Positions 1 to 64,000 of a stretch of 64,000 nt of DNA are shown here, one piece after another. Location: positions 1-64,000 of the IMG/VR virus record IMGVR_UViG_3300006175_000012; one strand, 5' to 3'. How positions within the stretch are numbered: position 1 is the stretch's first letter; each line of letters opens with the position of its first letter. A program made the position numbers and the translations under genes. The DNA comes from a virus. The notes beneath the pieces were generated by a model that was not told where the DNA came from, did not search any database, and saw only the letters and a list, made by a program, of their open reading frames with translations.

Positions 1-707
1 GAGTAGGGCAGCGCGCCGGGCGCGTAGGCAACGGGAGGCAACGGGCTCGGCCCGGTGTTGCCTGCCGCGACCAGGGCTACGGAGAACTCGCGGACGCGTT
101 CGGTCTTGTGGTGTTGCCACTGGTGCCAGGCAACGTAGGAGCCGCCGAGCGCGAGGGCAACGGCAACGGCGGACCACGGCGAGAGGCCGGCGCAGGCAAC
201 GGCCCCGGTGAGGCTGAGCGTTGCCCCGGCGCCGAGCAGTCCCTTGGTGAACACAGCGTCGGCGTCGGCCCCGTGGTGGCGGTGGGCCTTGATGCCGGCG
301 CGCATCAGGTAGGCGCCCACCGCGATGATCGAGCCGCCGATCAGGGGGTGGTAGGGCTGCGAGTGGGCCCATGCGGAGACGCCGAAGAGGGTGAGGACGC
401 CTGCGGCGGGCAGGACGTGGTGGTCGGCGGCGTGCCCGAAGAGGTCTTTGACCCCGACCAGCCAGCGGGGTGCTTGGCGGGTCGGGGCGCCCATGAGTCG
501 CGCAACATGCGCGGGGTCGAGGATCTGGTGGGGGTGCGGGACGTATCGCCCGGGCTGGATCGCGGTGGGGTGGATGACCTGCGGTAGTTGATCGTCCAGG
601 CCGCGCGGCGACACGACACGCGCCGGGAGCGTCGCGGGCTGCGCCGGGAAATCTTCGGTGTCCTCGTCGTAGTCGTCGTCGACGTGTCGTGCCGTGTAGG
701 CGCTCAT
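1..707 (-). CDS. Multi-pass membrane protein, N-terminal part; possible TraB/FtsK-type transfer protein (runs off window)
   Basis: The frame is open from an ATG at 707 to the left edge, giving about 235 visible residues; the stop lies outside. The first 70 residues are polar and acidic, then four hydrophobic segments follow (about 97-115, 122-137, 155-176 and 178-196). The ATG overlaps the stop of the DUF2637 gene in ATGA, so the two are coupled. In actinomycete conjugative elements a DUF2637/Spd-like gene often precedes an FtsK/SpoIIIE-type DNA translocase, and that context is the only basis for the guess: no ATPase motif lies in the visible part. Its visible 3' end is dense in GGCAAC/GTTGCC hexamers. 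Confidence 0.6.
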   Translation of the reverse strand, partial: MSAYTARHVDDDYDEDTEDFPAQPATLPARVVSPRGLDDQLPQVIHPTAIQPGRYVPHPHQILDPAHVARLMGAPTRQAPRWLVGVKDLFGHAADHHVLPAAGVLTLFGVSAWAHSQPYHPLIGGSIIAVGAYLMRAGIKAHRHHGADADAVFTKGLLGAGATLSLTGAVACAGLSPWSAVAVALALGGSYVAWHQWQHHKTERVREFSVALVAAGNTGPSPLPPVAYAPGALPY

Positions 708-1160
708 GCGGTCACCGCCGCGGCCAGTTCGGGGTCGTCGGCGCCGTCTTCGACATCCGTCTGCGTCTTGGCGCGTGCGTTGATCACGCGGTCGCGCACT
801 TTCATCGCGGTGGCACGGTGGACGGTGCCGATGGCGGCGGCGATGAGGGTGAGCGGGTAGTCGTCGCCGTGCTCGTCGAGCAGTTTGGCGACGATCGCCT
901 CCTTCTCGGCGGAGGTGGTCAGCCGGGTGACGCCGTTGCCTGTTGCCTGTTGCCGCCGGAGCGGCTGCGTTGCCGCGGAGGCCGTTGCCGGAGCGGGGGC
1001 AGCGGTCGGGATGGCGGATGTTGCCGTGCGCGCAACGGGGGTCGGTGTTGCCGCAAGGGAGCTGTTGCCTGTTGCCGTTGCCGGGAGGGGTGTTGCCGCG
1101 CCGCCGTTGCCGACCTTCGAACGAAGGTGGAGCAACCGCTCCACGACGATCGGCGGCAAC
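27..1160. repeat. Clustered GGCAAC/GTTGCC hexamers
   Basis: I count 22 copies of GGCAAC or its complement in two clusters, 27-225 (9 copies, both orientations) and 935-1160 (13 copies, nearly all GTTGCC on the plus strand), and none between 226 and 934. They lie in two genes and in more than one reading frame, so codon choice does not explain them. They could be protein-binding sites for the neighbouring transfer or segregation machinery; this is inference. Confidence 0.6.
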
Positions 1161-1663
1161 GCGGAAACGGCGACGAGGAGGGTGTCGTGGACCCACACCG
1201 GCCACGCCGATCCGAACAGGACGAGCGCGTGGTAGATCGCGTTGGAGGCGACCGAGAGGGACAGCGCGAAGCGGGCGTTGCGCCGCGCGCTCTTCGCGGC
1301 CGGGTGGCGCACCGGCAGGCGGTAGCCGACGTAGAGGCTGGTGCCGGCGTACACGTCGAGACTCGCGGGCAGCAGCCAGGCGAGAGCGGCGGGCCAGCCG
1401 ACGAGGATCGCGAGCCAGTACAGGGAGACGGCGGAGCTGGCGGCGGCGCAGGCGAGGGCGGCGGTTCCGCCGTGCCGTAGGACGGTCATGACGTCGCCGG
1501 GCGCGTCGGGGGTGGGTTCGTCGTCGCGGGGGGTTCGCTTGCCCTTGGGCGCGCGGATATTCTCTGCCGTAGGCACGTCGCTCGCTCCTGGATAGCGGGT
1601 CGTGTTAGTCGGCGTCGGATCGGTGTTAGCGCACTGGTCCGACGCTGCATTGTTGATGTCCAC
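704..1663 (-). CDS. DUF2637-type membrane protein with C-terminal HTH-like region
   Basis: This 319-residue protein starts at a GTG with GGAGAGGAG upstream. After a 55-residue polar N-terminus come hydrophobic segments at about 66-82, 84-112, 131-150 and 157-180, matching the DUF2637 family often encoded in actinomycete integrative plasmids and linked there to mycelial spread (Spd-like). An Ala/Pro/Thr linker (185-240) leads to a helical region with an HTH-like segment around GTVHRATAMKV, a layout seen in the longer members. It is coupled to the downstream membrane gene. The family role is only loosely defined; the membrane topology is clear. Confidence 0.7.
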   Translation of the reverse strand: MDINNAASDQCANTDPTPTNTTRYPGASDVPTAENIRAPKGKRTPRDDEPTPDAPGDVMTVLRHGGTAALACAAASSAVSLYWLAILVGWPAALAWLLPASLDVYAGTSLYVGYRLPVRHPAAKSARRNARFALSLSVASNAIYHALVLFGSAWPVWVHDTLLVAVSALPPIVVERLLHLRSKVGNGGAATPLPATATGNSSLAATPTPVARTATSAIPTAAPAPATASAATQPLRRQQATGNGVTRLTTSAEKEAIVAKLLDEHGDDYPLTLIAAAIGTVHRATAMKVRDRVINARAKTQTDVEDGADDPELAAAVTA

Positions 1664-1746
1664 AGTACGCTCCTCTCCGGACGTTTTCCGTGGCGGTGAA
1701 TCAGGGTCCGGCTTGTTTCTGGTGTGGTTTCGGAAATGCGGTGGAT

Positions 1747-1790
1747 GCCCGGCCCCGAACGGTGTGGAGGGGCACCACTCGGGGCCGGGC
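1747..1790 (-). terminator. GC-rich hairpin (12-bp stem) between genes
   Basis: Arms 1747-1758 and 1779-1790 are perfect complements with a 20-nt loop. It lies between the 62-residue gene at 1861 and the DUF2637 gene, with no T-run. It may end upstream transcription or act as a leader structure. The segment CGGGGCCGGGCATCC on the minus strand recurs at the 35.6-kb hairpin. Confidence 0.5.
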
Positions 1791-1860
1791 GTTCGTCACC
1801 GGTTAGCGCCGGTGGCGTTTGCCCCGCGCTACGCCTGGACGCGCGCGGGGAGTCTTGGGG

Positions 1861-2049
1861 TCAGCCGTCGTTGGCGTTGCGGATCGTGACGGTGACGCCG
1901 GGATGGCTCGGCAGGTCCTTGAGCCGGTCGTCCAGCTCCTGGTCGCTGTAGACGGCGGCGCCTCCGACGACGCCGAGCGCGCGGTCGACGGCGCTGACGG
2001 ACTGCCCGTCGCTGCGGGTGGCGGTGATCACGTACTTGGGCTTGGCCAT
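1861..2049 (-). CDS. Small hypothetical protein (62 aa)
   Basis: A small soluble protein with a basic start (MAKPKYVIT) and no recognised family. The N-terminal strands (YVITATRSDGQ) followed by a short helix and a final strand (GVTVTIRN) suggest a compact alpha/beta fold. It sits 3 nt after the stop of the next upstream gene, so it is probably the distal gene of the 2903-1861 operon. Confidence 0.55.
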   Translation of the reverse strand: MAKPKYVITATRSDGQSVSAVDRALGVVGGAAVYSDQELDDRLKDLPSHPGVTVTIRNANDG

Positions 2050-2052
2050 TGG

Positions 2053-2613
2053 TTAGAACCCTTCGTGGCGGGCGTTGGGAAATGCTGCGGCGTAGTCGGC
2101 CAGCGTGGCGCCGGCCAGGTCGATGACGATCAGTTCGTGGGTGCCGAACCGGTGCGGGTGTGAGCGGCGCACGGGCTGCGCGCGGCGTCGAGCCCAGCGG
2201 CGGCGACGGATCGCGCCGAACCGGCTGACGTCCTCGATCAGCGCGCGGGTCGGGCCCTGTGCGACGGCGACGCGGATGGCGCCGGGGAACCATTGGCGCG
2301 CCGCGAACCACCAGAAGGCCGCGAATGCTTCCATCGCGGGGAAGACGATCGGGCTGGTGACGTGCCAGTGCCACCAGAAGCCGATCTTCCACAGGATCGG
2401 GTTCTGCCGCTTGCGGCGCGGCCGGCCGACGGCGTCGTCGAAGGCGTCCTGGGCCTGGTCGAAGTCGGCTTGGGTGAGGCTGCTCCAGCCGCCGCGGGCG
2501 CCGGTGGTGATCAGTCGGGTGAGGGCTTCCTCGTGTGCGCCGGCGCCGGGGATGCCGGCGAGTTCGTTGACCGCCTGGGCGGCGTCGCGCGGGGTGGACA
2601 GTTCGGGGATCAC
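2053..2613 (-). CDS. Hypothetical protein with a central hydrophobic segment
   Basis: A 186-residue protein of unknown family. Residues 1-75 are helical and charged. Residues about 76-115 are rich in Trp, Phe and Ile (WKIGFWWHWHV, then FAAFWWFAARQW) and probably associate with the membrane. A cluster of arginines follows, then a C-terminal region ending near AFPNARHEGF. Its ATG overlaps the stop of the small membrane gene upstream, so the two are probably made together. Confidence 0.6.
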   Translation of the reverse strand: MIPELSTPRDAAQAVNELAGIPGAGAHEEALTRLITTGARGGWSSLTQADFDQAQDAFDDAVGRPRRKRQNPILWKIGFWWHWHVTSPIVFPAMEAFAAFWWFAARQWFPGAIRVAVAQGPTRALIEDVSRFGAIRRRRWARRRAQPVRRSHPHRFGTHELIVIDLAGATLADYAAAFPNARHEGF

Positions 2614-2903
2614 GGCGTGGCTCCGCTCGGGACGATGACGTTGGTGGTGGCGGTCAGGTAGGTCGCGGCGGCGGTGATGCCGACGGCGATCAGGACGATC
2701 AGAGTCGGCCCGGACGCGCCGTAGTGCGCGAGCGCGTACAGGGCGAGGCCTGCAGCGGACATCCGGCGGCCGGTCTTCGCGAGGATCTGCGCGAACCGCA
2801 GGCTGTCGTGGTCCGGTGCCGCCCAGTTCAGGGCGAACCCGGCGGTGCCGAAGGCGGCGAGCACGGCGCCCAGGACAAGCAGCAGAAGAGTGATCGCGAG
2901 CAT
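2610..2903 (-). CDS. Small three-helix membrane protein
   Basis: 97 residues with hydrophobic segments at about 2-24, 46-62 and 66-86 and a signal-like start. The ATG is preceded by GAAGGAGGCGAG, a strong ribosome-binding site, and farther upstream by a hairpin (stem CCGGGCG/CGCCCGG near 2945-2968). It heads a three-gene unit ending at 1861. Such small membrane proteins accompany conjugation modules in actinomycetes; no specific function can be read from the sequence. Confidence 0.6.
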   Translation of the reverse strand: MLAITLLLLVLGAVLAAFGTAGFALNWAAPDHDSLRFAQILAKTGRRMSAAGLALYALAHYGASGPTLIVLIAVGITAAATYLTATTNVIVPSGATP

Positions 2904-2972
2904 CGGTCTCGCCTCCTTCGGCGGTGTCGTTGGATGGTCGGGCCGGGCGGTGGTGGTCGCCCGGGCGATTGG

Positions 2973-3122
2973 TTACGGCTTGCGGAGCAGTTCCTTGACG
3001 AACGCCTTGCCGCCCTGGATCGGGTGTCCGGCCTTGATTTGGTCGGCGGCGTCACACAGGCGCTCGGAGGACTGCTCCAGGAACTCCTGCGTGACCTCGG
3101 GCTTGGGGTCCTTGCGGCCCAT
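2973..3122 (-). CDS. Small hypothetical protein (49 aa)
   Basis: A charged, helical protein beginning MGRKDPKPEVTQEFLEQ. I chose the ATG at 3122 over an upstream ATG at 3173 because GAGAGGAG sits 8 nt before it. Nothing in it identifies a function. Confidence 0.5.
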   Translation of the reverse strand: MGRKDPKPEVTQEFLEQSSERLCDAADQIKAGHPIQGGKAFVKELLRKP

Positions 3123-3209
3123 GCGGTGGGTCTCCTCTCGGTTGTTTCGGCGGGGCTTGGTCGCCCATGCCATCCGGTCGGCTCGCGCCGCGCCGGATCG
3201 CGGAGGCGG

Positions 3210-3389
3210 TCAGAACCGCTTGCTCACGCGCGTTCCGAACGGCCCCTTGGCGCTGACCCACACGCTGAGCCCGTTGCGCCGGTGTCGGCGGTAGTGGCTG
3301 TGGTGGAACAGCAGGTAGAGCACGGCGAGGGTCGCGAGGGTGGCGATGGCGGGGTGGTGGTGCGCGAAGGCCGCGAGGGCGTGGGGCAT
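3210..3389 (-). CDS. Small membrane protein (59 aa), histidine-rich N-terminus
   Basis: The frame starts at an ATG at 3389 with AAGGAGA upstream. It reads MPHALAAFAHHH, then one membrane segment (about 13-28), HHSHYRRHRR, and a short basic C-terminus. The start lies 1 nt past the stop of the upstream gene, consistent with one operon. One-span basic proteins of this kind are common in actinomycete plasmids. Function unknown. Confidence 0.55.
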   Translation of the reverse strand: MPHALAAFAHHHPAIATLATLAVLYLLFHHSHYRRHRRNGLSVWVSAKGPFGTRVSKRF

Positions 3390-3390
3390 A

Positions 3391-3816
3391 TCAGTTCTCC
3401 TTAGTGGCCGCGAACGGCTCGGGGCTCAGGCACTGCTGCGGGCGGTCGTCGTCTTCGTCGTCCCCGTCGTCCTCGTCGTCCTCGATCGGGCCGTCGAACC
3501 AGCCGGCGTCGGGCAGGTTCTCGACGATGTCGGCCTCGGCGGCGCGGTCGTCCCAGATCAGTTGCCGTCCGGCGGGGTCGCCGTCCTGGTCGGTGATGTC
3601 GAACAGGACGGCCTCGTGGGCGCCGGCCAGGGCGTGTTCGATGGCGGCGCGCAGGGTTTCGGTCTGCTGGGCGTCGAGTCCGCGGGTCCAGGCGCCGCTG
3701 CCGGCGGCGTCTTTGGCGAGCATGTCGGCGACGGTGCCGTTTTTGGCGTAGCCGCCGACGAGGTAGGTGTAGGCGATCAGGCGTACCTGGTCGGGGTCGG
3801 GGGTGTAGCTGGCCAT
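3391..3816 (-). CDS. Hypothetical protein with acidic tail
   Basis: 141 residues: an alpha-helical N-terminal two thirds (YTYLVGGYAKNGTVADML...) and a strongly acidic stretch at about 113-126 (EDDEDDGDDEDDD). Acidic tails of this type occur in small DNA-mimic and binding proteins, but nothing else supports such a role. It lies in the same direction as, and close to, the genes on both sides. Confidence 0.6.
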   Translation of the reverse strand: MASYTPDPDQVRLIAYTYLVGGYAKNGTVADMLAKDAAGSGAWTRGLDAQQTETLRAAIEHALAGAHEAVLFDITDQDGDPAGRQLIWDDRAAEADIVENLPDAGWFDGPIEDDEDDGDDEDDDRPQQCLSPEPFAATKEN

Positions 3817-3827
3817 GGCGCTGCTCC

Positions 3828-4034
3828 TTAGGGAGCCGGGTAGTGGTCGGTTTCGCCGTAGCCGGGCAGCGGTGTCGCTGCGTAGCCGGCGTGGGTGCGC
3901 CGGGCGGGCGCGGTAATGCTGGCGCGCTGGACGGCGGGCAGGGTGGTGTCGTGCTCGTCGTGGCGTTGCCCAAGCAGGCAGGCGACGCAGCAGCCGACGG
4001 TGACGGTCGGGGTCGCGGTGATCGGCGGTGTCAT
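3828..4034 (-). CDS. Small hypothetical protein (68 aa)
   Basis: Starts at an ATG that overlaps the stop of the upstream gene (ATGA at 4034-4031). Contains GCCVACLLGQRH, a CxxC pair that could bind metal with a nearby histidine (HDEHD). No family recognised. Confidence 0.5.
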   Translation of the reverse strand: MTPPITATPTVTVGCCVACLLGQRHDEHDTTLPAVQRASITAPARRTHAGYAATPLPGYGETDHYPAP

Positions 4035-4216
4035 CGGCCTGCGTCCTGTTCGCGCGTGATGGCGTGCGTCGGGCCGGCGAGCAGCGCGGTGATCGCGTCG
4101 GCTTCGGCAGGGGCCAGCGGGCCGATTCGGTAGGTGCCGGCGTTGTCGTGGACGGTGAGCGTGACGGGCGCTTGGCATCCGCGCGTCGCGGTGGCGGTGA
4201 TCGGCTGGCTGGTCAT
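4031..4216 (-). CDS. Small hypothetical protein (61 aa)
   Basis: Short protein with a beta-rich start (APVTLTVHDNAGTYRIGPL) followed by a helix (AEADAITALLAG). The fold resembles the small DUF-type proteins that open or close these actinomycete accessory operons. Both ends overlap neighbours (ATGA). Function unknown. Confidence 0.5.
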   Translation of the reverse strand: MTSQPITATATRGCQAPVTLTVHDNAGTYRIGPLAPAEADAITALLAGPTHAITREQDAGR

Positions 4217-4566
4217 CGCAGCGCTCCTTGCGCGATCGAGACCGCGTCCTCGTGGCTGGTGCTCTTCGCGATCCGCTGGAGGGCGTCGCGGTAGTGCTCG
4301 GCGTTTTCTGTCGCGAGCCGGTACATGCGGGCCCGGGTTTCCGCGGCCTCTTCGGTCTGCGCGTGTACGGCGGCCCAGGTTTGCGCGGTTTGTGCCGCGT
4401 CGGCGAGCGCGGACTGCAGCTGCTCGGCGTCCGCGGCCAGGTCTTCGGCGCGTTCGGCGAGCAGTCTTACGGCTTGCGCGAGCAGCGGCTTGCCTGCGGC
4501 CTCGAGCGCGGCGGCGGCGCGGTTGATGATGTCGGCGGGGCTCGGCCCGGTTTCGATGCCGCTCAT
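4213..4566 (-). CDS. Helical hypothetical protein (117 aa)
   Basis: Almost entirely alpha-helical and alanine-rich, with heptad-like spacing through residues 15-95 (AAALEAAGKPLLAQAVRLLA...), suggesting a coiled coil or helical bundle. Coupled by overlaps to genes on both sides. No enzyme motif seen. Confidence 0.55.
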   Translation of the reverse strand: MSGIETGPSPADIINRAAAALEAAGKPLLAQAVRLLAERAEDLAADAEQLQSALADAAQTAQTWAAVHAQTEEAAETRARMYRLATENAEHYRDALQRIAKSTSHEDAVSIAQGALR

Positions 4567-4859
4567 CGCGTCGCTCCGGTCAGGATGAGCCGGACTTCGG
4601 GTTCGGCCTTTTCGTCGAGGGTGTAGAGGATGCGGGTGCGTGCGTCGTCGACGAGCAGGTGGTCGACGTCGGGCTGGTTGCGCAGGTGGTCCCAGAGCAC
4701 GAACCGCAGGGCGGTGCGGTCGTCGACGTCCACGCTGGTGCGCAGGGTGCGGCAGGTGCAGGTGATGCGGGCTTCGCCGGGTGCGGCGTGCGCGATGGTG
4801 GCCACGTGCCGCAGCTTCGGTCCGGCGGGGGCGGTCGTCTTCGGGGCGCAGGCGGCCAT
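4563..4859 (-). CDS. Hypothetical protein (98 aa)
   Basis: The chosen ATG at 4859 shares its A with the stop of the upstream gene. An Ala/Pro-rich start leads to a mixed alpha/beta domain (ARITCTCRTLRTSVDVDD, then RFVLWDHLRNQPD). No family recognised. Confidence 0.5.
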   Translation of the reverse strand: MAACAPKTTAPAGPKLRHVATIAHAAPGEARITCTCRTLRTSVDVDDRTALRFVLWDHLRNQPDVDHLLVDDARTRILYTLDEKAEPEVRLILTGATR

Positions 4860-5206
4860 CAGGCGCCGTCCTGTCCGCGTCGGGCTTCGGCGCTGTAGTA
4901 GCCGGCTGCCGCGTCGTCGCCGAGCAGCAGGGCGTCGTGGGCGAGCAGCGCCATCGCGAAGGGCCGGATCTGTCCGGGCCGCAGGCTGAAGCCGTACGTG
5001 CCGAGGGTGTCCTCGGGGTGGGTGGTGAACACGTTCAGCAGCGCTGTGCCGTCGTCCTCGGCCGTGAGGTTGAGGGTGGCAGCGGTGATCCCGTCGGCGT
5101 ATCCGGGCTGGGTGGTGGCGGCGTGCAGCGGCGCGGACGTGCAGGGGGTGTCGGGGGTGTGGCCGGTGTCGGCGCACCAGGGGCGGTGGGAGGCGAGGGC
5201 GCTCAT
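4859..5206 (-). CDS. DUF6907-like small protein (115 aa)
   Basis: Starts MSALASHRPWCADTGHTPD, with a Cys/His cluster (WCADTGH..DTPC) and a strand-rich middle, then FSLRPGQIRPFAMALLAH. That order (WC...H...C, beta strands, then a helix beginning with L.P.Q...A.AL) recalls the DUF6907 proteins common in Streptomyces mobile DNA. The match is by memory of the pattern. The ATG overlaps the upstream stop. Confidence 0.5.
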   Translation of the reverse strand: MSALASHRPWCADTGHTPDTPCTSAPLHAATTQPGYADGITAATLNLTAEDDGTALLNVFTTHPEDTLGTYGFSLRPGQIRPFAMALLAHDALLLGDDAAAGYYSAEARRGQDGA

Positions 5207-5667
5207 CGCTGGTCGCCCCATCCGGCGGCGTCGGCGTTGGAGGTCGCCGCGGGCGCGGGGGCGCTGGTGACGCCGGCTTCGACGCAGCCGTGGCACCAGG
5301 GCTCGGGGTCGGTGTCCATGCCGTCCTCGCCGTGGTGCGCGCACCACCAGTCGGGGCTGTCGGCGACGTGCTCGGCGCGGCCCTGGTTCAGGCCGTCGGC
5401 GATGCGGGAGGCGGTTGCGACGATGCGGTGCAGGGCGGCCAGGCGCCGTGCGGGCTCGTTGATGGCTGCTGCGGCGTCTTCGCGGATGGCGCGCAGGTCG
5501 TCGAGTGTGGCGGCGGGGATCGCGGCGCGCAGGGCGTTGTTGCCGCCGGCGTCGTACGCGTCGGCGAGGTAGTCGGTGACGGTGCCGCGCGAGTCCTCGT
5601 GCAGGGCGAGGGTGCTCATCAGCCGGTTGGCGGCGTTCTCGACGGCCTGGGGCGGGTAGGTGCTCAT
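5203..5667 (-). CDS. Hypothetical protein with C-terminal Cys/His motif (154 aa)
   Basis: Residues 1-95 form an alanine-rich helical domain; residues about 107-130 hold WWCAHHGED and PWCHGCVE, a likely zinc site. An Ala/Thr tail follows. The ATG at 5667 overlaps the previous stop. Unknown function. Confidence 0.55.
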   Translation of the reverse strand: MSTYPPQAVENAANRLMSTLALHEDSRGTVTDYLADAYDAGGNNALRAAIPAATLDDLRAIREDAAAAINEPARRLAALHRIVATASRIADGLNQGRAEHVADSPDWWCAHHGEDGMDTDPEPWCHGCVEAGVTSAPAPAATSNADAAGWGDQR

Positions 5668-6065
5668 CGCTCGCTGTCCTTGCGGGTCATCTCGCGCAGT
5701 GCGGGGTCGTTGCCGGTCGGGCGGCGGATGTGCTGGCGCCGTTCGATGATCTGCGCGGCGCTGAACGCGGCCGCGGTGGCGGCGATGGCGGCCAGTTCGG
5801 GGCGGTGGTGGCTGCGGTTGTGGTCGAGAAACAGCACGGCGATGGCGGCGAGGGCGAGGATCGCGGCGGCCGCCATGGCGACACGGGTCGCGCGGCGGCG
5901 GTCGCGCGGCCGGCGGGTCGCACTGTCGCAGTGGTCGGGGTTGTAGTGCACGAGCCGGCGGTTGCCTGGGCCGGCAGCGGCGCTCTGCTTGCCGGTGATG
6001 CGCCGCCCGCACCTGTCGCAGTGCGTCCCGCGCCACCGGCCGAGGCTGTGGATCAGGCGCCCCAT
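5664..6065 (-). CDS. Zinc-ribbon membrane protein (133 aa)
   Basis: An N-terminal CDRCGRR pair and a later NPDHC suggest a small zinc ribbon (residues 15-46). A basic stretch follows, then hydrophobic segments at about 62-80 and 90-106. The start resembles that of the neighbouring 72-residue protein at 6262-6480 (CGRCGHR in the same place), so the two look paralogous. Confidence 0.55.
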   Translation of the reverse strand: MGRLIHSLGRWRGTHCDRCGRRITGKQSAAAGPGNRRLVHYNPDHCDSATRRPRDRRRATRVAMAAAAILALAAIAVLFLDHNRSHHRPELAAIAATAAAFSAAQIIERRQHIRRPTGNDPALREMTRKDSER

Positions 6066-6265
6066 CGCGCGGACTCCTTCGCGGGCTTCTGCAAATCAGC
6101 GATCAGCTGCCGGATTTCGCCGGTGACCCGCATCGGGTGGGCGTCGAGGATCGCGCGCAGTCGGGCGGTGGTCTCGCGCCGGGCTGCGGCGTGTCCGTCG
6201 TCGTAGTCGCCTTTGCCGGCGCTGGCGCCGAGCAGGCGCAGGGCGAGGCGTGTGCGCAGGCTCAT
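6053..6265 (-). CDS. Small basic helical protein (70 aa)
   Basis: Begins MSLRTRLALRLLGASAG and is helical and basic throughout. Its 3' end overlaps the next gene by 13 nt in another frame, more than the usual 4-nt overlap. No family recognised. Confidence 0.45.
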   Translation of the reverse strand: MSLRTRLALRLLGASAGKGDYDDGHAAARRETTARLRAILDAHPMRVTGEIRQLIADLQKPAKESARWGA

Positions 6266-6480
6266 CGCGCGGACTCCTTCACAGCGGCGGCTCGGATGAG
6301 CTGCGGCGGGCACGGGCCTTGATGGATCAGCACGCGGCGCAGGGTCTTGTAGTTGCGCAGCACGAGGACGGAGTGCGTGTCGGCGCTGATGCGATGTCCG
6401 CAGCGCCCGCAGACGCCGATCAGGGGCCATAGGCGCAGGTAGAGGCGCGCGGCGGCGAGTGCGATCGGGGGGCGCCTCAT
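6262..6480 (-). CDS. Small CGRCGHR zinc-ribbon protein (72 aa)
   Basis: Arg-rich helix first, then CGRCGHRISADTH and a later GPCPP, which may complete a metal site. Related in layout to the zinc-ribbon membrane protein at 5664-6065 but without its membrane part. Both ends overlap neighbours. Confidence 0.45.
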   Translation of the reverse strand: MRRPPIALAAARLYLRLWPLIGVCGRCGHRISADTHSVLVLRNYKTLRRVLIHQGPCPPQLIRAAAVKESAR

Positions 6481-6797
6481 CGCGTCCACTCCGCTCCGGT
6501 GGCTTCGCGTGCCCGGTCGATCCAGTCGGCCGCCGCAGCGGCGATGCCCTGGCCGGCGCGCTCGAGGTGTCCGGCGATCAGTCGCGACTGCTCGGGGTTG
6601 ACGCCCTGCATGCCGAAGCTGGTGGTGGCGAGGTTGTCCAGGACGTCGAGCAGCGCGCTGATGACGGTGTGCTCGCTGTGGTTGTGGACGGCTTGCAGGA
6701 CGCGGGCCAGTTCGTCGGCGTTGGCCGGGGTCCAGTTCGCGAGGTTGTCCAGGGCGCTGATCGCGGGCGCTGCGGTCGGGTGCGTGTTCGGGCTCAT
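6477..6797 (-). CDS. Helical hypothetical protein (106 aa)
   Basis: All-helical, with regular hydrophobic spacing (DELARVLQAVHNHSEHTVIS, then ALLDVLDNLATTSFGMQ). The chosen ATG at 6797 overlaps the upstream stop in ATGA. No motif that gives a function. Confidence 0.5.
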   Translation of the reverse strand: MSPNTHPTAAPAISALDNLANWTPANADELARVLQAVHNHSEHTVISALLDVLDNLATTSFGMQGVNPEQSRLIAGHLERAGQGIAAAAADWIDRAREATGAEWTR

Positions 6798-6970
6798 CGT
6801 GTGCCGCCGTTCGCGCCCGTGGCGGGGTGGGTCTTGTCGGTGTGGCGGGCTTCGGCGTGCACGGCGGCGGACTGGGAGGGGTAGCCGGCGCCACAGGAAC
6901 GCGGTCCGGTGCAGCCGGGGACGGTGCAGCGCCAGGCGTGCGTGGGCGAGCCGGGCTCGTGGATGGTCAT
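6794..6970 (-). CDS. Small zinc-finger-like protein (58 aa)
   Basis: The frame runs from an ATG at 6970 (overlapping the upstream stop) to TGA at 6794. WRCTVPGCTGPRSCGAGY followed by AAVHAEARHTDKTH gives three cysteines and spaced histidines, the pattern of a small zinc finger of the kind found in actinomycete plasmids and phages. Function unknown. Confidence 0.5.
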   Translation of the reverse strand: MTIHEPGSPTHAWRCTVPGCTGPRSCGAGYPSQSAAVHAEARHTDKTHPATGANGGTR

Positions 6971-7227
6971 CAGGCACCGCCGTTCTCGCGCCCGCGCTCG
7001 CGGGTGATGCGGGCCATGCAGTCAAGGGCCCGGGTCTGGGTGTCGGTGAGGGTGGGGCGCGCGGCTTCGAACACGAGCAGGAGCGCGTCGGTGTTCTCGG
7101 CGCGCAGGGCCCGCATGCGGGCCTCGTACGCGGCGTGCGCGGCCTGGACGGCGGCGGTCTGCTTGGGGTCGAGCTGCGCGGCGGCCAGCGCGAGCGCGGT
7201 GGTGTCGGTTCCGGTTAGGCTCTGCAT
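6970..7227 (-). CDS. Helical hypothetical protein (85 aa)
   Basis: Starts MQSLTGTDTTALALAAAQLD and continues as alanine-rich helices. I chose the ATG at 7227 over 7305 because GGAGGG lies 9 nt before it. That ribosome-binding site sits in the loop of a GATCCG/CGGATC inverted repeat (7228-7256), nearly the same leader as at 10.55 kb. Probably the first gene of the long minus-strand operon. Confidence 0.5.
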   Translation of the reverse strand: MQSLTGTDTTALALAAAQLDPKQTAAVQAAHAAYEARMRALRAENTDALLLVFEAARPTLTDTQTRALDCMARITRERGRENGGA

Positions 7228-7290
7228 GATCCGGTTTCCCTCCAAGGTGGCGGATCGATGGCTCGGCTGGAGTTCGCCCTCCGGCCGGGC
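7228..7290 (-). promoter_or_regulatory. Structured leader with ribosome-binding site in a stem-loop
   Basis: On the minus strand GATCCG...GGAGGG...CGGATC could pair and place the Shine-Dalgarno sequence in the loop; upstream is a GGCCCGGC/GCCGAGCC hairpin with one mismatch. The same arrangement precedes the gene at 10534. Confidence 0.45.
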
Positions 7291-7301
7291 CGTTTTCGTA
7301 T

Positions 7302-7565
7302 TCATGCGGCGTGCGTCTCGGTGGCGGCCCGGACCTTGACGCCCGAGTCGACTGCGCTCTGCGGGATGCGGACACGCCCGGTCGGGGTCAGCCAGTGCGC
7401 CAGAAGGCCCCGGTTGATCCAGCGGCGCACCGTGACGCGGTGCACGCCGATGGCGTCGGCGAACTCCCCCACGGAAAAGCTCGGCTCGTTGAATCCGGCC
7501 GGGGCCTTGGGGCTACTCACTGACGCCTCCCTCGCTGCCGTTGCTGCGTTTGCATCGATTCTCAC
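7302..7565 (-). CDS. Excisionase-like HTH protein (87 aa)
   Basis: Residues about 29-75 (FSVGEFADAIGVHRVTVRRW, then RTGR-type wing) have the helix-turn-helix and wing of small MerR/excisionase-type DNA-binding proteins: strand, HTH, INRGLL, then a residue pattern ending RIPQSAV. Such proteins act as excisionases or transcription factors in actinomycete integrative elements. It is divergent from the GntR gene, sharing the 7566-7653 intergenic region. The start may be internal; the track start has no clear ribosome-binding site. Confidence 0.65.
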   Translation of the reverse strand: MRIDANAATAAREASVSSPKAPAGFNEPSFSVGEFADAIGVHRVTVRRWINRGLLAHWLTPTGRVRIPQSAVDSGVKVRAATETHAA

Positions 7566-7653
7566 GGTGTGCTACCTCTGATAGTCTTCTATAAGTGTGG
7601 CTCTGTCAACTCTGTCGCTAGACTCAAAGAAGGCGAGGACAGGGAGTTGAGTT
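7566..7653. promoter_or_regulatory. Divergent promoter region of the HTH and GntR genes
   Basis: AT-richer than its flanks, with CTTCTATAAG (resembling GCTTCTATATAG at 11.1 kb) and a TAGACT that could be the -10 box of the GntR gene. A second TAGACT lies upstream of the repressor at 63.8 kb. The operators are not proven. Confidence 0.45.
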
Positions 7654-8424
7654 GTGACCGTCAATCCGGGCGACCCGACGCCGGCCTACGCGCAGATCGC
7701 CAACGGACTGCGCAGGCGGATCACGCGCGGGGAGTTGCGCGACGGCGACAAACTCCCGACCCTCGGCGAGCTGATCGACGAGTCCGGCAGCGCCCTGGGC
7801 ACCGTGCGACAGGCCATCAGCCAGCTGGAGTCCGAGGGGCTTGTCGTCACTCGGCAGGGCAAGGGCACCTTCGTACGGCACCCGCGCCGAATGCGCCGCG
7901 AGGGATCGACCCGCCACCTCTCGCAGCGCCGATCCGAGGGGACGCCGCCGATGAAGGCCGAGGCGCAGAAACAGAACTTCGAACGGGGCCAAGAGGTCAC
8001 CGCGGCGCACCTCGAACCCGCGCCGGCGAGAGTCGCCGAACTGCTGGGAGTCGGCGAGGGCGATCCGCTGCTGTTGCGCCGGGTCCTGCTGACGCTCGAC
8101 GGCGAACCCGCGCAGGTGGCGCTGAGCTACTTCCCGCGGGAGTTCGCCGGCGATCCCGTGCTGCAAACCGCTGCGGAGGTGCCGGGCGGCACGCACGCCT
8201 ACCTCAAGCGCGAACTGGGGCTGCCGCTGGCCTACGCGGTGGAGGACCTGGTGGCGCGGATGCCGACGCCCGACGAGACAGCGCAACTGCGCCTGCACCC
8301 CGGAACTCCGGTCGTGGACCTGGTGCGGACCATCTACACGCAGGACGACCGGCCGGTCGAGGTGACGGTGTTCGCCTGCGCGGGCGACCGCTTCGAGTTC
8401 AGGTACCGCGTCCCCGTGGAATAG
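7654..8424 (+). CDS. GntR-family regulator with UTRA domain
   Basis: A 256-residue repressor. Residues about 8-72 form the winged helix (AYAQIANGLRRRI, TLGELIDESG, GTVRQAISQLESEGLVVTRQ, GKGTFVR) and residues 110-255 the UTRA ligand domain (DPLLLRRVLLT, VEDLVARMPTPDE, VDLVRTIYTQDDRPVEV). GntR/UTRA proteins of this kind (KorSA in pSAM2) repress transfer and replication genes of actinomycete integrative plasmids. Position next to an excisionase-like and a RepA-like gene fits that role. Start GTG at 7654. Confidence 0.85.
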   Translation: MTVNPGDPTPAYAQIANGLRRRITRGELRDGDKLPTLGELIDESGSALGTVRQAISQLESEGLVVTRQGKGTFVRHPRRMRREGSTRHLSQRRSEGTPPMKAEAQKQNFERGQEVTAAHLEPAPARVAELLGVGEGDPLLLRRVLLTLDGEPAQVALSYFPREFAGDPVLQTAAEVPGGTHAYLKRELGLPLAYAVEDLVARMPTPDETAQLRLHPGTPVVDLVRTIYTQDDRPVEVTVFACAGDRFEFRYRVPVE

Positions 8425-8446
8425 CGTCCGGGTCGGCGGCCGCCTC

Positions 8447-8776
8447 GTGACCGCCCTGGACGAGCGCCCCGCCGCCGCCTGCCACAGCCCGGCGCGCTGC
8501 CCGCAGATGCCCGATGTCGCGGCCGAACTGCGCGACGCGCTTCGCCGCGAGCGGCTGGTGTACGAACTCGGCCGCCACGACGGGTATGCCGCAGGGGTCG
8601 CAGCCGCCGAACGCGAACTAGCCGAGCACTGGTCGCGCCTGGCCGCGTCGATACGCCGGGACGCGAACCGGCTCAAGCGTCCCGTCCCCGAACCGGTCGC
8701 CCGCTCGAACGACAGCGACGACGACTCGATCTGGTTCACCGCCCACGAATGGGCCAGTTGGGCGGGCCAACGGTGA
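8447..8776 (+). CDS. Small protein coupled to the RepA-like gene (109 aa)
   Basis: Starts GTG at 8447 and ends in a GTGA overlap with the ATPase gene. It has a cysteine pair near the start (CHSPARCPQM), a long charged helix (ELRDALRRERLVYELGRHDG) and an acidic C-terminus ending FTAHEWASWAGQR. Proteins of this length precede RepA-like ATPases in actinomycete elements; the function is unknown. Confidence 0.6.
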   Translation: MTALDERPAAACHSPARCPQMPDVAAELRDALRRERLVYELGRHDGYAAGVAAAERELAEHWSRLAASIRRDANRLKRPVPEPVARSNDSDDDSIWFTAHEWASWAGQR

Positions 8777-9927
8777 CCGACCTGCTCACCGTCCGGCCCG
8801 GCGAGGGCGAGCAGCTTCGCGACCTCGGCTGGAGCGAAGAAGACATCGCCCGCCACGCACCCGAACCCGACGCCCTCGACCGGGCGGTCGCCGCGCTCGA
8901 AGCCGAACTGCTCGACAGCGACGGACTCGACGCCATCCCCGAACTCCAGCCGCTGATCGACGGCTACCTGTACCGCAACAGCATGGCGCGCGTCATCGGG
9001 CCGTCCGGCTCCATGAAGTCCTTCGTGATGCTCGACTTCGCCGGCCACATCGGCGGCGGCCACCCCTGGCACGGACACCGCACCAAGCAAGGACTGGTGA
9101 TCTATTTGGTGGCCGAGGGGGGCGGCGGCGTGCGCAAACGCGTGCGGGCCTGGGAGCAGTACTACGGGCGCAAGATGACTGGGGTGAAGTTCCTGCCCCG
9201 ACCGGTCCAGGCCGCCGACCTGGGGGAGTGGGCGGTCCTGATCGAGGTGTGCAAGCGACTGCGCCCGGTGCTGGTCATCTTCGACACGCAGGCCCGCATC
9301 ACCGTCGGTGTGGAGGAGAACTCCGCCAAAGAGATGGGCCTGATCGTGCACCGGCTGGAGGCCCTGCGCGAGGCCTGCGGCGCGTGCGTGGCGCTCGTGC
9401 ACCACCAGGGCCTGAACGGGGAGCACGGACGCGGTTCGACGTCGGTCAAGGGGGCTTTGCAGACCGAGCTGCGGGTGGCGAAGAAGGGCAAGGGCGCCGC
9501 CCAGACGCGGATCACGGTCGCCTCGGACAAGCAGAAGGACGACGAGGAGTTGGGCGACATGGTGTTCGCGGTCGAGGTGGTCAAACTCGCGGGCGAGGCG
9601 AGAGAGGACGGTTCGCCGGTCACCTCGGTCGTCCTGGTGCCCGGGAAACCGCTCGCAGACGGCGATGGCACAGAAGGTTCCGGGGGTGGCCCGCGCAAGG
9701 CCAGCGCGCGTGTCCTGGCGGTACTGCGGGACGAGCGCAGGCCGTTGACGCCGAACGGAATCGGCGACGTGCTGGCACGGCTGGAGGGTGGTCCGCTCAA
9801 GCTGCGAACGATCCAGAACGCTCTGAAGGAGTTGGCCGACAACGGATCGATCCAAGCTGCCGGGATGTCCGGTTACGCGCAATTGTGGCGTGCCGACTTC
9901 GATCAGAGCACTGAGGCGGGAGCCTGA
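8773..9927 (+). CDS. RepA-like AAA/RecA-fold ATPase
   Basis: I chose the GTG at 8773 (GTGA overlap) over an ATG at 8749. The protein is 384 residues. Walker A is GPSGSMKS (about residue 76) and Walker B is PVLVIFDTQ; LVHHQGLNGEHGRGST matches the sensor region of the RepA/AAA_25 helicase-like ATPases. The C-terminal 100 residues (VLAVLRDERRPLTPNGIGDV...) form a winged helix. Such proteins help replicate plasmids and phages. It ends a GntR-small-RepA unit and faces a strong bidirectional hairpin. Confidence 0.75.
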   Translation: MTDLLTVRPGEGEQLRDLGWSEEDIARHAPEPDALDRAVAALEAELLDSDGLDAIPELQPLIDGYLYRNSMARVIGPSGSMKSFVMLDFAGHIGGGHPWHGHRTKQGLVIYLVAEGGGGVRKRVRAWEQYYGRKMTGVKFLPRPVQAADLGEWAVLIEVCKRLRPVLVIFDTQARITVGVEENSAKEMGLIVHRLEALREACGACVALVHHQGLNGEHGRGSTSVKGALQTELRVAKKGKGAAQTRITVASDKQKDDEELGDMVFAVEVVKLAGEAREDGSPVTSVVLVPGKPLADGDGTEGSGGGPRKASARVLAVLRDERRPLTPNGIGDVLARLEGGPLKLRTIQNALKELADNGSIQAAGMSGYAQLWRADFDQSTEAGA

Positions 9928-10018
9928 TGCGCGGCGTATGGCCTCTGACCTGTGCGCATCTCGCGCATGCGCGCCGCATGCGCGCCTTGCGCGCCGTGCG
10001 CGCCGACCACTGGGCACT

Positions 10019-10073
10019 CCGCCGCGAGCGTCCGGCCCGAGGTGCGGACTCGGAGTCGGGACGCTCGCGGCGG
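10019..10073. terminator. Bidirectional terminator hairpin (15-bp stem)
   Basis: Perfect arms 10019-10033 and 10059-10073 lie between converging genes (9927 plus, 10080 minus). There is no T-run, as is common in high-GC actinomycetes. The rest of 9928-10018 is a GCGC/GCATGC-rich spacer with no recognisable gene. Confidence 0.7.
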
Positions 10074-10079
10074 CGGCCA

Positions 10080-10331
10080 TCAGGCGGCGCTCCCGGCGCG
10101 TTCGGCGAGCTTAAGTTCGTTGTCCGCGATCATCAGCGCGAGATCCGTGGTGTCGGCCGCAGACCGGGCGAACTTCCAGATCTGCTGGGCGCCCTGGATG
10201 TCGGTGCCAGCGTCGTTGGCGAGGTCGGTCATGTCGTCGGCGATCTGGCCGAGTTGCGCGATGACTTCGGTGAGCCGGTCGACGGTTTGGCGCATGACGG
10301 CCTGGTCGCGGGTCGGGGTCGCGGTGTTCAC
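10080..10331 (-). CDS. Helical hypothetical protein (83 aa)
   Basis: GTG start at 10331 overlaps the previous stop (GTGA). Helical, with a repeating hydrophobic pattern (VDRLTEVIAQLGQIADDMTD). No family recognised; the two-gene unit 10534-10080 is read from one leader. Confidence 0.5.
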   Translation of the reverse strand: MNTATPTRDQAVMRQTVDRLTEVIAQLGQIADDMTDLANDAGTDIQGAQQIWKFARSAADTTDLALMIADNELKLAERAGSAA

Positions 10332-10534
10332 GCGGCGCTCCCGGCGGCGAGGTCGAGCAGGTGGGTGAGCTGGCGGCGGTTGACCCGCTGCCCGGTGCGG
10401 CGCATGGCGCGGCGCAGGCTGGCGACATCGGTCTCGCTGTAGCCGCTGTTCGCGGCAGTGACCAGGGTGCGGCTGACGCGCTTGGCGGCGCGGCCGATGG
10501 CCCTGTCGGCGGGGGTTGCTACGGTGTGATCCAC
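10328..10534 (-). CDS. Small basic protein (68 aa)
   Basis: GTG start with GGAGGG 9 nt upstream, in the same structured leader type as the gene at 7227. Basic and helical (RAIGRAAKRVSRTLV, then RRAMRRTGQRVNRRQLTHLL); it could bind nucleic acid but shows no defined motif. Confidence 0.5.
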   Translation of the reverse strand: MDHTVATPADRAIGRAAKRVSRTLVTAANSGYSETDVASLRRAMRRTGQRVNRRQLTHLLDLAAGSAA

Positions 10535-10595
10535 GATCCGTTCCCTCCAAGTTGCGGATCGGGCCTCGGCTGCCGCGGGATCGGCGCCGAGGCCG
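10535..10595 (-). promoter_or_regulatory. Structured leader like the one at 7.23 kb
   Basis: Contains a 9-bp hairpin (GGCCTCGGC/GCCGAGGCC) followed by CGATCCGCAACTTGGAGGG and CGGATC before the GTG. The SD lies between GATCCG and CGGATC as at 7228-7256. Confidence 0.45.
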
Positions 10596-10617
10596 TTTGC
10601 TGTCTGCGTGCTGTGCG

Positions 10618-10689
10618 TGCCCCCTGCGCGATTCGAACGTGCATCCCCGGCTCCGTGGGCCGGTGCTCTCTCCGTTGAGCTAAGGGGGC
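10618..10689 (-). tRNA. tRNA-like gene, anticodon position reads ACG
   Basis: On the minus strand a complete cloverleaf can be folded: acceptor GCCCCCT/AGGGGGC, D stem GCTC/GAGC, anticodon stem CCGGC/GCCGG, T stem GCACG/CGCGC with one A-C mismatch, T loop TTCGAAT, and A as discriminator. No CCA is encoded. The anticodon loop is CCACGGA, so position 34-36 is ACG (Arg) but position 33 is C instead of the near-universal U. It is either a degenerate element-borne tRNA, a remnant of an integration site, or a tRNA mimic. A tRNA search program would settle the class. Confidence 0.7.
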
Positions 10690-10805
10690 TTGCCGTTTTG
10701 CTGGTGGTGGACCGCCCGCGCCCCGGCCGTTGGGGGAGGAGTCACGGGACGCGGGCGGCCGATCGGGGTGTCCGGCGGCCCTGGATAAGTCGCCGGGCGG
10801 TGGGG

Positions 10806-11039
10806 CTAGGCGGCGGTCAGGGCGCCGGACTCGAGGTCGGCGGGCTTAGCGACGGTGCGGCGAGCGAGGTAGGCCTCGACCGACGCGCGGGTGACGCGGA
10901 TCGATCCGCCCTTGGGTCCGACGCGCTTGACGTCGAACTCTCCAGCCTCGATCTCGCGGTGGGTGCTGCTCTTGCTCTGCCGGGTCATGGCGCAGACCTC
11001 GGCCACGGTCAGCAGCTCCGGCATCTCTGCGGTCTCCAT
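10806..11039 (-). CDS. Excisionase/AlpA-like HTH protein (77 aa)
   Basis: Residues 8-60 (LLTVAEVCAMTRQSKSSTHR, EIEAGEF, GPKGGSIRVTRASVEAYLAR) are a typical HTH_17/excisionase domain: HTH, a GxI wing and a final helix. It could be the excisionase of the integrase at 36.2 kb or of a lost one near the tRNA-like gene. Upstream are two 17-bp direct repeats. Confidence 0.75.
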   Translation of the reverse strand: METAEMPELLTVAEVCAMTRQSKSSTHREIEAGEFDVKRVGPKGGSIRVTRASVEAYLARRTVAKPADLESGALTAA

Positions 11040-11080
11040 GGGTTCGGCTCCTTCGGTGTTCCTTCTGTTTCCAGAGAACC

Positions 11081-11117
11081 AGCTTCTCCTAGGGATGTCA
11101 AGCTTCTATATAGGATG
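11081..11117. promoter_or_regulatory. Tandem 17-bp direct repeats (putative operators)
   Basis: AGCTTCTCCTAGGGATG (11081-11097) and AGCTTCTATATAGGATG (11101-11117) are in tandem at a 20-bp step upstream of the HTH gene, overlapping an AT-rich stretch that could be its promoter. The first contains CTAGGGATGT, whose exact complement lies upstream of the GntR gene (11989-11998), so the GntR protein at 11188 is the likely binder. Confidence 0.5.
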
Positions 11118-11137
11118 CTACGGTGTTCTGAAGAACC

Positions 11138-11173
11138 AAAAAGCCCCGGCGACCCATCGGGCTGCCGGGGCTT
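11138..11173 (-). terminator. Intrinsic terminator of the GntR gene
   Basis: Arms 11141-11150 and 11164-11173 form a perfect 10-bp stem; on the minus strand five Ts follow. It lies about 15 nt after the GntR stop, the clearest rho-independent terminator here. Confidence 0.8.
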
Positions 11174-11187
11174 GAGTCCCTACGTGA

Positions 11188-11931
11188 CTAGGCGGTGATA
11201 TCGAATTGCAGCGTGAAGACCGTCGAGTCCAGCACCATCTCGTTGACTTCGACCGCCCTGCCGCTGGCGTCGAACGCCGTGCGCAACTCGGTCAGCATCG
11301 GCACCGAAGCGCTCACGCCGAGGCGCAGAGTCTCCTCATGCGTCGGCGAGCGCGCGCCGACCAGCACTTCGAATCGCACAGGCCCGTGGCCGGCGTCCCG
11401 CAGCCGCGCGTACGTGCCGCCGGGGCCGGTGTCAGGCTCCGTGATGCGTGTACCGTCCGCAATCTCCTCCGGGACGTACGAGGCGGCGAGCAGTACCACC
11501 TGCTCTCCGACCTTGTAGCCGCGGTCCCGCACCCACGTGTTGGCCTGGCCGAGAACCAGGGCAATGTGCGCTGGCGCCGAGACGCGGTCCACGACCAAGT
11601 CTTCGGGGGTGGGCACCGTGCCAATGTCCTCGACCCACATCGACCGGCCGTCGCCCCACACGCTCTCCAGGAGGCGTTTCGTCTCGTTGCGCACGATCTT
11701 GTGTGTGGAGCGAACGAAGAAGCCTTTGCCGCGCTGCGCCGCGATCAGCCCTTCCCGTTCGAGCACTGCCAGCGCGGCGCGCATCGTCGGCTTGGCAACG
11801 TCGTACAGCTTTGCGAGATCGTCCTCCATCGGGAGCTTGTCGCCCGGTTTGAGCTTGCCCGATCTGATCTGCGTTCGGATCTTCCCGGCTGTCTGCTCGA
11901 ACTTCGGCGCTCTAGGGCGGCGCTCTGGCAT
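11188..11931 (-). CDS. GntR-family regulator with UTRA domain
   Basis: 247 residues, with winged helix at about 9-75 (KIRTQIRSGKLKPGDKLPM, TMRAALAVLEREGLIAAQR, GKGFFVRST) and a UTRA domain from 90 on, with ARSPTHEETLRLG and VEVNEMVLDS typical of UTRA strands. It is more divergent from, but related to, the GntR gene at 7654, so the window has two repressors of one class. The motif CTAGGGATGT upstream of its own gene and of the HTH gene suggests autoregulation and control of excision. Confidence 0.85.
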   Translation of the reverse strand: MPERRPRAPKFEQTAGKIRTQIRSGKLKPGDKLPMEDDLAKLYDVAKPTMRAALAVLEREGLIAAQRGKGFFVRSTHKIVRNETKRLLESVWGDGRSMWVEDIGTVPTPEDLVVDRVSAPAHIALVLGQANTWVRDRGYKVGEQVVLLAASYVPEEIADGTRITEPDTGPGGTYARLRDAGHGPVRFEVLVGARSPTHEETLRLGVSASVPMLTELRTAFDASGRAVEVNEMVLDSTVFTLQFDITA

Positions 11932-12062
11932 ACGGCCCTCCTCCGTCAGCCTGGGTGCGCGCGTCTCTCGCTCGCACGGGGCAACCGTACATCCCTAGAG
12001 ACCTGCTGTAACTTTGACACCAGGCTTACTTCCCTAGTCGCGCTACGGCAGGAAGGTTCACG
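11932..12062. promoter_or_regulatory. Divergent promoter region with ACATCCCTAG
   Basis: Lies between the GntR gene (minus) and the GIY-YIG-like gene (plus). It holds ACATCCCTAG (11989-11998, exact complement of the 11089-11098 motif) and a related TTCCCTAGT about 30 nt further. AT content is above the surroundings. Confidence 0.45.
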
Positions 12063-12626
12063 ATGCCCGCGCAAGCCTCTCTCTTTGATGTTGGTCCGCA
12101 GCCCGGGGCAGCCTCCTGGGTCTACCTCATCGGCGTACCAGGAAAGGCCATCGCAAAGATCGGCAGAGCGCAGGACGTCAGCAAGCGACTCGCGTCCTTG
12201 CAGACGTCGCACCACGAACGCCTCTCCGTGCTGTGGCGAACGCGCGGGGGTCGTGAACTGGAGAAGAAGTTGCACGAGTTCTTCGGCGCCATACGCCTCA
12301 CGGGCGAGTGGTTCGACTTCGGCGGCGAAGACCCCGTCGGGGCTGTCGAAAGCGCCGTACGCGAACTTGGTCAGCCAATTGCCGACTTGCCGCCAGTTGA
12401 CGACGAAGGCCCTGCCGATCCATCGCCCGAAGTCGAAAAGAAGGGGATCCCGTACTCGCTCTATCCAGCTGACGACGACCCGGACCGAGACGACCCGGCC
12501 TACGCGCCGTTCCATCTACCAGCCGGATGTCGCTATCTCACCCCGACCGAAAACGCGTCCTGGGGGAACCCTCCGGACGACGAGGTCTTCTGGTACCGCT
12601 GCCGGGACTTGCTCGGGGCTCACTAG
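12063..12626 (+). CDS. GIY-YIG/T5orf172-like nuclease domain protein
   Basis: 187 residues. VYLIG (20-24), KIGRAQDVSKRL (32-43), then LEKKLHEFF (67-75) and GEWFDF (81-86) are the ordered motifs of the T5orf172/MUG113 branch of GIY-YIG proteins. The second half (90-187) is acidic and ends WYRCRDLLGAH, with no known domain. Phage and plasmid members are presumed nucleases; the exact target is unknown. Start ATG at 12063. Confidence 0.7.
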   Translation: MPAQASLFDVGPQPGAASWVYLIGVPGKAIAKIGRAQDVSKRLASLQTSHHERLSVLWRTRGGRELEKKLHEFFGAIRLTGEWFDFGGEDPVGAVESAVRELGQPIADLPPVDDEGPADPSPEVEKKGIPYSLYPADDDPDRDDPAYAPFHLPAGCRYLTPTENASWGNPPDDEVFWYRCRDLLGAH

Positions 12627-12713
12627 AGCGCATCGCTTAAGGCTGCACCTGCGCGCTCACGGATGGAATCAAGGGCTGTGCGGAGTGATGATCCATCGCG
12701 GCCGGGGTGCTTG

Positions 12714-13733
12714 ATGGCACTGAGCCTGATCCTCGAAGTCCTCGATCATGCGCCCGACTCGCTCACCCCGAAGGAGCATCTGGCGGCGATTGTGCTCGCC
12801 GAGAACGCCAACGAGCGCACCCGGCAGATCTGGGACAGCATCGAAGACCCGAAGATCATGGCGCGCATCCGAGTGAAGCGCGCCAGGCTCTACGAACTGA
12901 TCGAAGGACTGATCGAGAAGGGCGTCCTAGAGCAGACGGCGGTTGGCCAGAAGCAGACTCGCGCCCGCTACCGGTTCCGCGTGCTGTGCCCAGCCCAGTG
13001 TCCGGAACACCCGGACACTGAAGCCAAGGTCAGTGTCCGGGAATCCCGGAACCTGAACAATGCTCAGCGTCCGGAAGACCCGGACGTCAGTGTCCATGGT
13101 TTCCGGACCCCTACTCCCTCCTTGCTCGTTAATAAACCTCCTCCACCCCCCGCAGCGGACACGGACACGAGCGGGGCGCAAGAGGCGGCGGCGGGGGGTG
13201 GCTGCGCCGAACAAGAACCCAACCCCGACGCGGACACCGTCATCGACAAGCTCGACCTGCAACGCCAACCAGGCCGCAGCGAACGAGCCCAACTCCTCGC
13301 CCCCATCACCGCCGCGCTCGCCGCTGGTTGGAGCGTGCCCGACCTGATCGCGACGCTCGACCGCGACTGGACCGGCGCCAACGACCGCGTACGCACCGCC
13401 ATCTACCGCGCCAAAGACCTCGGAGCGCCGCGGACCAAAACCAGCGGCGCCCAGGGGGGTTTCGCCATGCCCCCGCATTGCGGCACCTGCCACCCGCAAA
13501 CCCGAATGCTTGAGGACCCCGAGACACGCGCCCCGCTCGCCCGCTGCCCCCGCTGCCACCCGGCCGCCACGGAAGAGCCCCGCCAGCGCCCGTCCGCGAC
13601 GGCCAGAGCGCTCGCCCAAGCGGACGCGGCCGGGGAGGAAGCCAAGCGCATCATCGCCGCGGCGCGAACCGGCACCCACCAGCCCTACCGGAACCCGGAC
13701 GACCCGTCCGTTTACTTCGAGCCGATCTCGTGA
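12714..13733 (+). CDS. Replication-initiator-like protein: wHTH, in-gene iterons, zinc ribbon
   Basis: Start ATG at 12714 (MALSLILEVLDHAPDSLTP), 339 residues. Residues 1-95 form a winged helix of the phage/plasmid initiator type (KEHLAAIVLAENAN, ARLYELIEGLIEKGVLE). Residues about 95-145 lie over four iteron-like repeats and are low-complexity. A helical part (RSERAQLLAPITAALAAGWS) and a CxxC zinc ribbon (HCGTCHP...RCPRCHP) follow. The ribbon segment LEDPETRAPLARCPRCHP is almost the same as in the gene at 45923. N-terminus paralogous to the protein at 14272. A lambda-O-like arrangement is likely. Confidence 0.7.
   Translation: MALSLILEVLDHAPDSLTPKEHLAAIVLAENANERTRQIWDSIEDPKIMARIRVKRARLYELIEGLIEKGVLEQTAVGQKQTRARYRFRVLCPAQCPEHPDTEAKVSVRESRNLNNAQRPEDPDVSVHGFRTPTPSLLVNKPPPPPAADTDTSGAQEAAAGGGCAEQEPNPDADTVIDKLDLQRQPGRSERAQLLAPITAALAAGWSVPDLIATLDRDWTGANDRVRTAIYRAKDLGAPRTKTSGAQGGFAMPPHCGTCHPQTRMLEDPETRAPLARCPRCHPAATEEPRQRPSATARALAQADAAGEEAKRIIAAARTGTHQPYRNPDDPSVYFEPIS
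12995..13135 (+). repeat. Iteron-like repeats and AT-rich stretch inside the initiator gene (putative origin)
   Basis: Four units start at 12995, 13030, 13064 and 13087. Each begins CAGTGTCCGG or CAGCGTCCGG and most contain an inverted CCGG half, the first being a perfect 10-bp inverted repeat (CAGTGTCCGG/CCGGACACTG). They are followed by the most AT-rich stretch nearby (GTTAATAAACC, 13127-13137). The order iterons then AT-rich segment inside an initiator gene matches the lambda O/ori layout. Confidence 0.6.
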
Positions 13734-13753
13734 CCAGCGACGACGAGCAGACG

Positions 13754-14017
13754 TCAGGCCGCGGGGCGGTGCGCGTTCGGGTCCGCTTGATGCCGGCGTG
13801 CCCACGCCTGGAAATCGCCGATGTGCCGGTCGATGAACCCCGTGTCCACCTTCACCGCCATGACGTCCTGGCCGAGCAGATCGACCTTGCTCTCGACGTC
13901 GTCAAGCTTCTCGGCGACGGCGGCGAGCGCGGTTCCCTGCTCGGCCTGGGTCTGCGCAATAGCAGCCAGCGCCGCCAGCACGTCGCTCAGCGTCGGCTCG
14001 GGAGTCGGCTCGGTCAT
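13754..14017 (-). CDS. Small helical protein (87 aa)
   Basis: Start ATG at 14017. A Thr/Pro-rich start, then a long heptad-patterned helix (LSDVLAALAAIAQTQAEQGT, ALAAVAEKLDDVESKVDLLG) suggests a coiled coil, then TGFIDRHIGDFQAWARRH. Similar coiled-coil proteins occur in phages, but the function is unknown. Convergent with the initiator gene and divergent from the second one. Confidence 0.55.
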   Translation of the reverse strand: MTEPTPEPTLSDVLAALAAIAQTQAEQGTALAAVAEKLDDVESKVDLLGQDVMAVKVDTGFIDRHIGDFQAWARRHQADPNAHRPAA

Positions 14018-14125
14018 GCTCACACGGTACCCGCCGCGCGGTGTGATCGGCAGTTCATGGCCGGGATTCGCCGTGCCCTGAACTGTGGGTGCTCGGCGGG
14101 ATGATTGGTAGCCAGGAAAGCCGAA

Positions 14126-14153
14126 GGGCCGGTCCTCGGGGAAGGACCGGCCC
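14126..14153. terminator. Perfect 11-bp hairpin
   Basis: GGGCCGGTCCT and AGGACCGGCCC flank a 6-nt loop. It lies upstream of the plus-strand initiator gene and of the minus-strand coiled-coil gene, so it is more likely an attenuator or divider than a gene-end terminator. Confidence 0.55.
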
Positions 14154-14271
14154 GACACGACCAGCGAGTTACCAGCTCGCGGTATCACTCCCGACCAGGA
14201 GCTTCGGAGCCCACCAGAAAGGCCACCGTGCTTACGACGATAGCAACCGGTACCGACAAGGACGCCCGCTG

Positions 14272-15459
14272 ATGGGCATCCGGCTCATGGTTGAGGTCAT
14301 GGACGACGCGCCGGACTCGCTTACCTTCCGGGAGCGGTACGTACTGCTCGCGCTCGCGGAGAACTTCAACGACGGCACGCGCCTGGGGTGGCCCGCCTAC
14401 GACGGAGACGAGGAACGCTCGAAGCGGTTCCGTCACCGCGCCCGCTGTTCGCGCGCCCAGTTCTACGACACGCTCAAGGCGTTGGTCGACAAGGGGGCGC
14501 TGGAACAGGTGGTGCGCGGCCAGAAGGGCCGACAGGCGGTCTACCGAATCCCTGCGCTGGCCGCCGCGCTCAGTGTCCCGGAAACCGAGACCCTGACAAG
14601 GGGGTCCGCAAGGGGTTCCGATACCCCTGCGGAAGGGTTCCGGGAATCCTCCGGGAAGGCTTACGGAGGACTCACTGAATCCGCTCAGCGTCCCGGAAAA
14701 CCGGACCCTGAAGAGAGTTCAGTGTCCCGGTTTTCAGAGTTCAGTGTCCCGGAAAACCAGACACCTACTCCTCAGGTCCCCTCAAGGCTAAATGCCCTCA
14801 AGGACGCTAACGCGGCGCGCGTGGGGTGGGGGGTGTGGGGGGAGGGGAGTGCCAACGCGGTCGCCGACGCCGACTCGCGGCCCGTAGCCGCCTCCGCTGA
14901 CGCTGCGGCGGGGGACGGCCTTCGGCCTCGCGGCTACGCCGCGCCCGCGAAAAATATGGATCAACCCCAGACCGGCGACGAAGAGCAGCCCCCTCCCGTC
15001 GCGCAGGTGCTCAAAGACGCATCGACAGGAACGGCATCCCAGCGCCCGGGTGTAGGCGATCTCGTCCCGAAGCAGATCCAACGCGCCCAACAGGCCTACG
15101 AACCCGCGCCGAAAGACGAGAAGCCGCCGCGCTGGTCGCTGCCCGATCAGTTCAACGAGAAGCAGGCCGAGTGGGAGCGCATCGTGGACGCGCTCGGCAG
15201 TATCGACGACGCCGAGTTGAACCGGATCGAGACCCTGTTACCGCGCATCGACTTCGGCGCGTTCAACGTCGGGCGCCGCGAGGGCAAGGACTTCGTCGCC
15301 GAGTTCTCCGCCGAGCCGGACACGGACCCGGCCCGCTTGCGCCGCGAACGCCTGTACGGGCTGATGTACGCGATCAAACTGCGCCCGTTGGCGACATGGC
15401 CGCAGGACATGCTCCCGGTCTCCCTGCGCCACGCTCAGCCGCAGGAAGGCGCGGCGTAA
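14272..15459 (+). CDS. Second replication-initiator-like protein with in-gene iterons
   Basis: Start ATG at 14272 (MGIRLMVEVMDDAPDSLTFR), 395 residues. The first 95 residues are a winged helix paralogous to that of the gene at 12714 (ALAENFNDGTR, FYDTLKALVDKGALEQVV). A long low-complexity linker (100-250) covers iteron-like repeats. The C-terminal 150 residues (EWERIVDALGSIDDAELNR, LYGLMYAIKLRPLATWPQDM) differ from the first protein and lack its zinc ribbon. Two initiators side by side suggest two origins or one duplicated replicon. Confidence 0.65.
   Translation: MGIRLMVEVMDDAPDSLTFRERYVLLALAENFNDGTRLGWPAYDGDEERSKRFRHRARCSRAQFYDTLKALVDKGALEQVVRGQKGRQAVYRIPALAAALSVPETETLTRGSARGSDTPAEGFRESSGKAYGGLTESAQRPGKPDPEESSVSRFSEFSVPENQTPTPQVPSRLNALKDANAARVGWGVWGEGSANAVADADSRPVAASADAAAGDGLRPRGYAAPAKNMDQPQTGDEEQPPPVAQVLKDASTGTASQRPGVGDLVPKQIQRAQQAYEPAPKDEKPPRWSLPDQFNEKQAEWERIVDALGSIDDAELNRIETLLPRIDFGAFNVGRREGKDFVAEFSAEPDTDPARLRRERLYGLMYAIKLRPLATWPQDMLPVSLRHAQPQEGAA
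14571..14766 (+). repeat. Iteron-like repeats inside the second initiator gene
   Basis: Units beginning CAGTGTCCCGG or CAGCGTCCCGG start at 14571, 14686, 14720 and 14742, three of them followed by AAA(A)CC. Between 14600 and 14660 lie further GGGTTCCG-containing imperfect palindromes. The core is shared with the repeats in the neighbouring initiator gene (CAGTGTCC(C)GGAA). Confidence 0.6.
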
Positions 15460-15547
15460 AGAGCCGCGACGACCGCCCGTGGCTGTCGGCTGAAACACGC
15501 ACCATGGAGTCACCGAACCCCCCCTGCGAAAGGAGACAGGAGTAGAC

Positions 15548-16813
15548 GTGAGTAACCAGCGCGCCGTGACCCACCTCATTCGGACCGCCGACGGGCTCGG
15601 ACTCGACTTCGCCCGTGAAGACCTGGGCCACCCCGAAATGCCGTCGCTGACCGCACACCTTGAGGCGGAGGTGTACCAACACTGCACTGGCACCGCGCCG
15701 CTACTCGTGTGCCGCACCTTCGGCCACGCCATGTACCTCAAGCGTCACGGCGGACACCTCGCACCCCGCCATGTATCCGCACCCCTCGACCAGATCGATC
15801 ATGGCGAGTCCGACGAACACAAGGCCTGTAAGGACCGCGCCGTACGGATGGCGGACGAGCGCGGGCTGGAGGCCTTCACAGAGTCCAGTCTCACCGCCGC
15901 AGGCGTACCCGCGCGGGGTCGGCGCAACGACGTGCTGATACGCGGCGATGTGACGGTTGGCTATGAGGCGCAGTACTCCGACATCACCCCGGCCGTTGTA
16001 ACCCGGCGCCTGAACCTCGGGCTTCGCGACGGTGTGAGCGTGTATTTCGGCGCCCCGCGCGAGTCGCGCGCTGCGCGAAGCATCGTGGATCGCGCACCGG
16101 CTGGCACGTACAACTACATCCCGGCGCTGGAGATCTCCCGTGGCAGCCCGATGCCGATCGTTAGCGGTGTCCGGGGGCTGCGCCGCTGGCGCTGCTCCGA
16201 AGAACCGCACCTGTGTCCGCTATTCGGGACGGGTCGGCTGTGTAAGGCGTCGTGGCACAGCGATTACGGCGAACCGCTCGGACGCATCGAGCAGGACGAT
16301 CTGCTGTATGGACTGGCGACCAGCGAGTTCGTTCCGGTGTGCCTGCCGTTCAAGTCCGGGAACAGCTGGCAGATCGTCCCGTCGAAGACGGTGCAGGACT
16401 TCTTGTCGGACGGCGGGGTGTTCGTTGAGCTGCCCCAGCCGCAGCGCGGGGCGGGGCGTCGTGCGGGGTCGGACGCTGCGATCGAGGAGAATCCGCAGTG
16501 CCGGTTTGAGGCACGCCGCGCGGGATCGCCCGGTGCGCTGGTGGAAGTCGCCCACGGCGGGGTGACGTGGGGTGTACCGGCGGATCTGATCGGTTTGCAG
16601 CGTGCCTGGTTTGCCGAGGACGCCGCGGTCGCGGAGTTGGCTGCCGGCGGTGACCGGACAGCTTTGGATGCGGCTCGGGCGCGGCGCCTGGAGCTGACGG
16701 AGCGGATCGTAGATCACGCGTGGCTTCTGGACGCGATGCGTGACGGACGGCGCTTTCAGGCTGACCAAGCACTGAAGTTCGCCGCGCGGTCCGCAGACGA
16801 AGGCGTCTCGTGA
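15548..16813 (+). CDS. CoiA-like competence/nuclease family protein
   Basis: 421 residues, GTG start at 15548 with AAAGGAGACAGGAG upstream. RRNDVLIRGDVTVGYEAQYS resembles the PD-(D/E)XK-like core of the CoiA family (ND..., strand, YE-x-Q-S-D-I). The rest is not recognised, apart from a CxxxxxxxC pair near CSEEPHLCPLFGTGRLC that may bind metal. CoiA-like proteins are predicted nucleases that handle incoming DNA. It ends in a GTGA overlap with a 27-residue frame. Confidence 0.55.
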   Translation: MSNQRAVTHLIRTADGLGLDFAREDLGHPEMPSLTAHLEAEVYQHCTGTAPLLVCRTFGHAMYLKRHGGHLAPRHVSAPLDQIDHGESDEHKACKDRAVRMADERGLEAFTESSLTAAGVPARGRRNDVLIRGDVTVGYEAQYSDITPAVVTRRLNLGLRDGVSVYFGAPRESRAARSIVDRAPAGTYNYIPALEISRGSPMPIVSGVRGLRRWRCSEEPHLCPLFGTGRLCKASWHSDYGEPLGRIEQDDLLYGLATSEFVPVCLPFKSGNSWQIVPSKTVQDFLSDGGVFVELPQPQRGAGRRAGSDAAIEENPQCRFEARRAGSPGALVEVAHGGVTWGVPADLIGLQRAWFAEDAAVAELAAGGDRTALDAARARRLELTERIVDHAWLLDAMRDGRRFQADQALKFAARSADEGVS

Positions 16814-16893
16814 GCGACCTGACCACTGAAGCACCCGACCCCGTCCGCCGCATCCACGAGATCCACCTAGCCGACGTGTGGAGGAACCACTGA
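16810..16893 (+). CDS. Tiny coupled ORF (27 aa)
   Basis: GTG at 16810 overlaps the CoiA-like stop; the ORF ends TGATG with the next ATG. Reads VSDLTTEAPDPVRRIHEIHL. It may mainly carry ribosomes to the next start, where GGAGGAAC is present. Confidence 0.4.
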   Translation: MSDLTTEAPDPVRRIHEIHLADVWRNH

Positions 16894-17180
16894 TGCCACG
16901 CAAGACCCCCCTGACCCCCGACGAGCACGCCGAACTCGGCGCCACCCTGGCCGCGATCCGGGACGAACTGCTCGCGCGCAGCGTCCGGGTGGCTAACGCC
17001 TACCCGAAGACCGCGCCGCAGGTCACGCACCTGAACAAGGCGCTCGCCGCTGTCGACTCCGCGCGCGCCGCACTCGATAGCGCCCTGGCCCGCGAGCACC
17101 CCGGCGCGTTCGACACCCACACCTACTACCCCGGCGAAGTGCGGCCACGGCTAAGCGTCCACCGCGACCAGGAGGACTGA
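16893..17180 (+). CDS. Small helical protein (95 aa)
   Basis: ATG at 16893 with TGGAGGAACC before it. Helical and charged (DEHAELGATLAAIRDELLAR), with a basic C-terminus. No family recognised. Lies in one unit with the CoiA-like gene and the next gene. Confidence 0.5.
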   Translation: MPRKTPLTPDEHAELGATLAAIRDELLARSVRVANAYPKTAPQVTHLNKALAAVDSARAALDSALAREHPGAFDTHTYYPGEVRPRLSVHRDQED

Positions 17181-17183
17181 GCG

Positions 17184-17990
17184 ATGACCACCGCGAGCGC
17201 CACCGACGAGATGGCGCGCCTGCAGTCCTACGACGACCTGACCGCGCAGATCTGGCACGACAAGCGCGCCACACCCGGCGCCAGGGAACTGCTGCTCGCG
17301 ATGGCCTGGACCCTGCTGCGCGACCCCGAACGACCCACTGGGCACGCCTACTGGAACGCCGTGCGCCGACTGCTCGGGCGCGACGAACGCGGACAGCACC
17401 GCCTGCCGTTCCTGATCGCCGCAGACGCCCCGTGCTACCGAGCCCCCGACACGTGGCCCACCGCGGCCTGCCAGGCCCCGCGCATCCGCGTGCGCGAGGA
17501 GCGGCCCGCCGTCACCACGATCCGCTGCGCCTACCCGCACCACCCGCACCTAGGCGCGTGCAGGCCCGTGAAACGCACCGGCCCCGCCGACACCCCGGCG
17601 ACTTGGAAACCCGCGCCGGCGGGCGCGACGTGCGGCGGCAGCGTGAACCCCGAGCTGCGCGTGATCGAGCACGACCCGGTGACGGGCTGGCGTATCGACC
17701 ACTGGTTCTGCACGCGGCACAAGGACCACGCCAACCGGGTACGCGCCCAAGTCGAGTCCGCAGGGCCGGCGCCCGAACCCGTGCCGAACGTCGGCGGGCT
17801 GCTGCCGTGCTACTTCAAGGCCGACTTCGAGCGGCTGTACCGGGATGCGACGGGGCGCAACCGTTACTTCCGGTGGGAGCCGCCCGTGTACGGGCTGTAC
17901 GCGGACGACTGGCCTGCGGTCGGCGGGGCCGTGACGCGACCGCGCAAGGCGGCGCTGCGGCTGATCGTGGGGGAGTTGGCGGCCACGTGA
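17184..17990 (+). CDS. Hypothetical protein, Cys/His-rich centre (268 aa)
   Basis: A helical N-terminal half (YDDLTAQIWHDKRATPGARE) is followed by cysteines and histidines (TIRCAYPHHPHLGACRP, CTRHKDHANR) that could make a zinc site, and a C-terminal ordered region (FERLYRDATGRNRYFRWEP). It is the last gene of the unit that starts at 15548 and is followed by a terminator. No family recognised, although proteins of this size at this place are frequent in actinomycete integrative elements. Confidence 0.55.
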   Translation: MTTASATDEMARLQSYDDLTAQIWHDKRATPGARELLLAMAWTLLRDPERPTGHAYWNAVRRLLGRDERGQHRLPFLIAADAPCYRAPDTWPTAACQAPRIRVREERPAVTTIRCAYPHHPHLGACRPVKRTGPADTPATWKPAPAGATCGGSVNPELRVIEHDPVTGWRIDHWFCTRHKDHANRVRAQVESAGPAPEPVPNVGGLLPCYFKADFERLYRDATGRNRYFRWEPPVYGLYADDWPAVGGAVTRPRKAALRLIVGELAAT

Positions 17991-18011
17991 AGCGGCGACC
18001 GGAAGGCAGAA

Positions 18012-18044
18012 GCCCCGGCGCACCTGCTGAGGTGCCACCGGGGC
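18012..18044 (+). terminator. Hairpin terminator after the 17184-17990 gene
   Basis: GCCCCGG (18012-18018) pairs with CCGGGGC (18038-18044), with a second GCACCT/AGGTGC stem inside. It lies 22 nt after the stop. There is no long T-run. Confidence 0.7.
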
Positions 18045-18129
18045 CTGTGCTGCCGGGATCTGATGTGCCTAGGAACATCCCGACCGTAGCACGGCGCTCA
18101 GCGGACGCCGCGCGGCTGGCCAAGTCGTT

Positions 18130-18146
18130 TTTGCGTTCCACGCAAA
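18130..18146. promoter_or_regulatory. Inverted repeat TTTGCGT-TCC-ACGCAAA
   Basis: A perfect 7-bp inverted repeat with 3-nt spacer, about 80 nt before the first NUDIX gene, just upstream of the AT-rich GAGTACATT. A likely operator, possibly for the HTH-bearing NUDIX protein itself. Confidence 0.45.
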
Positions 18147-18225
18147 TGAGTACATTGGTAGCGGGCCGCGCAATCGAGGACGCGGCGGTGCGGCGGCAGT
18201 GCAGTCCCGGCGAGGGGCAGGTGTC

Positions 18226-18906
18226 ATGGCGGTCGTGGTCGAACGCTGGACCGGGCAGCGCGCCTGCCTGCTGCAAGCCGCGCTGCGCGCCACCAACGAG
18301 TCCTTCGCGCACAGCCTCGGGGTCGCGGTGCGCACGGTGGCCGCGTGGCACGCCGAGCCCGCGCTCGTCCCGCGCGCCGAGGTGCAGCAGATCCTCGACA
18401 CCGCCCTGGAACAAGCCCCGGCGGCCGCCGTGCAGCGCTTCACGGCCTCGCTGTTCGGCCCCCTGTCCTACGAGCCCCCTGCGGCGGCCGCCGGCCCACA
18501 GGCCCTCACGGTCGCCGTCGCGGTCGTGCGGCATGAAGACGATGTGCTGCTGGTGTGCCGGCGCGGCGGCGAGCGCAGCGGGCTGCGCTGGCAGTTCCCG
18601 TCCGGGATCGTCAAGCCCGGCGCCGACCCGGCTGCGGTCGCGGTCAGCGAAACCCTCGCCGAGACCGGCGTGCACGCCGCCGTCCGCGAGAATCTGGGCC
18701 GCCGCGTGCACCCGCTCACGGGCGTCGTGTGCGAATACCTGCTGTGCGACTACCTGACTGGGCAGGCGCGCAACGCCGACACGCTGGAGAACCTGGACGT
18801 GGCGTGGGCGCCGATCGCTACGCTGGCGAAGTTCATCCCCCTGGAAGCCGTCTACCCGCCGATCCTTGACGCACTGGAGGCCGAGCGTGACCCAGCCGGA
18901 GACTGA
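18226..18906 (+). CDS. HTH-NUDIX fusion with degenerate NUDIX box
   Basis: 226 residues, ATG at 18226 with GAGGGG upstream. Residues 8-60 (QRACLLQAALRATNESFAHS, TVAAWHAEPALVPRAEV) look like an HTH, and residues 95-225 are a NUDIX fold. The NUDIX box reads GIVKPGADPAAVAVSETLAE then TGV: of the consensus G-x5-E-x7-REUxEExGU, the first E is A, the R is S and one E of EE is A. Hydrolysis is therefore doubtful and a ligand-sensing regulator is possible. pSAM2 Pif, a NUDIX protein, gives transfer immunity; a related role is inference. Confidence 0.7.
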   Translation: MAVVVERWTGQRACLLQAALRATNESFAHSLGVAVRTVAAWHAEPALVPRAEVQQILDTALEQAPAAAVQRFTASLFGPLSYEPPAAAAGPQALTVAVAVVRHEDDVLLVCRRGGERSGLRWQFPSGIVKPGADPAAVAVSETLAETGVHAAVRENLGRRVHPLTGVVCEYLLCDYLTGQARNADTLENLDVAWAPIATLAKFIPLEAVYPPILDALEAERDPAGD

Positions 18907-19318
18907 GCCGACCAGCGCGCTGGCAGGCAGGCCGCCGATCGCCGCCGCCGTCATCGTCAAAGACGGACGCGTGCTGCTCGTGCGGCGCCGCGTCGCGGAG
19001 GGCTCGCTGTCGTGGCAGTTCCCGGCCGGCGCGATCGAGCCGGGGGAGAGTGCGCAGGACGCGGCGGTGCGCGAGGCACGCGAGGAAACCGGCCTGGACG
19101 TCGAGGCCGAGGCGCTGCTGGGGGAGCGCGTGCATCCGGCGACCGGGCGGCTGATGGCGTACGTCGCGTGCGAGGTCGTCGGCGGCCAGGTCAAGGTAGG
19201 CGACCCGGAGGAGATCGACGCAGTTACCTGGGCGCCGCGCGACCAGCTCGCCGAACTCGTACCGTATGGGTTCTTCGCCCCGGTGCAGACGTACCTGGAC
19301 GACGCGCTGGCACGCTGA
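18887..19318 (+). CDS. NUDIX hydrolase with intact box
   Basis: 143 residues, GTG at 18887 with GGAGG upstream, overlapping the HTH-NUDIX gene by 20 nt. The box GAIEPGESAQDAAVREAREE then TGL fits G-x5-E-x7-REUxEExGU exactly, so it should bind metal and hydrolyse a nucleoside-diphosphate-linked substrate. Its partner has lost the same residues, which suggests an enzyme plus an inactive paralogue as sensor or regulator. Confidence 0.8.
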   Translation: MTQPETEPTSALAGRPPIAAAVIVKDGRVLLVRRRVAEGSLSWQFPAGAIEPGESAQDAAVREAREETGLDVEAEALLGERVHPATGRLMAYVACEVVGGQVKVGDPEEIDAVTWAPRDQLAELVPYGFFAPVQTYLDDALAR

Positions 19319-19327
19319 GCCTTCCCG

Positions 19328-19603
19328 TCACGGCCTCTCGACGAGCTGCGCGAGCAGCGGATACCCCGCCGCCCGCAACGCCCCCGCCGGATCACGGCGC
19401 AACACCAACGCCACCATCACCGCCGCCTCCGCGGCCGGCACCCCGCCACCGAACACCCACCGCGACACCTCCGCGGCCGGCACCCGGTCACGCAGCGCCT
19501 CCATCACACCCGCGGGCGCCACACCCGCGCGGCGCATCGCGTCCTCGAACCAGGACCGCCACACCGTCATGCGGTGCCTGTTGTCGATCGGGGGCTTCCT
19601 CAT
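19328..19603 (-). CDS. Small XRE-like HTH protein (91 aa)
   Basis: Probable start ATG at 19603 (MRKPPIDNRHRM) or ATG 19570 (MTVWRSWFEDAMRRAG). The body (EALRDRVPAAEVSRWVFGGG, VPAAEAAVMVALVLRRDPAG, LRAAGYPLLAQLVE) matches small actinomycete XRE-type regulators. It is at the far end of the pentamer-repeat tract, read in the same direction, and could regulate the cassette or be unrelated. Confidence 0.55.
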   Translation of the reverse strand: MRKPPIDNRHRMTVWRSWFEDAMRRAGVAPAGVMEALRDRVPAAEVSRWVFGGGVPAAEAAVMVALVLRRDPAGALRAAGYPLLAQLVERP

Positions 19604-19689
19604 GCGGCAAGGATCCGGCCGCCGCGGCGGCCCTCGCGCGGCTTCACCGACCCGCGACACTCGATCGGGCGAACAAACGCCCAGCGCGC

Positions 19690-20160
19690 CACCATGCCTG
19701 CCGCGCCCTGCCTTGCGGTGCCGTAACGAGCCGAACCTAACCTCGCCTGCCATGCCGAGCCCGGACATGCCGAGCCGAAACGGGCCATAACGCATCGCGC
19801 CAAGCCACGCCTGCCACGCTGTCCGCGCCGTGCCCCGCCTAGCCGGGACACACCAAACCCCGCCCTGACTGCCATGCCCTGCCTAGCCGCTCCCTGCCGC
19901 ACCGGGCCCGTCCGTGACGCGCGGAGCCATGCCTGCCGTGCCACACCTGGCGATACCTCGCCTAGCCACGCCTGCCAAGACCTGCCATACAGGGACCTAC
20001 CGTGCCGAACCCCGACAACCCAAGCCGTGCCTGCCGTGCCCTACCTAGCCACGCCTAACCGGGCCGGACCGGAACTAGCCTGGCCCTGCCGGACCTGCCA
20101 GGACATGCCCCGCCTCGCCGCGCCTCGCCTCGACGCGCCTATCCATACCACGCCTGCCAT
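19690..20160 (-). repeat. Pentamer-repeat tract (GGNNN periodicity), about 470 bp
   Basis: This is the longest stretch without a gene (19604-20165). On the minus strand GG recurs at a 5-nt step for most of its length with occasional phase slips, e.g. GGCGTGGTATGGATAGGCG and GGCGTGGCTAGGTAGGGCA. Common pentamers are GGCAN, GGCGN, GGCTA and GGCAT; no long unit repeats exactly. It begins 5 nt after the stop of the gene at 20166, so it may be the 3' part of that transcript. Reading frames inside are broken by stops, with no ribosome-binding sites. The role is unknown: structured RNA, protein-binding array or DNA element. Positions 19604-19689 hold nothing recognisable. Confidence 0.8.
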
Positions 20161-20165
20161 GAGCG

Positions 20166-20588
20166 CTAAGCCGCCACATCCTCGCGCACCATGTCCAGGA
20201 ACTCCTGAAACTCCTGATACCGCCGGTACAGCGCCTTCCACTCCCGCTCCATCGCCTGCAACACCAGTTGGCGGCGGAACGGATCGTCTCGCACTTCCTC
20301 GGCCGGGTCGAACACATGCCCGTCCCCGGACGCCGCGGCCACGAACGCCCGCACCGAACGCGCCGGCCCCGACTCGTCGGCTTCCCTGTAGACCAGCCGG
20401 ACACTGCGGATCAGCTCCCCGGCCTGGTGCAGCCGGTACGCCTCCCCGGCCACCGCGTCGTCCCACTCGAACCGCGAGTGCAGCGGATGCCCGGGGTCGC
20501 GGGCCGTGTCCACCACGGCCTTCTTCGACAGGACACCGTCGTACTGCTTGCGGATCTCCAGCAACTCGGAACGCAGGTCGGTGCTCAC
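20166..20588 (-). CDS. Cassette gene B: conserved-looking unknown protein (140 aa)
   Basis: GTG at 20588 overlaps the stop of gene A (GTGA). It reads as one domain: helix (LRSELLEIRKQYDGVLSKKA), HPLHSRFEWDDAVAGEAYRL, strand IRSVRLVYREA, a variable loop, SVRAFVAA, then EEVRDDPFRRQLVLQAMERE and a C-terminal helix. I recall similar two-gene pairs in phages and plasmids of other bacteria, but I cannot name the family. The tight coupling to gene A and the repeat tract right after it suggest that all three work together. Confidence 0.65.
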   Translation of the reverse strand: MSTDLRSELLEIRKQYDGVLSKKAVVDTARDPGHPLHSRFEWDDAVAGEAYRLHQAGELIRSVRLVYREADESGPARSVRAFVAAASGDGHVFDPAEEVRDDPFRRQLVLQAMEREWKALYRRYQEFQEFLDMVREDVAA

Positions 20589-21220
20589 GCCGCCACCAGT
20601 TCCCGCGTGCCGCGCACCACGTCCACCGGGCGCTTCGGGTCCAGGATGTAGGTGCCGAAGTCCCCGTCCTTCTCCGGCCGCCACTCGCCGACACCGACGC
20701 CCGTGCCGCCCGCCTCGATGAGCGAAAGCACCGAATCCTGCGTGAGCGCCGAGGTCACGTAGGTGACTTCCAGCGTCGCCGTCCACGGCAGGAACTGCGG
20801 CCGGTAGCGCAGATCCGAGCCGTTGCGCCCGACCGTGACCACGTCCTCGCGCATCTTCGGCTCCCCGACGATGCGCACCAGCCCGCGCCCGTCCGAGCCG
20901 ATCTCGCCGCGGAAGAACATGTACTGCTTGAGCGCGGTCATCGTGACGGCGGAGAAGAACCTGGCGCCGCTGACCGTGGCGGCCTTGAAAGCGAGCGCGG
21001 GAAAGCCGTAGCCGCCGTCTTCGAGGCGGTAGAACGCGGCCTCGTATTCGGCTTCGGGGTTCTTGTTCTGCTTGGGCGACTTGCGGCCCTGCATGTTGTC
21101 CAGCATCTGGCGCTTGGCCTTCTCGCTGAACTTGTGGACGATCAGCGGCGCCGTTCCCGCGATGGGAACGAGGATCGTCTCGGTGCCGATCCGGCTGATG
21201 TTGATGGTGGCGTCGGCCAT
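20585..21220 (-). CDS. Cassette gene A: unknown protein, possible RAMP-like features (211 aa)
   Basis: Start ATG at 21220 with AAGGGGA upstream (an in-frame ATG at 21265 is less likely). The N-terminus (ISRIGTETILVPIAGTAPL, IVHKFSEKAKRQMLD) and the middle (YGFPALAFKAATVSGARFF) are followed by LVRIVGEPKMREDVV, DLRYRPQF, VTYVTSALTQDSVLSLIEAG and a glycine-rich turn GGTGVGVGEWRPEKDGDFG (171-189). The FPALAFKAATVSGAR segment plus glycine-rich C-terminus vaguely recall RAMP/Cas7-type folds; that is a hypothesis. It has no nuclease or ATPase motif that I can see. Confidence 0.65.
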   Translation of the reverse strand: MADATINISRIGTETILVPIAGTAPLIVHKFSEKAKRQMLDNMQGRKSPKQNKNPEAEYEAAFYRLEDGGYGFPALAFKAATVSGARFFSAVTMTALKQYMFFRGEIGSDGRGLVRIVGEPKMREDVVTVGRNGSDLRYRPQFLPWTATLEVTYVTSALTQDSVLSLIEAGGTGVGVGEWRPEKDGDFGTYILDPKRPVDVVRGTRELVAA

Positions 21221-21262
21221 GGCTGTCCCCTTGGGAATGTGGAGGGTCTGTTTCAGCCGCTC

Positions 21263-21385
21263 CATGCCACGAACCGTGTGAGCAGTATAGGAGATACAGT
21301 GCGAACGTACGCAAGAAACCGGCGGCGGCAGTGCGTAGCGTGCGGTTACATGCCACGAATCGACTTGCTTGTCACTGCCGCCGCC
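21263..21385. promoter_or_regulatory. Divergent regulatory region of the repeat cassette
   Basis: Contains a minus-strand TATACT (21289-21284) as likely -10 of gene A, two copies of CATGCCACGAA (21263-21273, 21349-21359) and a perfect 13-bp inverted repeat (GGCGGCGGCAGTG at 21321-21333, CACTGCCGCCGCC at 21373-21385). The region separates gene A from the plus-strand gene at 21400 and is dense in possible operators for its size. Confidence 0.55.
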
Positions 21386-21399
21386 TGGTCGGTTAAGCC

Positions 21400-21969
21400 A
21401 TGACTGAACCCGCCGCCCCGCACCTGGTCGTGCGCCAGCTCGCCCTGCCGCCCGTGCGCGACCCGGACCGGGCCAGCGACCTGCTCGCCGACTACCTGCA
21501 CGACCACCCGCACGTCACCGACCCGGACATCGCCGCCAGCCTCGCCACCGGGCAGATCGACGTGCAGCTGACCGTTCACGCGCCGGACCGGGAAGCGGCC
21601 GAGGCGCGAGCCGACCAGGTCCTGCGCGACGCCCTCGTGCACGCCGTCATGACGAGCGCGGCCGAAGCGATCCGTGACGAACGCACCTACCGGCCGATCG
21701 GCCACAAGACACCGGCAGGGCCGGTCGCCGAGGACGCGGCGATGTCTAGTTCAAGGCCACAAGCGGACGCCGGAACGTCTACTTCAACTCGACATGCCGA
21801 CGACCTTCACGCGCGGATCGCCCGCGTCCTGCGCGAGCACGAGCCACCAACGCACGTCGACCGGGACGGCCTGCCGCCGGACGAGTTCGACTGCTGCGCC
21901 GACGCGGTCATGGCCGTCGTCGAGCCCGCGATCCGAGCCGCACAGCGCGGCGAGGACGCCGAGCGGTGA
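21400..21969 (+). CDS. Hypothetical protein (189 aa)
   Basis: Two parts: residues 1-95 form an alpha/beta region (HLVVRQLALPPVRDPDRASD, IDVQLTVHAPDREAAEARAD), and residues 125-189 a helical region (DDLHARIARVLREHEPPTHV, FDCCADAVMAVVE) separated by a Ser/Thr-rich linker. It is divergent from the repeat cassette. No family recognised. Confidence 0.55.
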   Translation: MTEPAAPHLVVRQLALPPVRDPDRASDLLADYLHDHPHVTDPDIAASLATGQIDVQLTVHAPDREAAEARADQVLRDALVHAVMTSAAEAIRDERTYRPIGHKTPAGPVAEDAAMSSSRPQADAGTSTSTRHADDLHARIARVLREHEPPTHVDRDGLPPDEFDCCADAVMAVVEPAIRAAQRGEDAER

Positions 21970-21974
21970 GCGCG

Positions 21975-22856
21975 TCAGCACTTCTCCCATCCGTCAATAC
22001 CCGAGCACACCTGCGCGCTGGCTATGTTGTACCCGCCGTCAGCCGAGCCGTTGTTCGACACGGTCTGCGCGTACCCCAGCAGGTCATCCGTCTGCACCGT
22101 CGTCGTGCAGGACACCGACCCGCCGCCCTGCAACTGCGCCGTGGTCACGTAGTACTGCGCGCCTGGGTCCAGCTTGTCGACGTGCGTGAACGGCAGACTC
22201 GACGCGGAATGCTCCGACCCGTTCGCACCGTAGGTGATGTCCACCCCACCGTCCCCCGCGCAATGGAACGTGACCTGCTCCGGCGCCGGAGTAGCAGCCG
22301 GGGTCGGCGACGGTGCGTCACGCGGCAGCGCCACCGAACCCCCGAGGATCCGCTGCGCGGCCTGCGCGTACGTGCCGCTCGTGGTCGTCAGCACCCAGTT
22401 CACGCCCGCCAGGGCCGTGGTGTCCGCCGGAATCCCGTAGAACGGCGCGACCACGGCCCCGGCCGCGTACGTCTGCGCGGCACCCTGAGTCTTGAACACC
22501 GCGATCTGCGTGTCCTGGCTCGCGCCGTCCGGACTGGAGCACTGCACCGCGTCCGTCGCGCCCGAGTAATCCGACAGGCCCGGCGTGTCGCCGGGGGAGC
22601 ACTGCTGCCCGGCTGTAGCGAGCGCGTACTCGATCTCGCCGGCGTTGCCGTAACTGCCCCCGTCGACCGGAGCAGCGGACACGGACGGGCTGGGCACCTC
22701 GGGCGGCGCGTAGCTGTAGTTGTCGGCGGCCGGGTCGGTGGTTTGGACCGGCCGCGGCGAGGCGCCGGACGCGGCCTGGTTTGCCGGCGAGCAGCCGACC
22801 GCAGCGACGAGCGCGAGCCCCGCGACCACGATGGACGTGCCGGAACGACGGCGCAT
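21975..22856 (-). CDS. Secreted lipoprotein (293 aa)
   Basis: ATG at 22856 with GGGGG upstream. Signal peptide of basic RRR, a hydrophobic core (IVVAGLALVAAVGC) and lipobox cysteine at 22 followed by a Ser/Pro/Thr-rich linker. The body holds several cysteines (CSPGDTPG, VQCSSPDG, FHCAGDGG, SCTTT, VCSGIDGWEKC), probably disulphides outside the cell. Surface lipoproteins are typical morons of actinomycete mobile elements. Function unknown. Confidence 0.7.
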   Translation of the reverse strand: MRRRSGTSIVVAGLALVAAVGCSPANQAASGASPRPVQTTDPAADNYSYAPPEVPSPSVSAAPVDGGSYGNAGEIEYALATAGQQCSPGDTPGLSDYSGATDAVQCSSPDGASQDTQIAVFKTQGAAQTYAAGAVVAPFYGIPADTTALAGVNWVLTTTSGTYAQAAQRILGGSVALPRDAPSPTPAATPAPEQVTFHCAGDGGVDITYGANGSEHSASSLPFTHVDKLDPGAQYYVTTAQLQGGGSVSCTTTVQTDDLLGYAQTVSNNGSADGGYNIASAQVCSGIDGWEKC

Positions 22857-23029
22857 GATCCCCCCACTGTTCGAGTACTGACAGGCCGCCACGCTACGCC
22901 CGGAGCGCGCGGCACGGACCGGCGCAACCGGACCGCGACCGGATCGAGACGAACCCGACGCGGCCGGGCCGAAAGGCATCGCGTGACACCCACGAACACG
23001 CCACCATCAGACGAACACCGGAGGAACCT

Positions 23030-23806
23030 GTGACCGACTCGACAAGCCTCGGCGATCGCATGAAAGCCTACGAGGCGCCCTGGAAACTTACCTTCCCCCG
23101 CCGCCTGCCGCTCGTGATCCGGGTCGACGGCCGGGCGTTCCACAGCTACCTGCGCGGCGCCGCGAAACCGTTCGACATGCCGTTCGTCGAGGACATGGCC
23201 GAAGTCGCCAAGACGCTGTGCGCTGAGATCTCCGGCGCGGTGTTCGCCTACCATCAGAGCGACGAGATCAGCGTCCTCGTGCAGGACTGGGCGTCCACCA
23301 CCACCGAACCCTGGTTCGCAGGCGAACTCCAGAAGATCGTGTCGATCTCCGCCGCCATCGCCACCAGCGCCCTGACTTCACGCCGAGGCGGCCGACCCCT
23401 GTTCGACGCCCGCGCATTCGTGCTGCCCAACCCCGTCGAAGTCGCCAACTACTACCAATGGCGGCAGCGCGACGCCGTGCGCAACTCGATCAGCATGGCC
23501 GCGCAGGCACACTTCAGCCACAAACGGCTACAGGGCGTCAGCGGCGAGCAGATGCAGGAATGGCTGTTCCAGGAGAAGGGCGTGAACTGGAACGACTACC
23601 CCGCCGAGTGTCGACGCGGGCAGGTCGCGGTGAAACGCTCGGGGGAGCGCGAAGTCACCTACACCGACAAGCGGACGAAAACCGAGTGCACGACGCTCGC
23701 GCTGCGCTCGTGGTGGGACGTGGAGCCCGCACCCCGGTTCACCGCGGAGCCGGGCGGGTTCCTCGCCGAGACTATCCCGAGCATGCCCGCGCTGGCCGCC
23801 GCATGA
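23030..23806 (+). CDS. thg1: Thg1-like tRNA guanylyltransferase/RNA 3'-5' polymerase
   Basis: 258 residues, GTG at 23030 with GGAGGAACCT directly upstream. Catalytic motifs of the Thg1 family are visible: RVDGRAFH (31-38, aspartate 33) and YHQSDEISVLV (74-84, SDE at 77-79), plus FSHKRLQG and the conserved PxxxxNYYQWRQRDAVRNS region. Thg1-like proteins add nucleotides 3'-5' to tRNA(His) or repair truncated tRNAs. Here it is the first gene of a coupled operon with RlaP- and PNK-like proteins, so repair is more likely than host tRNA(His) maturation. Confidence 0.9.
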   Translation: MTDSTSLGDRMKAYEAPWKLTFPRRLPLVIRVDGRAFHSYLRGAAKPFDMPFVEDMAEVAKTLCAEISGAVFAYHQSDEISVLVQDWASTTTEPWFAGELQKIVSISAAIATSALTSRRGGRPLFDARAFVLPNPVEVANYYQWRQRDAVRNSISMAAQAHFSHKRLQGVSGEQMQEWLFQEKGVNWNDYPAECRRGQVAVKRSGEREVTYTDKRTKTECTTLALRSWWDVEPAPRFTAEPGGFLAETIPSMPALAAA

Positions 23807-23826
23807 CCGCATCCGAGGAGTCCGAC

Positions 23827-24519
23827 ATGCGTATCCTGCTGGCCGGCGTCGTCGGAAGCACGGCCTACGGCCTGGCCGGCCCCGACTCGGACATCGACCG
23901 GCTCGGCGTGTTCACCTGGCCCACCACCCGGTACATGGGCCTGACCCCACCCACCGACTCCATCGTCACCACCAAACCCGACGTCACCTACCACGAAGCC
24001 GCCAAAGCCTGCCGCCTGATCCTCGGCGGCAACCCCACTGCGACCGAACTGCTGTGGCTCGAAACCTGGGAGATCAAAACACCGCTCGGCGACGAACTGG
24101 TCGGACTGCGCTCCGCGTTCCTCTCCGCCAAACGCACCCGCGACGCCTACCTCGGGTACGCCACCCAGCAGTTCCGCAAGCTCCTGTCCCGCGACGGCAA
24201 ATCCTTCGGCTCCGACATTCCCGAGCGGCGCACCGCCAAGCACGCACGCCACCTGATGCGCCTGTGCGACCAGGGCTACGAGCTGTACACCACCGGGCGC
24301 CTGCGCATCCGCCTCACGGACCCGCAACGCTACCTCGACTTCGGCGAACAGGTCGCCGCCGACCCGCAGTCCGTGATCCCGTTCATGGCCGCCGCCGAAC
24401 AGCGGTTCAACGACGCCAAGACGGTCCTGCCCGACGAGCCCCAGACCAGTGTCGTCGAGGGCTGGCTGCACCGGGTACGCCGCGCCTACTACGAGAGCGA
24501 TGGGGAGCCGCGCCGATGA
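23827..24519 (+). CDS. RlaP-like nucleotidyltransferase
   Basis: 230 residues. ATG at 23827 has GAGGAG 7 nt upstream; an ATG at 23803 overlaps the thg1 stop and is the alternative. GSTAYGLAGPDSDIDRLGVF is the Pol-beta-type GS...DxD core, followed by VTYHEAAKACRLILGGNPTA, ELLWLETWE and a C-terminal helical part. This order matches RlaP, described as an RNA-ligase-associated nucleotidyltransferase of RNA repair systems. It would act on RNA ends with its neighbours. Confidence 0.75.
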   Translation: MRILLAGVVGSTAYGLAGPDSDIDRLGVFTWPTTRYMGLTPPTDSIVTTKPDVTYHEAAKACRLILGGNPTATELLWLETWEIKTPLGDELVGLRSAFLSAKRTRDAYLGYATQQFRKLLSRDGKSFGSDIPERRTAKHARHLMRLCDQGYELYTTGRLRIRLTDPQRYLDFGEQVAADPQSVIPFMAAAEQRFNDAKTVLPDEPQTSVVEGWLHRVRRAYYESDGEPRR

Positions 24520-25019
24520 AACCCGAGGCGATCATCGCGGACATGGACGGCACACTGTGCGACGTGAGCGGCATCCGCCACCTGCTGCTCGGCCCCGGCA
24601 GCTACGACGCGTTCCACCGCGCGAGCATCGACTGCCCCCCACACCAATGGGTCGTCGACGCCGTCACAGCCGAACACGCCGCCGGGCGCGCCGTCCTGGT
24701 CGTCACCGCCCGCTCGGCCCGCTACCGCGACATCACCGCGATGTGGCTCGCCCTGCACGGCGTCCCCTCGGCGTCGATGTTCATGCGCGCCGACAAGGAC
24801 AGCCGCCCGGACCGCGAGGTGAAAGCCGAGATCCTGGCGAAGATCCGGCAGCGGTGGACGGTCGTGCACGCGTGGGACGACCGGCCGGAGATCGTCGAGT
24901 TATGGGAATCCGAAGGGATCCCGGTCACGGTCGTTCCCGGCTGGGTCGAGACGGTGTCGTTTCCGCCCGACTCGCCCGCGGCTGCCAGTATCGACGCGAC
25001 ACCCCGGAGGAACCCGTGA
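24516..25019 (+). CDS. HAD phosphatase of the polynucleotide-kinase 3' phosphatase type
   Basis: 167 residues, ATG overlapping the upstream stop. Motif I DMDGTL (9-14), motif II VLVVTARS, and VVHAWDDRPEIVELW matching the HAD motif IV region of phage PNK C-terminal domains. No P-loop kinase half is present. It likely removes 3' or 2',3'-cyclic phosphates from broken RNA. Coupled with RlaP and Thg1 in one transcript. Confidence 0.75.
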   Translation: MKPEAIIADMDGTLCDVSGIRHLLLGPGSYDAFHRASIDCPPHQWVVDAVTAEHAAGRAVLVVTARSARYRDITAMWLALHGVPSASMFMRADKDSRPDREVKAEILAKIRQRWTVVHAWDDRPEIVELWESEGIPVTVVPGWVETVSFPPDSPAAASIDATPRRNP

Positions 25020-25402
25020 ACGACACCGAACCCCGCGACTTCCCGCTATCCGACATCCTGTCCGTCACCACCGGCCGGCTCCTGTCCCGCGACGGCATCG
25101 ACGGGGTGTACCGAATCCTGTCCCACCTCACCGGCGACCAGATCATGATCGAGCCGCAGATCCCGCGCGCCCTCGACGCCTGCCAACCGCAAGTGCTCGC
25201 GCAGCATCCGCAGCTGCTCGGCGTCACCCCGCGCACGAACGCCGAGATCGAGCACATCGGCACGTGGCTCGACGAGCAGGAGACCCGGTTCGGGGCGTCG
25301 CTCCCGGTCGCCCCGATCGACGGCTGGGAGCGACGCAACCCGATCGTGGAGCTCGCCGAGAGACTCGGGCCGGAGCGCGTCGTTCCGGTTGTGCTGCCGT
25401 GA
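25016..25402 (+). CDS. DUF7736-like small phage protein (128 aa)
   Basis: GTG at 25016, GTGA overlap with the HAD gene and CGGAGGAACCC upstream. FPLSDILSVTTGRLLSRDGI, YRILSHLTGDQIM and CQPQVLAQHPQLLGV are the features of a family I know from many actinophages. No enzymatic motif. Conserved company with the RNA-repair genes may be incidental. Confidence 0.6.
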   Translation: MNDTEPRDFPLSDILSVTTGRLLSRDGIDGVYRILSHLTGDQIMIEPQIPRALDACQPQVLAQHPQLLGVTPRTNAEIEHIGTWLDEQETRFGASLPVAPIDGWERRNPIVELAERLGPERVVPVVLP

Positions 25403-25551
25403 CCGCCGCAGGGAATCCGCCGCGCTGCGAGACCTGCGGCAAACGCGTCCGGCCCTGGCAGCGCTATGACGGCGTCGGACCGCTCGGCTTCACCCGCAGG
25501 ACCGCCGCCATGCTCTGGCACTCGAAGTGCGGCCTGGAGCGCCCCGCGTGA
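25399..25551 (+). CDS. Small zinc-ribbon protein (50 aa)
   Basis: GTG overlaps the upstream stop. CETCGKRV and later WHSKCGLE form a likely zinc site. Confidence 0.5.
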   Translation: MTAAGNPPRCETCGKRVRPWQRYDGVGPLGFTRRTAAMLWHSKCGLERPA

Positions 25552-25802
25552 CCGGCACGCACGTGATCTCCGTGCGCGTCCCCGCCGACCTCGCGACGGC
25601 CGCCAACAACCACGCCGAGCGCACCGGGCGGCGCCTGTCCGACGTCGTGCGCGACGCCCTGGCCGCGCACCTCGCGCCTACCGCCGTGACCCTCACCGTC
25701 ACCTGCGGCGACCGCATCCGGGCCGAGCCACACACCGGGCGCCCGCTCACCTGCAACAGCAACCCGATCGTGCCCGAGACCCTGCACCTGGTCCTGCCGT
25801 GA
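25548..25802 (+). CDS. Ribbon-helix-helix protein (84 aa)
   Basis: GTG at 25548. HVISVRVPADLATAANNHAE and RTGRRLSDVVRDALAAHLA follow the RHH pattern: a short strand for the DNA major groove and two helices. It is the last gene of the RNA-repair operon and may regulate it. Confidence 0.65.
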   Translation: MTGTHVISVRVPADLATAANNHAERTGRRLSDVVRDALAAHLAPTAVTLTVTCGDRIRAEPHTGRPLTCNSNPIVPETLHLVLP

Positions 25803-25804
25803 CC

Positions 25805-25840
25805 GCCCGCGCTGTGGGCGCGGCTTGCGAGAATGGCACT
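25805..25840 (+). promoter_or_regulatory. Promoter-like repeat, copy 1
   Basis: GCCCGCGCTGTGGGCGCG then GAGAAT, ending 1 nt before a GTG start. Copy 2 at 26435-26470 has GCCCGCGCTGTGGG, GAGGAT and the same distance to its ATG. Shared spacing suggests a leaderless promoter type. Confidence 0.5.
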
Positions 25841-26362
25841 GTGGCCGACAACCCCAACACCCTCGAACCCCGCGAACTCGTGGAACTCTTCGTCGCCCAG
25901 GCAACCGCACTACGCGACCAGGAGCCCGGCGTCAGCGCGCAAGACGTCGCCGAACTCGCCCGCACCGTCACACGCCGCCAGCCCAGCTACCAGCCTTGGG
26001 GGCACACGGAACGCTGCCCCGAAGAACCCATGACCGACCTGATGCGGCAGACGATGAACGGCGACGGGTTCCACGCGACCACCGCCGGCCGGATCCGCGC
26101 TGCCGCCGCGGCCGAGCCGTCCCGTCATTCGCTGTTCGACCGGCTGGCCATGCGCGGACTCGCGCCGCTGCCGCGGGAGTTGCCCGAGGATGACGGGGCG
26201 CACGTGCTGCTGTACGACGTCAAACGCAACACCGTGCTGACCGCATTGGCGCAGCGAGACGATGCGGGAATTGAGCGGGATGTTCAGCGGCTGCTGCGCG
26301 ACGTGGACCGCGACCGGCGCAGCTACGAGAACGAACAGTGGTACCTGGCCAGGGACTACTGA
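25841..26362 (+). CDS. Hypothetical protein (173 aa)
   Basis: I chose the GTG at 25841, right after the promoter-like repeat, over an upstream GTG at 25799. Helical (DPRELVELFVAQATALRDQE-like helix, then VAELARTVTRR), then GHTERCPEEPMTDLMRQTMN and a second half with VLLYDVKRNTVL. No family recognised. Confidence 0.5.
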   Translation: MADNPNTLEPRELVELFVAQATALRDQEPGVSAQDVAELARTVTRRQPSYQPWGHTERCPEEPMTDLMRQTMNGDGFHATTAGRIRAAAAAEPSRHSLFDRLAMRGLAPLPRELPEDDGAHVLLYDVKRNTVLTALAQRDDAGIERDVQRLLRDVDRDRRSYENEQWYLARDY

Positions 26363-26434
26363 CCGATGGGACGCATTTCATGTGCGGGGCGCCGAAAGAG
26401 TCTTGAGGGGCTGCGAGGGATCGCGGGCGCGCTG

Positions 26435-26470
26435 GCCCGCGCTGTGGGTGCGTCCGGTGAGGATAGGAAC
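26435..26470 (+). promoter_or_regulatory. Promoter-like repeat, copy 2
   Basis: Same 14-nt start, same spacing and a GAGGAT before the ATG at 26471 as copy 1 at 25805-25840; about 25 of 36 bases agree. Confidence 0.5.
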
Positions 26471-26725
26471 ATGACTGATGAACACGACAATGCTGCACAG
26501 TACCTGCGGCTAGTCGAAGCGCACCGGGATGCGGTCATCGCGGAAGGCCACGCCGCAGACGCACTCGAAGCAGCGCAAGCAAGCGGAGACGCTTCGGCGG
26601 TAGCGGCGGCCCAGGGTGCGTACAACCAGGCGGCCGCGCGTGCCGAGTCCGCAGAGGCACAGTGGTCGGCCGGGTACGACGCGGAACTCGCGCGACTGGA
26701 TGGGGCGCAGGAGCGCCTGCCGTGA
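26471..26725 (+). CDS. Helical hypothetical protein (84 aa)
   Basis: Starts at the ATG directly after the promoter-like repeat (leaderless). Alanine-rich and acidic helices (YLRLVEAHRDAVIAEGHAAD). No family recognised. Confidence 0.5.
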   Translation: MTDEHDNAAQYLRLVEAHRDAVIAEGHAADALEAAQASGDASAVAAAQGAYNQAAARAESAEAQWSAGYDAELARLDGAQERLP

Positions 26726-26868
26726 CGCTCAAGGCCCGCGTCCCGCACGAACCGGGCGCCGTGTTTGTCGGCAAGCGCCCCCGCTGCGCGCACTGCGGTC
26801 GGCGTGTCGCCCGCAGTGCGCGCTCCGCGATCCTGCACGCCGACGGCACCACACCGCGACGACGATGA
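26722..26868 (+). CDS. Small zinc-ribbon protein (48 aa)
   Basis: GTG overlaps the upstream stop. FVGKRPRCAHCGRRVARSAR is a CxxC ribbon with a basic tail. Related in type to 25399-25551. Confidence 0.45.
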   Translation: MTLKARVPHEPGAVFVGKRPRCAHCGRRVARSARSAILHADGTTPRRR

Positions 26869-27233
26869 CGACTGAGCCCGCCTGGTTCGGCGACCCTGGC
26901 GCCGTCCACGAACCCGGTGTCGAACCGGCTGGCACAGGCTGGCGTCCCGTGTGCTCCTGCGGGTTCTCCGCGCCCCTGACGCACGACACGAAGCACGGGG
27001 CGCTGCGGGCCGCGCAGACCCACGCCGCGGTATCGAGCGCGCTGCCAACGGGCCGGTACAGTGCCGTGCTCGACGGCGACACCGTGCACATCCGCTGCGA
27101 CGCACACCCCGACGAGCCTTTGGCCAGCTTCCCCGGCAGTCTCGACGGGCGCGAAACCGAGGCGCTCGACGCGATACGCGCCCACGAGCGCGACTACCAC
27201 GACGATGAGCACGCGCACCCGGAAGGCGGCTGA
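26865..27233 (+). CDS. Hypothetical protein (122 aa)
   Basis: ATG overlaps the previous stop. Contains VCSCGFSAPLTHDTKHGALR, a small CxC/histidine segment, then IRCDAHPDEPLASFPG and a C-terminal helix. Possibly metal-binding; family unknown. Confidence 0.5.
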   Translation: MTTEPAWFGDPGAVHEPGVEPAGTGWRPVCSCGFSAPLTHDTKHGALRAAQTHAAVSSALPTGRYSAVLDGDTVHIRCDAHPDEPLASFPGSLDGRETEALDAIRAHERDYHDDEHAHPEGG

Positions 27234-27234
27234 C

Positions 27235-27489
27235 ATGCCGACCCACCAGTTCAACCTCGTCTACGCCGACCACAACATCGCACCCGGGCACGCGGCGGCG
27301 TTCTGCGACGAACTGATCGAGGAACTGCTCGACCACCAGCCGACCGTCGAATGGCAACGCGTCACCGACCTGGGCGGCGGCCGGTTCTACGCCGCGCTGC
27401 GCGTGCCCGGCGACGAGCGGGAAGCCGCCGCGGTGCTGGGGAGGGCCATGGGGAACGCGCGGGCGAGACTGCGAAGCGCGGCGCGATGA
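27235..27489 (+). CDS. Hypothetical protein (84 aa)
   Basis: ATG at 27235. Begins MPTHQFNLVYADHNIAPGHA with alternating strand and helix, then FYAALRVPGDEREAAAVLGR. No family recognised; coupled to the next gene by ATGA. Confidence 0.5.
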   Translation: MPTHQFNLVYADHNIAPGHAAAFCDELIEELLDHQPTVEWQRVTDLGGGRFYAALRVPGDEREAAAVLGRAMGNARARLRSAAR

Positions 27490-27806
27490 CTAAGCCGCCG
27501 ACGTACGCAGACCTGCTCGCCCAGCTCGAAGGCCTGATGGCCGACGTGCCCCCGCTGCCGCGCGAGGTCGCCGTGAGCGGCCAGGCCACGCTGGACGCAC
27601 TGATCGCGGGCATGCCCGCAGCCGAACCGGGCGCGCCGTGGCTCAACCCGCTCGGCAACCTGCTCTCGATCCCGGTCCGCCTTGACGACACGCTGCCGCC
27701 CGACCAGGTCCATATCCGCGAGCACGACGGCCGCGTGAGCGCCGCCTGGCAGCTCATTGACGGGGGCCGGTGGATCAGCCTGCCGGTCGTCGGCTGGCCG
27801 TCGTAG
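27486..27806 (+). CDS. Hypothetical protein (106 aa)
   Basis: ATGA overlap with the previous gene. N-terminal helices (YADLLAQLEGLMADVPPLPR), then a strand-rich end (VHIREHDGRVSAAWQLIDGG). Converges on the minus-strand cupin-like gene with a 2-nt gap. No family recognised. Confidence 0.5.
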   Translation: MTKPPTYADLLAQLEGLMADVPPLPREVAVSGQATLDALIAGMPAAEPGAPWLNPLGNLLSIPVRLDDTLPPDQVHIREHDGRVSAAWQLIDGGRWISLPVVGWPS

Positions 27807-27808
27807 CG

Positions 27809-28420
27809 TCACGCGGCGTGCGGGTTGAGCGCGCGGAACGCGGCGGCGAACCCCGGATCCGGGGCCAGCGCCTCATTGTGCCGATACCGGCCGCTGTCCG
27901 GATCCAGATACCCCCAGTCACCGGGCTGCCCGTGCCCGCACACCATCAGCGTCCACGTCTCACCCGGATCCAGGATCTCGACCACCTCGTGGAACACGGC
28001 GTGCCCGAGTTCGTTGCGGCCACCCGCGGCATGCACGCACCTCTCATGCCCCACACCCCCGCGCCCCGACCGGTAGCGCTCCTCCGTGTAGCCGCCGCGC
28101 AGGATCGTCGAACGCATCACCGTCCACCGGTGGTTGTGCGGAACCGGGCGCTGCCCGGCCCGCCGGTCCGGCAGGAACCACCGGTTGACTTTCACCGTCT
28201 CGTCCGGGGTGCTGGCGAGAATCAACTCCACCTTGGAGATACGGCCCTGGTTGTCGGGGATCGCGAACACGCCGCCGCCGGGATGCGTGAACTGCTCCCA
28301 GGTCAAGCCCGGCAGCAGGTTCGGAGCCTGGCCCTCGAGGGTGTCGCGCACCTGCTCGTAAACGTCCGCAGTGACGCGCTGGCCGGGCATCACCTCGAAC
28401 GGCGCCGTGGCAGCCGTCAT
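27809..28420 (-). CDS. Cupin-like protein (203 aa)
   Basis: ATG at 28420 overlaps the upstream stop. VPHNHRWTVMRSTILRGGYT, HAVFHEVVEILDPGETWTLM and VCGHG have the paired histidines and beta spacing of a cupin. The N-terminus carries FTHPGGGVFAIPDNQGRISK. A metal-binding small-molecule enzyme or sensor is possible; the substrate is unknown. Confidence 0.55.
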   Translation of the reverse strand: MTAATAPFEVMPGQRVTADVYEQVRDTLEGQAPNLLPGLTWEQFTHPGGGVFAIPDNQGRISKVELILASTPDETVKVNRWFLPDRRAGQRPVPHNHRWTVMRSTILRGGYTEERYRSGRGGVGHERCVHAAGGRNELGHAVFHEVVEILDPGETWTLMVCGHGQPGDWGYLDPDSGRYRHNEALAPDPGFAAAFRALNPHAA

Positions 28421-28641
28421 ATCTGGGTGCAGGGGCACACCGAGTCGCCCAGCACGTCGGTAGGGCAGTCAGCGCCCCCGCCGCGGTGGCAGCCGGTGGC
28501 CGAGCAGCAGGTGCAGTCGCCGCACTCGCCGCTGCCCGCGTCCGCGAGCGGGTCGTAGTCGGCGAGCGAGAGGCCCGTCCCGAGCGATTGGAGTACGGGT
28601 ACTCCGTCCTCGAGCTCGTAGTCGCCGTCAAGGTCGTCCAT
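28417..28641 (-). CDS. Small cysteine-rich acidic protein (74 aa)
   Basis: Acidic start (DDLDGDYELEDGVPVLQSLG) and a cysteine-rich end (CGDCTCCSATGCHRGGGADC, then CPCTQI), possibly metal-binding. Coupled to the cupin-like gene; the two are divergent from the gene at 28804 across a 30-bp palindrome. Confidence 0.5.
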   Translation of the reverse strand: MDDLDGDYELEDGVPVLQSLGTGLSLADYDPLADAGSGECGDCTCCSATGCHRGGGADCPTDVLGDSVCPCTQI

Positions 28642-28733
28642 GGTTCCTCCAGTCGCCGGCTCCGGGCCCGTAACGGAGTACGTCAGGGCTCATATGTCGA
28701 GCGTACGGCGGAGGTGTGACAGCAGGTAGGACA

Positions 28734-28763
28734 AAAACAGGTCAATCATGATTGACCTGTTTT
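28734..28763. promoter_or_regulatory. Perfect 30-bp palindrome
   Basis: The palindrome starts AAAACAGGTCAATCA and continues as its exact reverse complement. It lies between divergent genes (28641 minus, 28804 plus), so an operator for a dimeric regulator is most likely; the AT-rich ends could overlap both promoters. A TAGATT (28792-28797) may be the -10 box of the plus-strand gene. Confidence 0.75.
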
Positions 28764-28803
28764 CGACCACCCCGCGCCGGGTGTCCGGGGGTAGATTCGA
28801 TCC

Positions 28804-29265
28804 GTGGGCGAGAAGGAGGGCCGCTGGGTGGACGACCCACCCCTGCCCGAGATCACACCCCTGCCCGAGCGCCTGATCGCGGTACGCGGCGCCCAACGGC
28901 TGCGCGTCAACAACCAGGACAACCCCGACCCGCGACGCCGCGGCGGCCACACCGACACCGTCGCTCTCGCCTGGGCGCGCACCCCCGACGGCGACTGGGC
29001 GGCGCTGCTCGCCTGGCTCGGCGCGTGGCAGCAGGGCGGGCGCACCACCGGCCGGGGACGGTTCGGGTGGTGCCGGATCCCCGAGGGCCGCGTGGAGGCG
29101 ATGCCCCCCGATCCGCTGTCGGGGGCGGCGTGGTACGGGTGGTTCGAGCCGAACGAACTCGGCGCCGCGATCCAGGCGGCCGCGCTGACGTTGCCCGAGG
29201 CCCTGCGGGCGGCCGCGCTCGACCCCCGACGCGACACTAGGCCGCCACCCGGCCCCGCACCTTGA
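28804..29265 (+). CDS. Hypothetical protein (153 aa)
   Basis: GTG at 28804 sits a few bases after TAGATT (leaderless) or, less likely, GTG 28828 after AAGGAGGG. Alpha/beta protein with LIAVRGAQRLRVNNQDNPD and WAALLAWLGAWQQGGRTTGR. The 3' end overlaps the ligase gene by 29 nt convergently. No family recognised. Confidence 0.5.
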   Translation: MGEKEGRWVDDPPLPEITPLPERLIAVRGAQRLRVNNQDNPDPRRRGGHTDTVALAWARTPDGDWAALLAWLGAWQQGGRTTGRGRFGWCRIPEGRVEAMPPDPLSGAAWYGWFEPNELGAAIQAAALTLPEALRAAALDPRRDTRPPPGPAP

Positions 29266-29860
29266 CCCACCGAAAACCCCCGTAGGCCCCACCCAGCGGC
29301 TTGACCACGACCCCCTCCACCCCGATCTGCGGCAGCACCCGCAGCCACGTCAACGCCGTCGCGCGATCCCGTGTCGCGAGGATCGTCTCGATCGGCGGCG
29401 GCACATCGGCGAGCAGCGCCGTCAAACGGCCCCAGCGCTCCTCGAGCGCGAGATCGCGCACGTCGATGCAGCCGCGCCGGGCGTCCGGGACCGCCAGGAC
29501 GTCGAACGCCACGTAACGCACCTGCACCCCCTCGCGGGCGCGCGCCGCGGCGGTGCGGGCCAGGTCGACGCGCGAGAGCCGCACGCCGCGCCAGGCGACT
29601 ATCTCCCCGTCGAGGACGGCGCCGGCCGGGAGCGCGGCGATGGCGGCTGCTAGTTGCGGGAACCGCGGCGCGAGGTCGCGCCCTGTTCTCGACTGCAGTA
29701 CGGGTCCTTCGGGCAGTGCGAAGGCGGCGCCCCTGAAGCCGTCGAGTTTCACGCTGTACTGGCAGCCGCCGGGCATCGCGTCCTCGTGCGGGAGCGTGCG
29801 CGCGGGCGCGGGCCGCATGAGCTGGACGGGTGGGCGCAGGTAGACGCGCGGGTTCGCCAT
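29237..29860 (-). CDS. Minimal ATP-dependent DNA/RNA ligase adenylation domain
   Basis: Start ATG at 29860 (MANPRVYLRPPVQLMRPAPA), 207 residues. Ligase motif I is VKLDGFRG (K, D, G, R), followed by LQSRTGRDL, LDGEIVAWRG and EGVVVKPLGGAYGG with WVKVR, i.e. the nucleotidyltransferase core up to motif V. It stops there, lacking an OB fold, unlike full-length ligases of 300 or more residues. Possibly a nick or RNA ligase helping the repair genes at 23-25 kb, about 4 kb away; that link is inference. Confidence 0.7.
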   Translation of the reverse strand: MANPRVYLRPPVQLMRPAPARTLPHEDAMPGGCQYSVKLDGFRGAAFALPEGPVLQSRTGRDLAPRFPQLAAAIAALPAGAVLDGEIVAWRGVRLSRVDLARTAAARAREGVQVRYVAFDVLAVPDARRGCIDVRDLALEERWGRLTALLADVPPPIETILATRDRATALTWLRVLPQIGVEGVVVKPLGGAYGGFRWVKVRGRVAA

Positions 29861-29967
29861 ACCGCCAGGTTCGCTCTGTTCGGGGCTTTCCGCAGGCCGG
29901 GTGGAGCGCGGGCGCGGCATTCGGTGCGGCGATGTCGAGTTGAAGTAGACAATGCGACACTTGCGCC

Positions 29968-30303
29968 ATGCCCGACGCGCCGACCCCGATCCAGATCCTC
30001 GCGACCGGCCCGGACTGGACCTGGTACTGCGACGCCACGATCGCCATACACGGCGCCGACTACTCCCGGCGACGCGGACAATGCCGATGCGGCTGGCGAA
30101 CCAGCGACGCACACTCCAGTCAGATGCAGGAACTGCTCGACCTGTGCGACCGGCATCGGACCACCAGCGCACAACGGCGCGGCGAGTACCGCCGCACCCT
30201 GCCGCCGAGTACACGCACGCCTGAGGAGATGGACGCGGAGATCAACGCGGGCCTGGACGCGATACACGCGATCATCGGCGAGATGGAGGAACGCTACGGC
30301 TGA
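29968..30303 (+). CDS. Hypothetical protein (111 aa)
   Basis: ATG at 29968, after GACAATGCGACACTTGCGCC. Reads PDWTWYCDATIAIHGADYS and CRCGWRTSDAHSSQMQ, a Cys/His pair arrangement, then charged helices. Possible zinc-binding; the family is not recognised. Confidence 0.5.
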   Translation: MPDAPTPIQILATGPDWTWYCDATIAIHGADYSRRRGQCRCGWRTSDAHSSQMQELLDLCDRHRTTSAQRRGEYRRTLPPSTRTPEEMDAEINAGLDAIHAIIGEMEERYG

Positions 30304-30336
30304 CCTCGAGGCCGCCACTTAGGCGCTGACAGGCGG

Positions 30337-30531
30337 TCACGCCGCCTCGCGTGCCCGGCTGACCGGCGCCTCCAGCAGCAGCGCCGCCAACTGCGCCAGC
30401 AGACCCGGGACGCCGCACGTGCACGGCCCTTCGGTCTCGTCGTAGAACCGGCAGTTGACCCAATGCGTCCAGTTGCGTTCCACCGCGGCGGCTTGCAGGC
30501 GCGCGGCGAGGTCCGGCGAGACGGTGACCAT
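30337..30531 (-). CDS. Small hypothetical protein (64 aa)
   Basis: ATG at 30531. Helical start (VSPDLAARLQAAAVERNWTH), then CRFYDETEGPCTCGVPG and another helix. The cysteines could bind metal. Convergent with the plus-strand gene. Confidence 0.45.
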   Translation of the reverse strand: MVTVSPDLAARLQAAAVERNWTHWVNCRFYDETEGPCTCGVPGLLAQLAALLLEAPVSRAREAA

Positions 30532-30660
30532 CACGCCCCCTGTGTAGCGCACGATGCTGACAAACGCACCCGCCGCGTCGTATCGGCGCGCTAGTCTCGA
30601 ACCTGCGCGCCTTCCCCGCCCCCGTGACTGGCGCGCCTGGCCCTGGACGTTTCGGGCCGC

Positions 30661-30697
30661 GCTGTCCCGGCCGACCCCCCAGTGCCGCCGGGACAGC
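30661..30697 (-). terminator. 10-bp hairpin after the 30704-30862 gene
   Basis: GCTGTCCCGG and CCGGGACAGC (30661-30670, 30688-30697) lie 7 nt beyond the stop of the gene to the right. Ends the minus-strand unit running from 35.6 kb. Confidence 0.65.
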
Positions 30698-30703
30698 GGC
30701 GTC

Positions 30704-30862
30704 TCAACGCCCCCGCAGGGACTCCGCGACCAGGTGCCGCCCGAACTCCAGATGCACCCCGACCACGCCCGTCCACGTGCGGGACCGCCAGCCGCCGCAC
30801 ACGCAGAAACCCCAACTGCCGTGACGGCCAGCCCAATACATGACCGGCTCGTGCTCACCCAC
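30704..30862 (-). CDS. Small protein, MYWAGRHGSWGFCVCGGWRS-type (52 aa)
   Basis: GTG at 30862, or ATG at 30841. WGFCVCGGWRSRTWTGVVGV and HLEFGRHLVAES recall a small family I have seen in actinophages and actinomycete elements. The function is unknown. Overlaps the upstream gene by 8 nt. Confidence 0.5.
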   Translation of the reverse strand: MGEHEPVMYWAGRHGSWGFCVCGGWRSRTWTGVVGVHLEFGRHLVAESLRGR

Positions 30863-31130
30863 TGGGCACCGCGTCCGGATCGACGAACGTGGCGTACGTG
30901 TCGATGCTCTTCTGCCGCCCCGCGAACACCGCGCATACCAACAGCGTGCCGCCCTTCGCCCGCGCATCGGCCTGCGCCATGTCCTCGGCGATGCGCGGCT
31001 CGTCGGTTGGGTAGTACTCAAGCCACCGCTCGCGGGACTCGACCCACCACCCGACCACAGTGCACCAGTCCATCTCCTCCCGCAGCTCCTCGGCGAGGAT
31101 CTCCGCAGCGTCGCGCACCTCGTCCGCCAT
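30855..31130 (-). CDS. Hypothetical protein (91 aa)
   Basis: ATG at 31130 in a TGATG overlap. Helices (MADEVRDAAEILAEELREEM) lead to a strand-rich region (LLVCAVFAGRQKSIDTYATF). No family recognised. Confidence 0.5.
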   Translation of the reverse strand: MADEVRDAAEILAEELREEMDWCTVVGWWVESRERWLEYYPTDEPRIAEDMAQADARAKGGTLLVCAVFAGRQKSIDTYATFVDPDAVPSG

Positions 31131-31549
31131 CACTTGCGCCCCGCGCTGCGCGAACCGGCATAGCTGGACTTGTACGACGACGAGCCGCCGGAACGCGAGC
31201 CGCCGCCGTACGACTTCGTGGTGCGGCTGCCGCCGCCGAACTGCGCCGTGTTCACCTTCGAACCCGTCACCGTGCCGCCCGCCGAGGACTTGTAGACGGC
31301 TTTCGCGGACGCGTCCTTGATCTGCGTGCGGTACGCGGTGGAGAAGTGCACGATCGTCACATGCGTGTACGTCGAGCGGTAGCTGGCGGGCAGATACGTG
31401 TTGTAGTAGGCGGGGCTGGACCAGTACGACCAGTACATCTGCTCCCAGCTGAGCGGCATCGGCGTGGGGATCGCCCCGGCGGGGCACAGGCCAGCGGCGA
31501 TCAGGTTGTACGCCTCCTGCGTGGTGGTCGTGTAGTAGCAGTCGTACAC
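31130..31549 (-). CDS. Tyr/Ser/Gly-rich lipoprotein-like protein, start uncertain
   Basis: Track start is GTG 31549 (139 residues). The same frame remains open upstream to 31642 and reads ALIGSTAACGSGYGG, which looks like the end of a lipoprotein signal with a lipobox cysteine, but TGA at 31643-31645 closes the frame and no ATG/GTG lies between. The C-terminus (SKVNTAQFGGGSRTTKSYGG...) is typical of surface-exposed low-complexity tails. The N-terminus may have been deleted, so this may be a damaged gene. Confidence 0.5.
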   Translation of the reverse strand: MYDCYYTTTTQEAYNLIAAGLCPAGAIPTPMPLSWEQMYWSYWSSPAYYNTYLPASYRSTYTHVTIVHFSTAYRTQIKDASAKAVYKSSAGGTVTGSKVNTAQFGGGSRTTKSYGGGSRSGGSSSYKSSYAGSRSAGRK

Positions 31550-31642
31550 GTTGCCGACGGTCTGGTAGTAGGCGGCCGGCGTGTAGGTGGCGTCGTCGCC
31601 TCCGTAGCCGGAGCCGCACGCGGCGGTGGAGCCTATGAGTGC

Positions 31643-31793
31643 TCACGTCATTCACTCCGTCGGCGTAGGTCGGCCCCGACGCAACGTGCACCGCCTCGTT
31701 GAGCGCGGTCGCGATCTCCTCGGCGAGGTCGTGCTGTACCTGCAACTCGCTAAGCGTGAGCCCAGGACGCAGCCTCATCGGGTGGCCGCTCAT
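31643..31793 (-). pseudogene. Truncated small gene with no stop of its own
   Basis: An ATG at 31793 (overlapping the upstream stop) starts MSGHPMRLRPGLTLSELQVQ and continues as a normal helical protein to about HVASGPTYADGVND. After that the frame continues as an arginine-rich non-coding-like frame without a stop, opposite the lipoprotein frame, and ends at the stop of the 30855 gene. A deletion or frameshift joining two genes would explain both this and the missing lipoprotein start. Confidence 0.4.
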
Positions 31794-32350
31794 GCCGCCG
31801 CCTCGATATCCGCGAGCGCCTGCAACTCGCCGACTCCACCCGCGTCCGCGAGATCCGTGAGCATCAGCCCGAAACGCTTGCAGTAGTCCGATGCGCCCGG
31901 CTCGGCCGGCAGAATCGCACACGGGGCCCGGTCGCCCTCACCGAGCTGCCACACCTCGTACGTCTCACGCGCAGCCACCCGAACCCAGCCCTGCGCCGCG
32001 AGGTAGGCGCGCGCCGCAGGCGGGGTATGCCGCCATGGGTCAACGGCGTTGGCGGGATGCGCCAGACGCAGCGAGCGGACGCGGGCCAACTCGCCGGCGA
32101 GAGCGTCAACGACGTCCGGCAGCTTCTCGCGCGCCAGCAGCCCGTCGGAGGTGTCCGCGCGCGCAGTAGCGGCCAGGGCGCGGTACTCGGCCAGGTCGGT
32201 CATCGCGGAGGCTCCGTCTCGTCGTCGCTCAGGCTCTCGATCTGTTGCAGCTGAGACTGTGCTCGCGCCCGCAGCGGCGAGCAGGGACTGGCATTCGGCC
32301 ACGGCCTGGTGGACGGCGATCGTGGTCGTGTAGTTGAGCGGTCTGGGCAT
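31790..32350 (-). CDS. Two-part hypothetical protein (186 aa), probable fusion
   Basis: ATG at 32350. Residues 1-50 (MPRPLNYTTTIAVHQAVAEC...) match the beginning of a family I know as a separate actinophage protein, while residues from 50 (MTDLAEYRALAATARADTSD...) look like another protein with its own potential start at 32203. Either the second gene starts at 32203 with no visible SD, or the two are fused. Function unknown. Confidence 0.5.
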   Translation of the reverse strand: MPRPLNYTTTIAVHQAVAECQSLLAAAGASTVSAATDREPERRRDGASAMTDLAEYRALAATARADTSDGLLAREKLPDVVDALAGELARVRSLRLAHPANAVDPWRHTPPAARAYLAAQGWVRVAARETYEVWQLGEGDRAPCAILPAEPGASDYCKRFGLMLTDLADAGGVGELQALADIEAAA

Positions 32351-32769
32351 TACCCGCGCCTCCCATCCGTGGCGAAGTCCGGGTCGATGCCGAGGATCGT
32401 GTACGGGCTGACGGGCTCGGGTTTCCCGCTGCCCGCGCGGATGTCGGAGCGCGCCATGATCCCGGCGACTTTCGACGCCAGCACGGCGCGCGTGACCGCC
32501 GCGTCCTGCGTGAAGTGCTGCATCGCGCACAGCGCCGTGAGCGCCACGTCTGCCAGTTCGTTCAGCAGGTCGTCCTGCGTGTGGGTGACGCCCTTGCGCG
32601 GGTTCTGGCCCACCATCCCGATGTACGCGGCTGCGGCCTCGCCGGCTTCCTCGACGAGTTTGAGCACGCGCATCGAGTCCTCGTGCGGGCCCGACTCGTT
32701 GGAGCGGTCGAGCCACGCGGTGATGTCGCGAACGTCCGCGAACGGGTCCCAGGCGGTTGCGTGGTCCAT
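32350..32769 (-). CDS. MazG-like nucleotide pyrophosphohydrolase
   Basis: 139 residues. VLKLVEEAGEAAAAYIG (EExxE) and LLNELADVALTALCAMQ (ExxD-like) are the paired metal-binding helices of the all-alpha NTP pyrophosphatase fold. MazG-type enzymes hydrolyse (d)NTPs and are common in phages; here it may clean the nucleotide pool or limit alarmones. Its TAATG links it to the next gene. Confidence 0.75.
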   Translation of the reverse strand: MDHATAWDPFADVRDITAWLDRSNESGPHEDSMRVLKLVEEAGEAAAAYIGMVGQNPRKGVTHTQDDLLNELADVALTALCAMQHFTQDAAVTRAVLASKVAGIMARSDIRAGSGKPEPVSPYTILGIDPDFATDGRRG

Positions 32770-32771
32770 CG

Positions 32772-33206
32772 TCAGTCCCCTTGTTTCTCGGTGGCGGACG
32801 CGGTCTCGGCCGCGAACGTGAGCAGGTCGTCCAGGGTCCGCACCCAGTACTCGTCGTCGGGTGGCGGCAGTTCGCTGGCGTCGCCGGGCAGGTCGCGCAG
32901 CAGCCGGGCGTGCAGCGCCTCGAACGCGTTGCGCCACCGGTCGCGCTGAAGTTCAGCACGGCGGGCACGATTGCCCAGGGCGTTAAGGCCCTCGCGCGCC
33001 TCGGCCAGATCGGCCTTTACGGAGGCGACTGCGGCATCCCGCCACGCGATCAGGTCCGCGACGATCTCGGTCTCGCCCATCGGCGTGAAGTCGGCCTCGG
33101 TCATCGTGCCGTACTGCCAGGCCTCCCATGAGCGCGTGCAGGCGTACTCGCCGTGCAGGATCTCGTGCAGTTCGTCATCGGCGCCGGGCGCCGCGTTGTC
33201 GGGCAT
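32772..33206 (-). CDS. Helical hypothetical protein (144 aa)
   Basis: ATG at 33206 in TGATG. Charged helices throughout (ADLIAWRDAAVASVKADLAE, LNALGNRARRAELQRDRWRN). No enzyme motif; probable coiled coil. Confidence 0.5.
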   Translation of the reverse strand: MPDNAAPGADDELHEILHGEYACTRSWEAWQYGTMTEADFTPMGETEIVADLIAWRDAAVASVKADLAEAREGLNALGNRARRAELQRDRWRNAFEALHARLLRDLPGDASELPPPDDEYWVRTLDDLLTFAAETASATEKQGD

Positions 33207-33553
33207 CAGATCTCCAAGGCGCGCTTGAGGTCGGCCAGGAACTGGTTGACGGCGAGCTGCGGCCCGCGTGCGAACGCGTCGACGATCCCGCGCGCACGCT
33301 CGACCTGCAGGCAGGCGTGCTCGTACTCTTCGCGGACGGTCGGCTCCCAACCGGTGTACTTCGCGAGCTCGACGGTCAGTCGCTCGATCTCCCGCCTGCG
33401 CGCCTCGTTCTGCGCGTCTAGCAGCCGGATCGCCGACGCCGACTCGGGCATGCAGCCCGCGCCGTCCAGGTAGTCGATGCCATCCTGGATCGCGGAGTAG
33501 CCGGGGTGCGCGGACAGCACGGCAGTGTCGTCGGCGTTGGTCTGGTCGGCCAT
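33206..33553 (-). CDS. Coiled-coil hypothetical protein (115 aa)
   Basis: ATG at 33553 in TGATG. Long charged helix (LLDAQNEARRREIERLTVEL, then VERARGIVDAFARG), with PQLAVNQFLADLKRALEI at the end. No family recognised. Confidence 0.5.
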   Translation of the reverse strand: MADQTNADDTAVLSAHPGYSAIQDGIDYLDGAGCMPESASAIRLLDAQNEARRREIERLTVELAKYTGWEPTVREEYEHACLQVERARGIVDAFARGPQLAVNQFLADLKRALEI

Positions 33554-33855
33554 CAGAACGCGCCGCCCGAGACCTGCTCGAACGCCTCTAGCGCGTCCGC
33601 GAGTACCTCGCCGTCGTCCACGATGGCGCGCAGCCACGACGGAACCTGCAGGCGCAGTGTCGAGGCAATCGGGTCGCCCTCGCACACGTCCGCGATTGCG
33701 GTCTCGAACAGCAGCGGCAGACCGAAGCCGAAACGCTCGGTACCGCCCACCAGCGCGATCTTCGGGTAGAAGTGTTCGATGTTCCAGGGCGTGTTGTTGA
33801 CGGCTGCGAGCCGCCGCATCATCTCGGCGGGTTCGGGCATCTTGGTGAGCTTCAC
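33553..33855 (-). CDS. Hypothetical protein (100 aa)
   Basis: GTG at 33855 with AAGGAACACCC upstream. Reads MKLTKMPEPAEMMRRLAAVN, NIEHFYPKIALVGGTERFGF, a compact alpha/beta protein. No family recognised. First gene after a hairpin leader. Confidence 0.5.
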   Translation of the reverse strand: MKLTKMPEPAEMMRRLAAVNNTPWNIEHFYPKIALVGGTERFGFGLPLLFETAIADVCEGDPIASTLRLQVPSWLRAIVDDGEVLADALEAFEQVSGGAF

Positions 33856-33887
33856 GGGTGTTCCTTCATTGGTAGCGGATCGGGTGG

Positions 33888-33915
33888 CCCCGCCCGGCGC
33901 GGGGCTCGGGCGGGG
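33888..33915 (-). terminator. 8-bp GC hairpin CCCCGCCC/GGGCGGGG
   Basis: Lies between the FtsK-gamma-like gene and the 33855 gene; it is followed on the minus strand by CCCGATCCGCTACC, as in the leaders at 10.5 and 7.2 kb. Either a terminator or a leader structure. Confidence 0.55.
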
Positions 33916-33924
33916 AAGGGCCGG

Positions 33925-34194
33925 TTAGGCGGCAGCCTCGGCGTGGATCGCGTCGAGCGTCGCGTTCAACTGGTCGCGGGGAACCAGGACCTCGCGTGCG
34001 GACGACCCGCACGCAGGGCCGACGATGCCGCGCTCCTCCATCAGGTTCAGCAGCCAGCCGCACTTGACGAACCCGACGCGCATCCAGCGTTGGAGCGCGG
34101 ACCGGGCGGCGTGCTGGGTCTTGATGACGCGCTCGGTGGCTTGGAGAAGTAGTTCGAGGTCGTCACCGATCGATGAGCGGACGCGCTCGGGCAT
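33925..34194 (-). CDS. Stand-alone FtsK gamma-like domain (89 aa)
   Basis: Nearly the whole protein is a winged helix like the C-terminal gamma domain of FtsK: LLLQATERVIKTQHAARSAL, QRWMRVGFVKCGWLLNLMEE, RGIVGPACGSSAREVLV. In FtsK this domain binds KOPS and XerD. No ATPase is attached. It could be a DNA-sequence reader working with the integrase or the transfer ATPase, and the link is inference. Confidence 0.7.
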   Translation of the reverse strand: MPERVRSSIGDDLELLLQATERVIKTQHAARSALQRWMRVGFVKCGWLLNLMEERGIVGPACGSSAREVLVPRDQLNATLDAIHAEAAA

Positions 34195-34195
34195 G

Positions 34196-34516
34196 TCAGG
34201 CTCCGTTCTTGGCGTCGCAGGCGACGCACGTCATGGGCGACTCGTAAGCCATCTCGTCGCGCGGCGCGAACTCGCCGCAGATCTCGCACTCCGCCAGCGA
34301 CTCGCAGTACGAGCACGGCGCGCTGATGTGGCATGAGCAGGAGTCCTCGCCGGTCATCGCGCGCAGCCGGGCGTAACCCTCTTCACGGCCCCACTGCGTC
34401 TCGGCGGCGCGCGAGGCGCCCTGCGGGATGACGCCCGCGACGAACCGGTCGTAGTCGCGCTGTTCGGGCGTCATGCGGTTCCAGATCGCGAGGCGGCGCT
34501 CCTGCGCGGTGGTCAT
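34196..34516 (-). CDS. Four-CxxC zinc protein (106 aa)
   Basis: After a helical start, SCSCHISAPCSYCESLAECE, ICGEF and MTCVACDAKNGA give at least four cysteine pairs, fitting one or two zinc sites. Lies 2 nt before the FtsK-gamma-like gene. Confidence 0.55.
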   Translation of the reverse strand: MTTAQERRLAIWNRMTPEQRDYDRFVAGVIPQGASRAAETQWGREEGYARLRAMTGEDSCSCHISAPCSYCESLAECEICGEFAPRDEMAYESPMTCVACDAKNGA

Positions 34517-34788
34517 CAGCGGCCTTCCGGGTCGAGGGAATCGAGCAGTTCGCGGCCCGCGTCGGCCGGGACGGCGGTGAGACGCAGATCCGCGTTGATC
34601 GGGCCAGGCTTCAGCAGCCCCGCCTCAAGCAACTCCTCGACCTCGGCGGTCATCGTCACGTTGCGAGGCTCGGGCGACCGGTCGATCCACCAGACGATGC
34701 GGTGGCCGCCGCTGGAGTAGCCGCGGAAGACGCGGCCGTCTGCGGCGGCGCGCAGGGCCGCGAGCCGGGCGGGGGAGAGGGTGGGCAT
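34516..34788 (-). CDS. Hypothetical protein (90 aa)
   Basis: ATG at 34788 in TGATG. LAALRAAADGRVFRGYSSGG, HRIVWWIDRSPEPRNVTMTA, then EVEELLEAGLLKPG, resembling a small winged-helix-like or barrel domain. No family recognised. Confidence 0.5.
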   Translation of the reverse strand: MPTLSPARLAALRAAADGRVFRGYSSGGHRIVWWIDRSPEPRNVTMTAEVEELLEAGLLKPGPINADLRLTAVPADAGRELLDSLDPEGR

Positions 34789-35168
34789 CAGGCGCTCGCC
34801 TTCGCGAACTCGGGCAGCTCGCACGCGGCGTGCGCCACCGGCAGCCACCGGTCCGGCTCCATGTCCAGCCGCGAGATGTTCCCGAGATAGCCGTACGACC
34901 TCGGGTGCACATACACGCCGATACCGTCCTCGGTCCAGTAGGCGTACGCGCCGGGGACATGGTGCGACTCGTCGAACCGCTGATAGCGGGGGGCCGCGTT
35001 GCCGTCGATCCACAGGTAGCCCAGTTCGTCCTGGAAGACGGCGCCCGCCTTCGTCGTGGAGATCGGCACCCACCCCCAGCTCGCGGGCGTCTTGGCGATG
35101 TCGCGCACGCGGGGCGGGGTGGGCCAGCCGGGCAGGTCGAACGCGCGGGCGTGCGGGGAAGTGGTCAT
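34788..35168 (-). CDS. Hypothetical protein (126 aa)
   Basis: Strand-rich, with several Trp and Tyr (SWGWVPISTTKAGAVFQDEL, GYLWIDG, AYAYWTEDGIGVYVHPRSYG). No family recognised; coupled to both neighbours. Confidence 0.5.
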   Translation of the reverse strand: MTTSPHARAFDLPGWPTPPRVRDIAKTPASWGWVPISTTKAGAVFQDELGYLWIDGNAAPRYQRFDESHHVPGAYAYWTEDGIGVYVHPRSYGYLGNISRLDMEPDRWLPVAHAACELPEFAKASA

Positions 35169-35578
35169 CAGGAGGCTCCGATCAGGTCGGTCAGGCGGGC
35201 GCGCTTCGGGCTCTTGACCTCGTAGCCGTCGATCACGGCGTCGAGCAGAGCGCGGTCGGCCTCGCTGTAGCCGAACCCCCACACCAGGCGGCGCGCGGTT
35301 GCGGCCAGGCCGACCTGCTGCGGTTCGGTGGCGGTGGCGGCGCGGTAGGCCTTCGCGGCGGCGCGGCCCACGGCCGAGGCGTATGTGCGGATCAGGCCGG
35401 CGGAGGCTCCGCGTGCGGCGAGCAGGTCGGCGACGGTCACGACGCGGGCGGCGGCGTTCACGCGGGCCGCGATCAGCGCGAGGTTGAAGCGGCGGCGCTG
35501 CGCGGAGTCGAACCGGCCGGGCTTGTCGGCGCGGCGGGCGCGCGGCGCCTTGGGCTGGCGGTCCATCGGCAGCTTCAT
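35168..35578 (-). CDS. Basic helical protein (136 aa)
   Basis: Arg/Lys-rich start (KAPRARRADKPGRFDSAQRR), then helical (VVTVADLLAARGASAGLIRT). Preceded by GGAGGGG and a hairpin leader at 35624-35645. Possible nucleic-acid binder. Confidence 0.5.
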   Translation of the reverse strand: MKLPMDRQPKAPRARRADKPGRFDSAQRRRFNLALIAARVNAAARVVTVADLLAARGASAGLIRTYASAVGRAAAKAYRAATATEPQQVGLAATARRLVWGFGYSEADRALLDAVIDGYEVKSPKRARLTDLIGAS

Positions 35579-35623
35579 CTCGGGGTCCCCTCCGGTTGGT
35601 TCTCTGATCGGGCGAGCGAGGAT

Positions 35624-35645
35624 GCCCGGCCCCGAAGGGCCGGGC
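35624..35645 (-). terminator. 9-bp hairpin with CGAA (UUCG on the minus strand) loop
   Basis: GCCCGGCCC and GGGCCGGGC flank a 4-nt loop that reads TTCG on the minus strand, a very stable tetraloop. It lies between the 35654 and 35578 genes, followed by CCCGATCAGAGAACC. Confidence 0.65.
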
Positions 35646-35653
35646 GGGGGGTC

Positions 35654-35824
35654 TCAGTAGCTGAGTCGCTCGACGTAGCCGTAGCCGACGCTTTCGGCGA
35701 TGTTGGCGTGACCGCTGCAGAGCCGGAAGTCGATGCGGCCGGTGTGCTCGTTGCGCACGATGGCGTCGACCTTCTTGGTGCACTTCGCCTCGTCGCACTG
35801 GCTGTAGGCGGTCTGCGTGGTCAT
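35654..35824 (-). CDS. Small zinc-binding protein (56 aa)
   Basis: ATG at 35824 with GAGGAG upstream. SQCDEAKCTKKV and LCSGHANIAE give C-x4-C, C and H. Divergent from the HTH gene at 35959. Function unknown. Confidence 0.5.
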   Translation of the reverse strand: MTTQTAYSQCDEAKCTKKVDAIVRNEHTGRIDFRLCSGHANIAESVGYGYVERLSY

Positions 35825-35864
35825 TTCCAACTCCTCGGCTTGGCGTCTCCCGCTAACACCAATC

Positions 35865-35945
35865 ATAGGCCAACACGTAGCCCTGTCAATAGGCCAACGC
35901 ATAGCCCAACAAGATTCTTCCGTGTTGCCCTTTTCGTTGGCCAAC
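35865..35945. promoter_or_regulatory. Operator array between divergent genes
   Basis: ATAGGCCAACACGTAGCCC (35865-35883) and ATAGGCCAACGCATAGCCC (35889-35907) repeat at a 24-bp step; a perfect GTTGGCCAAC palindrome (35936-35945) shares the GGCCAAC core. The likely binder is the HTH protein encoded just downstream (35959). Confidence 0.65.
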
Positions 35946-35958
35946 TCGTCGTGCAATC

Positions 35959-36225
35959 ATGAGGACCATGGCCACTCGCGAACCCACCGCCGAGCACTCG
36001 GACCTCTTCGCCCGCTTCAAGCGGCATTACGAAGCCGCAAACAAGCTCGAACCCGACGTGAAAACGGCGGCTGTAGAGGAGATGCGCGCCGGCATGACCG
36101 TCGGCCAACTCGCGAAGGCCACCGGCATGACAGACGAAGTGTTCCGTCGGCTGGCCCGAGCGAACGGGATCGATCGACACCGCGAGCCAACGGTCGGCAA
36201 GGACGCGAAGCCGAAGGACTCCTGA
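35959..36225 (+). CDS. Small HTH regulator, ANGIDRHREP type (88 aa)
   Basis: ATG at 35959 is the first codon after a short AT-rich stretch. Residues 30-70 hold VEEMRAGMTVGQLAKATGMT, then FRRLARANGIDRHREPT. The same VRPAVIV...RQMARENGVEPLREPT arrangement is seen in the gene at 48884, so the two are paralogues. Likely controls the divergent minus operon and itself. Confidence 0.65.
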   Translation: MRTMATREPTAEHSDLFARFKRHYEAANKLEPDVKTAAVEEMRAGMTVGQLAKATGMTDEVFRRLARANGIDRHREPTVGKDAKPKDS

Positions 36226-36230
36226 CCGCA

Positions 36231-37892
36231 TCACGCCGCCCGAAGTCCGTCGAACTGAGTGGCGGCCAGCGGCGGCTGCCCATCGCCCTCGCACCCGTGC
36301 TTGCGCATGCCGCCGCTGGCCGCCACCGACCGCACCTGGCCGCAGCCCGGGCATATCCCCTTCGGGCGTCCCGTCTCGGACAGCGCCTGCCGCTCGCGCG
36401 AGTACGCGGATATCGCGTCAAGGCACGCCCGGCAGGGACTCTCGCCGAGTCGGCGATGCCGCTGGTAGCCGTAAGGCTTCCCGCACGCGTTCGATGCCGC
36501 TGCTTCCCGCGCGGCCAGCTTCGGCATCCGCTCGCGGCCGACCGTTTCCTTGAACGTCGCCCGCAGGCTCTCGATCTCGCGGGCCTGTGAGGCGATCACC
36601 CGCCGCTGTTGCTCGCACTGCCCCCGCAGATCCGCGAGTTGCACCTCTTGCGCGGCGAGGCGGCGGCGCGCGGCCGTCAACTCCCGCTCCAGCGCCCGCG
36701 CCTCGCCGCGCTGCGCGTCCTCGCGTTTCCACATCCGGCACGGCGCGCACCTCGGGATCCGTTCGCGCTTATGCCGGTTCCAGCCCTCCCGGGTGCCGCA
36801 CTCCGGCCAGCGCGGATCGTCCTTGCTCGGCGGCAGCTCCCTCGGCGCCCTGGCTTTCGCGCCGACCTTGCGCCGGTTGACCGCCGCCGCCGCCTCGTCC
36901 GTGGTCGTATCCAGGTATACGGAGGTCACCGAAATGTCCGAGTGCCCGAGGATGTGCGCGATCAGCGCGGGGTCGGCCTTCGCCTCACGGGCGAGCAGCG
37001 TGCCGGTGGTGTGGCGCAGCCCGTGCGGCACGTAGTGGCGGCCGAGCGCGGAGCGCGCGCAGCGCTCCACGATCCGGCGCACCATCGCGGCGTTGAACCG
37101 GTGCCGCTCCGGCGAGAGCAACAGTGCCTGCGCGTCGCCCTTGATCAGGTGGTGGTTCTTGTCGTACCGGTCAGGAGTGTCGCCAGGCACTGGGCGCCAT
37201 TGGTCGATGTAGTCGCGGATCAGCGTGGCGCAGGCGTCGGTGAGCGGCACCGTACGTGCCTTACGTCCCTTGCCGCGGCGGATCTGCGCCACCCAGTGCC
37301 CGGACGGCTCCGCCTCGATGTCGCCCAGGTCGAGGTTCTGCACGTCGCCGTTGCGCAGCCCGGATTCACCGGTCAGCCGGATCACGATCTCGTCGCGCAC
37401 CCACGCGCCGCGGTCGCCGTGGTAGGAGCCGTGGCCGGTACGGGCCGCAGCGATCATCGCTTCCAGTTCGGGGCGCGAGAGCGCCGCGCGTTCGGGGCCG
37501 GCTTTCTTGCGCGGCAGTGGGGGTGTCGCGACGTCGCGCATCGGGTTCTCGCGCAGCCACCGGTTGGCGTCGGCGAACGCGAACAGCCCCTTGCCCGACT
37601 TGTGGCAGTGGCGCAGCGTCGCGGGGCCCGCGCCCTTCTGGGCGTGGCTCGGCAGCCGTGCGCCTTGGACGCGGTAGTGCGCGAGCCATTCGACGATCTC
37701 GGCGGCCTCGACGCTGTCGCAGGTACGGTCGGGGCCGAGGTGGTCGACAAGGCGCCGGGAGTAGGCGAGGTAGCCGCGGGCGGACTGGGCGCTGAACGTG
37801 TCGGCGTCGACGCGGGCGAGCAGGTGTTTTTCGTAGGCGCGCCAGGCGGCGTCGAGGGTGACGGTCAGGTCGCGTTCGCGCGGGGCGGCCAT
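36231..37892 (-). CDS. Tyrosine recombinase (integrase) with cysteine-rich C-terminal extension
   Basis: ATG at 37892 in TGATG; 553 residues. N-terminal SAM-like domain 10-110, catalytic domain 140-340. Visible residues: R180 in GESGLRNGD, H290-x2-R293 in HGLRHTTG, H317 in LGHSD and Y326 in VYLD. From 340 the protein continues about 210 residues: CGTREGWNRHKRERIPRCAP..C, a charged coiled coil (400-445), CGKPYGYQRHRRLGESPCRAC and a final CPGCG pair. These repeated CG-x-GY/W-x2H...PC-x2-C modules resemble small actinophage zinc-binding proteins and are unusual on an integrase. It integrates the element; its attachment site is not evident. Confidence 0.9.
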   Translation of the reverse strand: MAAPRERDLTVTLDAAWRAYEKHLLARVDADTFSAQSARGYLAYSRRLVDHLGPDRTCDSVEAAEIVEWLAHYRVQGARLPSHAQKGAGPATLRHCHKSGKGLFAFADANRWLRENPMRDVATPPLPRKKAGPERAALSRPELEAMIAAARTGHGSYHGDRGAWVRDEIVIRLTGESGLRNGDVQNLDLGDIEAEPSGHWVAQIRRGKGRKARTVPLTDACATLIRDYIDQWRPVPGDTPDRYDKNHHLIKGDAQALLLSPERHRFNAAMVRRIVERCARSALGRHYVPHGLRHTTGTLLAREAKADPALIAHILGHSDISVTSVYLDTTTDEAAAAVNRRKVGAKARAPRELPPSKDDPRWPECGTREGWNRHKRERIPRCAPCRMWKREDAQRGEARALERELTAARRRLAAQEVQLADLRGQCEQQRRVIASQAREIESLRATFKETVGRERMPKLAAREAAASNACGKPYGYQRHRRLGESPCRACLDAISAYSRERQALSETGRPKGICPGCGQVRSVAASGGMRKHGCEGDGQPPLAATQFDGLRAA

Positions 37893-38158
37893 CAGCGCGT
37901 CCTCGGGGGGACGCGGTCGGGATCGAGGGCGGCGAGCTGGGTCGCGGTGCGGTGGTGCACGCTGCGGCGCGCGTCGCCGAGGATGCGGTAGAGGGTGCCT
38001 TCGCTGATCTGCGCCCATTCGCTGATCTGCCGGACGGTCCATCCGGCCGCGCGCAGCGCGCGTAGGTGTGCGGCGACGGGCGGCGAGGGGACGAAGCCGG
38101 GAATGCCTTGGACGCGGCGCAGGTACGCGCGGTGCTTGGTGAGTGCTGTGTCGGTCAC
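37892..38158 (-). CDS. HTH protein upstream of the integrase (88 aa)
   Basis: Helix-turn-helix at about 28-60 (VAAHLRALRAAGWTVRQISE, WAQISEGTLYRILGDAR). Very close to the integrase (TGATG), so may regulate it or act as directionality factor. The closest type in memory is small HTH proteins of actinophages. Confidence 0.6.
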   Translation of the reverse strand: MTDTALTKHRAYLRRVQGIPGFVPSPPVAAHLRALRAAGWTVRQISEWAQISEGTLYRILGDARRSVHHRTATQLAALDPDRVPPRTR

Positions 38159-38514
38159 GGGCTCTGCCTGAAGTCGGTCCGGGGGTAGGTGTCGGACAGG
38201 TGGACGGTGACGGGAGCCGCGTCGGGCAGGCCGAGGCGGCGCAGGGTGAGGGTGTCTTTGTCACGGGCGAGCACGACCCAGGAGCCGTACGCCGAGTGGC
38301 GGCGTACGCAGGCGTCGGGCGAGGGGTGCGGGCGCGGGTCGAAGCCGGCGCATGCTGCTTCGCGGCGCGCGTCGCAGGGGCCGCAGTAGGTGCGTGCGTC
38401 TTGCGGCGGCTCGTAGGGGTGGGCGAGCCACGCGGCGCATCCGGCGCAGCAGCGCCAGTACGCGACCGGGACGGGGGCGTGGGGGTCGGGAAGCGCGCCG
38501 GGTCCTGATTTCAC
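38155..38514 (-). CDS. Zinc-binding hypothetical protein (119 aa)
   Basis: GTG at 38514 (GTGA overlap). YWRCCAGCAAWLAHPYEPPQ, TYCGPCDARREAACAGF, then CVRRHSAYG, then SWVVLARDKDTLTLRRLGLP, a strand-rich end. Multiple CxxC pairs give a likely zinc site. Confidence 0.5.
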   Translation of the reverse strand: MKSGPGALPDPHAPVPVAYWRCCAGCAAWLAHPYEPPQDARTYCGPCDARREAACAGFDPRPHPSPDACVRRHSAYGSWVVLARDKDTLTLRRLGLPDAAPVTVHLSDTYPRTDFRQSP

Positions 38515-38636
38515 CACGGGCCGCCGATCAGCATGTGCGCCGCGGCCGTGACCGCGAGCGCCGCTGCCGTCATCGCCCCGAGCGTGCCGAGCAGCTGGAC
38601 CGGCCACGGCGGACGGCGGCGCGCGCGGCGGGTCAC
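38511..38636 (-). CDS. Tiny one-span membrane protein (41 aa)
   Basis: GTG at 38636, GTGA on both sides. RRARRRPPWP then a membrane span (VQLLGTLGAMTAAALAVTAA). Its tight packing supports coding. Confidence 0.45.
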   Translation of the reverse strand: MTRRARRRPPWPVQLLGTLGAMTAAALAVTAAAHMLIGGPW

Positions 38637-38965
38637 GTCGCCTCCGCCCATCGCCGCGCGAGCCGTTCCCGCTGCTCGACCTCCTCCCGTTCGGCCACCT
38701 CGACCCGGCACTGCGGGCAGATCGGGTCCTCATCCTTAGCGAGCGTCGCCGGATCGACCTTGGGCAGCGCGCACTGCCAGCAGGGGGCTAGCGCTCCGGG
38801 CGGGCGGCGCACCCAGACCTGGTAGAGCCCGCAGCCCGCGCATTTGACCTGGTCGTGCGTGCGGGCCATTTTCGACGCCCACTCCATCAGGCCCAGGCTG
38901 GTGTCCGGGATCGTGTGCTCGGCGCCGTTCGGGCACGGCAGTTCGACCGCCGGTTGGCGGGTCAC
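38633..38965 (-). CDS. Zinc-ribbon hypothetical protein (110 aa)
   Basis: GTG at 38965. VKCAGCGLYQVWVRRPPGAL, then CWQCAL and ICPQCRVEV: three CxxC pairs, a likely zinc-ribbon pair. The C-terminal end is an acidic/basic helix. Confidence 0.5.
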   Translation of the reverse strand: MTRQPAVELPCPNGAEHTIPDTSLGLMEWASKMARTHDQVKCAGCGLYQVWVRRPPGALAPCWQCALPKVDPATLAKDEDPICPQCRVEVAEREEVEQRERLARRWAEAT

Positions 38966-39144
38966 GTTCTCGCCCACAGCAGGTAGGCCATGGATGCGGC
39001 GGCGAGCAGCACGACCAGCCAGTAGGCGGCCCGGTAGCGGCGCTGCGCGCGGCGGATTTCGCGCACCTCGGTCTCGCGGGCTTGGGCGTAGGCGGCGGAC
39101 TGCTCATCCCATTCCCTGCCGCAGGTGACGCAGTGACGGCTCAT
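38962..39144 (-). CDS. CxxC membrane protein (60 aa)
   Basis: MSRHCVTCGREWDEQSAAYA, then a basic helix and a membrane span at 41-57 (WLVVLLAAASMAYLLWA). ATGA overlap upstream. Confidence 0.5.
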   Translation of the reverse strand: MSRHCVTCGREWDEQSAAYAQARETEVREIRRAQRRYRAAYWLVVLLAAASMAYLLWART

Positions 39145-39401
39145 CGCTTTCCCCATTCCGGGTCGATCTCGGGCGCGGGCAGTCGTTCGTCGGCGCGCCG
39201 CCAGGAGCGGGCGTAGCGGATCGATCGGCGCGGGTGCACGGCGAGAGCGAGCAGCACCAGCGGAACACCCGCGATCCACGCGACCCCCCGGCGGTCACCG
39301 GTCGCGGCGTCGTAGGCCCGGTCGAACAGGCGCCCGGGCAGCCGGTAGTGGCCGGCCGCGAAACCGGCGGCGGCGGCGAGCGCGAGCCAGATGGCGCTCA
39401 T
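39141..39401 (-). CDS. Small membrane protein (86 aa)
   Basis: Two membrane segments (about 3-18, 37-55) and a basic, Arg-rich C-terminus. No family recognised; ATGA overlap with the gene upstream. Confidence 0.5.
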   Translation of the reverse strand: MSAIWLALAAAAGFAAGHYRLPGRLFDRAYDAATGDRRGVAWIAGVPLVLLALAVHPRRSIRYARSWRRADERLPAPEIDPEWGKR

Positions 39402-39583
39402 CGCATGCCTTTCGCACGCATCCGGTGCCCGACGTGCCACGAGCCGCAGAACCTGCACCGATACGCCACGTACTGCGCGGGGCTGGCGCCGTTGCGGATC
39501 AGGCCCCAGCGGTGCCGCTCGGCCGTCGCCCTGTCGGGGTGGCGAGCCTTGCCGGTGCAGGCCTTGGCGCGCGTCTCAGGCAT
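39398..39583 (-). CDS. Small basic zinc protein (61 aa)
   Basis: MPETRAKACTGKARHPDRAT, then YRCRFCGSWHVGHRM with a CxxC and histidines, a type frequent in actinophages. Function unknown. Confidence 0.5.
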   Translation of the reverse strand: MPETRAKACTGKARHPDRATAERHRWGLIRNGASPAQYVAYRCRFCGSWHVGHRMRAKGMR

Positions 39584-39983
39584 CGCCGTCGCCTCGCACC
39601 GCGTGCGGGTTGCCGCCGCCGTTGGACGGACACGCCCACAGCGTCCCGTAGGGCTTCTCGACCGGCACGAGCCCGGCGGTGGCCGGGTCGAGGCATTCGA
39701 CGCCGCCCTCGGGCCGGGTGCGCTGGTGCCGGTCGAACGCGGTCATCGAGCTGAAGGTGCGATGGCACTTCGGTCCGCCACAGTGCGCGGTGCGGTTGCC
39801 GGTCCACCATGCGCCGCAGGCGTGGGTGTGCGCCCAGGCGGGCCGGGCGTCGGGCGTGAATGCCTCTGCGCGCGTTCCTTGGTCTTGCTCTGGCGCGTCG
39901 GCGAGCACTGAGCGACCCTCGCTGAGTTCACCCCTCTGGGAGTGGATTGGCGTATCCGTGGCGAGGGCTTCGGTCTCGGTCAT
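39576..39983 (-). CDS. FDXHR-like putative zinc-binding protein (135 aa)
   Basis: HCGGPKCHRTFSSMTAFDRH contains C-x4-C, then FDRH with a histidine, and later VECLDP with WACP. That order (C..C..F.....FDxH...C) is the signature of the FDXHR family of putative zinc-binding proteins of actinophages. ATG at 39983 with GAAGGACAG upstream, following a GCCGCC/GGCGGC hairpin. Function unknown. Confidence 0.65.
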   Translation of the reverse strand: MTETEALATDTPIHSQRGELSEGRSVLADAPEQDQGTRAEAFTPDARPAWAHTHACGAWWTGNRTAHCGGPKCHRTFSSMTAFDRHQRTRPEGGVECLDPATAGLVPVEKPYGTLWACPSNGGGNPHAVRGDGDA

Positions 39984-40044
39984 GATCTGTCCTTCGGTTC
40001 GTTGGTTCCGTGCCGCCGAGCGGCGGCCATTCGCGTCGGGCTAT

Positions 40045-40530
40045 TCACGCCCCGCCGCCCTTGCGCACGAGCGTGAGCACCCCGAGTTCGATCGCCCGGC
40101 GCACCGCATGGGCCCGGTTTCGCGCGGACAGCGCACGGCGCAGGTCGATCACCCGGCTCTTCGCGACGTCCGCCGAGGTCCCGCGCTCCCGCGCGATCTG
40201 CTCGTCCGTCGCACCCCGCGCGATCAGCAGCAGCACCGCGAACTGCTCCGCCGTCAGCACCCCGCGGCCGTCCGGCACCGGCTCCGGCGGCGTGAAGACC
40301 CCGATCCGGTAGGCGCGGGCGACCATCGCGGCACGGTCCCCGATGCCGAGCTTCTCCGCGATCGCGGCGAGCTGGGTCTTGACCGTGAACGGGCTGATCC
40401 CGAGCCGTTTGGCGATCTCCCTGCTGGTCAGGCCGTCGCCGGCGAGGTCGAGGACCTGGATCTCGCGCGGGGTCAGCCGGGGGCGCTCGGCCGGGACGGG
40501 CGGGGCGTCGGAGAACGCGACGGCGGTCAC
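40045..40530 (-). CDS. Double LuxR-type HTH protein
   Basis: GTG at 40530 (GTGA). The first HTH is RLTPREIQVLDLAGDGLTSR, EIAKRLGISPFTVKTQLAAI; the second, LTAEQFAVLLLIARGATDEQ, IARERGTSADVAKSRVIDL. Both resemble GerE/LuxR C-terminal domains, with no sensor domain. Two tandem LuxR HTHs in 161 residues is unusual and suggests a regulator that binds paired sites by itself. Confidence 0.7.
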   Translation of the reverse strand: MTAVAFSDAPPVPAERPRLTPREIQVLDLAGDGLTSREIAKRLGISPFTVKTQLAAIAEKLGIGDRAAMVARAYRIGVFTPPEPVPDGRGVLTAEQFAVLLLIARGATDEQIARERGTSADVAKSRVIDLRRALSARNRAHAVRRAIELGVLTLVRKGGGA

Positions 40531-41333
40531 TCGGCACCAGCCTTCGCGCGCTGCGCCTGCCGCTGGCGGGACAGCTGCCGGATTTTCTCGTCGGGATGCA
40601 GATGTGCCCACGACTTGCCGAGCTTGATGTGACTCACGGTCGTCTGCTTAATGCCGAACGCCGCGGCTATGGATTCCTGAAGTTCGCCATCCGCGAGACG
40701 CGCATGGATCTCCCTGACCTTCGCCTCGCTTAAGCGGGCCAGCGGGTTGCGCTCTCCGCGAAGAACCGGCGGCGGCACATGCCGACCCTTCGCCATCGCG
40801 TCGTGGATGTTGTCCGCTTGGGACCCAGGGCGCAGATGTCGCGGATTGCAGCACGGCGGGTTATCGCAGCTGTGCAGCAGCTTCTTGCCTGCGATGTCCT
40901 CGCCAGTGGCATGCTCGAAGGCATACCGATGGGCGAGCACCTTCGTGCCTCGCTTGGATCCCGTGAAGTAGATCCGGAAAACGCCGTAGCCCTTGTTGTT
41001 GAGTTGCTTTGTCCACGGCCAGCAGGCATCAGGGCCGGCCGAAGTCTCGACCTTCGACCAGAACCGACGCGGGACCGCATCGGGGTCCTGGCCCTGCAGG
41101 TAACCGCCAACGACCCCGGTCGTGCGCATCCGCTGGTAGTGGCCATCGCATAAGCCGAAGCTGGAACTCCGATTGGGGCAGGTTGCGACCGCGCATGCGG
41201 TCACGCCAGCCGCACTGCGGCATCTGGCCCCGCAGTACTCGCGGAGGGTGAAGAGCGAGTGCCCCTCGTTCCAGTTGCGGCCGAACTCTTCGCCGCAGTT
41301 CTTGCACTTCTTGAGGGTGACGCCGCCGCTCAT
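40527..41333 (-). CDS. HNH homing-type endonuclease (HNH_3) with zinc ribbon
   Basis: 268 residues. A CxxC ribbon (KNCGEEFGRNW, YCGARC), then RYAFEHATGEDIAGKKLLHS, CDNPPCCNPRHLRPG and SQADNIHDAMAKGRH, which form the HNH_3 core with the H, the N and the CN-P-xH motif. The C-terminal HTH (VREIHARLADGELQESIAAA) probably recognises DNA. Free-standing HNH enzymes spread themselves; here it is inserted between the LuxR-like and WhiB-like genes. Confidence 0.75.
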   Translation of the reverse strand: MSGGVTLKKCKNCGEEFGRNWNEGHSLFTLREYCGARCRSAAGVTACAVATCPNRSSSFGLCDGHYQRMRTTGVVGGYLQGQDPDAVPRRFWSKVETSAGPDACWPWTKQLNNKGYGVFRIYFTGSKRGTKVLAHRYAFEHATGEDIAGKKLLHSCDNPPCCNPRHLRPGSQADNIHDAMAKGRHVPPPVLRGERNPLARLSEAKVREIHARLADGELQESIAAAFGIKQTTVSHIKLGKSWAHLHPDEKIRQLSRQRQAQRAKAGAE

Positions 41334-41701
41334 GCCGACACCTGCTTTGACCGGGTTCGGGCATCGCGCCGCTTGATCGCCTTGCGCTCCTCGGGCGTGG
41401 TGCCGCCGAGAATCCCGTGGTCGTCCCCGGACTCGAGTGCGAACGCGAGGCAGCGGGCGCGGGCGGTGCAGTCGAAGCAGATCCGCTTCGCCTCATCGAC
41501 CTGGAGAAGTGCCGGGCCGCCGGTGTAGCTGATCGGGTAGAACAGGTTCTTGTCCTCGACGTCGCGGCACGCGGCCTCGTCGCGCCAGTCGTCGCCGTCG
41601 TCGGTGAACCGCGCCTTGACCGCGACGGCCCGCCGCGCCGCGCTGCCGTTGCGGGCTGCCATCGCGCCGAGCCCGAGCGCCGTGTGACGCGCCCCGCTCA
41701 T
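41330..41701 (-). CDS. WhiB-family regulator
   Basis: 123 residues. The four cysteines expected for an Fe-S cluster are in AACRD, ICFDCTARARC (C, C-x2-C, C-x5-C), and the G-[VI]-W-G-G turn appears as GILGG with W replaced by L. RTRSKQVSA-like basic tail follows. WhiB-like proteins are actinobacterial sigma-associated regulators, often on phages. The W to L change could alter sigma factor contacts. Confidence 0.85.
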   Translation of the reverse strand: MSGARHTALGLGAMAARNGSAARRAVAVKARFTDDGDDWRDEAACRDVEDKNLFYPISYTGGPALLQVDEAKRICFDCTARARCLAFALESGDDHGILGGTTPEERKAIKRRDARTRSKQVSA

Positions 41702-42276
41702 CGCACACCGCCCTTCGCGGCGTCGGTCAGCATCTCGCCGAGCAGCGCTGCCTGCGCCGTGTCCATGACCAGTTCGGCGTCCACGTCGCCGTTCGCGGCC
41801 GGCAGGCTGATCGGGACGATCACGGTGTCGGGCGCGTTCCACGACACGCACTCGGCCCACTGCCACTGGCGCGTCTCGTCGCGATCGAGCGCGGACGGTT
41901 CGGTGGTGATCCGAACCGGGACGCCTTCCGCGAGTGTCCGGTCGAAGCCGACCTCGGTGATGGACTCCTCGGGGAGACCGGCGGGCGCCGCGTCGGGCCG
42001 GTACTCGGGGTCCACCAGGTGCGTCTCGACTGCGGCGAGCGCGTCGCACACGTCCCCGGAGCCGGGGCGCATGGCGTTGGTCGCGGCCACGTCCTGCCGG
42101 GCGATCTCCGCGCGGGCGTTGCCGATCCGCCCGCGCAGGTCGTCGCACTCGGCCAGCACGACGCGGGCGAGTGCCGCGATCTCGCCGCCGTCGGCGTGCT
42201 CGGCGCCTTCGAGGATCGCGCGCAGCTGGTCGGCTGCGGGGCGCGGGTGCAGCAGGTGCTCGGCCTCCCCGCTCAT
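41698..42276 (-). CDS. Hypothetical protein (192 aa)
   Basis: ATG at 42276. A helical first half (ADQLRAILEGAEHADGGEIA, RVVLAECDDLRGRIGNARAE), then a strand-rich region (PVRITTEPSALDRDETRQWQ, WAECVSWNAPDTVIVPISLP). No family recognised; overlaps genes on both sides. Confidence 0.5.
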   Translation of the reverse strand: MSGEAEHLLHPRPAADQLRAILEGAEHADGGEIAALARVVLAECDDLRGRIGNARAEIARQDVAATNAMRPGSGDVCDALAAVETHLVDPEYRPDAAPAGLPEESITEVGFDRTLAEGVPVRITTEPSALDRDETRQWQWAECVSWNAPDTVIVPISLPAANGDVDAELVMDTAQAALLGEMLTDAAKGGVR

Positions 42277-42710
42277 CGCTGACCGTCCATGTCCGCCGGA
42301 ACCGAGTCCGGGACCTCCACCGCGATCTCCAGCGCCGCCGACGGCGACACCGTGATCGACTCCGAGCGGTCCGTGTCCAGGTCCACGAACAGCAGCGTGA
42401 TCGCCTGCGCCGTGCCGCCGAACATGCCCGCGTGCTCGCCCTCGCGCCTGCCCGTGATGCGCAGCGCGCGGCGGCCGGGCTCGGACTTGAAGTACCGGCC
42501 GTCCACGGCGATCAGGTCGCCGACCTTCACGTCGGAGGCGAACGTGCCGCGCCAGGTGCGGGCCGCGGCGGCGGGGGCGTCGGGGTGCTCGCGGGGCTGC
42601 TCGGGCTCTTCGCTGGTGCGGGATTCGCCGATCAGGGCGTCGTGCACGTCGCTGGCGAATTCGGACAGGGCGTCGAACGCGGCGGCCAGGATCTTGGTGC
42701 GCAGGTCCAT
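42273..42710 (-). CDS. Hypothetical protein (145 aa)
   Basis: Short helical start (LRTKILAAAFDALSEFASDV), an acidic linker, then a beta domain (WRGTFASDVKVGDLIAVDGR, ITLLFVDLDTDRSESITVSP). TGATG links it to the next gene. No family recognised. Confidence 0.5.
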   Translation of the reverse strand: MDLRTKILAAAFDALSEFASDVHDALIGESRTSEEPEQPREHPDAPAAAARTWRGTFASDVKVGDLIAVDGRYFKSEPGRRALRITGRREGEHAGMFGGTAQAITLLFVDLDTDRSESITVSPSAALEIAVEVPDSVPADMDGQR

Positions 42711-42892
42711 CAGTTCTCCTCGGGTTTGGTGGTTGCGATCCGCCGCCGGTGTTCGGCGAGCAGCGCGTCGGGTTCGGGCTGGCCGGCAAGCTTGGACGGC
42801 GTGTGCTGTGGGCATCTGGGGCCCGGCAGGAACCAGCGGACGTCTTCGATCGCGCCGCAGGAGACCAGGGCGCACGCCAGCGGGCCGCTCAC
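42710..42892 (-). CDS. Small protein (60 aa)
   Basis: GTG at 42892 (GTGA). ACALVSCGAIEDVRWFLPGP, CPQHTPSKLAG, with cysteines and a histidine, then basic. No family recognised. Confidence 0.45.
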   Translation of the reverse strand: MSGPLACALVSCGAIEDVRWFLPGPRCPQHTPSKLAGQPEPDALLAEHRRRIATTKPEEN

Positions 42893-43098
42893 GCCGCGCC
42901 CAGTTCCGCGAGCCCGTCGCGGATCGCTGTGTCCCACGCCTCGGCTTCACGCCGCTGCGCGGTGGTCTGCTGCCGGTGCCACAGGTGCGCCTCGGCCGCC
43001 GCCTCGCGCCGTGCCGAGATCTCGTCGGGGGTGTCGGTGAACGGGGGCGCCCAGCCCAGCGCGGTGGCCGGGCGCGTGACGGGCAGCGTGTCGGTCAC
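42889..43098 (-). CDS. Small helical protein (69 aa)
   Basis: GTG at 43098. Starts VTDTLPVTRPATALGWAPPF and continues as one charged helix (EISARREAAAEAHLWHRQQT). No family recognised. Confidence 0.45.
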   Translation of the reverse strand: MTDTLPVTRPATALGWAPPFTDTPDEISARREAAAEAHLWHRQQTTAQRREAEAWDTAIRDGLAELGAA

Positions 43099-43463
43099 GG
43101 CGTCGCCTCCGGCTGCGGGTTGCTGCCGAACGGCGCCAGCTGCTCGAGGATCGCTCGGCGCAGCAGGTCGGCATCGGCGGTGACGGACCCGGTGGCGATC
43201 ATGCGGACTGCGGCGAGCGCGAAACCCAGCCGGTTGTCGGCCAGGGTGTCGCGGAACCGCTCGACCTCGGCACGCAGCCGCCGGACCTCGGCGAGCAGTT
43301 CGCGCAGCGCCGTGGCCCGCAGCTTCCGGCCGCCCTCGGGGTCGCCGGACTTCTGGCTGCTGATCACGTCCCGGTATTGGGTGCGGTGGACGGGGGCGGC
43401 ATCCCACACGTCGAGGAACTGCTCGACCTCGGCGAGGCGTGCGTCCGGGAGGGGGCTGGTCAC
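43095..43463 (-). CDS. Coiled-coil hypothetical protein (122 aa)
   Basis: GTG at 43463. RLAEVEQFLDVWDAAPVHRT, then a heptad helix (LRELLAEVRRLRAEVERFRD) and AVRMIATGSVTADADLL. No enzyme motif. Confidence 0.5.
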   Translation of the reverse strand: MTSPLPDARLAEVEQFLDVWDAAPVHRTQYRDVISSQKSGDPEGGRKLRATALRELLAEVRRLRAEVERFRDTLADNRLGFALAAVRMIATGSVTADADLLRRAILEQLAPFGSNPQPEATP

Positions 43464-43927
43464 GTCGCACTCCCGGCGGTCTCGACCGGCAGCACGCCCT
43501 GGCCCTCGATCTGCGGCTGCGGCTCGGTCTCGGCCTCGTCAGCGGCCGGCTCGTCGTCGTGCAGCAGGTCGTCGTTGGCGCCCTCCAGCCAGTCCAGCCC
43601 GGTGTCGAGCACCAGCCCGATCGTGCGGGCCAGCCAGTCCACGAACGGCTCCGGCTCCTCGACCGTGTGGTCCATGGCCTCGTACTGCTCGGCGCGGCGC
43701 AGGATCGCGGCCAGCAGGAATGAGAAGTCCCCGGCGATCGCCAGGCCCTCGAACCGGTCCAGGCCGCCGGCCTCGGGCTTCGCCCCGGACTCGTTGGCCA
43801 GGTCGTCCCACTGGGCGAGCAGCCTGCGGCGCAGCTCGGTGGGGTCGGGCTGGTTGAACTTCAGGACGTACGGGGGCTTGATCTCGGGCTTGTGCGGCCC
43901 GGTCGCGGTCGCGCTGGTGTCGTTCAT
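43460..43927 (-). CDS. Hypothetical protein (155 aa)
   Basis: ATG at 43927 with AAAGGAAC upstream, after a GGCCGCACGGCC hairpin. LKFNQPDPTELRRRLLAQWD, LDRFEGLAIAGDFSFLLAAI, then a long acidic C-terminus (DDEPAADEAETEPQPQIEGQ). No family recognised. Confidence 0.55.
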   Translation of the reverse strand: MNDTSATATGPHKPEIKPPYVLKFNQPDPTELRRRLLAQWDDLANESGAKPEAGGLDRFEGLAIAGDFSFLLAAILRRAEQYEAMDHTVEEPEPFVDWLARTIGLVLDTGLDWLEGANDDLLHDDEPAADEAETEPQPQIEGQGVLPVETAGSAT

Positions 43928-43983
43928 GAGGTTCCTTTCCGGCCGTGCGGCCAGGTGTCGATGCAGGTCAGGGTTTGTGGTGG

Positions 43984-44277
43984 CTATCGGGTGTCTTTGC
44001 GCTGGCCGATCGATACGCGGCGGCCGGACACGGCGCCCCGTGCTCGTGCGGACCGGATGTCGCGTCGGCGCCCGGCGCTCTTGACTGCCGCGCCAACCCC
44101 GGCGCCCGCCACGACCACCGCGAGAATCGCGACGACGAGCGCGGCACCGCCCCACAGCGGCAGCGTCACCAGCCACCAGGACCAGTCGATGACGTGGCCG
44201 AGCTTCAGGCCGATAAACAGCAGGCCGAGGGCGCCGACCAGGCTGATCCCGCCGCCGCTTCCGTTGTTGTCGCTCAC
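43984..44277 (-). CDS. Transmembrane Fragile-X-F-like phage protein (97 aa)
   Basis: Begins MSDNNGSGGGISLVGALGLL, FIGLKLGHVIDWSWWLVTLP, LWGGAALVVAILAVVVAG: the two membrane spans with the conserved FIGLKL...I.WSWWLV segment of the phage family called transmembrane Fragile-X-F. The C-terminus is basic. Role unknown, possibly membrane-associated. Confidence 0.75.
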   Translation of the reverse strand: MSDNNGSGGGISLVGALGLLFIGLKLGHVIDWSWWLVTLPLWGGAALVVAILAVVVAGAGVGAAVKSAGRRRDIRSARARGAVSGRRVSIGQRKDTR

Positions 44278-44390
44278 TGCCGATCTCCGTTCGGGTCGGT
44301 AGGCTGGAATCGGGCGTTCGTGCAGGTCAGTGCCGTCGCTGGGGGCTGCGGGGCGTGGTCGGACAGGCGCGGCGGCAGGGGATGGGTCAT
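44274..44390 (-). CDS. Tiny ORF between coupled genes (38 aa)
   Basis: ATG at 44390 overlaps the upstream stop and its own stop overlaps the next start. Reads MTHPLPPRLSDHAPQPPATA. Weak coding signal apart from packing. Confidence 0.35.
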   Translation of the reverse strand: MTHPLPPRLSDHAPQPPATALTCTNARFQPTDPNGDRQ

Positions 44391-44584
44391 CGCTCGACGT
44401 CCGCCGTCTCGGCGAGTTCCCGACCGGTTTCGGCGAGCATCCGCAGCGCGGCGGTCAGGTGCGCCGTGATCCGCCACAGCTCGAACTCGGCCGGGGATAG
44501 CGGTTGGTCGGCTAGGGCGTCGAGGCGCTGCGTGGCCTCCGCGAGGAAGTCCTCGACGGTCGGGGTGGCGGCTGGGGCGTCCAT
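44387..44584 (-). CDS. Small helical protein (65 aa)
   Basis: Acidic helices (VEDFLAEATQRLDALADQPL, FELWRITAHLTAALRMLAET). ATG 1 nt from the stop of DnaB. No family recognised. Confidence 0.5.
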   Translation of the reverse strand: MDAPAATPTVEDFLAEATQRLDALADQPLSPAEFELWRITAHLTAALRMLAETGRELAETADVER

Positions 44585-44585
44585 A

Positions 44586-45926
44586 TCAGCTCTCTGCCAT
44601 ATCTACGAAGCGAGCGTAGTGACCTTGGAACGCGACGGTGATCGTTGCCGTGGGGCCGTTACGATGCTTCGCGACGATCAGGTCCGCCTCGCCAGCGCGC
44701 GGAGATTCGCGCTCGTAGGCGTCCTCACGGTGAATCAGGATAATGACATCGGCGTCCTGCTCCAATGACCCGGACTCGCGCAGGTCGGACGCCATCGGGC
44801 GCTTGTCCGCACGCTGCTCCGGGCCGCGGTTGAGCTGTGCGATCAAAACGACCGGGATGTTCAGCTCCTTCGCCAGCAGCTTCGAACCGCGGGAGATCTC
44901 CGATACCTCGGTCTGCCGGTTCTCGTGCCTGCGCGTGCTACCGGAGCTCAACAGCTGCGCGTAGTCCACGACGATCAGCCGCACGCCGTGCTTCTGCACC
45001 ATGCGCCGGGCCTTGGTGCGGATACGCATCATCGTCAGGTCGGGGGCGTCGTCGATGAACACCGGCGCGGTGACGATGCGCTCGCGCACCCGCGCCGCCC
45101 GCGCCCAGTCGTCCTCCGTCATCCGCCCCGGGGCGAGGTGGTGCAGGTTGATGCCGCCCTCGGCGGACAGTCCGCGCCGGATCAACTCCTCGCGGTTCAT
45201 CTCCAGGGAGAACATCCCGGACGGGACGCGGTCCCTGATCGAGATGTTCCGAAGAAAATCCAGTCCAAGGGTTGATTTACCCAGGGATGGCCTGGCCGCG
45301 ATGATGATCAGCTGCCCGGGTTGCAGACCGCCCGTCAGGTCGTCCAGGTCCCGGAACCCGGTCGCCACGCCCAGCGGCACACCCTTGTCGATCTTGTCAA
45401 GCAGTCCGTCGAACACCTCCGCGTTCGACGGATCCTCTACGCGGCTCCCGTGCTCGCCCAGCGCGTTCGCCTCCGCCTGCGCCCGGTCCACGATCAGCGC
45501 CAGATCCGCCGGATCATCCGTCGCGTAGCCCATCGCGACGATCCGCGTACCCGCCTCGATCATTCGGCGGCGCACCGCGTGCGCACGCACGATCTCGGCG
45601 TAGTGTCCGGCGCTGCCCGGCGTGACCACCGACCCCATCAGGGTGTGCAGGTACGGCGCCCCGCCGATCCGCTTCAGCTCCCCGCGCCGCTCCAGCTCGT
45701 GCGCCGTGGTCACCGCGTCCGGCCGAGCGCCGTCGGCGTGCACCTTGAGGACCGCGAGGAAGATCTTCTCGTGGGCCGGTGCGTAGAAATCCGAGGAATC
45801 GAGCAACTCCGCCACCTCGTCGATGGCGTGCTTCGAGAGCAGCATCGCCCCCAGCACCGCGCGCTCCGCGTCCGCGTCGTGCGGCAGCGCCCGGCCATGC
45901 ACCTCGTCGTCGCTCCAGTCGTTCAC
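44586..45926 (-). CDS. dnaB: Replicative DNA helicase DnaB
   Basis: 446 residues, normal for the family. N-terminal DnaB domain with LPHDADAERAVLGAMLLSK, C-terminal RecA-like domain with Walker A ARPSLGKS (211-218), MFSLEMNREELIRRGLS, then a Walker B VRLIVVDYAQLLS and IAQLNRGPEQRADKRP, LRESGSLEQDADVI. It unwinds DNA for the element's replication. It follows, in one direction, a zinc-ribbon gene and an initiator-like gene, i.e. loader, adaptor and helicase in a row. Confidence 0.95.
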   Translation of the reverse strand: MNDWSDDEVHGRALPHDADAERAVLGAMLLSKHAIDEVAELLDSSDFYAPAHEKIFLAVLKVHADGARPDAVTTAHELERRGELKRIGGAPYLHTLMGSVVTPGSAGHYAEIVRAHAVRRRMIEAGTRIVAMGYATDDPADLALIVDRAQAEANALGEHGSRVEDPSNAEVFDGLLDKIDKGVPLGVATGFRDLDDLTGGLQPGQLIIIAARPSLGKSTLGLDFLRNISIRDRVPSGMFSLEMNREELIRRGLSAEGGINLHHLAPGRMTEDDWARAARVRERIVTAPVFIDDAPDLTMMRIRTKARRMVQKHGVRLIVVDYAQLLSSGSTRRHENRQTEVSEISRGSKLLAKELNIPVVLIAQLNRGPEQRADKRPMASDLRESGSLEQDADVIILIHREDAYERESPRAGEADLIVAKHRNGPTATITVAFQGHYARFVDMAES

Positions 45927-46261
45927 GCGCCGGCCTTCCGGTTCAGGGGGTGACAGTTCGGGCAGCGCACCAGCGGTTTGCGGGTCTCCGGATCCTCAAG
46001 CCACCAGGTGCGCTCGTTGCACCGGCCACACCACGTCGCGGCGGGCAACTGCCGGCGGCTCTCCAACACCCGGCGGCGAATCAGCGCCGGAGTCAGCCAC
46101 GTGTTCTCCTCGCGCAAGTGCTCCCGCGCCGCGAACGTCGCGTCCGCGAGCGACACGTCGTCGAGCAGATCCGCGAACGCCTCCGCGTCGTCCTGGCCCC
46201 AGGTGCGGTGATCCACGCGGGCGATGTACGTGAGCAGCACCCCGGCCTCGATGCGGTTCAC
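45923..46261 (-). CDS. Zinc-ribbon protein between initiator and helicase (112 aa)
   Basis: ATG at 46261. A helical N-terminus (YIARVDHRTWGQDDAEAFAD, ATFAAREHLREENTWLTPAL) and a zinc ribbon (WCGRCNERTWWLEDPETRKP, LVRCPNCHP). The ribbon segment LEDPETRKPLVRCPNCHP is almost the same as in the initiator-like protein at 12714. Likely adaptor or primase-loader between initiator and DnaB. Confidence 0.6.
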   Translation of the reverse strand: MNRIEAGVLLTYIARVDHRTWGQDDAEAFADLLDDVSLADATFAAREHLREENTWLTPALIRRRVLESRRQLPAATWCGRCNERTWWLEDPETRKPLVRCPNCHPLNRKAGA

Positions 46262-47397
46262 GCCGTCAACTCCCGCCGCTGGCTGAAGTCCACGCTGATC
46301 AGCGTCCCGAGGTCGACGCCGTCCTCAGCGGCCATCTTGCGGATCAGGTCCACGCCCTGATCCACGATCCGAGTCGTGGTGGACGGCCGCTGTCCGGGCA
46401 GTCGTCCCCGTGCCCTCGCGCCCTGGACCTCGTTGACGAACGAGGAGATCGCCGAGGGGTCGGAACCCTTGCGGTCCCATGCCATGAACCCGTCGCGGAC
46501 GATGTCGTACGGGATGTGGTCCTCTTCGAGCAGGATTCGCAGCTCTTTGCCGACGCGGCCGATAACCCGGCCGGGCGGCCGGTCGTTGGGGCGCGATTCG
46601 ATCCATTCGGCAACAAGGGAGCCAGCGTTTCGCTCGGGCTCTTCCTCGACGCCTGAACCCTCGATCCCGGGAACGCCGAACAGTGCATCCGGCCCCGGCG
46701 CCGCGGCGTCAGCCGCGGAAGGGTTCGGGGCAGGGGCAGGGGCAGGGGCAGGGGCAGGGGAACGCGCGTCACGCGTGGACGCGTGCGCACGCGTAGAGGC
46801 TTCCCGATACCCTTCGGCATGGGTATCGGGAAGGGTTTCCGATGGGGTATCGGTATGGGTATCGGATACCCTTCCCGATGTGTCCGGGGAAGGGTATCCA
46901 TCGGGTTCCGGGACGAGCGCCCGCACGGCGCGGATGCAGTTCTCGACCTGGCGCCGCACCGAGGGTCCGCCACGCTCCCCGGGCTCGTCCTTCAACTCTT
47001 CGAGCGGCAGCCGCTCCAGCTCAGCCAGAAGCGCCCGGCGCAGAGCGAGCGATTCGATCTCCTCGACGCAGGCGACCATGGCGAGCATCACCTTCGGCTG
47101 CTTCCAGATTCCGTCATTGCGCACGAGGGTGCGGATCAGCAACTCCTCGGTGTCCCAGTCGATGACGATGTAGCGCCGGTCGTGCAGGGCGATCAGCGAT
47201 TTCTCGACGCTGTCCGGGGTTTCACCGTGCGCGCAGGCCGCCCACTTGCGCAGAGTGATCTGCAAGAGCCCGGCGTGATTCAGGTTCGACTGCGACAGCA
47301 GGAAGAAGTACATGCCCTGAAGTCCGCGATCGAGCGTGCGGAAGTCCGACCCTGGCGCCCAGGTCGAGGCGAGGATCCTGCCGTGGTTACGTGCCAT
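46258..47397 (-). CDS. Phage replication initiator-like protein with in-gene repeats
   Basis: 379 residues. RILASTWAPGSDFRTLDRGL, YFFLLSQSNLNHAGLLQITL is the winged-helix start of phage replication initiator proteins. Low-complexity residues 175-240 (PAPAPAPAPAPNPS) cover a repeat cluster. The C-terminal third (WIESRPNDRPPGRVIGRVGK, ILLEEDHIPYDIVRDGFMAW) is a DnaD/loader-like helical domain. It is next to the zinc-ribbon and DnaB genes, so this is the core replication module of the element. Confidence 0.75.
   Translation of the reverse strand: MARNHGRILASTWAPGSDFRTLDRGLQGMYFFLLSQSNLNHAGLLQITLRKWAACAHGETPDSVEKSLIALHDRRYIVIDWDTEELLIRTLVRNDGIWKQPKVMLAMVACVEEIESLALRRALLAELERLPLEELKDEPGERGGPSVRRQVENCIRAVRALVPEPDGYPSPDTSGRVSDTHTDTPSETLPDTHAEGYREASTRAHASTRDARSPAPAPAPAPAPNPSAADAAAPGPDALFGVPGIEGSGVEEEPERNAGSLVAEWIESRPNDRPPGRVIGRVGKELRILLEEDHIPYDIVRDGFMAWDRKGSDPSAISSFVNEVQGARARGRLPGQRPSTTTRIVDQGVDLIRKMAAEDGVDLGTLISVDFSQRRELTA
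46725..46900 (-). repeat. GGGCAG hexamers and GATACCC/GGGTATC palindromes inside the initiator gene
   Basis: Plus-strand GGGGCAGGGGCAGG... runs at 46727-46760. From 46801 to 46892 GATACCC and GGGTATC alternate, including a perfect 12-bp inverted repeat (TTCCCGATACCC at 46801-46812 with GGGTATCGGGAA at 46821-46832). This could be a replication origin inside the initiator gene. Confidence 0.5.
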
Positions 47398-47476
47398 GTG
47401 CTTGCTGCTCTCCCGAGGATGGATTGAGGGGTTGGGTCGCGGGCCGGCGCTTGAGCCGTGCCGGTATGTCGGGGGT

Positions 47477-47857
47477 TCACCACGGACTGCCGGTCTCGCG
47501 AAGCCGCTTGGACCGGGCGGCGTCCTCGGCCTCGCGCCAGCGCGCCTCCAGGCCCACGCCGGGGTACACGCGGCATCCGGGGTCGTCCGGTACGGCGTGC
47601 GCCTCGCACATCCGCAGGCTGGCGCCGGACTCGTACACCAGGTCCGCGCCCTCGTCGGCCCAGAGCCAGGCGCCGCAGCCGGGCGCCTGGCAGCGCGTCA
47701 GTTCGTCGTGCCCGTCGCCGGGGCCGAGGCCGAGCAGGTCGGCGAGGCGGTCGTCGGCGTCGTCCGTGGCGGCGGCCCACAGCGCCTCGGCCTGGATGAG
47801 CACGACGTTCGGGAGCGTGTCGGGTGCCGTGAACGTGCGGCGGACAGTGGCAGGCAT
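47477..47857 (-). CDS. Zinc-binding hypothetical protein (126 aa)
   Basis: ATG at 47857. Strand LPNVVLIQAEALWAAATDDA, then RCQAPGCGAWLWADEGADLV, LRMCEAHAVPD: C-x4-C, C-x2-H as a zinc site. Lies 2 nt after the PAPS-reductase-like gene. Confidence 0.5.
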   Translation of the reverse strand: MPATVRRTFTAPDTLPNVVLIQAEALWAAATDDADDRLADLLGLGPGDGHDELTRCQAPGCGAWLWADEGADLVYESGASLRMCEAHAVPDDPGCRVYPGVGLEARWREAEDAARSKRLRETGSPW

Positions 47858-47858
47858 G

Positions 47859-48710
47859 TCAGGCTCCGATCGGCGCGGGGGAGGCGGCCGCCACGATCTC
47901 GGCCATGGACAGGTCGGCTTTGAAGCTGTGGCCCACCAGTCGCTCGACCGCCAGGTATTCCTGGGCCATGGCCGGGTTGAGGCGCGCGGACAACACGAGT
48001 TCCTTGCGCCCGGCCAGGACGCAGAACATGCATGACAGGCGCGGCATCCCGGCGTCATAGGCCGGGTGGTGCGGCAGGCCCGAGCGGCGGATCGTCTCCC
48101 AGACCTGGCCCGAGGACCAGTCGAAGATCGGCAGCCAGCGGTCCACGATGCGCCGCCCGTTGGATGCGGCGGTGTCCGGCCCGAACGGCGTCTTCTTCGC
48201 CCGCGCCGGGGACTCTGCGGCCCGGATGCCGAGGCAGTTCAGGATCCTGATCGGGCGTTCCGGATGCGTGCGCCGGTGTTCGTCGGCGAGCCGCGTCATT
48301 AGCTTGGCGACCTGGGCGGTCTTCTGGTCGGAGGTGCAGTACCTGGCCTGACTCGACGGCCACGCGGGGGTCGTGGTGTCACCCTTCGCCCGCAGCGTGT
48401 TGTGGCGGGTGACGATCTGGTCGAGCAGGTCCTCGGTGCGCGCGACGGTCTCGAACCGCAGTCCGTACGCGGCGGCCTGACGCTCGGCGAGTTCGCGCGT
48501 GCCTTCCCACTCCACGCGCCCGAGGTCGGCGTGGACCACGATGATCCGACTGCGAGGCACGTCTTCGGCGTCGGCGCGCTCGACCAGGTGCGTGAGCATC
48601 GCTTGGGAGTCTTTTCCCGCGCTGGAGTTGACGAGGATCACGTCGTACGTGTCCAAGTCCGGGGTGGCGCGGATGTCGCCGAGTTCGATGAGGGTCGTTT
48701 GCGTGCTCAC
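47859..48710 (-). CDS. PAPS-reductase-like (adenylyl-sulfate reductase/DndC-like) protein
   Basis: 283 residues, GTG at 48710. VILVNSSAGKDSQAMLTHLV carries the PP-loop SGxDS-like SSAGKDS, VVHADLGRVEW is the strand with VHADLG, and RYCTSDQKTAQ plus the terminal CMFCVLAGRKELVLSARLNP recall phage PAPS-reductase-like proteins. Such proteins are frequent in actinophages; relatives of DndC modify DNA, so a DNA sulfur or nucleotide modification is possible. Confidence 0.8.
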   Translation of the reverse strand: MSTQTTLIELGDIRATPDLDTYDVILVNSSAGKDSQAMLTHLVERADAEDVPRSRIIVVHADLGRVEWEGTRELAERQAAAYGLRFETVARTEDLLDQIVTRHNTLRAKGDTTTPAWPSSQARYCTSDQKTAQVAKLMTRLADEHRRTHPERPIRILNCLGIRAAESPARAKKTPFGPDTAASNGRRIVDRWLPIFDWSSGQVWETIRRSGLPHHPAYDAGMPRLSCMFCVLAGRKELVLSARLNPAMAQEYLAVERLVGHSFKADLSMAEIVAAASPAPIGA

Positions 48711-48748
48711 GCGAGACCCCCGAAGCGGGCGCCCGTAGACTGGGCCAT
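48707..48748 (-). CDS. 13-codon leader ORF before the PAPS-reductase-like gene
   Basis: ATG at 48748, preceded by CAGGAGACGGATCTG, encodes MAQSTGARFGGLA and ends in TGA overlapping the GTG of the next gene (GTGA). The next gene has only a weak ribosome-binding site, so this reading probably delivers ribosomes to it. Confidence 0.45.
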   Translation of the reverse strand: MAQSTGARFGGLA

Positions 48749-48848
48749 CAGATCCGTCTCCTGTATGCGCAGGTGCGGGTTCAGGCCTCCGGTTGGCGCT
48801 TCCGACGCCTCCGGAGGCCGCTTTGTTGCGAGCCTTCCGGTAGCCACT

Positions 48849-48883
48849 TTGCCACAAGTCGTTTGGTCTGTACAGTAGACCTC
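48849..48883 (+). promoter_or_regulatory. Sigma-70-like promoter with operator, leaderless start
   Basis: TTGCCA (48849-48854), 16-bp spacer and TACAGT (48871-48876), 7 nt before the ATG at 48884. GGTCTGTACAGTAGACC, an imperfect palindrome (48865-48881), covers the -10 box and would let a dimeric repressor block the promoter. Confidence 0.65.
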
Positions 48884-49300
48884 ATGGACCGTGACAGATT
48901 CGCTGACCAATGCGCCAGCGACAAGACTTCGCAGGTAGGTGGCCTGCACATCGCAAATGGCATGTGGCACGATGACGGCATGGCGCGCATCGACCCCGAC
49001 GACCCGCGAATGGCTCCGGTTATGGCGGCGCTCGCCGCATGGCGCAAGGCCGAGCAGGCCGAGAAGCGTAAGCGCGCCGAGTTCGCCGAAGCCGTCGCGG
49101 TAGCCATTCGGGCTGGCGTTCGTCCCGCTGTGATCGTGCGTAGGACCGAGAAGTCGGCCGAGACCATCCGTCAGATGGCCCGAGAGAACGGTGTCGAGCC
49201 GTTGCGCGAACCGACTACTACGAGCATCCGCAAGGTTCGCGAGAAGCTGGCCGCCGCTGGCCTTGACGCGGACGATTTCGGCGACCCTGCGGCGGGCTGA
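48884..49300 (+). CDS. Small HTH regulator, paralogue of the 35959 gene (138 aa)
   Basis: ATG at 48884 is 7 nt from the -10 box; ATGs at 48961 or 48979 are alternatives. Residues 60-115 hold VAVAIRAGVRPAVIVRRTEK, SAETIRQMARENGVEPLREP, close to FRRLARANGIDRHREP in the 35959 protein. Likely a repressor of the divergent PAPS-reductase unit and of itself. Confidence 0.6.
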   Translation: MDRDRFADQCASDKTSQVGGLHIANGMWHDDGMARIDPDDPRMAPVMAALAAWRKAEQAEKRKRAEFAEAVAVAIRAGVRPAVIVRRTEKSAETIRQMARENGVEPLREPTTTSIRKVREKLAAAGLDADDFGDPAAG

Positions 49301-49303
49301 CCT

Positions 49304-49558
49304 GTGCCCGAGCCGCTTTTCCTGCACCTGCGTTTCCACGGCTTCGCGCTCACGATGCGCGGAGTCCCGGCGGTCGCGTTCGTCCCCGGCCTGACCGGCG
49401 AACCGCGCAACGGCGAACCAGAGCCGTACGCCTTCACCGCCGAGGGTATTGCGGTCAACCCGCTGGACCTCGACAGCCTGCGCGTGCTCACCGAGGCCGA
49501 CCTGGACGAGCTCGACATCCGGCGTGACACGCAGTTTGACTGGCGGCGCATCGCCTGA
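49304..49558 (+). CDS. Small protein (84 aa)
   Basis: GTG at 49304, 3 nt after the HTH stop. Reads EPLFLHLRFHGFALTMRGVP, then ADLDELDIRRDTQFDWRRIA. Strand-rich with acidic C-terminus. No family recognised. Confidence 0.5.
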   Translation: MPEPLFLHLRFHGFALTMRGVPAVAFVPGLTGEPRNGEPEPYAFTAEGIAVNPLDLDSLRVLTEADLDELDIRRDTQFDWRRIA

Positions 49559-49599
49559 CCCGTCCAGCACCGCCGCGCCGCAGCGCGGGCACCGGGGCG

Positions 49600-49902
49600 T
49601 CACGGGGCGGCCACCGGCGCGGTACGCCGAACCCCCCGGAATACGGAGCGCACCGCGCGCATCCGGCGCCGCATGCCATCCCCACCACCCCGGTGCCACC
49701 ACATGTACAGCGACCACGCGCACAGACCGGCGAACCACGACGCCGAGAAGAACTCACCGCCGGCAATCGCCGCGACCGACGCGAACCCCTCAGCGATCGC
49801 GTCCAGTCCACACGACACGTAGGTGCGAATACGGCCCGTGAGCCACAGCAACTGACTCGGCAGCCACACGCCGAAAGCCGCACACCACAGGAACGCGGTC
49901 AT
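49600..49902 (-). CDS. Small membrane protein (100 aa)
   Basis: Hydrophobic segments at about 2-22, 40-52 and 55-72 and a basic tail (MRRRMRAVRSVFRGVRR). Stop overlap (ATGA) with the XRE gene. Possibly a membrane effector of the XRE regulators upstream. Confidence 0.5.
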   Translation of the reverse strand: MTAFLWCAAFGVWLPSQLLWLTGRIRTYVSCGLDAIAEGFASVAAIAGGEFFSASWFAGLCAWSLYMWWHRGGGDGMRRRMRAVRSVFRGVRRTAPVAAP

Positions 49903-50294
49903 CGCGACTCACCCCGCACCTGGCGCTCGTGAAGGGCCCGCATCCACTCCGGCTCCGTGTCCGGCGCCCCGGCCGCGTCCCGTTGGTCGCGCGGCGGGAA
50001 CCGTGCCGGGTCGAGCACTACCGCGGCCCGTGCGTTCTCGGCGCACGCCAACCATCCGGCGCGCCAGCCGACCCAGTACGACTCCGCTTCGGTCGTGTCC
50101 GTCCCGGCCAGGTGCGCGAGGGTGACGCCGAGCTCGCGCACGAGAGCGATCAGCTCGGCGAGCCCAGGTTCACGCTTGTCCGTCTCCCAGTACGAGACCG
50201 CGGTCCGCCCGACTCCGAGCCGGTGGCCGAGAACGGCCTGGCTCAGTTCGGCGGCTTTGCGGGCTGCGGCGATACGCGCACCGAGGCCGATCAC
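49899..50294 (-). CDS. XRE-family regulator with added C-terminal domain (131 aa)
   Basis: GTG at 50294. HTH at 7-60 (RIAAARKAAELSQAVLGHRL, GVGRTAVSYWETDKREPG). The C-terminus (ESYWVGWRAGWLACAENARA) shares the W...GW...C arrangement with the next protein's ending (AYQRGWDDCVATVTAALKRG), so the two are related and probably paired. Confidence 0.7.
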   Translation of the reverse strand: MIGLGARIAAARKAAELSQAVLGHRLGVGRTAVSYWETDKREPGLAELIALVRELGVTLAHLAGTDTTEAESYWVGWRAGWLACAENARAAVVLDPARFPPRDQRDAAGAPDTEPEWMRALHERQVRGESR

Positions 50295-50608
50295 GGCGCG
50301 TCACCCCGCTTGAGCGCCGCCGTGACCGTGGCCACGCAGTCGTCCCACCCGCGCTGATACGCGTTCGCCTCCGGTTCCCGCTGCGCCGCCTCGAACCAGG
50401 AGACCGGCACGTCCAGCCAGCGCGCCAGGATGAAGAAGTCGTGCACGCTCGGGACGCCCCCGTGCTCGACACGGTGCAGCACATTGGTACCGATGCCGGT
50501 CTCGGCGGCGACATCCCGCAACGACAGTTCGCGTACGCCGCGGCGCGCCTTGAGCAGTTCGCCGAGCTCGTCGAGGCGTGTGGCGTTGCGGCGCAGTTCA
50601 CGGCTCAC
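50291..50608 (-). CDS. XRE-family regulator (105 aa)
   Basis: GTG at 50608. HTH at about 12-65 (LGELLKARRGVRELSLRDVA, TGIGTNVLHRVEHGGVPSVH). Ends AYQRGWDDCVATVTAALKRG, like the adjacent XRE gene, which suggests duplication. Confidence 0.7.
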   Translation of the reverse strand: MSRELRRNATRLDELGELLKARRGVRELSLRDVAAETGIGTNVLHRVEHGGVPSVHDFFILARWLDVPVSWFEAAQREPEANAYQRGWDDCVATVTAALKRGDAP

Positions 50609-50799
50609 CGTTCACCGCCGTCCCGCGCCTTGCGCAGCAGCCACGTGGTGCCCGCGACGCCCACCGCCCCGGCCAGCGCGAACCCGACCGCCCACCACGG
50701 CGACCCGCGCAGCGCGAACAGCGCAACGTCGACTAGCGACACGACGCCGACCGCCACACGCCATACGCGGGTCTCGCGGGCGCTCCAGTAGTGCGTCAC
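50605..50799 (-). CDS. Two-span membrane protein (64 aa)
   Basis: GTG at 50799. Membrane segments at about 14-30 and 36-55 (WRVAVGVVSLVDVALFAL, WAVGFALAGAVGVAGTTWLL). GTGA overlaps on both sides. Confidence 0.5.
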   Translation of the reverse strand: MTHYWSARETRVWRVAVGVVSLVDVALFALRGSPWWAVGFALAGAVGVAGTTWLLRKARDGGER

Positions 50800-51119
50800 A
50801 GGACACCCCCTGCGATAGGCACGGTCTCGACGCGGCGGGCGGCTGACTGCCAGCCGTACCCGTCGCCGCATTCGCCGAGCACCGGCTGCTCCCACGCCGG
50901 CTCGGGCTCGGGGATCCGGCGCAGGCCCCGGAACGGCCGGATGGTGCACTGGCGGGTCTGCGGGTCCTCGATCCGGACGTTGCGCGGCGAAGTCGCCTTC
51001 AGGCGCACCAGCGGCAGCAGGGCTTGCGGCCTTGGCAGTTCCGGGTTGCGGGTCCCGTTCCAGGCGGCGGTAACGGTCACGACCTCGCCGCGCAGCAGGT
51101 AATCCGAACCGGTGATCAC
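50796..51119 (-). CDS. Strand-rich hypothetical protein (107 aa)
   Basis: GTG at 51119. VITGSDYLLRGEVVTVTAAW, PLVRLKATSPRNVRIEDPQT, RQCTIRPFRGLRRIPEPEPA: beta-rich. No family recognised. Confidence 0.5.
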   Translation of the reverse strand: MITGSDYLLRGEVVTVTAAWNGTRNPELPRPQALLPLVRLKATSPRNVRIEDPQTRQCTIRPFRGLRRIPEPEPAWEQPVLGECGDGYGWQSAARRVETVPIAGGVL

Positions 51120-51361
51120 GAGGCGTCGCCCGCCTCGGCCGGCACCGCGACGATCTGAAGGCCCAGCTCGGCCGCCCACCGCTCCAACTGCCTCGGCGCG
51201 ATCGCCCGGACCGCGCTCTCGTACTCGTGCAGCCGGGAACGGCCCCAGCCGAGCCGGGCCGTGAGTTCGTCCTGCGTAACACCCGCCGCGACCCGCGCAT
51301 CCCGCAGCGTCTTGACGAACCCGGGCGCCGGCCCCGACACGGCGCGGACCTTGCTGCTCAC
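51116..51361 (-). CDS. XRE-family HTH protein (81 aa)
   Basis: GTG at 51361. FVKTLRDARVAAGVTQDELT, ARLGWGRSRLHEYESAVRAI, an HTH at 18-60, and RQLERWAAELGLQIVAVP. Third XRE-type gene in this 1.5-kb stretch. Confidence 0.65.
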   Translation of the reverse strand: MSSKVRAVSGPAPGFVKTLRDARVAAGVTQDELTARLGWGRSRLHEYESAVRAIAPRQLERWAAELGLQIVAVPAEAGDAS

Positions 51362-51711
51362 CGCGCCCACGACCCGAAACGACCGGCCAACGAGCGGCGG
51401 CCGTGGCCGTAGCTGTGGTTCGCGCGGGTCAGCGCGTCCAGGCGCCCGCGCTGCTCGGTGTTGACCTTCTCGGTCCGGATGCGCGTCGAGCGCTCGCGGA
51501 ACCCCGCGTCGACGGCCTCGTCCCGCTCCTTCTCGGCGGCCGCCAACCGCCGGCGCAGGTCCGTGATCGTCTCGTCGCGCTCGTGAATCACGTTGGCTTG
51601 AGCGATCGTCAACGAGATCGCCCGCTCGAAATCCCGAGGGTCGGGACCGACCGCGGCGGGTGCGACCCAGCCCTGCGTGAGCAGGTCGTCGGCTACTTCG
51701 GTTGCTTCCAT
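51358..51711 (-). CDS. Coiled-coil hypothetical protein (117 aa)
   Basis: ATG at 51711. Long heptad helix (ANVIHERDETITDLRRRLAA, AEKERDEAVDAGFRERSTRI) and a basic C-terminus. No family recognised. Confidence 0.5.
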   Translation of the reverse strand: MEATEVADDLLTQGWVAPAAVGPDPRDFERAISLTIAQANVIHERDETITDLRRRLAAAEKERDEAVDAGFRERSTRIRTEKVNTEQRGRLDALTRANHSYGHGRRSLAGRFGSWAR

Positions 51712-51797
51712 TCGGGCACTTGCTTCCTGGGGTCGTTTGCGGGCGAATCGGCAGGTCGGCGACTACAGGGCCGCGTCATCAGGCGTGGGTATTCCAG

Positions 51798-52715
51798 TCA
51801 TGCGGCGACCGTTTCCAAAGCCAGATCGCGTGACGCGGCCGGGACGCCTGTTGCGGCCGACAGGACATGCGCGGCGAGCGGGACAGTGCTGGGATCATCG
51901 ATATCCGCGCCCGCCCATGCGGACGGAGGGCCCCACCCGTTCCGCGCGGCACGATTGCGTGCCTTCAACCCACCTACATCGCCGCGCGGGAGGGCAGTTG
52001 CAAGGACGTCATATACATCGCGAACCAGCTCGGCGACGTGGACCCGCACTCCACGCTGCGCCGCGAGAAGGTCCTTTAACGCGGAAGGCGACAGCTTCCC
52101 GCCAGATGCGCTGCGGATCGCAGTCAGCGAATGGCCCGCCGCCATGAGCGCCTGGACGCGACGGCGAGAAGCCAGACCGTCGATCACCGCGTGGCCGACG
52201 GGCGTGAACTTGACTGCTAATAACCGGTCGGCGAGCTCGGCCGACATGCGCCTGGTCTTACCAGACACGAGCGCCGTCACCGCGGTCTGCGACAACTCCG
52301 CGGCTCCCGCAATTGCCGCGCGCGTCATACCGGCCCGGACTAGGGCCCGGACGTGATCTGCCGCCTGCCGGGTAAGGGGGTCGATCCCGGCATACCTCTG
52401 GCAGGCCTTCGCGGATACCAGCTCATTGCGGCACGTCGGCGAACAGGTCTGTTGGCGCGCCCTCTTGGTCGCGTTGGGCTCGAACTCAGCTTTACAAACG
52501 ACGCACGCCTTGATCCGGGCGTGCTTGTCGTCGTGGTGCCGGGAGTGCTCTTCGTGGGTCATCAGCTGGAGGTTCTCCAGCCGGTTGTCCCTCTTATTGT
52601 GGTTGATGTGGTGAACGACATAGCCGGGCGGTATCGGGCCGTTAGCCCTCTCCCAGAGGTATCTGTGTTCGCTATAGGTGACGCCGTCGGCCTTGATGTT
52701 CTTGTACGGCTTCAT
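51798..52715 (-). CDS. HNH endonuclease with HTH (305 aa)
   Basis: ATG at 52715 overlaps the methyltransferase stop. HNH core at 1-60: YSEHRYLWERANGPIPPGYV, VHHINHNKRDNRLENLQLMT, HEEHSRHHDDKH (HH...N...H). A CxxC ribbon (ACVVCKAEF, CSPTCRNEL) follows, then HTH-like regions (ADHVRALVRAGMTRAAIAGA, VSGKTRRMSAELA) that may bind DNA. Coupled to a C5 methyltransferase, so it could be the restriction half, or a homing nuclease. Confidence 0.75.
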   Translation of the reverse strand: MKPYKNIKADGVTYSEHRYLWERANGPIPPGYVVHHINHNKRDNRLENLQLMTHEEHSRHHDDKHARIKACVVCKAEFEPNATKRARQQTCSPTCRNELVSAKACQRYAGIDPLTRQAADHVRALVRAGMTRAAIAGAAELSQTAVTALVSGKTRRMSAELADRLLAVKFTPVGHAVIDGLASRRRVQALMAAGHSLTAIRSASGGKLSPSALKDLLAAQRGVRVHVAELVRDVYDVLATALPRGDVGGLKARNRAARNGWGPPSAWAGADIDDPSTVPLAAHVLSAATGVPAASRDLALETVAA

Positions 52716-53758
52716 GCAGCCACCGCCGGAATATCGCTGCGATAGCGGGCCACGACCGGCCGCCAGTCGATCCCCGTGGCGGCGCCGAGAACCGCTATCG
52801 CAGTCGGCGGGCCCCAGGCGTTGCCGATCTGAAGCGCCACCTGTCCCTTGTTTCCCTGGAACGGGTACCGCGGCGGGAACCCCTGCAGTAGCGCCGCATC
52901 CCCGGGGCCGAGGTGCATGTGGCTGGCCGTGCGCGAGTCCGCCCCGTCCCGCTTGGGCAGCCACAGGCCCGGTTCGGCCATCGCGGCGCGCATCGCCTTG
53001 CGGGCGGCGTTGCCGAACGGCTCCGCGCCGCCCGTGGCCGTCCCGCCGCCGGTCACCGTGGGGGAGGGGCGGCGGGTGTAGCCCCAGCCGAGCGTGCCGG
53101 CCATGCTGCGCCACGGCTCCAGCGGCGCCCCGAACAGGTGCCGCGCGGGCGCTTCGGCGTGCGTCGGCTCCGGGGCCCGCACCGCCCGCACGCGGGACGC
53201 GATCAGGACGGCGCGCCGCCGCATCTGCCCGAGGCCGTAGTCCGCGGCTTGCAGCACCCCCGTCCACGCCGAATAGCCCAGGGCGCGCAGGATGCGGGCG
53301 ATGTGCTCCCACAGCGGCAGCACCGCCGGAACCTGCTCCAGCGCGATCCACTCGGGGCGCAGCGCGAGCGCGTAACGCAGCGGCTCGACGGCCAGCGGCG
53401 TGCGCGGGTCCGAGCATGCGGCGGCGAGCTGCGCGCGGGTGTCGCGTCCGGCGGCGAGGTCGTCCAGGGCCTGGTGCAGCAGCTGCATGTCGCCGCGGCC
53501 CTCGCCCTTGCCGGCCATGGAGAACGTGCCGCACGGCGGGCTGGCGATCAGTCCCGGGATGCGGCGCTGCGCCAGCCGCTCCAGCGGGAACGCCGCGGCG
53601 TCCGCCCGCACGGTCAGGTGCCCAGCGGCGGCGCGGGTAGCGCACGCCCAGGGATCGAGCTCGATCCCCAACTCGACCAGGCCGAGTTCGCGTGCGGCCA
53701 CTCCCCAGCCGCCCGGGCCGGCGAACGGGCCGATCGCGTCGATCTGCACGGCGGTCAT
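52712..53758 (-). CDS. C5-cytosine DNA methyltransferase
   Basis: 348 residues, ATG at 53758. Motif I DAIGPFAGPGGW (7-18), catalytic SPPCGTFSM (73-81), ENV variant LEQVPAVLP, QMRRRAVLIAS as motif VIII, and RPSPTVTGGG (motif VIII/IX region) plus LQGFPPRY. It methylates cytosine at an unknown site. Phage-encoded C5 methylases usually shield phage DNA from host restriction; its neighbours include two more nuclease-type genes and a second methylase. Confidence 0.85.
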   Translation of the reverse strand: MTAVQIDAIGPFAGPGGWGVAARELGLVELGIELDPWACATRAAAGHLTVRADAAAFPLERLAQRRIPGLIASPPCGTFSMAGKGEGRGDMQLLHQALDDLAAGRDTRAQLAAACSDPRTPLAVEPLRYALALRPEWIALEQVPAVLPLWEHIARILRALGYSAWTGVLQAADYGLGQMRRRAVLIASRVRAVRAPEPTHAEAPARHLFGAPLEPWRSMAGTLGWGYTRRPSPTVTGGGTATGGAEPFGNAARKAMRAAMAEPGLWLPKRDGADSRTASHMHLGPGDAALLQGFPPRYPFQGNKGQVALQIGNAWGPPTAIAVLGAATGIDWRPVVARYRSDIPAVAA

Positions 53759-54249
53759 CTCGGCTCCCACCGGGTAGCGCGCTGCCGCGGGCCGAGCACC
53801 GCGACGACCGTGCCCATGTCGCTGGGCCGCCACAGCGCGGTCTCGAATCCGCACGCCGTCAGGTGGGTGAGCCAGGCGCGCTGCGGGTCGCTAAGGCGCC
53901 CGGTCTCGGTCTTGAGCTCGGCGAAGATCGTGCGGCGCCGGCGTGGGTGGCCGAGGACAAAATCGGGCCAGCCGCGCTCGGAGAACTTCGAGTTGTGCGT
54001 GTGGTACGTGATCCACCCGTAGTACGCGGCGGTCTCGCGGATCTTCGCGGTCCACGCCGCCTCGGTCATGCGCGCGGTCGGCCGGCGAGTGGCTCCCTCC
54101 CCCCGCGCAGGGTGCGGCCCGAGCGCGGGAGAAGGGGTCTGGGCCGCCGCGGCAGAGGCGGGGTGAGCCGCGGCGGGGGACTGGGGGAACAGCGCGTCAA
54201 GCGCGGGCTGTGCGCAACCGGTGGATGGGATGACGATGCGGCCGGTCAC
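53755..54249 (-). CDS. VRR-NUC domain nuclease (164 aa)
   Basis: GTG at 54249 (GTGA). KIRETAAYYGWITYHTHNSK, RGWPDFVLGHPRRRRTIFAE and LKTETGRLSDPQRAWL match the VRR-NUC core (pD...ELK). ATG-coupled to the methyltransferase. A Holliday-junction or restriction-type nuclease is possible. The first 80 residues are Ala/Pro-rich with no domain. Confidence 0.75.
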   Translation of the reverse strand: MTGRIVIPSTGCAQPALDALFPQSPAAAHPASAAAAQTPSPALGPHPARGEGATRRPTARMTEAAWTAKIRETAAYYGWITYHTHNSKFSERGWPDFVLGHPRRRRTIFAELKTETGRLSDPQRAWLTHLTACGFETALWRPSDMGTVVAVLGPRQRATRWEPR

Positions 54250-54797
54250 GATGCACCTGCCAATTGCCCGACCACGGCGTCGAGCACGTCCTGCGGCGGG
54301 CGCCAGAACCCCAGCGCGCCCTTGCACGGCACCGGCTGCGGCAGTCGGCGCACACGGTCGAGCGTGTAGTGGAAGACACCCGGCCCCGGCTCGCCCCACG
54401 GCGCGCAGCAGCCGGCCGCCTCATGGCAGTCGGTGATCTGCGCGAGGCCGAGGATCGAGCCGAGTGGCGCGCGCAGCCGGAACGCGCCCGTGCGCGCCAT
54501 CCAGCGGCCCATCACCGGGCGCTCTACGGCGCGCAGGTCGTAACTCTTGCCCGCGTGCAACAGGACCAGCCCGCGGCGGTGCGTGCGGGTCGTCCGGTTC
54601 TCGGTGCGCTTCGGATCGGTGTCGTCGGTGATGATCGCGTCGAGCCAGGGCTGACGGACGGTCAGCGCGCGCAGGTCGAGCGCGGAGACGGACCGCTCGG
54701 CGAGCCCCGGGGGCACCGGGTCGGCGTCGGCGTACGCGTCGCGCACCGTGGCGAGCAGACGGTCACCCAGGGCGTCGGTGTACCGAGGGCGGTTCAC
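54246..54797 (-). CDS. ASCH-domain protein (183 aa)
   Basis: LTVRQPWLDAIITDDTDPKR, TENRTTRTHRRGLVLLHAGK, GSILGLAQITDCHEA and KGALGFWRPP: the ordered motifs of ASCH domains, which bind RNA or act on modified nucleosides. ATG at 54797 overlaps the methylase stop. Confidence 0.7.
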   Translation of the reverse strand: MNRPRYTDALGDRLLATVRDAYADADPVPPGLAERSVSALDLRALTVRQPWLDAIITDDTDPKRTENRTTRTHRRGLVLLHAGKSYDLRAVERPVMGRWMARTGAFRLRAPLGSILGLAQITDCHEAAGCCAPWGEPGPGVFHYTLDRVRRLPQPVPCKGALGFWRPPQDVLDAVVGQLAGAS

Positions 54798-55741
54798 GCG
54801 GCACCTGCCCCGAAGTCCAAGACGCCTTGCGCGAACCGCTTGATCGCGAGCTGGTGATAGTCCTCGCTGAGGTCGATGCCGATGTACCGGCGGCCGAGCT
54901 TGCGCGCCGCTTCGCCGGTAGTTCCGGACCCGGAAAAGGGATCGAGCACAGTGCCGCCGGGCTTACAGCCAGCCTTGATGCAGCGCAGCGCCAACTCGAC
55001 CGGCATCACCGCGAAGTGCGCCTCGGGATACGGCCGCGTGCCGAACGCCCACACGTCGCCGGGATTACGCCCCCGCGCGCTCGGTCCCGCGTACGGCGCC
55101 GTCGCGGTGCGCGGCAGGCTCGCATTGCGCGCACGGAAAGCGCTTGCGCCCGCGATCCGCTCGGGCGCCCTGTGCGGCTCCCGGATCGCGTCGAGATCGA
55201 ACCAGTAGCGCTGCGACCTGGTGAACAGGTCCACGCTCTCGTAGCAGTGGGAAAGCCTGTCGGTGACGGATTCCGGCATCGAGTTGGTGACGTGCCAGAT
55301 GCCCTTGTTGCGCACGTTCCAGCCGTCGTCTTGCAGGGCGATGCGCAGCCGGTCGGGAACGAGCAGCAGGTTCTTGGGCCCGTATCCGGGGACGCGAGTG
55401 GGTCGCGCGACGTGGTCGTGATCGCCCCCGGTGAGGTTGCCGCCGCGGTTGCCGCCCTGGCCTCCCGCGCTGTACGAGTCGTCGATGTTGATCCAGCAGG
55501 TGCCGTCCTTGGCGAGCACCCGCTTAGCCTCGGCGAACACGGCGCGCATGGTCTCGACATACTCGGCGGGGGAGGTCTCCAGCCCGTACTGCCCGTCGAC
55601 GCCGTAGTCACGCAGGCCGAAATACGGCGGGCTGGTGACGATGCAGTCCACGGACTCGTCCGGCATCTCGCGCAACCCTTCGAGCGCGTCGCCGAGAATG
55701 AGCCGCACCTGCTCGTCGGCGTAGTATTCGCGGGGGCTCAT
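54794..55741 (-). CDS. Beta-class DNA N6-adenine/N4-cytosine methyltransferase
   Basis: 315 residues, ATG at 55741. VDCIVTSPPYFGLRDYGVDG contains catalytic TSPPY (36-40) and, at the C-terminus, LDPFSGSGTTGEAARKLGRR is the SAM-binding FxGxG motif; the TSPPY-before-FxGxG order is the beta class. S before PPY fits N4-cytosine methylases as well as N6-adenine ones. Next to a VRR-NUC, ASCH and a PD-(D/E)XK gene. Confidence 0.85.
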   Translation of the reverse strand: MSPREYYADEQVRLILGDALEGLREMPDESVDCIVTSPPYFGLRDYGVDGQYGLETSPAEYVETMRAVFAEAKRVLAKDGTCWINIDDSYSAGGQGGNRGGNLTGGDHDHVARPTRVPGYGPKNLLLVPDRLRIALQDDGWNVRNKGIWHVTNSMPESVTDRLSHCYESVDLFTRSQRYWFDLDAIREPHRAPERIAGASAFRARNASLPRTATAPYAGPSARGRNPGDVWAFGTRPYPEAHFAVMPVELALRCIKAGCKPGGTVLDPFSGSGTTGEAARKLGRRYIGIDLSEDYHQLAIKRFAQGVLDFGAGAA

Positions 55742-56253
55742 GCCGAAAGCACCTCCCTGATCGCGGCATCGAACGGAAATTCCTTGAATTGCTTACCGCC
55801 CTGCGTCCCAGGCGGCTTGATATGCACGAGTTGCCGGTGCTGACTCGGGCCGAGGTAGGCGATCGTGCGTATATCGAGAGCCACCAAGGCCAATACGTCG
55901 AACTCGCCTGGCGCATAACGTCGCTTTGCGCCCTTAGCGCGCTTGACCGTGAAGGAATAGACCGGCGCGAGAAGCTGCTCCCCGCGGGGAATGCGTCGCA
56001 AGTTGCGCGTTGATTTGACCTGGACACGGACAAGTCGTGCGCCTAGATCGACAGCTACGTCATATGGGCAGTTTTGGTCAGCCAGAAACGCCAGATAGCC
56101 CACCAGTAGTAGGTCGGCGCACACCAGGTGCTCTGCGGCAGTTCCGGCTGCCAGGTCGCTGACTTCGCTAAGCGGCCCTCTGATCTTCGGGGAAGGAGCG
56201 CGACGCACCTCGACCGCGAGCTCCAACTGCTCGTTCGCATCAATGAGCGTCAC
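55738..56253 (-). CDS. PD-(D/E)XK endonuclease-like protein (171 aa)
   Basis: GTG at 56253. CPYDVAVDLGARLVRVQVKS carries D...QVK (the E of ExK replaced by Q), typical of group-I-intron-like/PD-(D/E)XK nucleases, followed by FDVLALVALDIRTIAYLGPS. Possible cognate nuclease of the methylases on each side. Confidence 0.65.
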   Translation of the reverse strand: MTLIDANEQLELAVEVRRAPSPKIRGPLSEVSDLAAGTAAEHLVCADLLLVGYLAFLADQNCPYDVAVDLGARLVRVQVKSTRNLRRIPRGEQLLAPVYSFTVKRAKGAKRRYAPGEFDVLALVALDIRTIAYLGPSQHRQLVHIKPPGTQGGKQFKEFPFDAAIREVLSA

Positions 56254-56624
56254 GCTGCCGCTCCCGTCTGCTCGCGGGCGACCAGCAGCGCGGCCTCCAG
56301 GTCGGCGCCCAGCGTCGCCCGGTACGCGCGCGACCCGATCCGCTCGACGTCCGGAACCGACGGGCTGCCCGCCGCGCGCGGGAACGGCACCGCGACCGCC
56401 CACAGCGTGCGCGTGTCGCCCCGGCGCGCGACCGTGACGTACACGGCGTCGGAAAGCACCGTCAGCGTCACACCGCCCCGCCCGGCTGCCGCGGGGATGC
56501 GCGGGGCGCGGTGGGTCTTGGTGAGAGTGGCGATCGTGATCGGGGCGTCAGGGCGCGCGTCGGCGAGATCGGCGCACAGGCCCAACGCAACCGTGACGGC
56601 GCGGACGGACGGATCGGTCGTCAC
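56250..56624 (-). CDS. Hypothetical protein (124 aa)
   Basis: GTG at 56624. VALGLCADLADARPDAPITI, then TLTVLSDAVYVTVARRGDTR, alternating strands and helices. No family recognised. Confidence 0.5.
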   Translation of the reverse strand: MTTDPSVRAVTVALGLCADLADARPDAPITIATLTKTHRAPRIPAAAGRGGVTLTVLSDAVYVTVARRGDTRTLWAVAVPFPRAAGSPSVPDVERIGSRAYRATLGADLEAALLVAREQTGAAA

Positions 56625-57154
56625 GACGACCGCCGCCAGCCGATGTCCGTCAGGCACGAGCGCTTGCCCATGCACGCCCCGCCGGACCGGTACGTGCACT
56701 GCACGAGACGCGCCCGGCTCAGCCAGTGCGCGGCCTTGTGCGTGACCGACCATCGGCGCCACGCGCCGTGCCGGGCGTGCTCGCGGCCCTCGTGCGCCTC
56801 AGTGGCCTGCGCGAGCATGCAGAACGGGCACGGATGCCCGTAGCCGTTGTCCTGGTTGGGATACCAGACGCGCGGGTGCTGCGGGCCCTCGCTCCAGCAC
56901 TCGGCCATCACCAGGCCGCTCAGCTCGCCGGGGACGTGCTCGGGGCAATGGATCCGATCGAAGCGGCCGACCTCGATGCCGCACACGTTGCACAGCCAGT
57001 CGAACAGCTGCGTGGTCTCGTTCCAGACGAACAGTTCGACGTACGGCAGCCGGCCGCACACGCAGCCGTCCTCGCCACGCTGGCAGCGGGTGCACTCGTC
57101 GATGTCCGGGTCGTACTGCGTGGCCAGGAGCGGCCGGGTGACGGTGTCACTCAC
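56621..57154 (-). CDS. Cysteine-rich zinc protein (177 aa)
   Basis: GTG at 57154. DECTRCQRGEDGCVCGRL, LCNVCGIEVGRFDRIHCPEH and HPCPFCMLAQATEAHEGREH give several CxxC pairs and histidines, likely two or three zinc sites. No family recognised. Confidence 0.55.
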   Translation of the reverse strand: MSDTVTRPLLATQYDPDIDECTRCQRGEDGCVCGRLPYVELFVWNETTQLFDWLCNVCGIEVGRFDRIHCPEHVPGELSGLVMAECWSEGPQHPRVWYPNQDNGYGHPCPFCMLAQATEAHEGREHARHGAWRRWSVTHKAAHWLSRARLVQCTYRSGGACMGKRSCLTDIGWRRSS

Positions 57155-57843
57155 AGCACACCACCGACCGGCTCGACGGTCACCATGATCGGGCTTGCCG
57201 CGACAGCCTCACCCGGAGCCGACGCACGCGCTTCGTCGTACTGGGTGATCCCGAAGACGATCGCGCGGCAGGCCCACAGGAACCAGTGGTCGTAGTCCCG
57301 CAGGTCCCACTCCCACGTGTCGTGGAATTGAAAGTCGGGCTGCTTGTCGGCGTCCCACCGGTCATCCGGGTTCTTGTAGAACGTGAACCTCGTCAGCGCG
57401 TCGCGCGCGCCGTCCTCGAAGCCGATCTCGTCGGACTCCAGGATTTCCCCGCGCACCGCGTCCGCCAGGCTGGACAGCTCGGGGTTGTCCTCGACCGCCT
57501 CGGCGACGTGCTCCCGGACCAGCCGTTCGAACAGTGCCTGGTCGTACTTCTTGACGCAATCGCGGTCGCTGGTCAGCTTCTGCGACCAGTAGCCCGGGTT
57601 GACGTGGCCGGCCGGGCTGCGGAAGAACTCGAACATGTCCCGCAGGCGGCTGAACACGTAGCTCTCTTCGCCTCGGTAGATGAGCGCGTTGGGCACCGTG
57701 ACCAGTTCGAAGGCGTAGGACGACGTGTCGGGGCGCTGGAAGCGCAGGTGCCGATACAGCCCGTCGTCGCGCAGGACCTTCATCTCGTGCGCCGCCGTCT
57801 CGCGGGCGAAGCGCTCGGCGATCTCGGTGTACGGGTTGGGCAT
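57151..57843 (-). CDS. Conserved-looking phage hypothetical protein (230 aa)
   Basis: ATG at 57843. LYRHLRFQRPDTSSYAFELV, then YVFSRLRDMFEFFRSPAGHV, then WEWDLRDYDHWFLWACRAIV. A type I recall from actinophages, role unknown. First gene after a large hairpin leader (57947-57981). Confidence 0.55.
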   Translation of the reverse strand: MPNPYTEIAERFARETAAHEMKVLRDDGLYRHLRFQRPDTSSYAFELVTVPNALIYRGEESYVFSRLRDMFEFFRSPAGHVNPGYWSQKLTSDRDCVKKYDQALFERLVREHVAEAVEDNPELSSLADAVRGEILESDEIGFEDGARDALTRFTFYKNPDDRWDADKQPDFQFHDTWEWDLRDYDHWFLWACRAIVFGITQYDEARASAPGEAVAASPIMVTVEPVGGVL

Positions 57844-57946
57844 TGCGTCCCCCTCGGGGATCGGATCGGATGGTTGCCCCCTCCCGGCCCCGCCCCGCCA
57901 GCTGGACGGGAACGGGACCGGTTCGCCGCGGGATGCTTCGCGGCTA

Positions 57947-57981
57947 CCGGCTGCGCGACGAGGGGGAGGACGCGCAGCCGG
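57947..57981 (-). terminator. 11-bp hairpin CCGGCTGCGCG/CGCGCAGCCGG
   Basis: Perfect arms 57947-57957 and 57971-57981 between the operons ending at 58003 and starting at 57843. The rest of 57844-58002 contains CCGATCCGATCC-type leader repeats before the ribosome-binding site GAGGGGGA. Confidence 0.65.
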
Positions 57982-58002
57982 GGCTTGATCAGGACGGGAC
58001 GG

Positions 58003-58431
58003 TCACCGCTGGAAAGGGCCGCCCGCCTGGCCTGGATCGGCGGGGGTTGCCGGCCGCTCGCGCAGGCCGTCCACGATCGCCGCGAACGTGAGCAGTTCGA
58101 TCGCCGGGATGTCCTCGATCCGGTCGTGCTCGCCCGTGACCGAGGACACGTCCGCGAGAACCTGATCGCGGGACGGCATCTGGCGCCGCCGGCCGGACTG
58201 CGCGAGCTGCTGCTCGGCGGCCTCGAACGCGCAGTCGTTCAGCGCCCGGGTCCGCTCGAGGTCGGCCTGCAACACGGCGTCACGGGACTGGGCGACCAGC
58301 TCGCACTCGCGCAGTTCCTCGGCGTAGCGGCGGTCATCGCGCGCGTGCAGCACCTCGGCGCACACGATCGCCAGCCCGACGACGGCGAGAGCGGCCACGA
58401 GCATGACCCGTAGGGCCTCACCGGCGTCCAC
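58003..58431 (-). CDS. One-span membrane protein with helical domain (142 aa)
   Basis: GTG at 58431 with GAGGAGGCGGACC upstream; ATG 58404 is the alternative. N-terminal membrane segment (VMLVAALAVVGLAIVC) and a long charged helical part (DDRRYAEELRECELVAQSRD). Rz/i-spanin-like topology would fit a lysis helper, a guess only. Confidence 0.5.
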   Translation of the reverse strand: MDAGEALRVMLVAALAVVGLAIVCAEVLHARDDRRYAEELRECELVAQSRDAVLQADLERTRALNDCAFEAAEQQLAQSGRRRQMPSRDQVLADVSSVTGEHDRIEDIPAIELLTFAAIVDGLRERPATPADPGQAGGPFQR

Positions 58432-58747
58432 GGTCCGCCTCCTCGACGTCGTCGCCGTCCAGGCCCAACTCGCCCGCGCACTCGATCTCCCGGGAACGCA
58501 GCGCCTGGTCGATGTACGACTGCGGGGCGTTGACCACCGCGCGCATGTGCCGGTTATGGTCGCGCTCGCGGTGGGCACGCTCGGCCGCGTCAGGGGTGCG
58601 GCGCTCCTCGATCCGGCCGGCCAGGCGGCCCGCGCCGCGCGAAAGCGACCACACGCCCGTGAACACGACCGCCGCGAGCAGTACCAGCCACGCCTGCACC
58701 ACCAGCGGCAGCGACGCGAACAGGTGCCACACGTGCGCGGCCTTCAC
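58418..58747 (-). CDS. One-span membrane protein (109 aa)
   Basis: Membrane segment at about 12-34 (LPLVVQAWLVLLAAVVFTGV) and a charged helical tail. Overlaps the next gene by 14 nt. No family recognised. Confidence 0.5.
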   Translation of the reverse strand: MKAAHVWHLFASLPLVVQAWLVLLAAVVFTGVWSLSRGAGRLAGRIEERRTPDAAERAHRERDHNRHMRAVVNAPQSYIDQALRSREIECAGELGLDGDDVEEADRGRR

Positions 58748-59160
58748 GGCGCACCGCCCGCAGCGCCGTCACGCCGGGCGTTGAACGCTTCGACCGCCTT
58801 CGCCCATGCCGAGAACGGCAGGATCGACGCACCGCGGCGCCACACCTCGCGCACGATCGCGCAGCCCGTGCACCGGCAGCAGCCCGACTCCAGCGGTTCC
58901 CCGCGCTCGTCCAACTCGCCGAACGTGGGGTGACCCTCCAGGGCGTCCGCGAACACGTCGCGGATCAGCGCCAACTCCGCGGTGAACTCCGCCCGGTCCT
59001 CCGCGAGCATCGCCTCACGGCAGTCGCAGGCCGTACGGTGCTCCAGGCACGCCCGGTAGCGCAGGTCCATCGTGCTACGCGGCAGATCGACACCGAGGCG
59101 CACATGGCCTGAGAACGAGACCCGCTTGAGTGGGCCGACCAACTCCTTCGTCGCGGCCAT
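58744..59160 (-). CDS. Cysteine-containing hypothetical protein (138 aa)
   Basis: ATG at 59160 in TGATG with the RecT stop. CLEHRTACDCREAMLAEDRA, LESGCCRCTGCAIVREVWRR give two CxxC groups. No family recognised. Confidence 0.5.
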   Translation of the reverse strand: MAATKELVGPLKRVSFSGHVRLGVDLPRSTMDLRYRACLEHRTACDCREAMLAEDRAEFTAELALIRDVFADALEGHPTFGELDERGEPLESGCCRCTGCAIVREVWRRGASILPFSAWAKAVEAFNARRDGAAGGAP

Positions 59161-60215
59161 CAGGCAGCCGCCCTGCGGTCCGCCGCCGCCGACTCCGCCC
59201 GGCACGCCGCACAGTCCGGATCCCAATCGCCCTCATGCGCGTGCGCGTCCACGACCTCGACCGTGTCCTGCGACACGATCGCCGCCCGGCGCGCAGCGAA
59301 GTACTGGAACACCGCGTCACCGTTCAAGCCATGTCCAGCCGCCTGCGCGCGCAGCAGCGCCTGAGACAACTCCTCCAAGTCGTGCGCGTTGTCGGCCATC
59401 TCGCGGCAGTCCTGAACGCTGAGCTGTTCAGTTGTCTGCGCCGGGCGCGGAGTGGAGACCGGAGCGGGCGCGATCTGCTCCGCCTGGACGCCCGCGACGA
59501 TGCGCAACTGCTCGCGCATGTACTCCGACGACGTCGGCACCCACTTGCGCAACCGGTGCGCCGCAGTCTTGAGCCACATCGCCTTCTCGCTCTTGCGCCA
59601 CGGCGACCACGCCTCGTCGACGCCCTTCGCGTAGGTCTTCGCCTCAGCGATGTCGAACCGATTGAGCACGATGACCTCGGAGATCGAGCCGCCCTTCATG
59701 TCCGCGTAGGCGTACACGCCCTTGAGCGGGCCGCGGTCCTCGAACCAGTCGGCGCAGTGGTACGGCTGCCGCTGCGGGCCGTCCCAGCGCGGCGGGTCGT
59801 GCCGGTCGATCGTGCCCTTCTCCCAGATGAACACGTCCTTCTCGCGCACCACCTCCACCGTCACCGAGGTCACGGCGCCCGCGCGGTAAATCAGCTCGAT
59901 CTCGCCCTGGTAGCCCTCCATACCCACGATCTCGGGGCCGTTCTTGGTCTTGCGCCAGGTCAGGTAATACTGCTCCGTGCCCGGTTCGAGGCCGAGGCGG
60001 GAGGCCTCCCATAGGGCGGTCATCAGCGACGCCGGGTTGTTCTGTGCGGCGCGCAGCAGGTCCTGGTCGCGACTAAGCACCGCGACCGCGAGGCGCGTGA
60101 ACACCTCGGGCTTCATGTGCGACGGCATGATCGCGGCGAGGTCCGCCTTGTAGGACTCGATGATCGCCGACGCTCCGTCGTTGCGCAGCGCGACCGCCGT
60201 ACTAACACTGGTCAT
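59160..60215 (-). CDS. recT: RecT-family single-strand annealing protein
   Basis: 351 residues, ATG at 60215 overlapping the exonuclease stop. Features of RecT are in order: IMPSHMKPEVFTRLAVAVLS, LWEASRLGLEPGTEQYYLTW, GMEGYQGEIELIYRAG, then VFIWEKGTIDRHDPPRWDGP and MWLKTAAHRLRKWVPTS. A C-terminal low-complexity tail (CAACRAESAAADRR) follows. It anneals ssDNA in a pair with the exonuclease upstream, as in Rac RecE/RecT. Confidence 0.92.
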   Translation of the reverse strand: MTSVSTAVALRNDGASAIIESYKADLAAIMPSHMKPEVFTRLAVAVLSRDQDLLRAAQNNPASLMTALWEASRLGLEPGTEQYYLTWRKTKNGPEIVGMEGYQGEIELIYRAGAVTSVTVEVVREKDVFIWEKGTIDRHDPPRWDGPQRQPYHCADWFEDRGPLKGVYAYADMKGGSISEVIVLNRFDIAEAKTYAKGVDEAWSPWRKSEKAMWLKTAAHRLRKWVPTSSEYMREQLRIVAGVQAEQIAPAPVSTPRPAQTTEQLSVQDCREMADNAHDLEELSQALLRAQAAGHGLNGDAVFQYFAARRAAIVSQDTVEVVDAHAHEGDWDPDCAACRAESAAADRRAAA

Positions 60216-61132
60216 GCGAAATCCCCCCTGTTGCGGGCCGGTTGAAGGCTGTAGGTCTTGCCGTTGCGCACCGTGCGCGTCGCCACGAGCTGCCCCAGGC
60301 TCTTCGCCCGGTGCCCGTCGGCGATCTGGTCGAGCACCAGCGCCTGCGCGCGGCGCTTCTCCGTCTCGGCCGCCGCTGCCGCGTCCAGCGCGTCGAAGTA
60401 CTGGTCGGCGAGGATCGGCCAGATCTCCACGTCGAGGTCGACCATGCCTTCGGGCAGGTCCTTGACCACGCGCAGCGTCTGCTCGTGCCCGTCGATCTGC
60501 GGGCGGATGTTCTCGGCGACCTGCCGCTGGAATTCCTCGGCGGCGGCGCGCATCGTTGCCGTGTCCTGCTCGTCGCGGTGGATGACGTACTCGCGGAACT
60601 CGCCCTGCGAGCCGATGAACACCATCAGCCGGCACTCCTCGAGGCCGAAGGTGTCGATGTACCAGCGGCCCTGCGCGCTGTAGTAGACGGGCACCTCGTC
60701 GGTGTTTTCCTGACCCCACTTGTCGCCGGTCAGCGCGTACTTGGCCTCGAAGACGGCCGACGGCTGGGCACGGCCGGGCTCGTAGATCAGCTGGTCGGGG
60801 TTGGCGATCTGGTAGGGGCGCTGCCGGTTGCGGTAGGTGCCGCCGCCGCGCAGTTCGAGCTCGGGGTGCCGCTCGGCGAACACCTGGCAGATCACCGGTT
60901 CCAGTCGGCGTCCCGCGTCCATCTCGGTGGTCATTTCGCGGGCCGGGACGATGCCGCGTTTGCGGTGCCACAGCGAGAACGCAGACTCCCACGGGGAGAT
61001 CCCGAGGACGGCGGCGATCTCGCTGCCGCCGATGCCGTCGGCGCGTGCGGCGTGCCACTTGGGCGAGCCGGGCTCGAACACGCCGAGCAGTTCGGCGTCA
61101 CCAACAGCGGGCAGGTCGAAGAGCGCGGTCAC
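60212..61132 (-). CDS. YqaJ/lambda-type exonuclease
   Basis: 306 residues, GTG at 61132 (GTGA). GIGGSEIAAVLGISPWESAF, NPDQLIYEPGRAQPSAVFEA with K (E-x-K core) and VPVYYSAQGRWYIDTFGLEE are typical of the YqaJ viral recombinase family. It resects DNA ends for RecT. The C-terminus is a helical region ending in KTYSLQPARNRGDFA. Part of the same operon as RecT. Confidence 0.88.
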   Translation of the reverse strand: MTALFDLPAVGDAELLGVFEPGSPKWHAARADGIGGSEIAAVLGISPWESAFSLWHRKRGIVPAREMTTEMDAGRRLEPVICQVFAERHPELELRGGGTYRNRQRPYQIANPDQLIYEPGRAQPSAVFEAKYALTGDKWGQENTDEVPVYYSAQGRWYIDTFGLEECRLMVFIGSQGEFREYVIHRDEQDTATMRAAAEEFQRQVAENIRPQIDGHEQTLRVVKDLPEGMVDLDVEIWPILADQYFDALDAAAAAETEKRRAQALVLDQIADGHRAKSLGQLVATRTVRNGKTYSLQPARNRGDFA

Positions 61133-61356
61133 GCGGCTACCTGCTCTCGCGCGCCGAACTCCGCGGCCACAGCGCCCACCAGGTCGTCGAGCAGTGCCGC
61201 AGCCTTCCAGCCGCCCGCCTGACGCTCGGCGGGATCCAGACCCTCGTCCATCTCGACGGCACGCTGCGCCAGCAGGTCCCTGAAGTCGTCCGCGTACGCC
61301 GGGTCGGCCAACTGCTCCAGGACCGCGCGGACCGTCTCCTGCGTGATGGCGCTCAT
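61129..61356 (-). CDS. Small helical protein upstream of the exonuclease (75 aa)
   Basis: ATG at 61356. TVRAVLEQLADPAYADDFRD, EMDEGLDPAERQAGGWKAAA, a helical acidic protein. ATGA/GTGA overlaps on both sides. Confidence 0.5.
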   Translation of the reverse strand: MSAITQETVRAVLEQLADPAYADDFRDLLAQRAVEMDEGLDPAERQAGGWKAAALLDDLVGAVAAEFGAREQVAA

Positions 61357-61730
61357 CGGGCACCCGCGCTCTCGCCCAGCACCATCCACGCCGTCACGTC
61401 CACGAGCCGCCACACCCACACCGCGCGGCCCGCCGTCACGGACAACTCCAAGCCCGACACGGTGCGCACCACGCTGCCCGTCGCCCCATGCGCGGCGAAC
61501 TCCACCCGCAGCCAGCACGGCCGCTCGCCCTCATCGAGGATGTAATCCCCGGGCATCAGCGCGACCGGGTCAAGGCGGGAACGGCGCGCCGTGCGCGGGA
61601 AGATCTCCCGCGACTCGCCCTGCCCGTACACCGGCTCGTCGAAGTCGTTCATCTCGGCGCGGAACACGTCCGGCAGCTCAGGCGGCGCGGCGTGCTTCGG
61701 CCCGGCCGGGGCCAGCGTCAGGGCGCTCAC
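61353..61730 (-). CDS. Strand-rich hypothetical protein (125 aa)
   Basis: GTG at 61730. YILDEGERPCWLRVEFAAHG, SVVRTVSGLELSVTAGRAVW, beta-rich. No family recognised. Confidence 0.5.
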   Translation of the reverse strand: MSALTLAPAGPKHAAPPELPDVFRAEMNDFDEPVYGQGESREIFPRTARRSRLDPVALMPGDYILDEGERPCWLRVEFAAHGATGSVVRTVSGLELSVTAGRAVWVWRLVDVTAWMVLGESAGAR

Positions 61731-62875
61731 CGGGAGGCCTCCGTCTCGTTCAGCCCCGCGCGGAACGCCTCCACCAGGCCCGCGGCCTCGCCGGGCGCCA
61801 GCAGCCACACCGGCGCGCCCGGCCCCAAAACGACTTCCTCGCCCTCGGCCGGCTGCGCGACCACCCGCTTCTCGGCGTCCACCTCCGCGGACTCCACCAG
61901 CGACCACACGCCGCCGGCGAGCATCCATGCGCCGTGCTGCACCAGCAGTTCCGTAGCCGTGTGCTCCGAGCCGTCCGCCGGGACGCCGGGGACAGCGGAC
62001 ATGCGCGCCGGGATCGAGAGAATCTTGTGGCGCTTGGGCAGCGGCGGGCCGGCCTGGTCCGCGTCTTCGCGCGGGACAGGGGGAGCGGTGTCGTCGCGGT
62101 GCACCGGCGAGGACGGGCGGCTGCCGTCGCTGCGCACCATCCCGTCCGTGCTGGCCACGGCGTCCCACGGGTGCGGCTGCGCGAGAACCTGCGTCACCTC
62201 GACCGCCGCGAGGCCGGGCTTGCCGTCGGCCTTGCGCGGGTCTGGCATGCCGGGCGTGTACAGGGGCTCCGGGAACTGCATCGTCTCGTCCAGCGGCCGA
62301 TGCGCGTTCGCGTGCAGCCTCGCCAAGCCCTCGCCGATGGCCGCTGTGTCGATCTCCAGCTCGACCCGCTCGCCGGTGACCCGCTCGATCATGTCCTCGG
62401 TCGCTGCGGCCTCGGCGAGCTTCCGTGTCACCCGCAGACCGGCCGCCATTGCTGCGGCAGTGCGAGTTTCGACCGTCTCCTGCTCGTCGGCGCGAGCGTT
62501 GAGCTGATCCCACGCGTCCTGCAGGAGTTCGACCGCGCCGCGCCAGGTCATCTCGGGGCGCAGTTCCCCGTCGAGCGAGAGCATCGCGATGTGCCGCAGC
62601 AGGTACGCCGGGCGCGAACCGTCCAGGTCGGTCGGCGACGCCGCGCCGGGCGGCTTGCGCTGTCCGGCGAGGTATCCGACGGCCTTGTGCAGCTCCGCGC
62701 GGATCTGCTCGACAACCCACTGCGATTGCCCGGTGGGGTCGGTGGGCGGCAACGGCTCGTCGTCCTGCCGTGCGGGCCCGGCGAGCCAGGACTTGAGGGA
62801 GAACCCTGATTGCTCATTCTTTGCCTTGCCCCGCTTGGTACTGCGCGCGGGGCGCTCTACAGTTGTGGTGCCCAC
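61727..62875 (-). CDS. Conserved-looking phage hypothetical protein (382 aa)
   Basis: GTG at 62875 with GGGAGGAATTACAG upstream. Basic N-terminus (RPARSTKRGKAKNEQ), a helical region (IRAELHKAVGYLAGQRKPPG, WRGAVELLQDAWDQLNARAD), a central loop and a strand-rich C-terminus (MLAGGVWSLVESAEVDAEKR). First gene of the recT operon. No family recognised. Confidence 0.55.
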   Translation of the reverse strand: MGTTTVERPARSTKRGKAKNEQSGFSLKSWLAGPARQDDEPLPPTDPTGQSQWVVEQIRAELHKAVGYLAGQRKPPGAASPTDLDGSRPAYLLRHIAMLSLDGELRPEMTWRGAVELLQDAWDQLNARADEQETVETRTAAAMAAGLRVTRKLAEAAATEDMIERVTGERVELEIDTAAIGEGLARLHANAHRPLDETMQFPEPLYTPGMPDPRKADGKPGLAAVEVTQVLAQPHPWDAVASTDGMVRSDGSRPSSPVHRDDTAPPVPREDADQAGPPLPKRHKILSIPARMSAVPGVPADGSEHTATELLVQHGAWMLAGGVWSLVESAEVDAEKRVVAQPAEGEEVVLGPGAPVWLLAPGEAAGLVEAFRAGLNETEASR

Positions 62876-62914
62876 CTGTAATTCCTCCCGAAATGAGTGA
62901 GAAGGTGGATGGAC

Positions 62915-62956
62915 GCCGCTAAGGCCCGGAGGCAGCCGGGCCGAGGCGGCTTTTTT
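62915..62956 (+). terminator. Nested hairpin followed by T6
   Basis: GGCCCGG/CCGGGCC inside GCCGC/GCGGC, followed on the plus strand by TTTTTT (62951-62956). It is a good rho-independent terminator on the plus strand; on the minus strand it lies between the 62962 and 62875 genes, with As instead. It may serve both directions. Confidence 0.6.
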
Positions 62957-62961
62957 GTCGG

Positions 62962-63240
62962 CTAGGCCGCTGACCGTTCCTCGGCCGGTTGGCGTCTACG
63001 TCTCGCGGCCGCAGACCTGCGCGCCATCTCGGCGTAGAACGCCTTGCGCGCCGAGGCGGCCGCAGCCGCCCGCGCCGCAGGGGCCATCACCCCGTCCGGG
63101 TCGACCAGCCGCTCGAAGCGCGCCTCGCGCGCCTCCCAAGCCGCCGCCAGCCGCGCCGCGCGGTCAGGGGTCTTGGCCCACGACGCATGCGCTGCGGCGA
63201 CGCGCTGGAGGCGCTGCTCGGCCTCGGACGGGCCGCTCAC
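62962..63240 (-). CDS. Basic helical protein (92 aa)
   Basis: GTG at 63240 (GTGA with the HTH gene). Arg/Ala-rich helices (LQRVAAAHASWAKTPDRAAR, ARFERLVDPDGVMAPAARAA). No family recognised. Confidence 0.5.
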   Translation of the reverse strand: MSGPSEAEQRLQRVAAAHASWAKTPDRAARLAAAWEAREARFERLVDPDGVMAPAARAAAAASARKAFYAEMARRSAAARRRRQPAEERSAA

Positions 63241-63536
63241 GCGGCGACCGCCTTGCTCGCGCGCCGCACGTGGCTGTAGAGGGTGCGCTCCGCGTAGGCG
63301 CGCGTCACCCCGTAGCTCATGGCCAGATCCGTCAGCCCGCCCATCACCAGCGCCGAGAGGTTGTTGACCCCGTCGACGGTCTGCTTGAGCGTGACCTCGC
63401 CGATGCCGGCGGCGCGGGCGATCGCCGAGAGGTTGGGCTTTCCGGTGTTCCAGTTGTGCAGGCTCGGGTCGCGCTGCGCGAACCATTCGAGCGCGCCGTC
63501 GCGCAGCACGTACCGGGCGCGGTCTTCGCGTGCCAT
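63237..63536 (-). CDS. HTH protein, Cro-like partner of the divergent repressor (99 aa)
   Basis: ATG at 63536. LHNWNTGKPNLSAIARAAGI, GEVTLKQTVDGVNNLSALVM and MGGLTDLAMSYGVTRAYAER give an HTH and helical bundle. Two inverted 16-bp operator copies and a divergent repressor-like gene indicate the lysogeny switch. First gene of the large minus-strand early operon. Confidence 0.65.
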   Translation of the reverse strand: MAREDRARYVLRDGALEWFAQRDPSLHNWNTGKPNLSAIARAAGIGEVTLKQTVDGVNNLSALVMGGLTDLAMSYGVTRAYAERTLYSHVRRASKAVAA

Positions 63537-63559
63537 GGGCGTCTCCGCATCGTCAACTT

Positions 63560-63787
63560 GGCTTGCTTAACCAAGGTAGCACCTAAGTTAAGTGTGCGGA
63601 GGTTTTTGGCGTCACGGATCGGCCTCGACTCGGTTCGCTTAGGGCGCGCCAGGGGCGCACGGAACGCGCAGTGGCGTTTTTGTCGCGGGCTGTGGCCTTC
63701 CGGTTCGTTCTCTGCGACACTCACGGCGGCATGCGCCGGGTGCGGCGGCGCATGCCGGCGCCCTAGACTCGCTTGGTTAAGCAAGCC
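63560..63787. promoter_or_regulatory. Pair of inverted 16-bp operators around the divergent promoters
   Basis: GGCTTGCTTAACCAAG (63560-63575) is the exact reverse complement of CTTGGTTAAGCAAGCC (63772-63787); each is a near-palindrome CTTG(G/C)TTAA(G/C)CAAG. A half site CTAAGTTAAG lies at 63583-63592, and a TAGACT (63764-63769) next to the right copy is a likely -10 box for the plus-strand gene. The layout is that of a two-repressor switch. Confidence 0.75.
63728..63756. terminator. Perfect 11-bp inverted repeat GGCATGCGCCG/CGGCGCATGCC
   Basis: Arms 63728-63738 and 63746-63756 in the divergent intergenic region. Could stop antisense readthrough or be another operator; the rest of 63600-63727 has nothing else recognisable. 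Confidence 0.5.
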
Positions 63788-63831
63788 GGAGGCTCGGTCA
63801 AACGAGCCCGCATGATCGCGAGGTCGGTTCC

Positions 63832-64000
63832 ATGCCCCGCAAACGCACCGAGGACGACCGGCAGCGCGCCGCCGACCGCTGGAGCGCCTGGCTGCGCGAA
63901 ACAGCGCAACGCCAAGGCAAGCGCCAGATCGACCTGATCAAGGAATCCGGCGGCGTGCTCTCCTCGGCGACACTCTCCCAATGGTGGGACGGCAAGTACT
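63832..64000 (+). CDS. Repressor-like HTH protein, N-terminal part (runs off window)
   Basis: ATG at 63832; 56 residues are visible: MPRKRTEDDRQRAADRWSAW, LRETAQRQGKRQIDLIKESG, SATLSQWWDGKY. The QIDLIKES..LSSATLSQWW part is an XRE-type HTH as in phage repressors. It is divergent from the Cro-like gene with inverted operators between. The C-terminal part is outside. Confidence 0.65.
   Translation, partial: MPRKRTEDDRQRAADRWSAWLRETAQRQGKRQIDLIKESGGVLSSATLSQWWDGKY

Follow-up and report, generated by a model that had tools for sequence, protein, structure and literature searches.

A probable VIPR locus in a viral genome, with a candidate guide against its own promoter

The locus described here, which comes from a soil virus, very probably encodes a VIPR system, and one of its predicted guides likely reads the promoter of the system itself. 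VIPR is a recently described relative of CRISPR that combines the Vipr protein with an accessory gene (vap) and with guide RNAs in which GGY and NN alternate (PMC13142463, a 2026 preprint to which we refer for its main text). According to this source, VIPR represses phage genes, some of its guides attack other VIPR systems, and its guide RNAs (vrRNAs) hold 9-16 repeats each, in a guide region flanking vipr. Since the system is described there, the view of a first-pass annotation of this DNA, which took the locus as a candidate undescribed system, no longer holds. Beyond the main text of the preprint, our analysis adds independent support for the rule by which the guides are thought to read DNA, and a candidate self-guide at the -10 box of the vipr promoter. 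It is an independent test of the new noncontiguous guide code, based on sequence alone and on a clade distinct from that of SUSP1, the characterised system; likely natural targets were recovered within rival VIPR loci, and a simple regulatory circuit is proposed.

The window, by which we mean the whole stretch of 64,000 nucleotides that was analyzed, is part of a 65-kb virus record (IMGVR_UViG_3300006175_000012), and the closest named relatives of the virus are in Actinomycetes. A longer viral contig (L008, 109.5 kb) contains the same stretch with zero differences across 6.6 kb. On the minus strand, gene A is followed by gene B and then by a repeat tract running from 20158 to 19689 (Table 1). 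Both genes are open and overlap by GTGA, which confirms the first-pass description of two coupled genes running into a tract on the same strand. The tract was also correctly placed directly downstream of gene B, with its start lying about 8 nt past the stop codon instead of the 5 nt given at the time.

Table 1. Features of the locus, all on the minus strand; guide boundaries and NN dinucleotides are those of the HMM parse.
Feature	Coordinates	Strand	NN dinucleotides	Evidence or remark
vipr (gene A), RAMP-fold protein, 211 aa	20585-21220	-		phrog_4652; match to SUSP1 Vipr; fold matches to Cas7/Csm3/Cmr
Putative vap (gene B), accessory protein, 140 aa	20166-20588	-		phrog_15946; adjoins A in 77/80 viral loci
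Predicted vrRNA guide array, 8 GGYNN runs separated by GGCA	19689-20158	-		HMM parse; periodicity
Guide 1, 11 repeats	20100-20154	-	GT AT TA GC GA GA GC GA GG AT CT	HMM parse
Guide 2, 12 repeats	20036-20095	-	CC AG CA TA CC CC CC TA GT TA AG AC	HMM parse
Guide 3, 11 repeats	19977-20031	-	AC TT TT GG TC AC AG CC AT AG TT	HMM parse
Guide 4, short, self-matching, 7 repeats	19938-19972 (core 19948-19972)	-	GT TA GA AT CA GT AC	Shared by the clade; match to own promoter
Guide 5, 12 repeats	19874-19933	-	AT TC GC AC CG CC GC AG GC TA AG AT	HMM parse
Guide 6, 9 clear repeats and an irregular end	19816-19869	-	AG GG TT GT CC TA GG AC GC	HMM parse
Guide 7, 12 repeats	19752-19811	-	GT TT GC GC AT CC TC TC AT CG TC AT	HMM parse
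Guide 8, 9 repeats	19703-19747	-	GA TA TC TC AC AC AA AG GC	HMM parse
vipr promoter -10 region TGTATCTCCTATACT	21284-21298	-		Predicted guide 4 target TGxATxTCxTAxAC, 10/10 NN positions
Conserved leader block GTTCGTGGC	21262-21274	-		Invariant in all seven clade members

Gene A, which carries a glycine-rich stretch (GVGVGEWRPEKDG), matches phrog_4652 (E 1.4e-40), a phrog of unknown function; searches of Pfam, NCBIfam and PADLOC with this gene gave nothing usable, with no match in Pfam or PADLOC. A profile of 78 homologues of A retrieved one convincing solved protein, the SUSP1 Vipr in PDB entry 36pp (E 9.9e-11), and, when applied to the SUSP1 genome, it also locates Vipr there (E 1e-13, L083:28477-29079). 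Around SUSP1 Vipr, the parser that was used on the window returned four guide runs, equal to the number in the preprint (PMC13142463). The AlphaFold model of A (pLDDT 86) gave 51 matches at E <= 1e-3 in a fold search, and the 50 that were listed are all PDB structures containing RAMPs of CRISPR class 1 or related systems. Judged by profile and by modelled fold, gene A is a Vipr protein with a RAMP fold, homologous to SUSP1 Vipr.

Gene B matches phrog_15946 (E 2.2e-30), also of unknown function. Its Pfam matches were below threshold, PADLOC returned none, and a fold search yielded no confident match and some weak winged-helix-like ones. As the gene occupies the place of the accessory gene beside vipr, we refer to it as a putative vap.

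The periodicity of GG at 5-nt steps within the tract reaches a score of 39, whereas 500 dinucleotide shuffles average 3.5 and do not exceed 14; the score stays at or below 9.8 in the rest of the window and at or below 8 in 26 unrelated phage loci. When parsed with an HMM, the tract resolves into units of GG, a pyrimidine and NN, with a 4-nt GGCA interrupting them every 35-60 nt. The 5-nt step of GG had been recognized in the first-pass annotation, which described a pure pentamer tract; the step stands, and the pure pentamer gives way to GGYNN units broken by GGCA. The eight resulting runs have 11, 12, 11, 7, 12, 9, 12 and 9 repeats, so that seven of the eight guides fall between 9 and 12 repeats and guide 4 has 7. 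When 536 runs of the window and of related loci are taken together, 96% of units have C or T at position 3, all four bases occur at the NN positions, and the 4-nt unit is by far most often GGCA (569 cases, compared to 27 for the next commonest). No credible Rfam match was found in the region, no terminator by consensus scan and no CRISPR-type repeat in the tract. We also considered the tract as one large structured RNA, a reading that was dropped because the whole tract folds no better than its shuffles. By analogy with the described system, the tract may be regarded as an array of programmable guide RNAs whose NN would specify DNA targets, beyond a periodic binding scaffold only. The earlier idea of a periodic array bound by the proteins is thereby retained in part: a 5-nt array fitted to an oligomeric RNA-binding protein agrees with it, while its role as a mere scaffold is replaced by that of guides.

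We inspected 80 viral loci with a homologue of A and found gene B in 77 of them. A strict periodicity score was passed by 66 of the 80, always with GG on the strand of A, compared to none of the 26 control phage loci. Among the remaining 14 loci, the HMM parse detected a guide in 10, and the other 4 end less than 600 nt after A. Overall, a guide on the same strand is present in all 76 loci that have room downstream of A. As for false positives of the parser, 0.45 Mb of control sequence contained 6 runs of at least 5 units and no run of at least 9 units. Relatives were found in phages of Mycobacterium, Gordonia, Pseudomonas and cyanobacteria, and in genomes of Streptomyces, Thermoactinospora, Varibaculum, Alphaproteobacteria and Clostridia. 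These sequence comparisons support A, B and the tract as one conserved unit across unrelated phages and bacteria. The first-pass annotation had mentioned similar pairs from unrelated bacteria and phages and had proposed looking for a tract downstream of each, with a wide occurrence of the pair lacking the tract as the result that would speak against a unit. Since relatives were found in both phages and bacterial genomes, that statement was right; the 76 loci provide the downstream tracts, and no such wide occurrence was seen among the 80 viral loci.

The locus shares with the VIPR systems of the SUSP1 phage and of a Pseudomonas fulva prophage, as presented in the main text of the preprint, the Vipr RAMP protein, the adjacent accessory gene and the location in a viral genome, as well as same-strand intergenic GGY/NN guides and a 1-nt skip with wobble alignment (PMC13142463). 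Unlike in these two systems, the guides of the window form one continuous run, with a 4-nt GGCA between them and no conserved tail. Two further differences are that gene B is unrelated in sequence to SUSP1 vap1, and that one guide of the window matches the promoter of its own locus. Seven VIPR types (I-VII) are distinguished, based on the phylogeny of Vipr, the layout of the vrRNAs and the vap gene. In type II VIPR, the vrRNAs are separate and each ends with an invariant structured 3' tail, whereas other types have staggered overlapping arrays (PMC13142463). The type II layout was not found in the window, where the guides are joined by GGCA and tailless; given the arrays described for the other types, this excludes the type II layout and not VIPR. 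With the CRISPR class 1 effectors (the Cas7, Csm3 and Cmr RAMPs of types I, III and VII), the system shares the RAMP backbone fold and a periodic protein-RNA register. However, the locus lacks CRISPR repeats and cas genes, its register is of 5 nt and not 6 nt, and its pairing would be noncontiguous.

According to the rule given for VIPR, NN dinucleotides pair with double-stranded DNA and a single target base is skipped between pairs (PMC13142463). A set of 382 distinct guides was compared to 0.94 Mb of locus sequence in which the tracts had been masked, allowing skips of 0 to 3 bases. With the threshold set at fewer than 0.01 chance matches expected per guide, skip 1 gave a match for 8 real guides compared to 2.2 per shuffle set (approximately 3.6-fold). 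The same threshold returned 2, 0 and 2 guides at skips 0, 2 and 3, respectively, and one of the two skip-3 matches is a tract self-match missed by the masking. Among the targets of the real guides are a ParB-like gene and vap genes belonging to other loci. One guide reads as YDLKEFAEIM, a vap peptide conserved in rival loci, a second as the vap peptide SPLHSLFEWDD and a third as the ParB-like SIAEFGFNVP, with the skip at the wobble base. The two guides directed to vap have 6 and 7 mismatches in their own locus compared to 2 and 4 in the rival vap. Although the numbers are small, this family-wide enrichment independently supports the published 1-nt-skip rule at the sequence level, and the matches agree with the guides against other VIPR systems reported in the main text of the preprint (PMC13142463).

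The guides at L037:1594 and L019:4062 spell conserved peptides encoded by the vap genes of rival VIPR loci, and could act against many VIPR systems at once. Among the guides of the window, a scan of the viral collection with one block of 16-18 bases each from guides 1, 2, 3, 5 and 7 returned only chance-level matches. The best external match is that of guide 1 (20 out of 22 bases, L102:7512-7544, in L102/L103), which lies in frame within the gene of a phage protein and has the wobble base at the skip; it is suggestive, being not significant for the size of the database. No match of guide 7 with up to 3 mismatches was found in 395 genomes of the class to which the Thermoactinospora genome belongs.

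A different explanation of the GGYNN tract is that it works as DNA, as a protein-binding array such as a partition site, a replication origin or a packaging site, with A and B as DNA-binding proteins and no guide RNA involved. Such an array could well adjoin the genes, be G-rich and have no coding potential, as the tract does, and the weak winged-helix-like matches of B would suit a DNA-binding protein. This explanation is nevertheless very improbable, because A is homologous to Vipr, a guide-RNA binder, and has a RAMP fold. Moreover, the variable NN and the turnover of guides between close relatives fit a sequence that encodes specificity and not a fixed site, and at skip 1 there are guides that match coding genes of rivals.

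Within the VIPR array, guide 4 is the only guide common to the whole clade of the window, and almost all the rest have been replaced by turnover. From the first five NN of guide 4 (GT TA GA AT CA), the target TGxATxTCxTAxAC is predicted; in each of the seven clade members, it is matched at 10 of 10 coding positions at the -10 box of the vipr promoter. The motif TGNATNTCNTANAC is found over the TATACT box, 79-100 nt upstream of A or of the point at which homology to A begins, once per coding strand in the window and in L001-L005, and nowhere else on that strand in the 80 loci. The seventh member, L134, which came from a second search, likewise has TGNATNTCNTANAC upstream of A, and the promoter motif is unique within the window. 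Over the 14-nt promoter core, the seven members vary only at skip positions 3, 9 and 12 and the ten NN positions are constant; the chance that three variable columns of 14 all fall on skips is about 0.01. Across the clade, the core of guide 4 also varies at non-NN positions only. When all loci are considered, 10 five-NN matches to the own promoter are detectable at skip 1, compared to about 1 for shuffles, and 2, 1 and 1 at skips 0, 2 and 3. Six of the ten are the guide of the window clade, and the own-promoter matches of other clades showed no excess over shuffles.

Because the NN of guide 4 match the vipr-vap promoter of their own locus at the -10 box, we infer negative autoregulation. On this sequence pattern, the VIPR system of the clade probably carries a dedicated shortened guide for its own promoter, read through the noncontiguous code, which would establish an autoregulatory circuit. 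We hold this as likely and not as near certain because the self-match spans only 5 NN (10 bases), the seven members are related and hence do not represent seven independent events, and the -10 box places its own constraint on part of the promoter core. As the NN of the guide core do not change, guide and promoter show no covariation, and an extension of the self-match to the sixth NN, sought by eye, does not hold across the clade. Neither self-targeting nor autoregulation comes up in the main text of the preprint (PMC13142463).

Even with VIPR as the correct assignment, the match of guide 4 might be coincidental or reflect a promoter motif that is conserved, with the short guide being a structural element of the array (hairpin GGCGA-GGYA-TCGCC). 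The hairpin forms in the predicted fold; however, this fold is no better than those of shuffles (z -1.3), and in L134 the stem is altered (TCGCC to TTGCC) while the NN are kept. Each shuffled set of all loci yields about one five-NN match to upstream regions and the -10 box does constrain part of the core, but the variation of the promoter is confined to skip positions, the motif occurs once in the window, and the guide matching the promoter is precisely the conserved one. We therefore consider this account unlikely. It is also rather doubtful that guide 4 serves superinfection exclusion, being directed to the vipr promoters of rival viruses from within the clade, with the match to its own promoter as a side effect. 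Guides against other VIPR loci were found here and in the main text of the preprint (PMC13142463), and the same target is common to all clade members. Yet a guide that acted strongly in this way would also shut down the locus that carries it, whereas a short guide whose match ends at five NN is what would be expected for tuned self-repression. Superinfection exclusion and self-regulation by guide 4 are not exclusive, and both can hold together.

Our analysis shows the protein family and fold class of A, the architecture of the array, the conservation of the unit, the enrichment under the decoding rule, and the self-match together with the way in which it varies; the mechanism that we propose draws partly on the preprint and partly on our own inference. 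The array would be transcribed on the vipr/vap strand and processed into vrRNAs, each coated by Vipr subunits at about one per GGY-NN repeat, with B as a putative accessory protein. Pairing of the NN dinucleotides with double-stranded DNA would leave out one target base between successive pairs, and the complex, once bound, would keep rival mobile elements from being transcribed. Guide 4 would limit the expression of Vipr by negative feedback, by analogy with CreR for cas genes. CreR and CreA are crRNA-like RNAs that repress cas or toxin promoters (reviewed in PMC12737573). Here as there, a guide of the own effector is partly complementary to a promoter of the locus, with autorepression being predicted in our case; the effector and the code are different, guide 4 lies inside the array, and the evidence comes from sequence alone. 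If the self-guide represses vipr, feedback by partially matching guides would recur across RNA-guided systems, and the same feedback would be present in CRISPR itself and in proposed relatives of the CRISPR ancestor.

The control region of A contains the three elements listed in the first-pass annotation, namely the TATACT box (21284-21289, minus strand), a 13-bp inverted repeat upstream of vipr (arms 21373-21385 and 21321-21333) and the direct repeat TTCGTGGCATG; no sigma-70 -35/-10 pair was detected by consensus scan. The block GTTCGTGGC lies just downstream of the vipr -10 box, in the same place in L001-L005 and L134, and is a candidate operator for B or another regulator. The 13-bp inverted repeat (21321-21385, minus strand) lies upstream of the vipr promoter, on either side of TCGATTCGTGGCATGTAACCGC. 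In L001 (approximately 2830-2900), the arms differ in sequence and again form an inverted repeat, with the central block TCGATTCGTGGCATGTAACCGC kept; in the viral collection, this block occurs only in the virus of L001 and in that of the window. Two neighbouring NUDIX-domain genes lie just past the array (18199-18906 and 18866-19318, plus strand), and the virus record also contains a gene for Thg1, the tRNAHis guanylyltransferase (23030-23806, plus strand).

Follow-up and report, generated by a model that had tools for sequence, protein, structure and literature searches.

A coupled Thg1-like, RlaP and predicted 3'-phosphatase gene module in a soil actinophage suggests a role in RNA-end restoration

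Introduction

Why would a phage carry, in a single chain of overlapping genes, three enzymes that are all predicted to act on the ends of RNA? The genes in question encode a Thg1-like protein (TLP), the nucleotidyltransferase RlaP, whose name reflects its association with an RNA ligase within one genome, and a PNK-type HAD phosphatase. The TLP from Bacillus thuringiensis (BtTLP) prefers the repair of 5'-truncated tRNA (PMC3701042). Those TLPs from bacteria and archaea that have been examined act like BtTLP in this preference (PMC6471195). The repair has been observed in vitro and the natural cellular role of bacterial-type TLPs is still open (PMC3701042, PMC6471195). Linkage of Thg1 and PNK genes in bacteria was already noted in 2010 (PMC2904730), and surveys of jumbo phages propose RlaP, Thg1 and PNK-type HAD proteins as parts of counter-RNase repair (PMC7824862). 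A small operon that joins a TLP to a 3'-phosphatase and to a nucleotidyltransferase for 3' ends offers a defined and testable setting for the role of this protein family.

Organization of the phage operon

The window analysed here, a stretch of 64,000 nt, belongs to the 65.3 kb virus record IMGVR_UViG_3300006175_000012. A longer contig of 109.5 kb (L002) is nearly identical to this record across the operon region and carries, beyond the window, genes for terminase, portal, scaffold, head, tail and endolysin. The replicon is therefore a tailed phage; it is an actinophage from soil with a G+C content of 70%. A near-identity DNA search with 12 kb against the phage collection returned no match. 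Only one tRNA gene was detected in the phage (Arg-ACG, with the CCA not encoded), and tRNA-His is absent from the window as well as from the rest of the 109.5 kb contig.

The operon occupies positions 23030-25802 on the plus strand and consists of six consecutive genes, with a 4-nt ATGA or GTGA overlap at every junction. Their order is Thg1-like protein, RlaP, standalone HAD_PNKP phosphatase, DUF7736 protein, cysteine-rich protein of 50 amino acids and ribbon-helix-helix (RHH) protein. The original prediction of three RNA-end enzymes in one coupled unit is borne out by these overlaps and by the Pfam and PHROG identities of the proteins. It had also described the unit as capped by the RHH gene; this gene does end the unit, but the DUF7736 and cysteine-rich genes lying between it and the HAD gene had been overlooked.

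Predicted RNA-end enzymes

The Thg1-like protein (23030-23806, plus strand, 258 aa) is a predicted 3'-5' RNA polymerase. It matches the Pfam family Thg1 at 2.8e-22 (79.5 bits against a cut-off of 29.2) and PHROG 4717, annotated as 'tRNA-His guanylyltransferase', at 1.4e-74. Among solved structures, its best match is BtTLP (4kgk, 9.2e-60), while human THG1 (3otb) is matched at 1.2e-11. The metal-ligand carboxylates D33, D78 and E79 are invariant in an alignment of relatives, and K46 aligns with the activation lysine K43 of BtTLP. As judged from its sequence, the protein is of the bacterial TLP type, much nearer to BtTLP than to the eukaryotic Thg1 that acts on tRNA-His, and it shares the catalytic carboxylates and the activation lysine of BtTLP (4kgk/4kgm). 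In contrast to BtTLP, it is phage-encoded and shares its operon with genes for RlaP and a 3'-phosphatase.

RlaP (23803-24519, plus strand, 238 aa) is a nucleotidyltransferase of the Pol-beta superfamily that matches PF10127 at 1.1e-21 (78.2 bits against a cut-off of 23). Residues G18-S19, the DxD aspartates D30/D32 and the third aspartate D60 are invariant across 62 relatives. The AlphaFold2 model built from this 62-sequence alignment has a pLDDT of 94.5 and displays a nucleotidyltransferase fold. At the sequence level RlaP matched none of the solved structures; those nearest to the model in fold are Hailong HalB (Z 10 over 168-170 residues, 11-13% identity) and then kanamycin nucleotidyltransferase (Z about 7). 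The fold common to these proteins carries no information on substrate or function.

The third gene (24516-25019, plus strand) encodes a standalone PNKP-type HAD protein of 167 amino acids, a predicted RNA 3'-phosphatase. It matches HAD_PNKP (PF25109) at 1.7e-22 and T4 Pnkp (1ltq/5uj0) at about 1e-7, and its motifs DMDGT, VTAR, VKAEIL and WDDRPE align with the catalytic motifs of the T4 Pnkp phosphatase. As regards the N-terminal kinase domain of T4-type Pnkp, no P-loop is present in the stop-to-stop frame of the gene. Going by the alignments, the catalytic residues are present in the Thg1-like protein, RlaP and the HAD phosphatase alike.

The association with an RNA ligase, seen in other RlaP phages, was not found here: PF09511, PF09414 and PF01139 are unmatched in the 109.5 kb contig, which may be incomplete, and profile searches of the same contig detected neither Rnl1, Rnl2 or RtcB nor a P-loop polynucleotide kinase (no AAA_33 match). 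The original prediction had pointed to an adenylation-domain ligase nearby. Such a domain, with a KLDGFRG motif, is indeed encoded at 29237-30085 on the minus strand (PF01068, 1.2e-13; start uncertain, at 29860 or further upstream). However, it lies outside the operon and on the opposite strand, the gene is truncated, ending after the adenylation domain with the following domain missing, and its top NCBIfam matches are DNA ligases of the LigC/LigD type. Being of the DNA-ligase type by both PF01068 and NCBIfam, it was rejected as the missing RNA ligase.

Gene neighbourhoods in other genomes

Scans of viral contigs yielded 78 RlaP loci and 80 Thg1 loci. The family found most often within three genes of RlaP is PNKP/HAD (25 loci), followed, besides lineage-specific unassigned genes, by Rnl1-type ligase (10 loci), CCA-adding enzyme (6) and RtcB (3); an RF-1-domain release factor and Thg1 are also found there, in 3 loci each. 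RlaP relatives in other phages and in actinobacteria adjoin the same kinds of partners, namely Pnkp, Rnl1-type ligase, RtcB, CCA-adding enzyme and release factor. Examples are an RNA ligase two genes from RlaP in Gordonia phage Mollymur and a polynucleotide kinase two genes from RlaP in Streptomyces phage GiJojo; in Mycobacterium phage Pound, a polynucleotide kinase lies three genes from Thg1.

In the 50 whole contigs scanned, the distance between RlaP and HAD_PNKP is no more than 2.5 kb in 22 of the 33 contigs having both, against 1.8 expected under random placement, which is a simple null for the strand-biased genes of phages. Thg1 is present in 16 of the 50 RlaP contigs, every time on the strand of RlaP, and within 6 kb of it in 6 of the 16. 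Leaving out the window gives 5 of 15, with 2.1 expected under the same simple null (p about 0.04). Proximity of Thg1 to RlaP is thus above chance to a modest degree, and the linkage of RlaP to HAD is far stronger by these distance counts. Thg1 as a strongly linked partner was rejected because its linkage is only modest. The distance correlations for Thg1-RlaP and for RlaP-HAD (r 0.84 and 0.57, respectively) were set aside, as they are confounded by the relatedness of the genomes.

The complete trio recurs in two other contigs. A contig from a Catenulispora MAG (L188) carries overlapping genes for Thg1, RlaP and HAD, ordered as in the window (61, 60 and 57% identity), and a second phage contig (L031) carries them in another order, RlaP-HAD-x-Thg1 (61, 61 and 67% identity). 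Across 10-13 kb, these two loci hold no further match to proteins of the window, save a generic GntR regulator in L188. That they share with the window the trio and nearly nothing else is the best indication of the first three genes moving together as a module. Together with the enrichment of RlaP-HAD adjacency in other phages, this recurrence indicates that the three RNA-end enzymes are found together beyond chance. The gene neighbourhood is conserved for the RlaP-HAD pair and in the recurring trio, but that of Thg1 itself is only weakly conserved.

This last point leads to the alternative that only RlaP and HAD constitute the repair unit, with Thg1 as independently acquired cargo upstream and with a host kinase and ligase finishing the work. 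The much stronger RlaP-HAD linkage is consistent with it, as are the nearest Thg1 relatives (79-80% identity; L003 and L004), which have neither RlaP nor HAD adjoining; the L003 contig has an RlaP-HAD pair 12 kb from Thg1 and the L004 contig has neither gene. The missing activities could come from actinobacterial Rnl1-RlaP-Pnkp operons (L194 Micromonospora, L247, L256 Hamadaea), in which RlaP is likewise coupled to RNA-end healing enzymes but which, unlike the phage unit, have no Thg1 and encode an RNA ligase together with the complete kinase-phosphatase. However, the trio recurs in L188 with order and overlaps preserved and in L031, in surroundings that are nearly all different, and the overlap of Thg1 and RlaP is found again in two further loci. 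In one (L090), RlaP and Thg1 share a 4-nt overlap and are surrounded by 25 arrayed tRNA genes. In the other (L153), the genes for a CCA-adding enzyme, RlaP and Thg1 form a head-to-tail chain with overlaps. We regard Thg1 as mere cargo to be rather unlikely.

The tRNA array of L090 and the presence of some related cassettes beside CCA-adding enzymes might instead suggest housekeeping, in which Thg1 and RlaP would mature or edit the ends of tRNAs of the phage or the host (G-1 of tRNA-His, CCA) and boost translation where no damage has occurred. The name of the PHROG family and the phage tRNA-Arg without encoded CCA are in line with this idea. However, the phage has no detected tRNA-His in the window or the rest of the contig, its Thg1 belongs with BtTLP, for which 5'-truncated tRNAs are the preferred substrates (PMC3701042), and tRNA maturation leaves the 3'-phosphatase without a role, so that housekeeping appears very unlikely.

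Genes downstream of the trio

The DUF7736 protein (25016-25402, plus strand, 128 aa; PF24875, 2.7e-17) is an overlapping member of the unit with function unassigned, and the family gave two matches only among 50,697 phage records. The small cysteine-rich protein (25399-25551, plus strand, 50 aa) contains a CxxC..C pattern and weakly matches PHROG 25163, 'DNA binding protein' (0.003). The RHH protein (25548-25802, plus strand, 84 aa) is CopG/Arc-like; it matches RHH_1 at 4.5e-4, just at the curated cut-off, and a PHROG of Arc-like repressors at 3.5e-7, and its gene most likely starts at 25548 and not at 25527.

None of these three genes is conserved with the trio at the L188 and L031 loci, where DUF7736 is not beside the trio in either case. 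Conservation of the whole operon, including DUF7736 and RHH, was thus rejected, since only the first three genes recur. The neighbourhood tests support an RNA-repair reading of the locus, as originally proposed, but this support is limited to those three genes. The RHH protein may act as a regulator of the operon.

An RHH gene in the unit could also be viewed as the antitoxin or regulator of a conflict or signalling system, in which RlaP would make an (oligo)nucleotide signal or modify a target in the manner of HalB and of NTase toxins. HalB and kanamycin nucleotidyltransferase being the closest structures to the RlaP model would agree with such a system, and the RHH protein has a weak match to a RelB-like antitoxin model (9e-4, 19.4 bits, below the cut-off of 50), with no toxin recognised beside it. 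However, the RHH gene does not accompany the trio elsewhere, the recurrent partners of RlaP are RNA-end enzymes and likeness in the Pol-beta fold does not establish function. PADLOC gave no match for any gene tested. We consider a signalling role to be highly improbable.

Proposed role in RNA repair

The trio is probably, in our view, a phage-borne module for restoring the RNA ends of damaged tRNA, and as such a form of the RNA repair known from phages that does without a ligase. It would act on tRNA ends during infection, following damage by tRNases, with sealing either unneeded or supplied by the host. A host ribonuclease might truncate the ends of tRNAs or of another structured RNA, or leave them blocked by phosphate. 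From its family, the PNKP-type HAD protein would take off the 3'-phosphate to give a 3'-OH, at which RlaP might restore the lost nucleotides, as Burroughs and Aravind predicted for the family (cited in PMC7824862). The Thg1-like protein might then rebuild a truncated 5' end in the 3'-5' direction with the opposite strand as template, this being the activity of BtTLP, its closest characterised homologue. Since the phage appears to encode neither a 5'-kinase nor an RNA ligase, the substrates might be tRNAs that are damaged at their termini and need rebuilding rather than sealing, or else sealing might be performed by host enzymes. The likely benefit is that translation would be kept going against the tRNases of the host or of rivals; the anti-defence role of the original prediction is a putative one. 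Counting against the module are the single tRNA gene detected in the phage, the modest linkage of Thg1 to RlaP and the occurrence of Thg1 in contigs that have an RNA ligase. The DUF7736, cysteine-rich and RHH genes are carried along in the same transcription unit.

RtcB needs a 3'-phosphate, which a 3'-phosphatase would destroy. Removal of this group is compatible with the restoration of ends, or else with a host ligase that seals in an ATP-dependent manner.

This kind of system is already known. As in the RlaP counter-RNase systems (Burroughs and Aravind 2016, in the accounts given via PMC7824862 and PMC6514570), RlaP lies beside a PNK-type HAD phosphatase, and those accounts already place Thg1 among the nucleotide-restoring enzymes of some jumbo phages. 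Measured against the same accounts, the present case differs in that no RNA ligase or kinase was found, that the Thg1-like protein is translationally coupled to RlaP, and that the phage, with ~110 kb sequenced, is not a jumbo phage. The heal-and-seal pair of T4, Pnkp and Rnl1, is also related, as the HAD protein is homologous to the phosphatase domain of T4 Pnkp (1ltq, 5uj0) with conserved catalytic motifs; however, the kinase domain and Rnl1/Rnl2 are lacking here and nucleotide-adding enzymes are present instead. In coupling Thg1, RlaP and HAD and having neither kinase nor ligase, the module is a variant, of which we found no description in the literature searched, where the 2016 work of Burroughs and Aravind is represented by later accounts.

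Ligases and kinases in related phages

The distribution of ligases was compared among 26 contigs in which RlaP has a HAD_PNKP gene close by. They were assigned to a kinase+phosphatase or a phosphatase-only class by reading the full frames. An RNA ligase is present in 16/16 contigs of the former class, within 5 kb of RlaP in 12 of them, and in 0/10 of the latter. The Fisher p of 3e-7 was computed for 15 versus 10, since visual inspection of the P-loop GLPACGKT brought in the sixteenth kinase+phosphatase contig (G033) only later. The two classes hardly differ in median contig size (111 and 103 kb). Within the set of 26, PF01068 is matched only in the phage studied here, G042 and G049, and this DNA-type domain in our contig and G042 represents the sole ligases of the phosphatase-only class. 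On the RlaP tree, many branches of which are weak, the class must have switched about five times, and common descent alone therefore does not account for the split.

The operon suggests that some phages repair RNA with a sealing step and others without one, a difference that would hint at distinct nucleases in their hosts. The trio might then belong to a distinct class of phage RNA repair, directed at damage of the acceptor end and not at nicks in the anticodon loop, in which both tRNA termini are restored without sealing; the 3'-phosphatase and RlaP would rebuild the 3' strand and the Thg1-like reverse polymerase the 5' strand. The complete split across the 26 RlaP contigs, in which the RNA ligase goes with the kinase form of PNKP, would mark it as a separate strategy. 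We put this forward tentatively, as a conceivable but doubtful extension of the end-restoration module proposed above. Thg1 itself occurs in both classes, in 3/10 phosphatase-only and 6/16 kinase+phosphatase contigs, and is therefore no marker of the ligase-less class.

RlaP fold and related cassettes

The nearest solved structure to the modelled fold of RlaP (23803–24519), at Z 10 and 11–13% identity, is that of Hailong HalB, a nucleotidyltransferase of anti-phage defence. RlaP and HalB may be linked by evolution.

Among the other contigs with RlaP loci, L090 carries RlaP and Thg1 genes that overlap by 4 nt and are both located within an array of 25 tRNA genes (L090:2821–12604); an Rnl1-type ligase and the kinase-phosphatase Pnkp are present about 5–6 kb upstream of RlaP on the same contig. 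This gene set is a complete kit with the addition of Thg1. In L153, a phage contig of lower G+C, the genes of a CCA-adding enzyme, RlaP and Thg1 overlap head-to-tail (L153:640–3808), forming a unit in which three end-nucleotidyltransferases are brought together. A CCA-adding enzyme is directly followed by RlaP in a third contig (L017:8577–12287), where the RNA ligase RtcB is encoded downstream of RlaP on the opposite strand; this arrangement is an RtcB-type version of the RlaP cassette.

Other genes in the window

The single tRNA gene detected in the phage, tRNA-Arg(ACG), is located at 10617–10689, and its CCA is not encoded. It may act as a decoy or supplement for cleaved host tRNA, or may be the remnant of an attachment site. 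The gene at 27809–28438 lies a short distance past the downstream end of the operon and is encoded on the other strand. Its product weakly matches cysteine dioxygenase in PHROG (1e-7) and has no match in Pfam. A phage integrase is present at 36231–37892; its longer, upstream-open frame reaches 38264 and has PHROG matches to WhiB-like regulators, which may be spurious.
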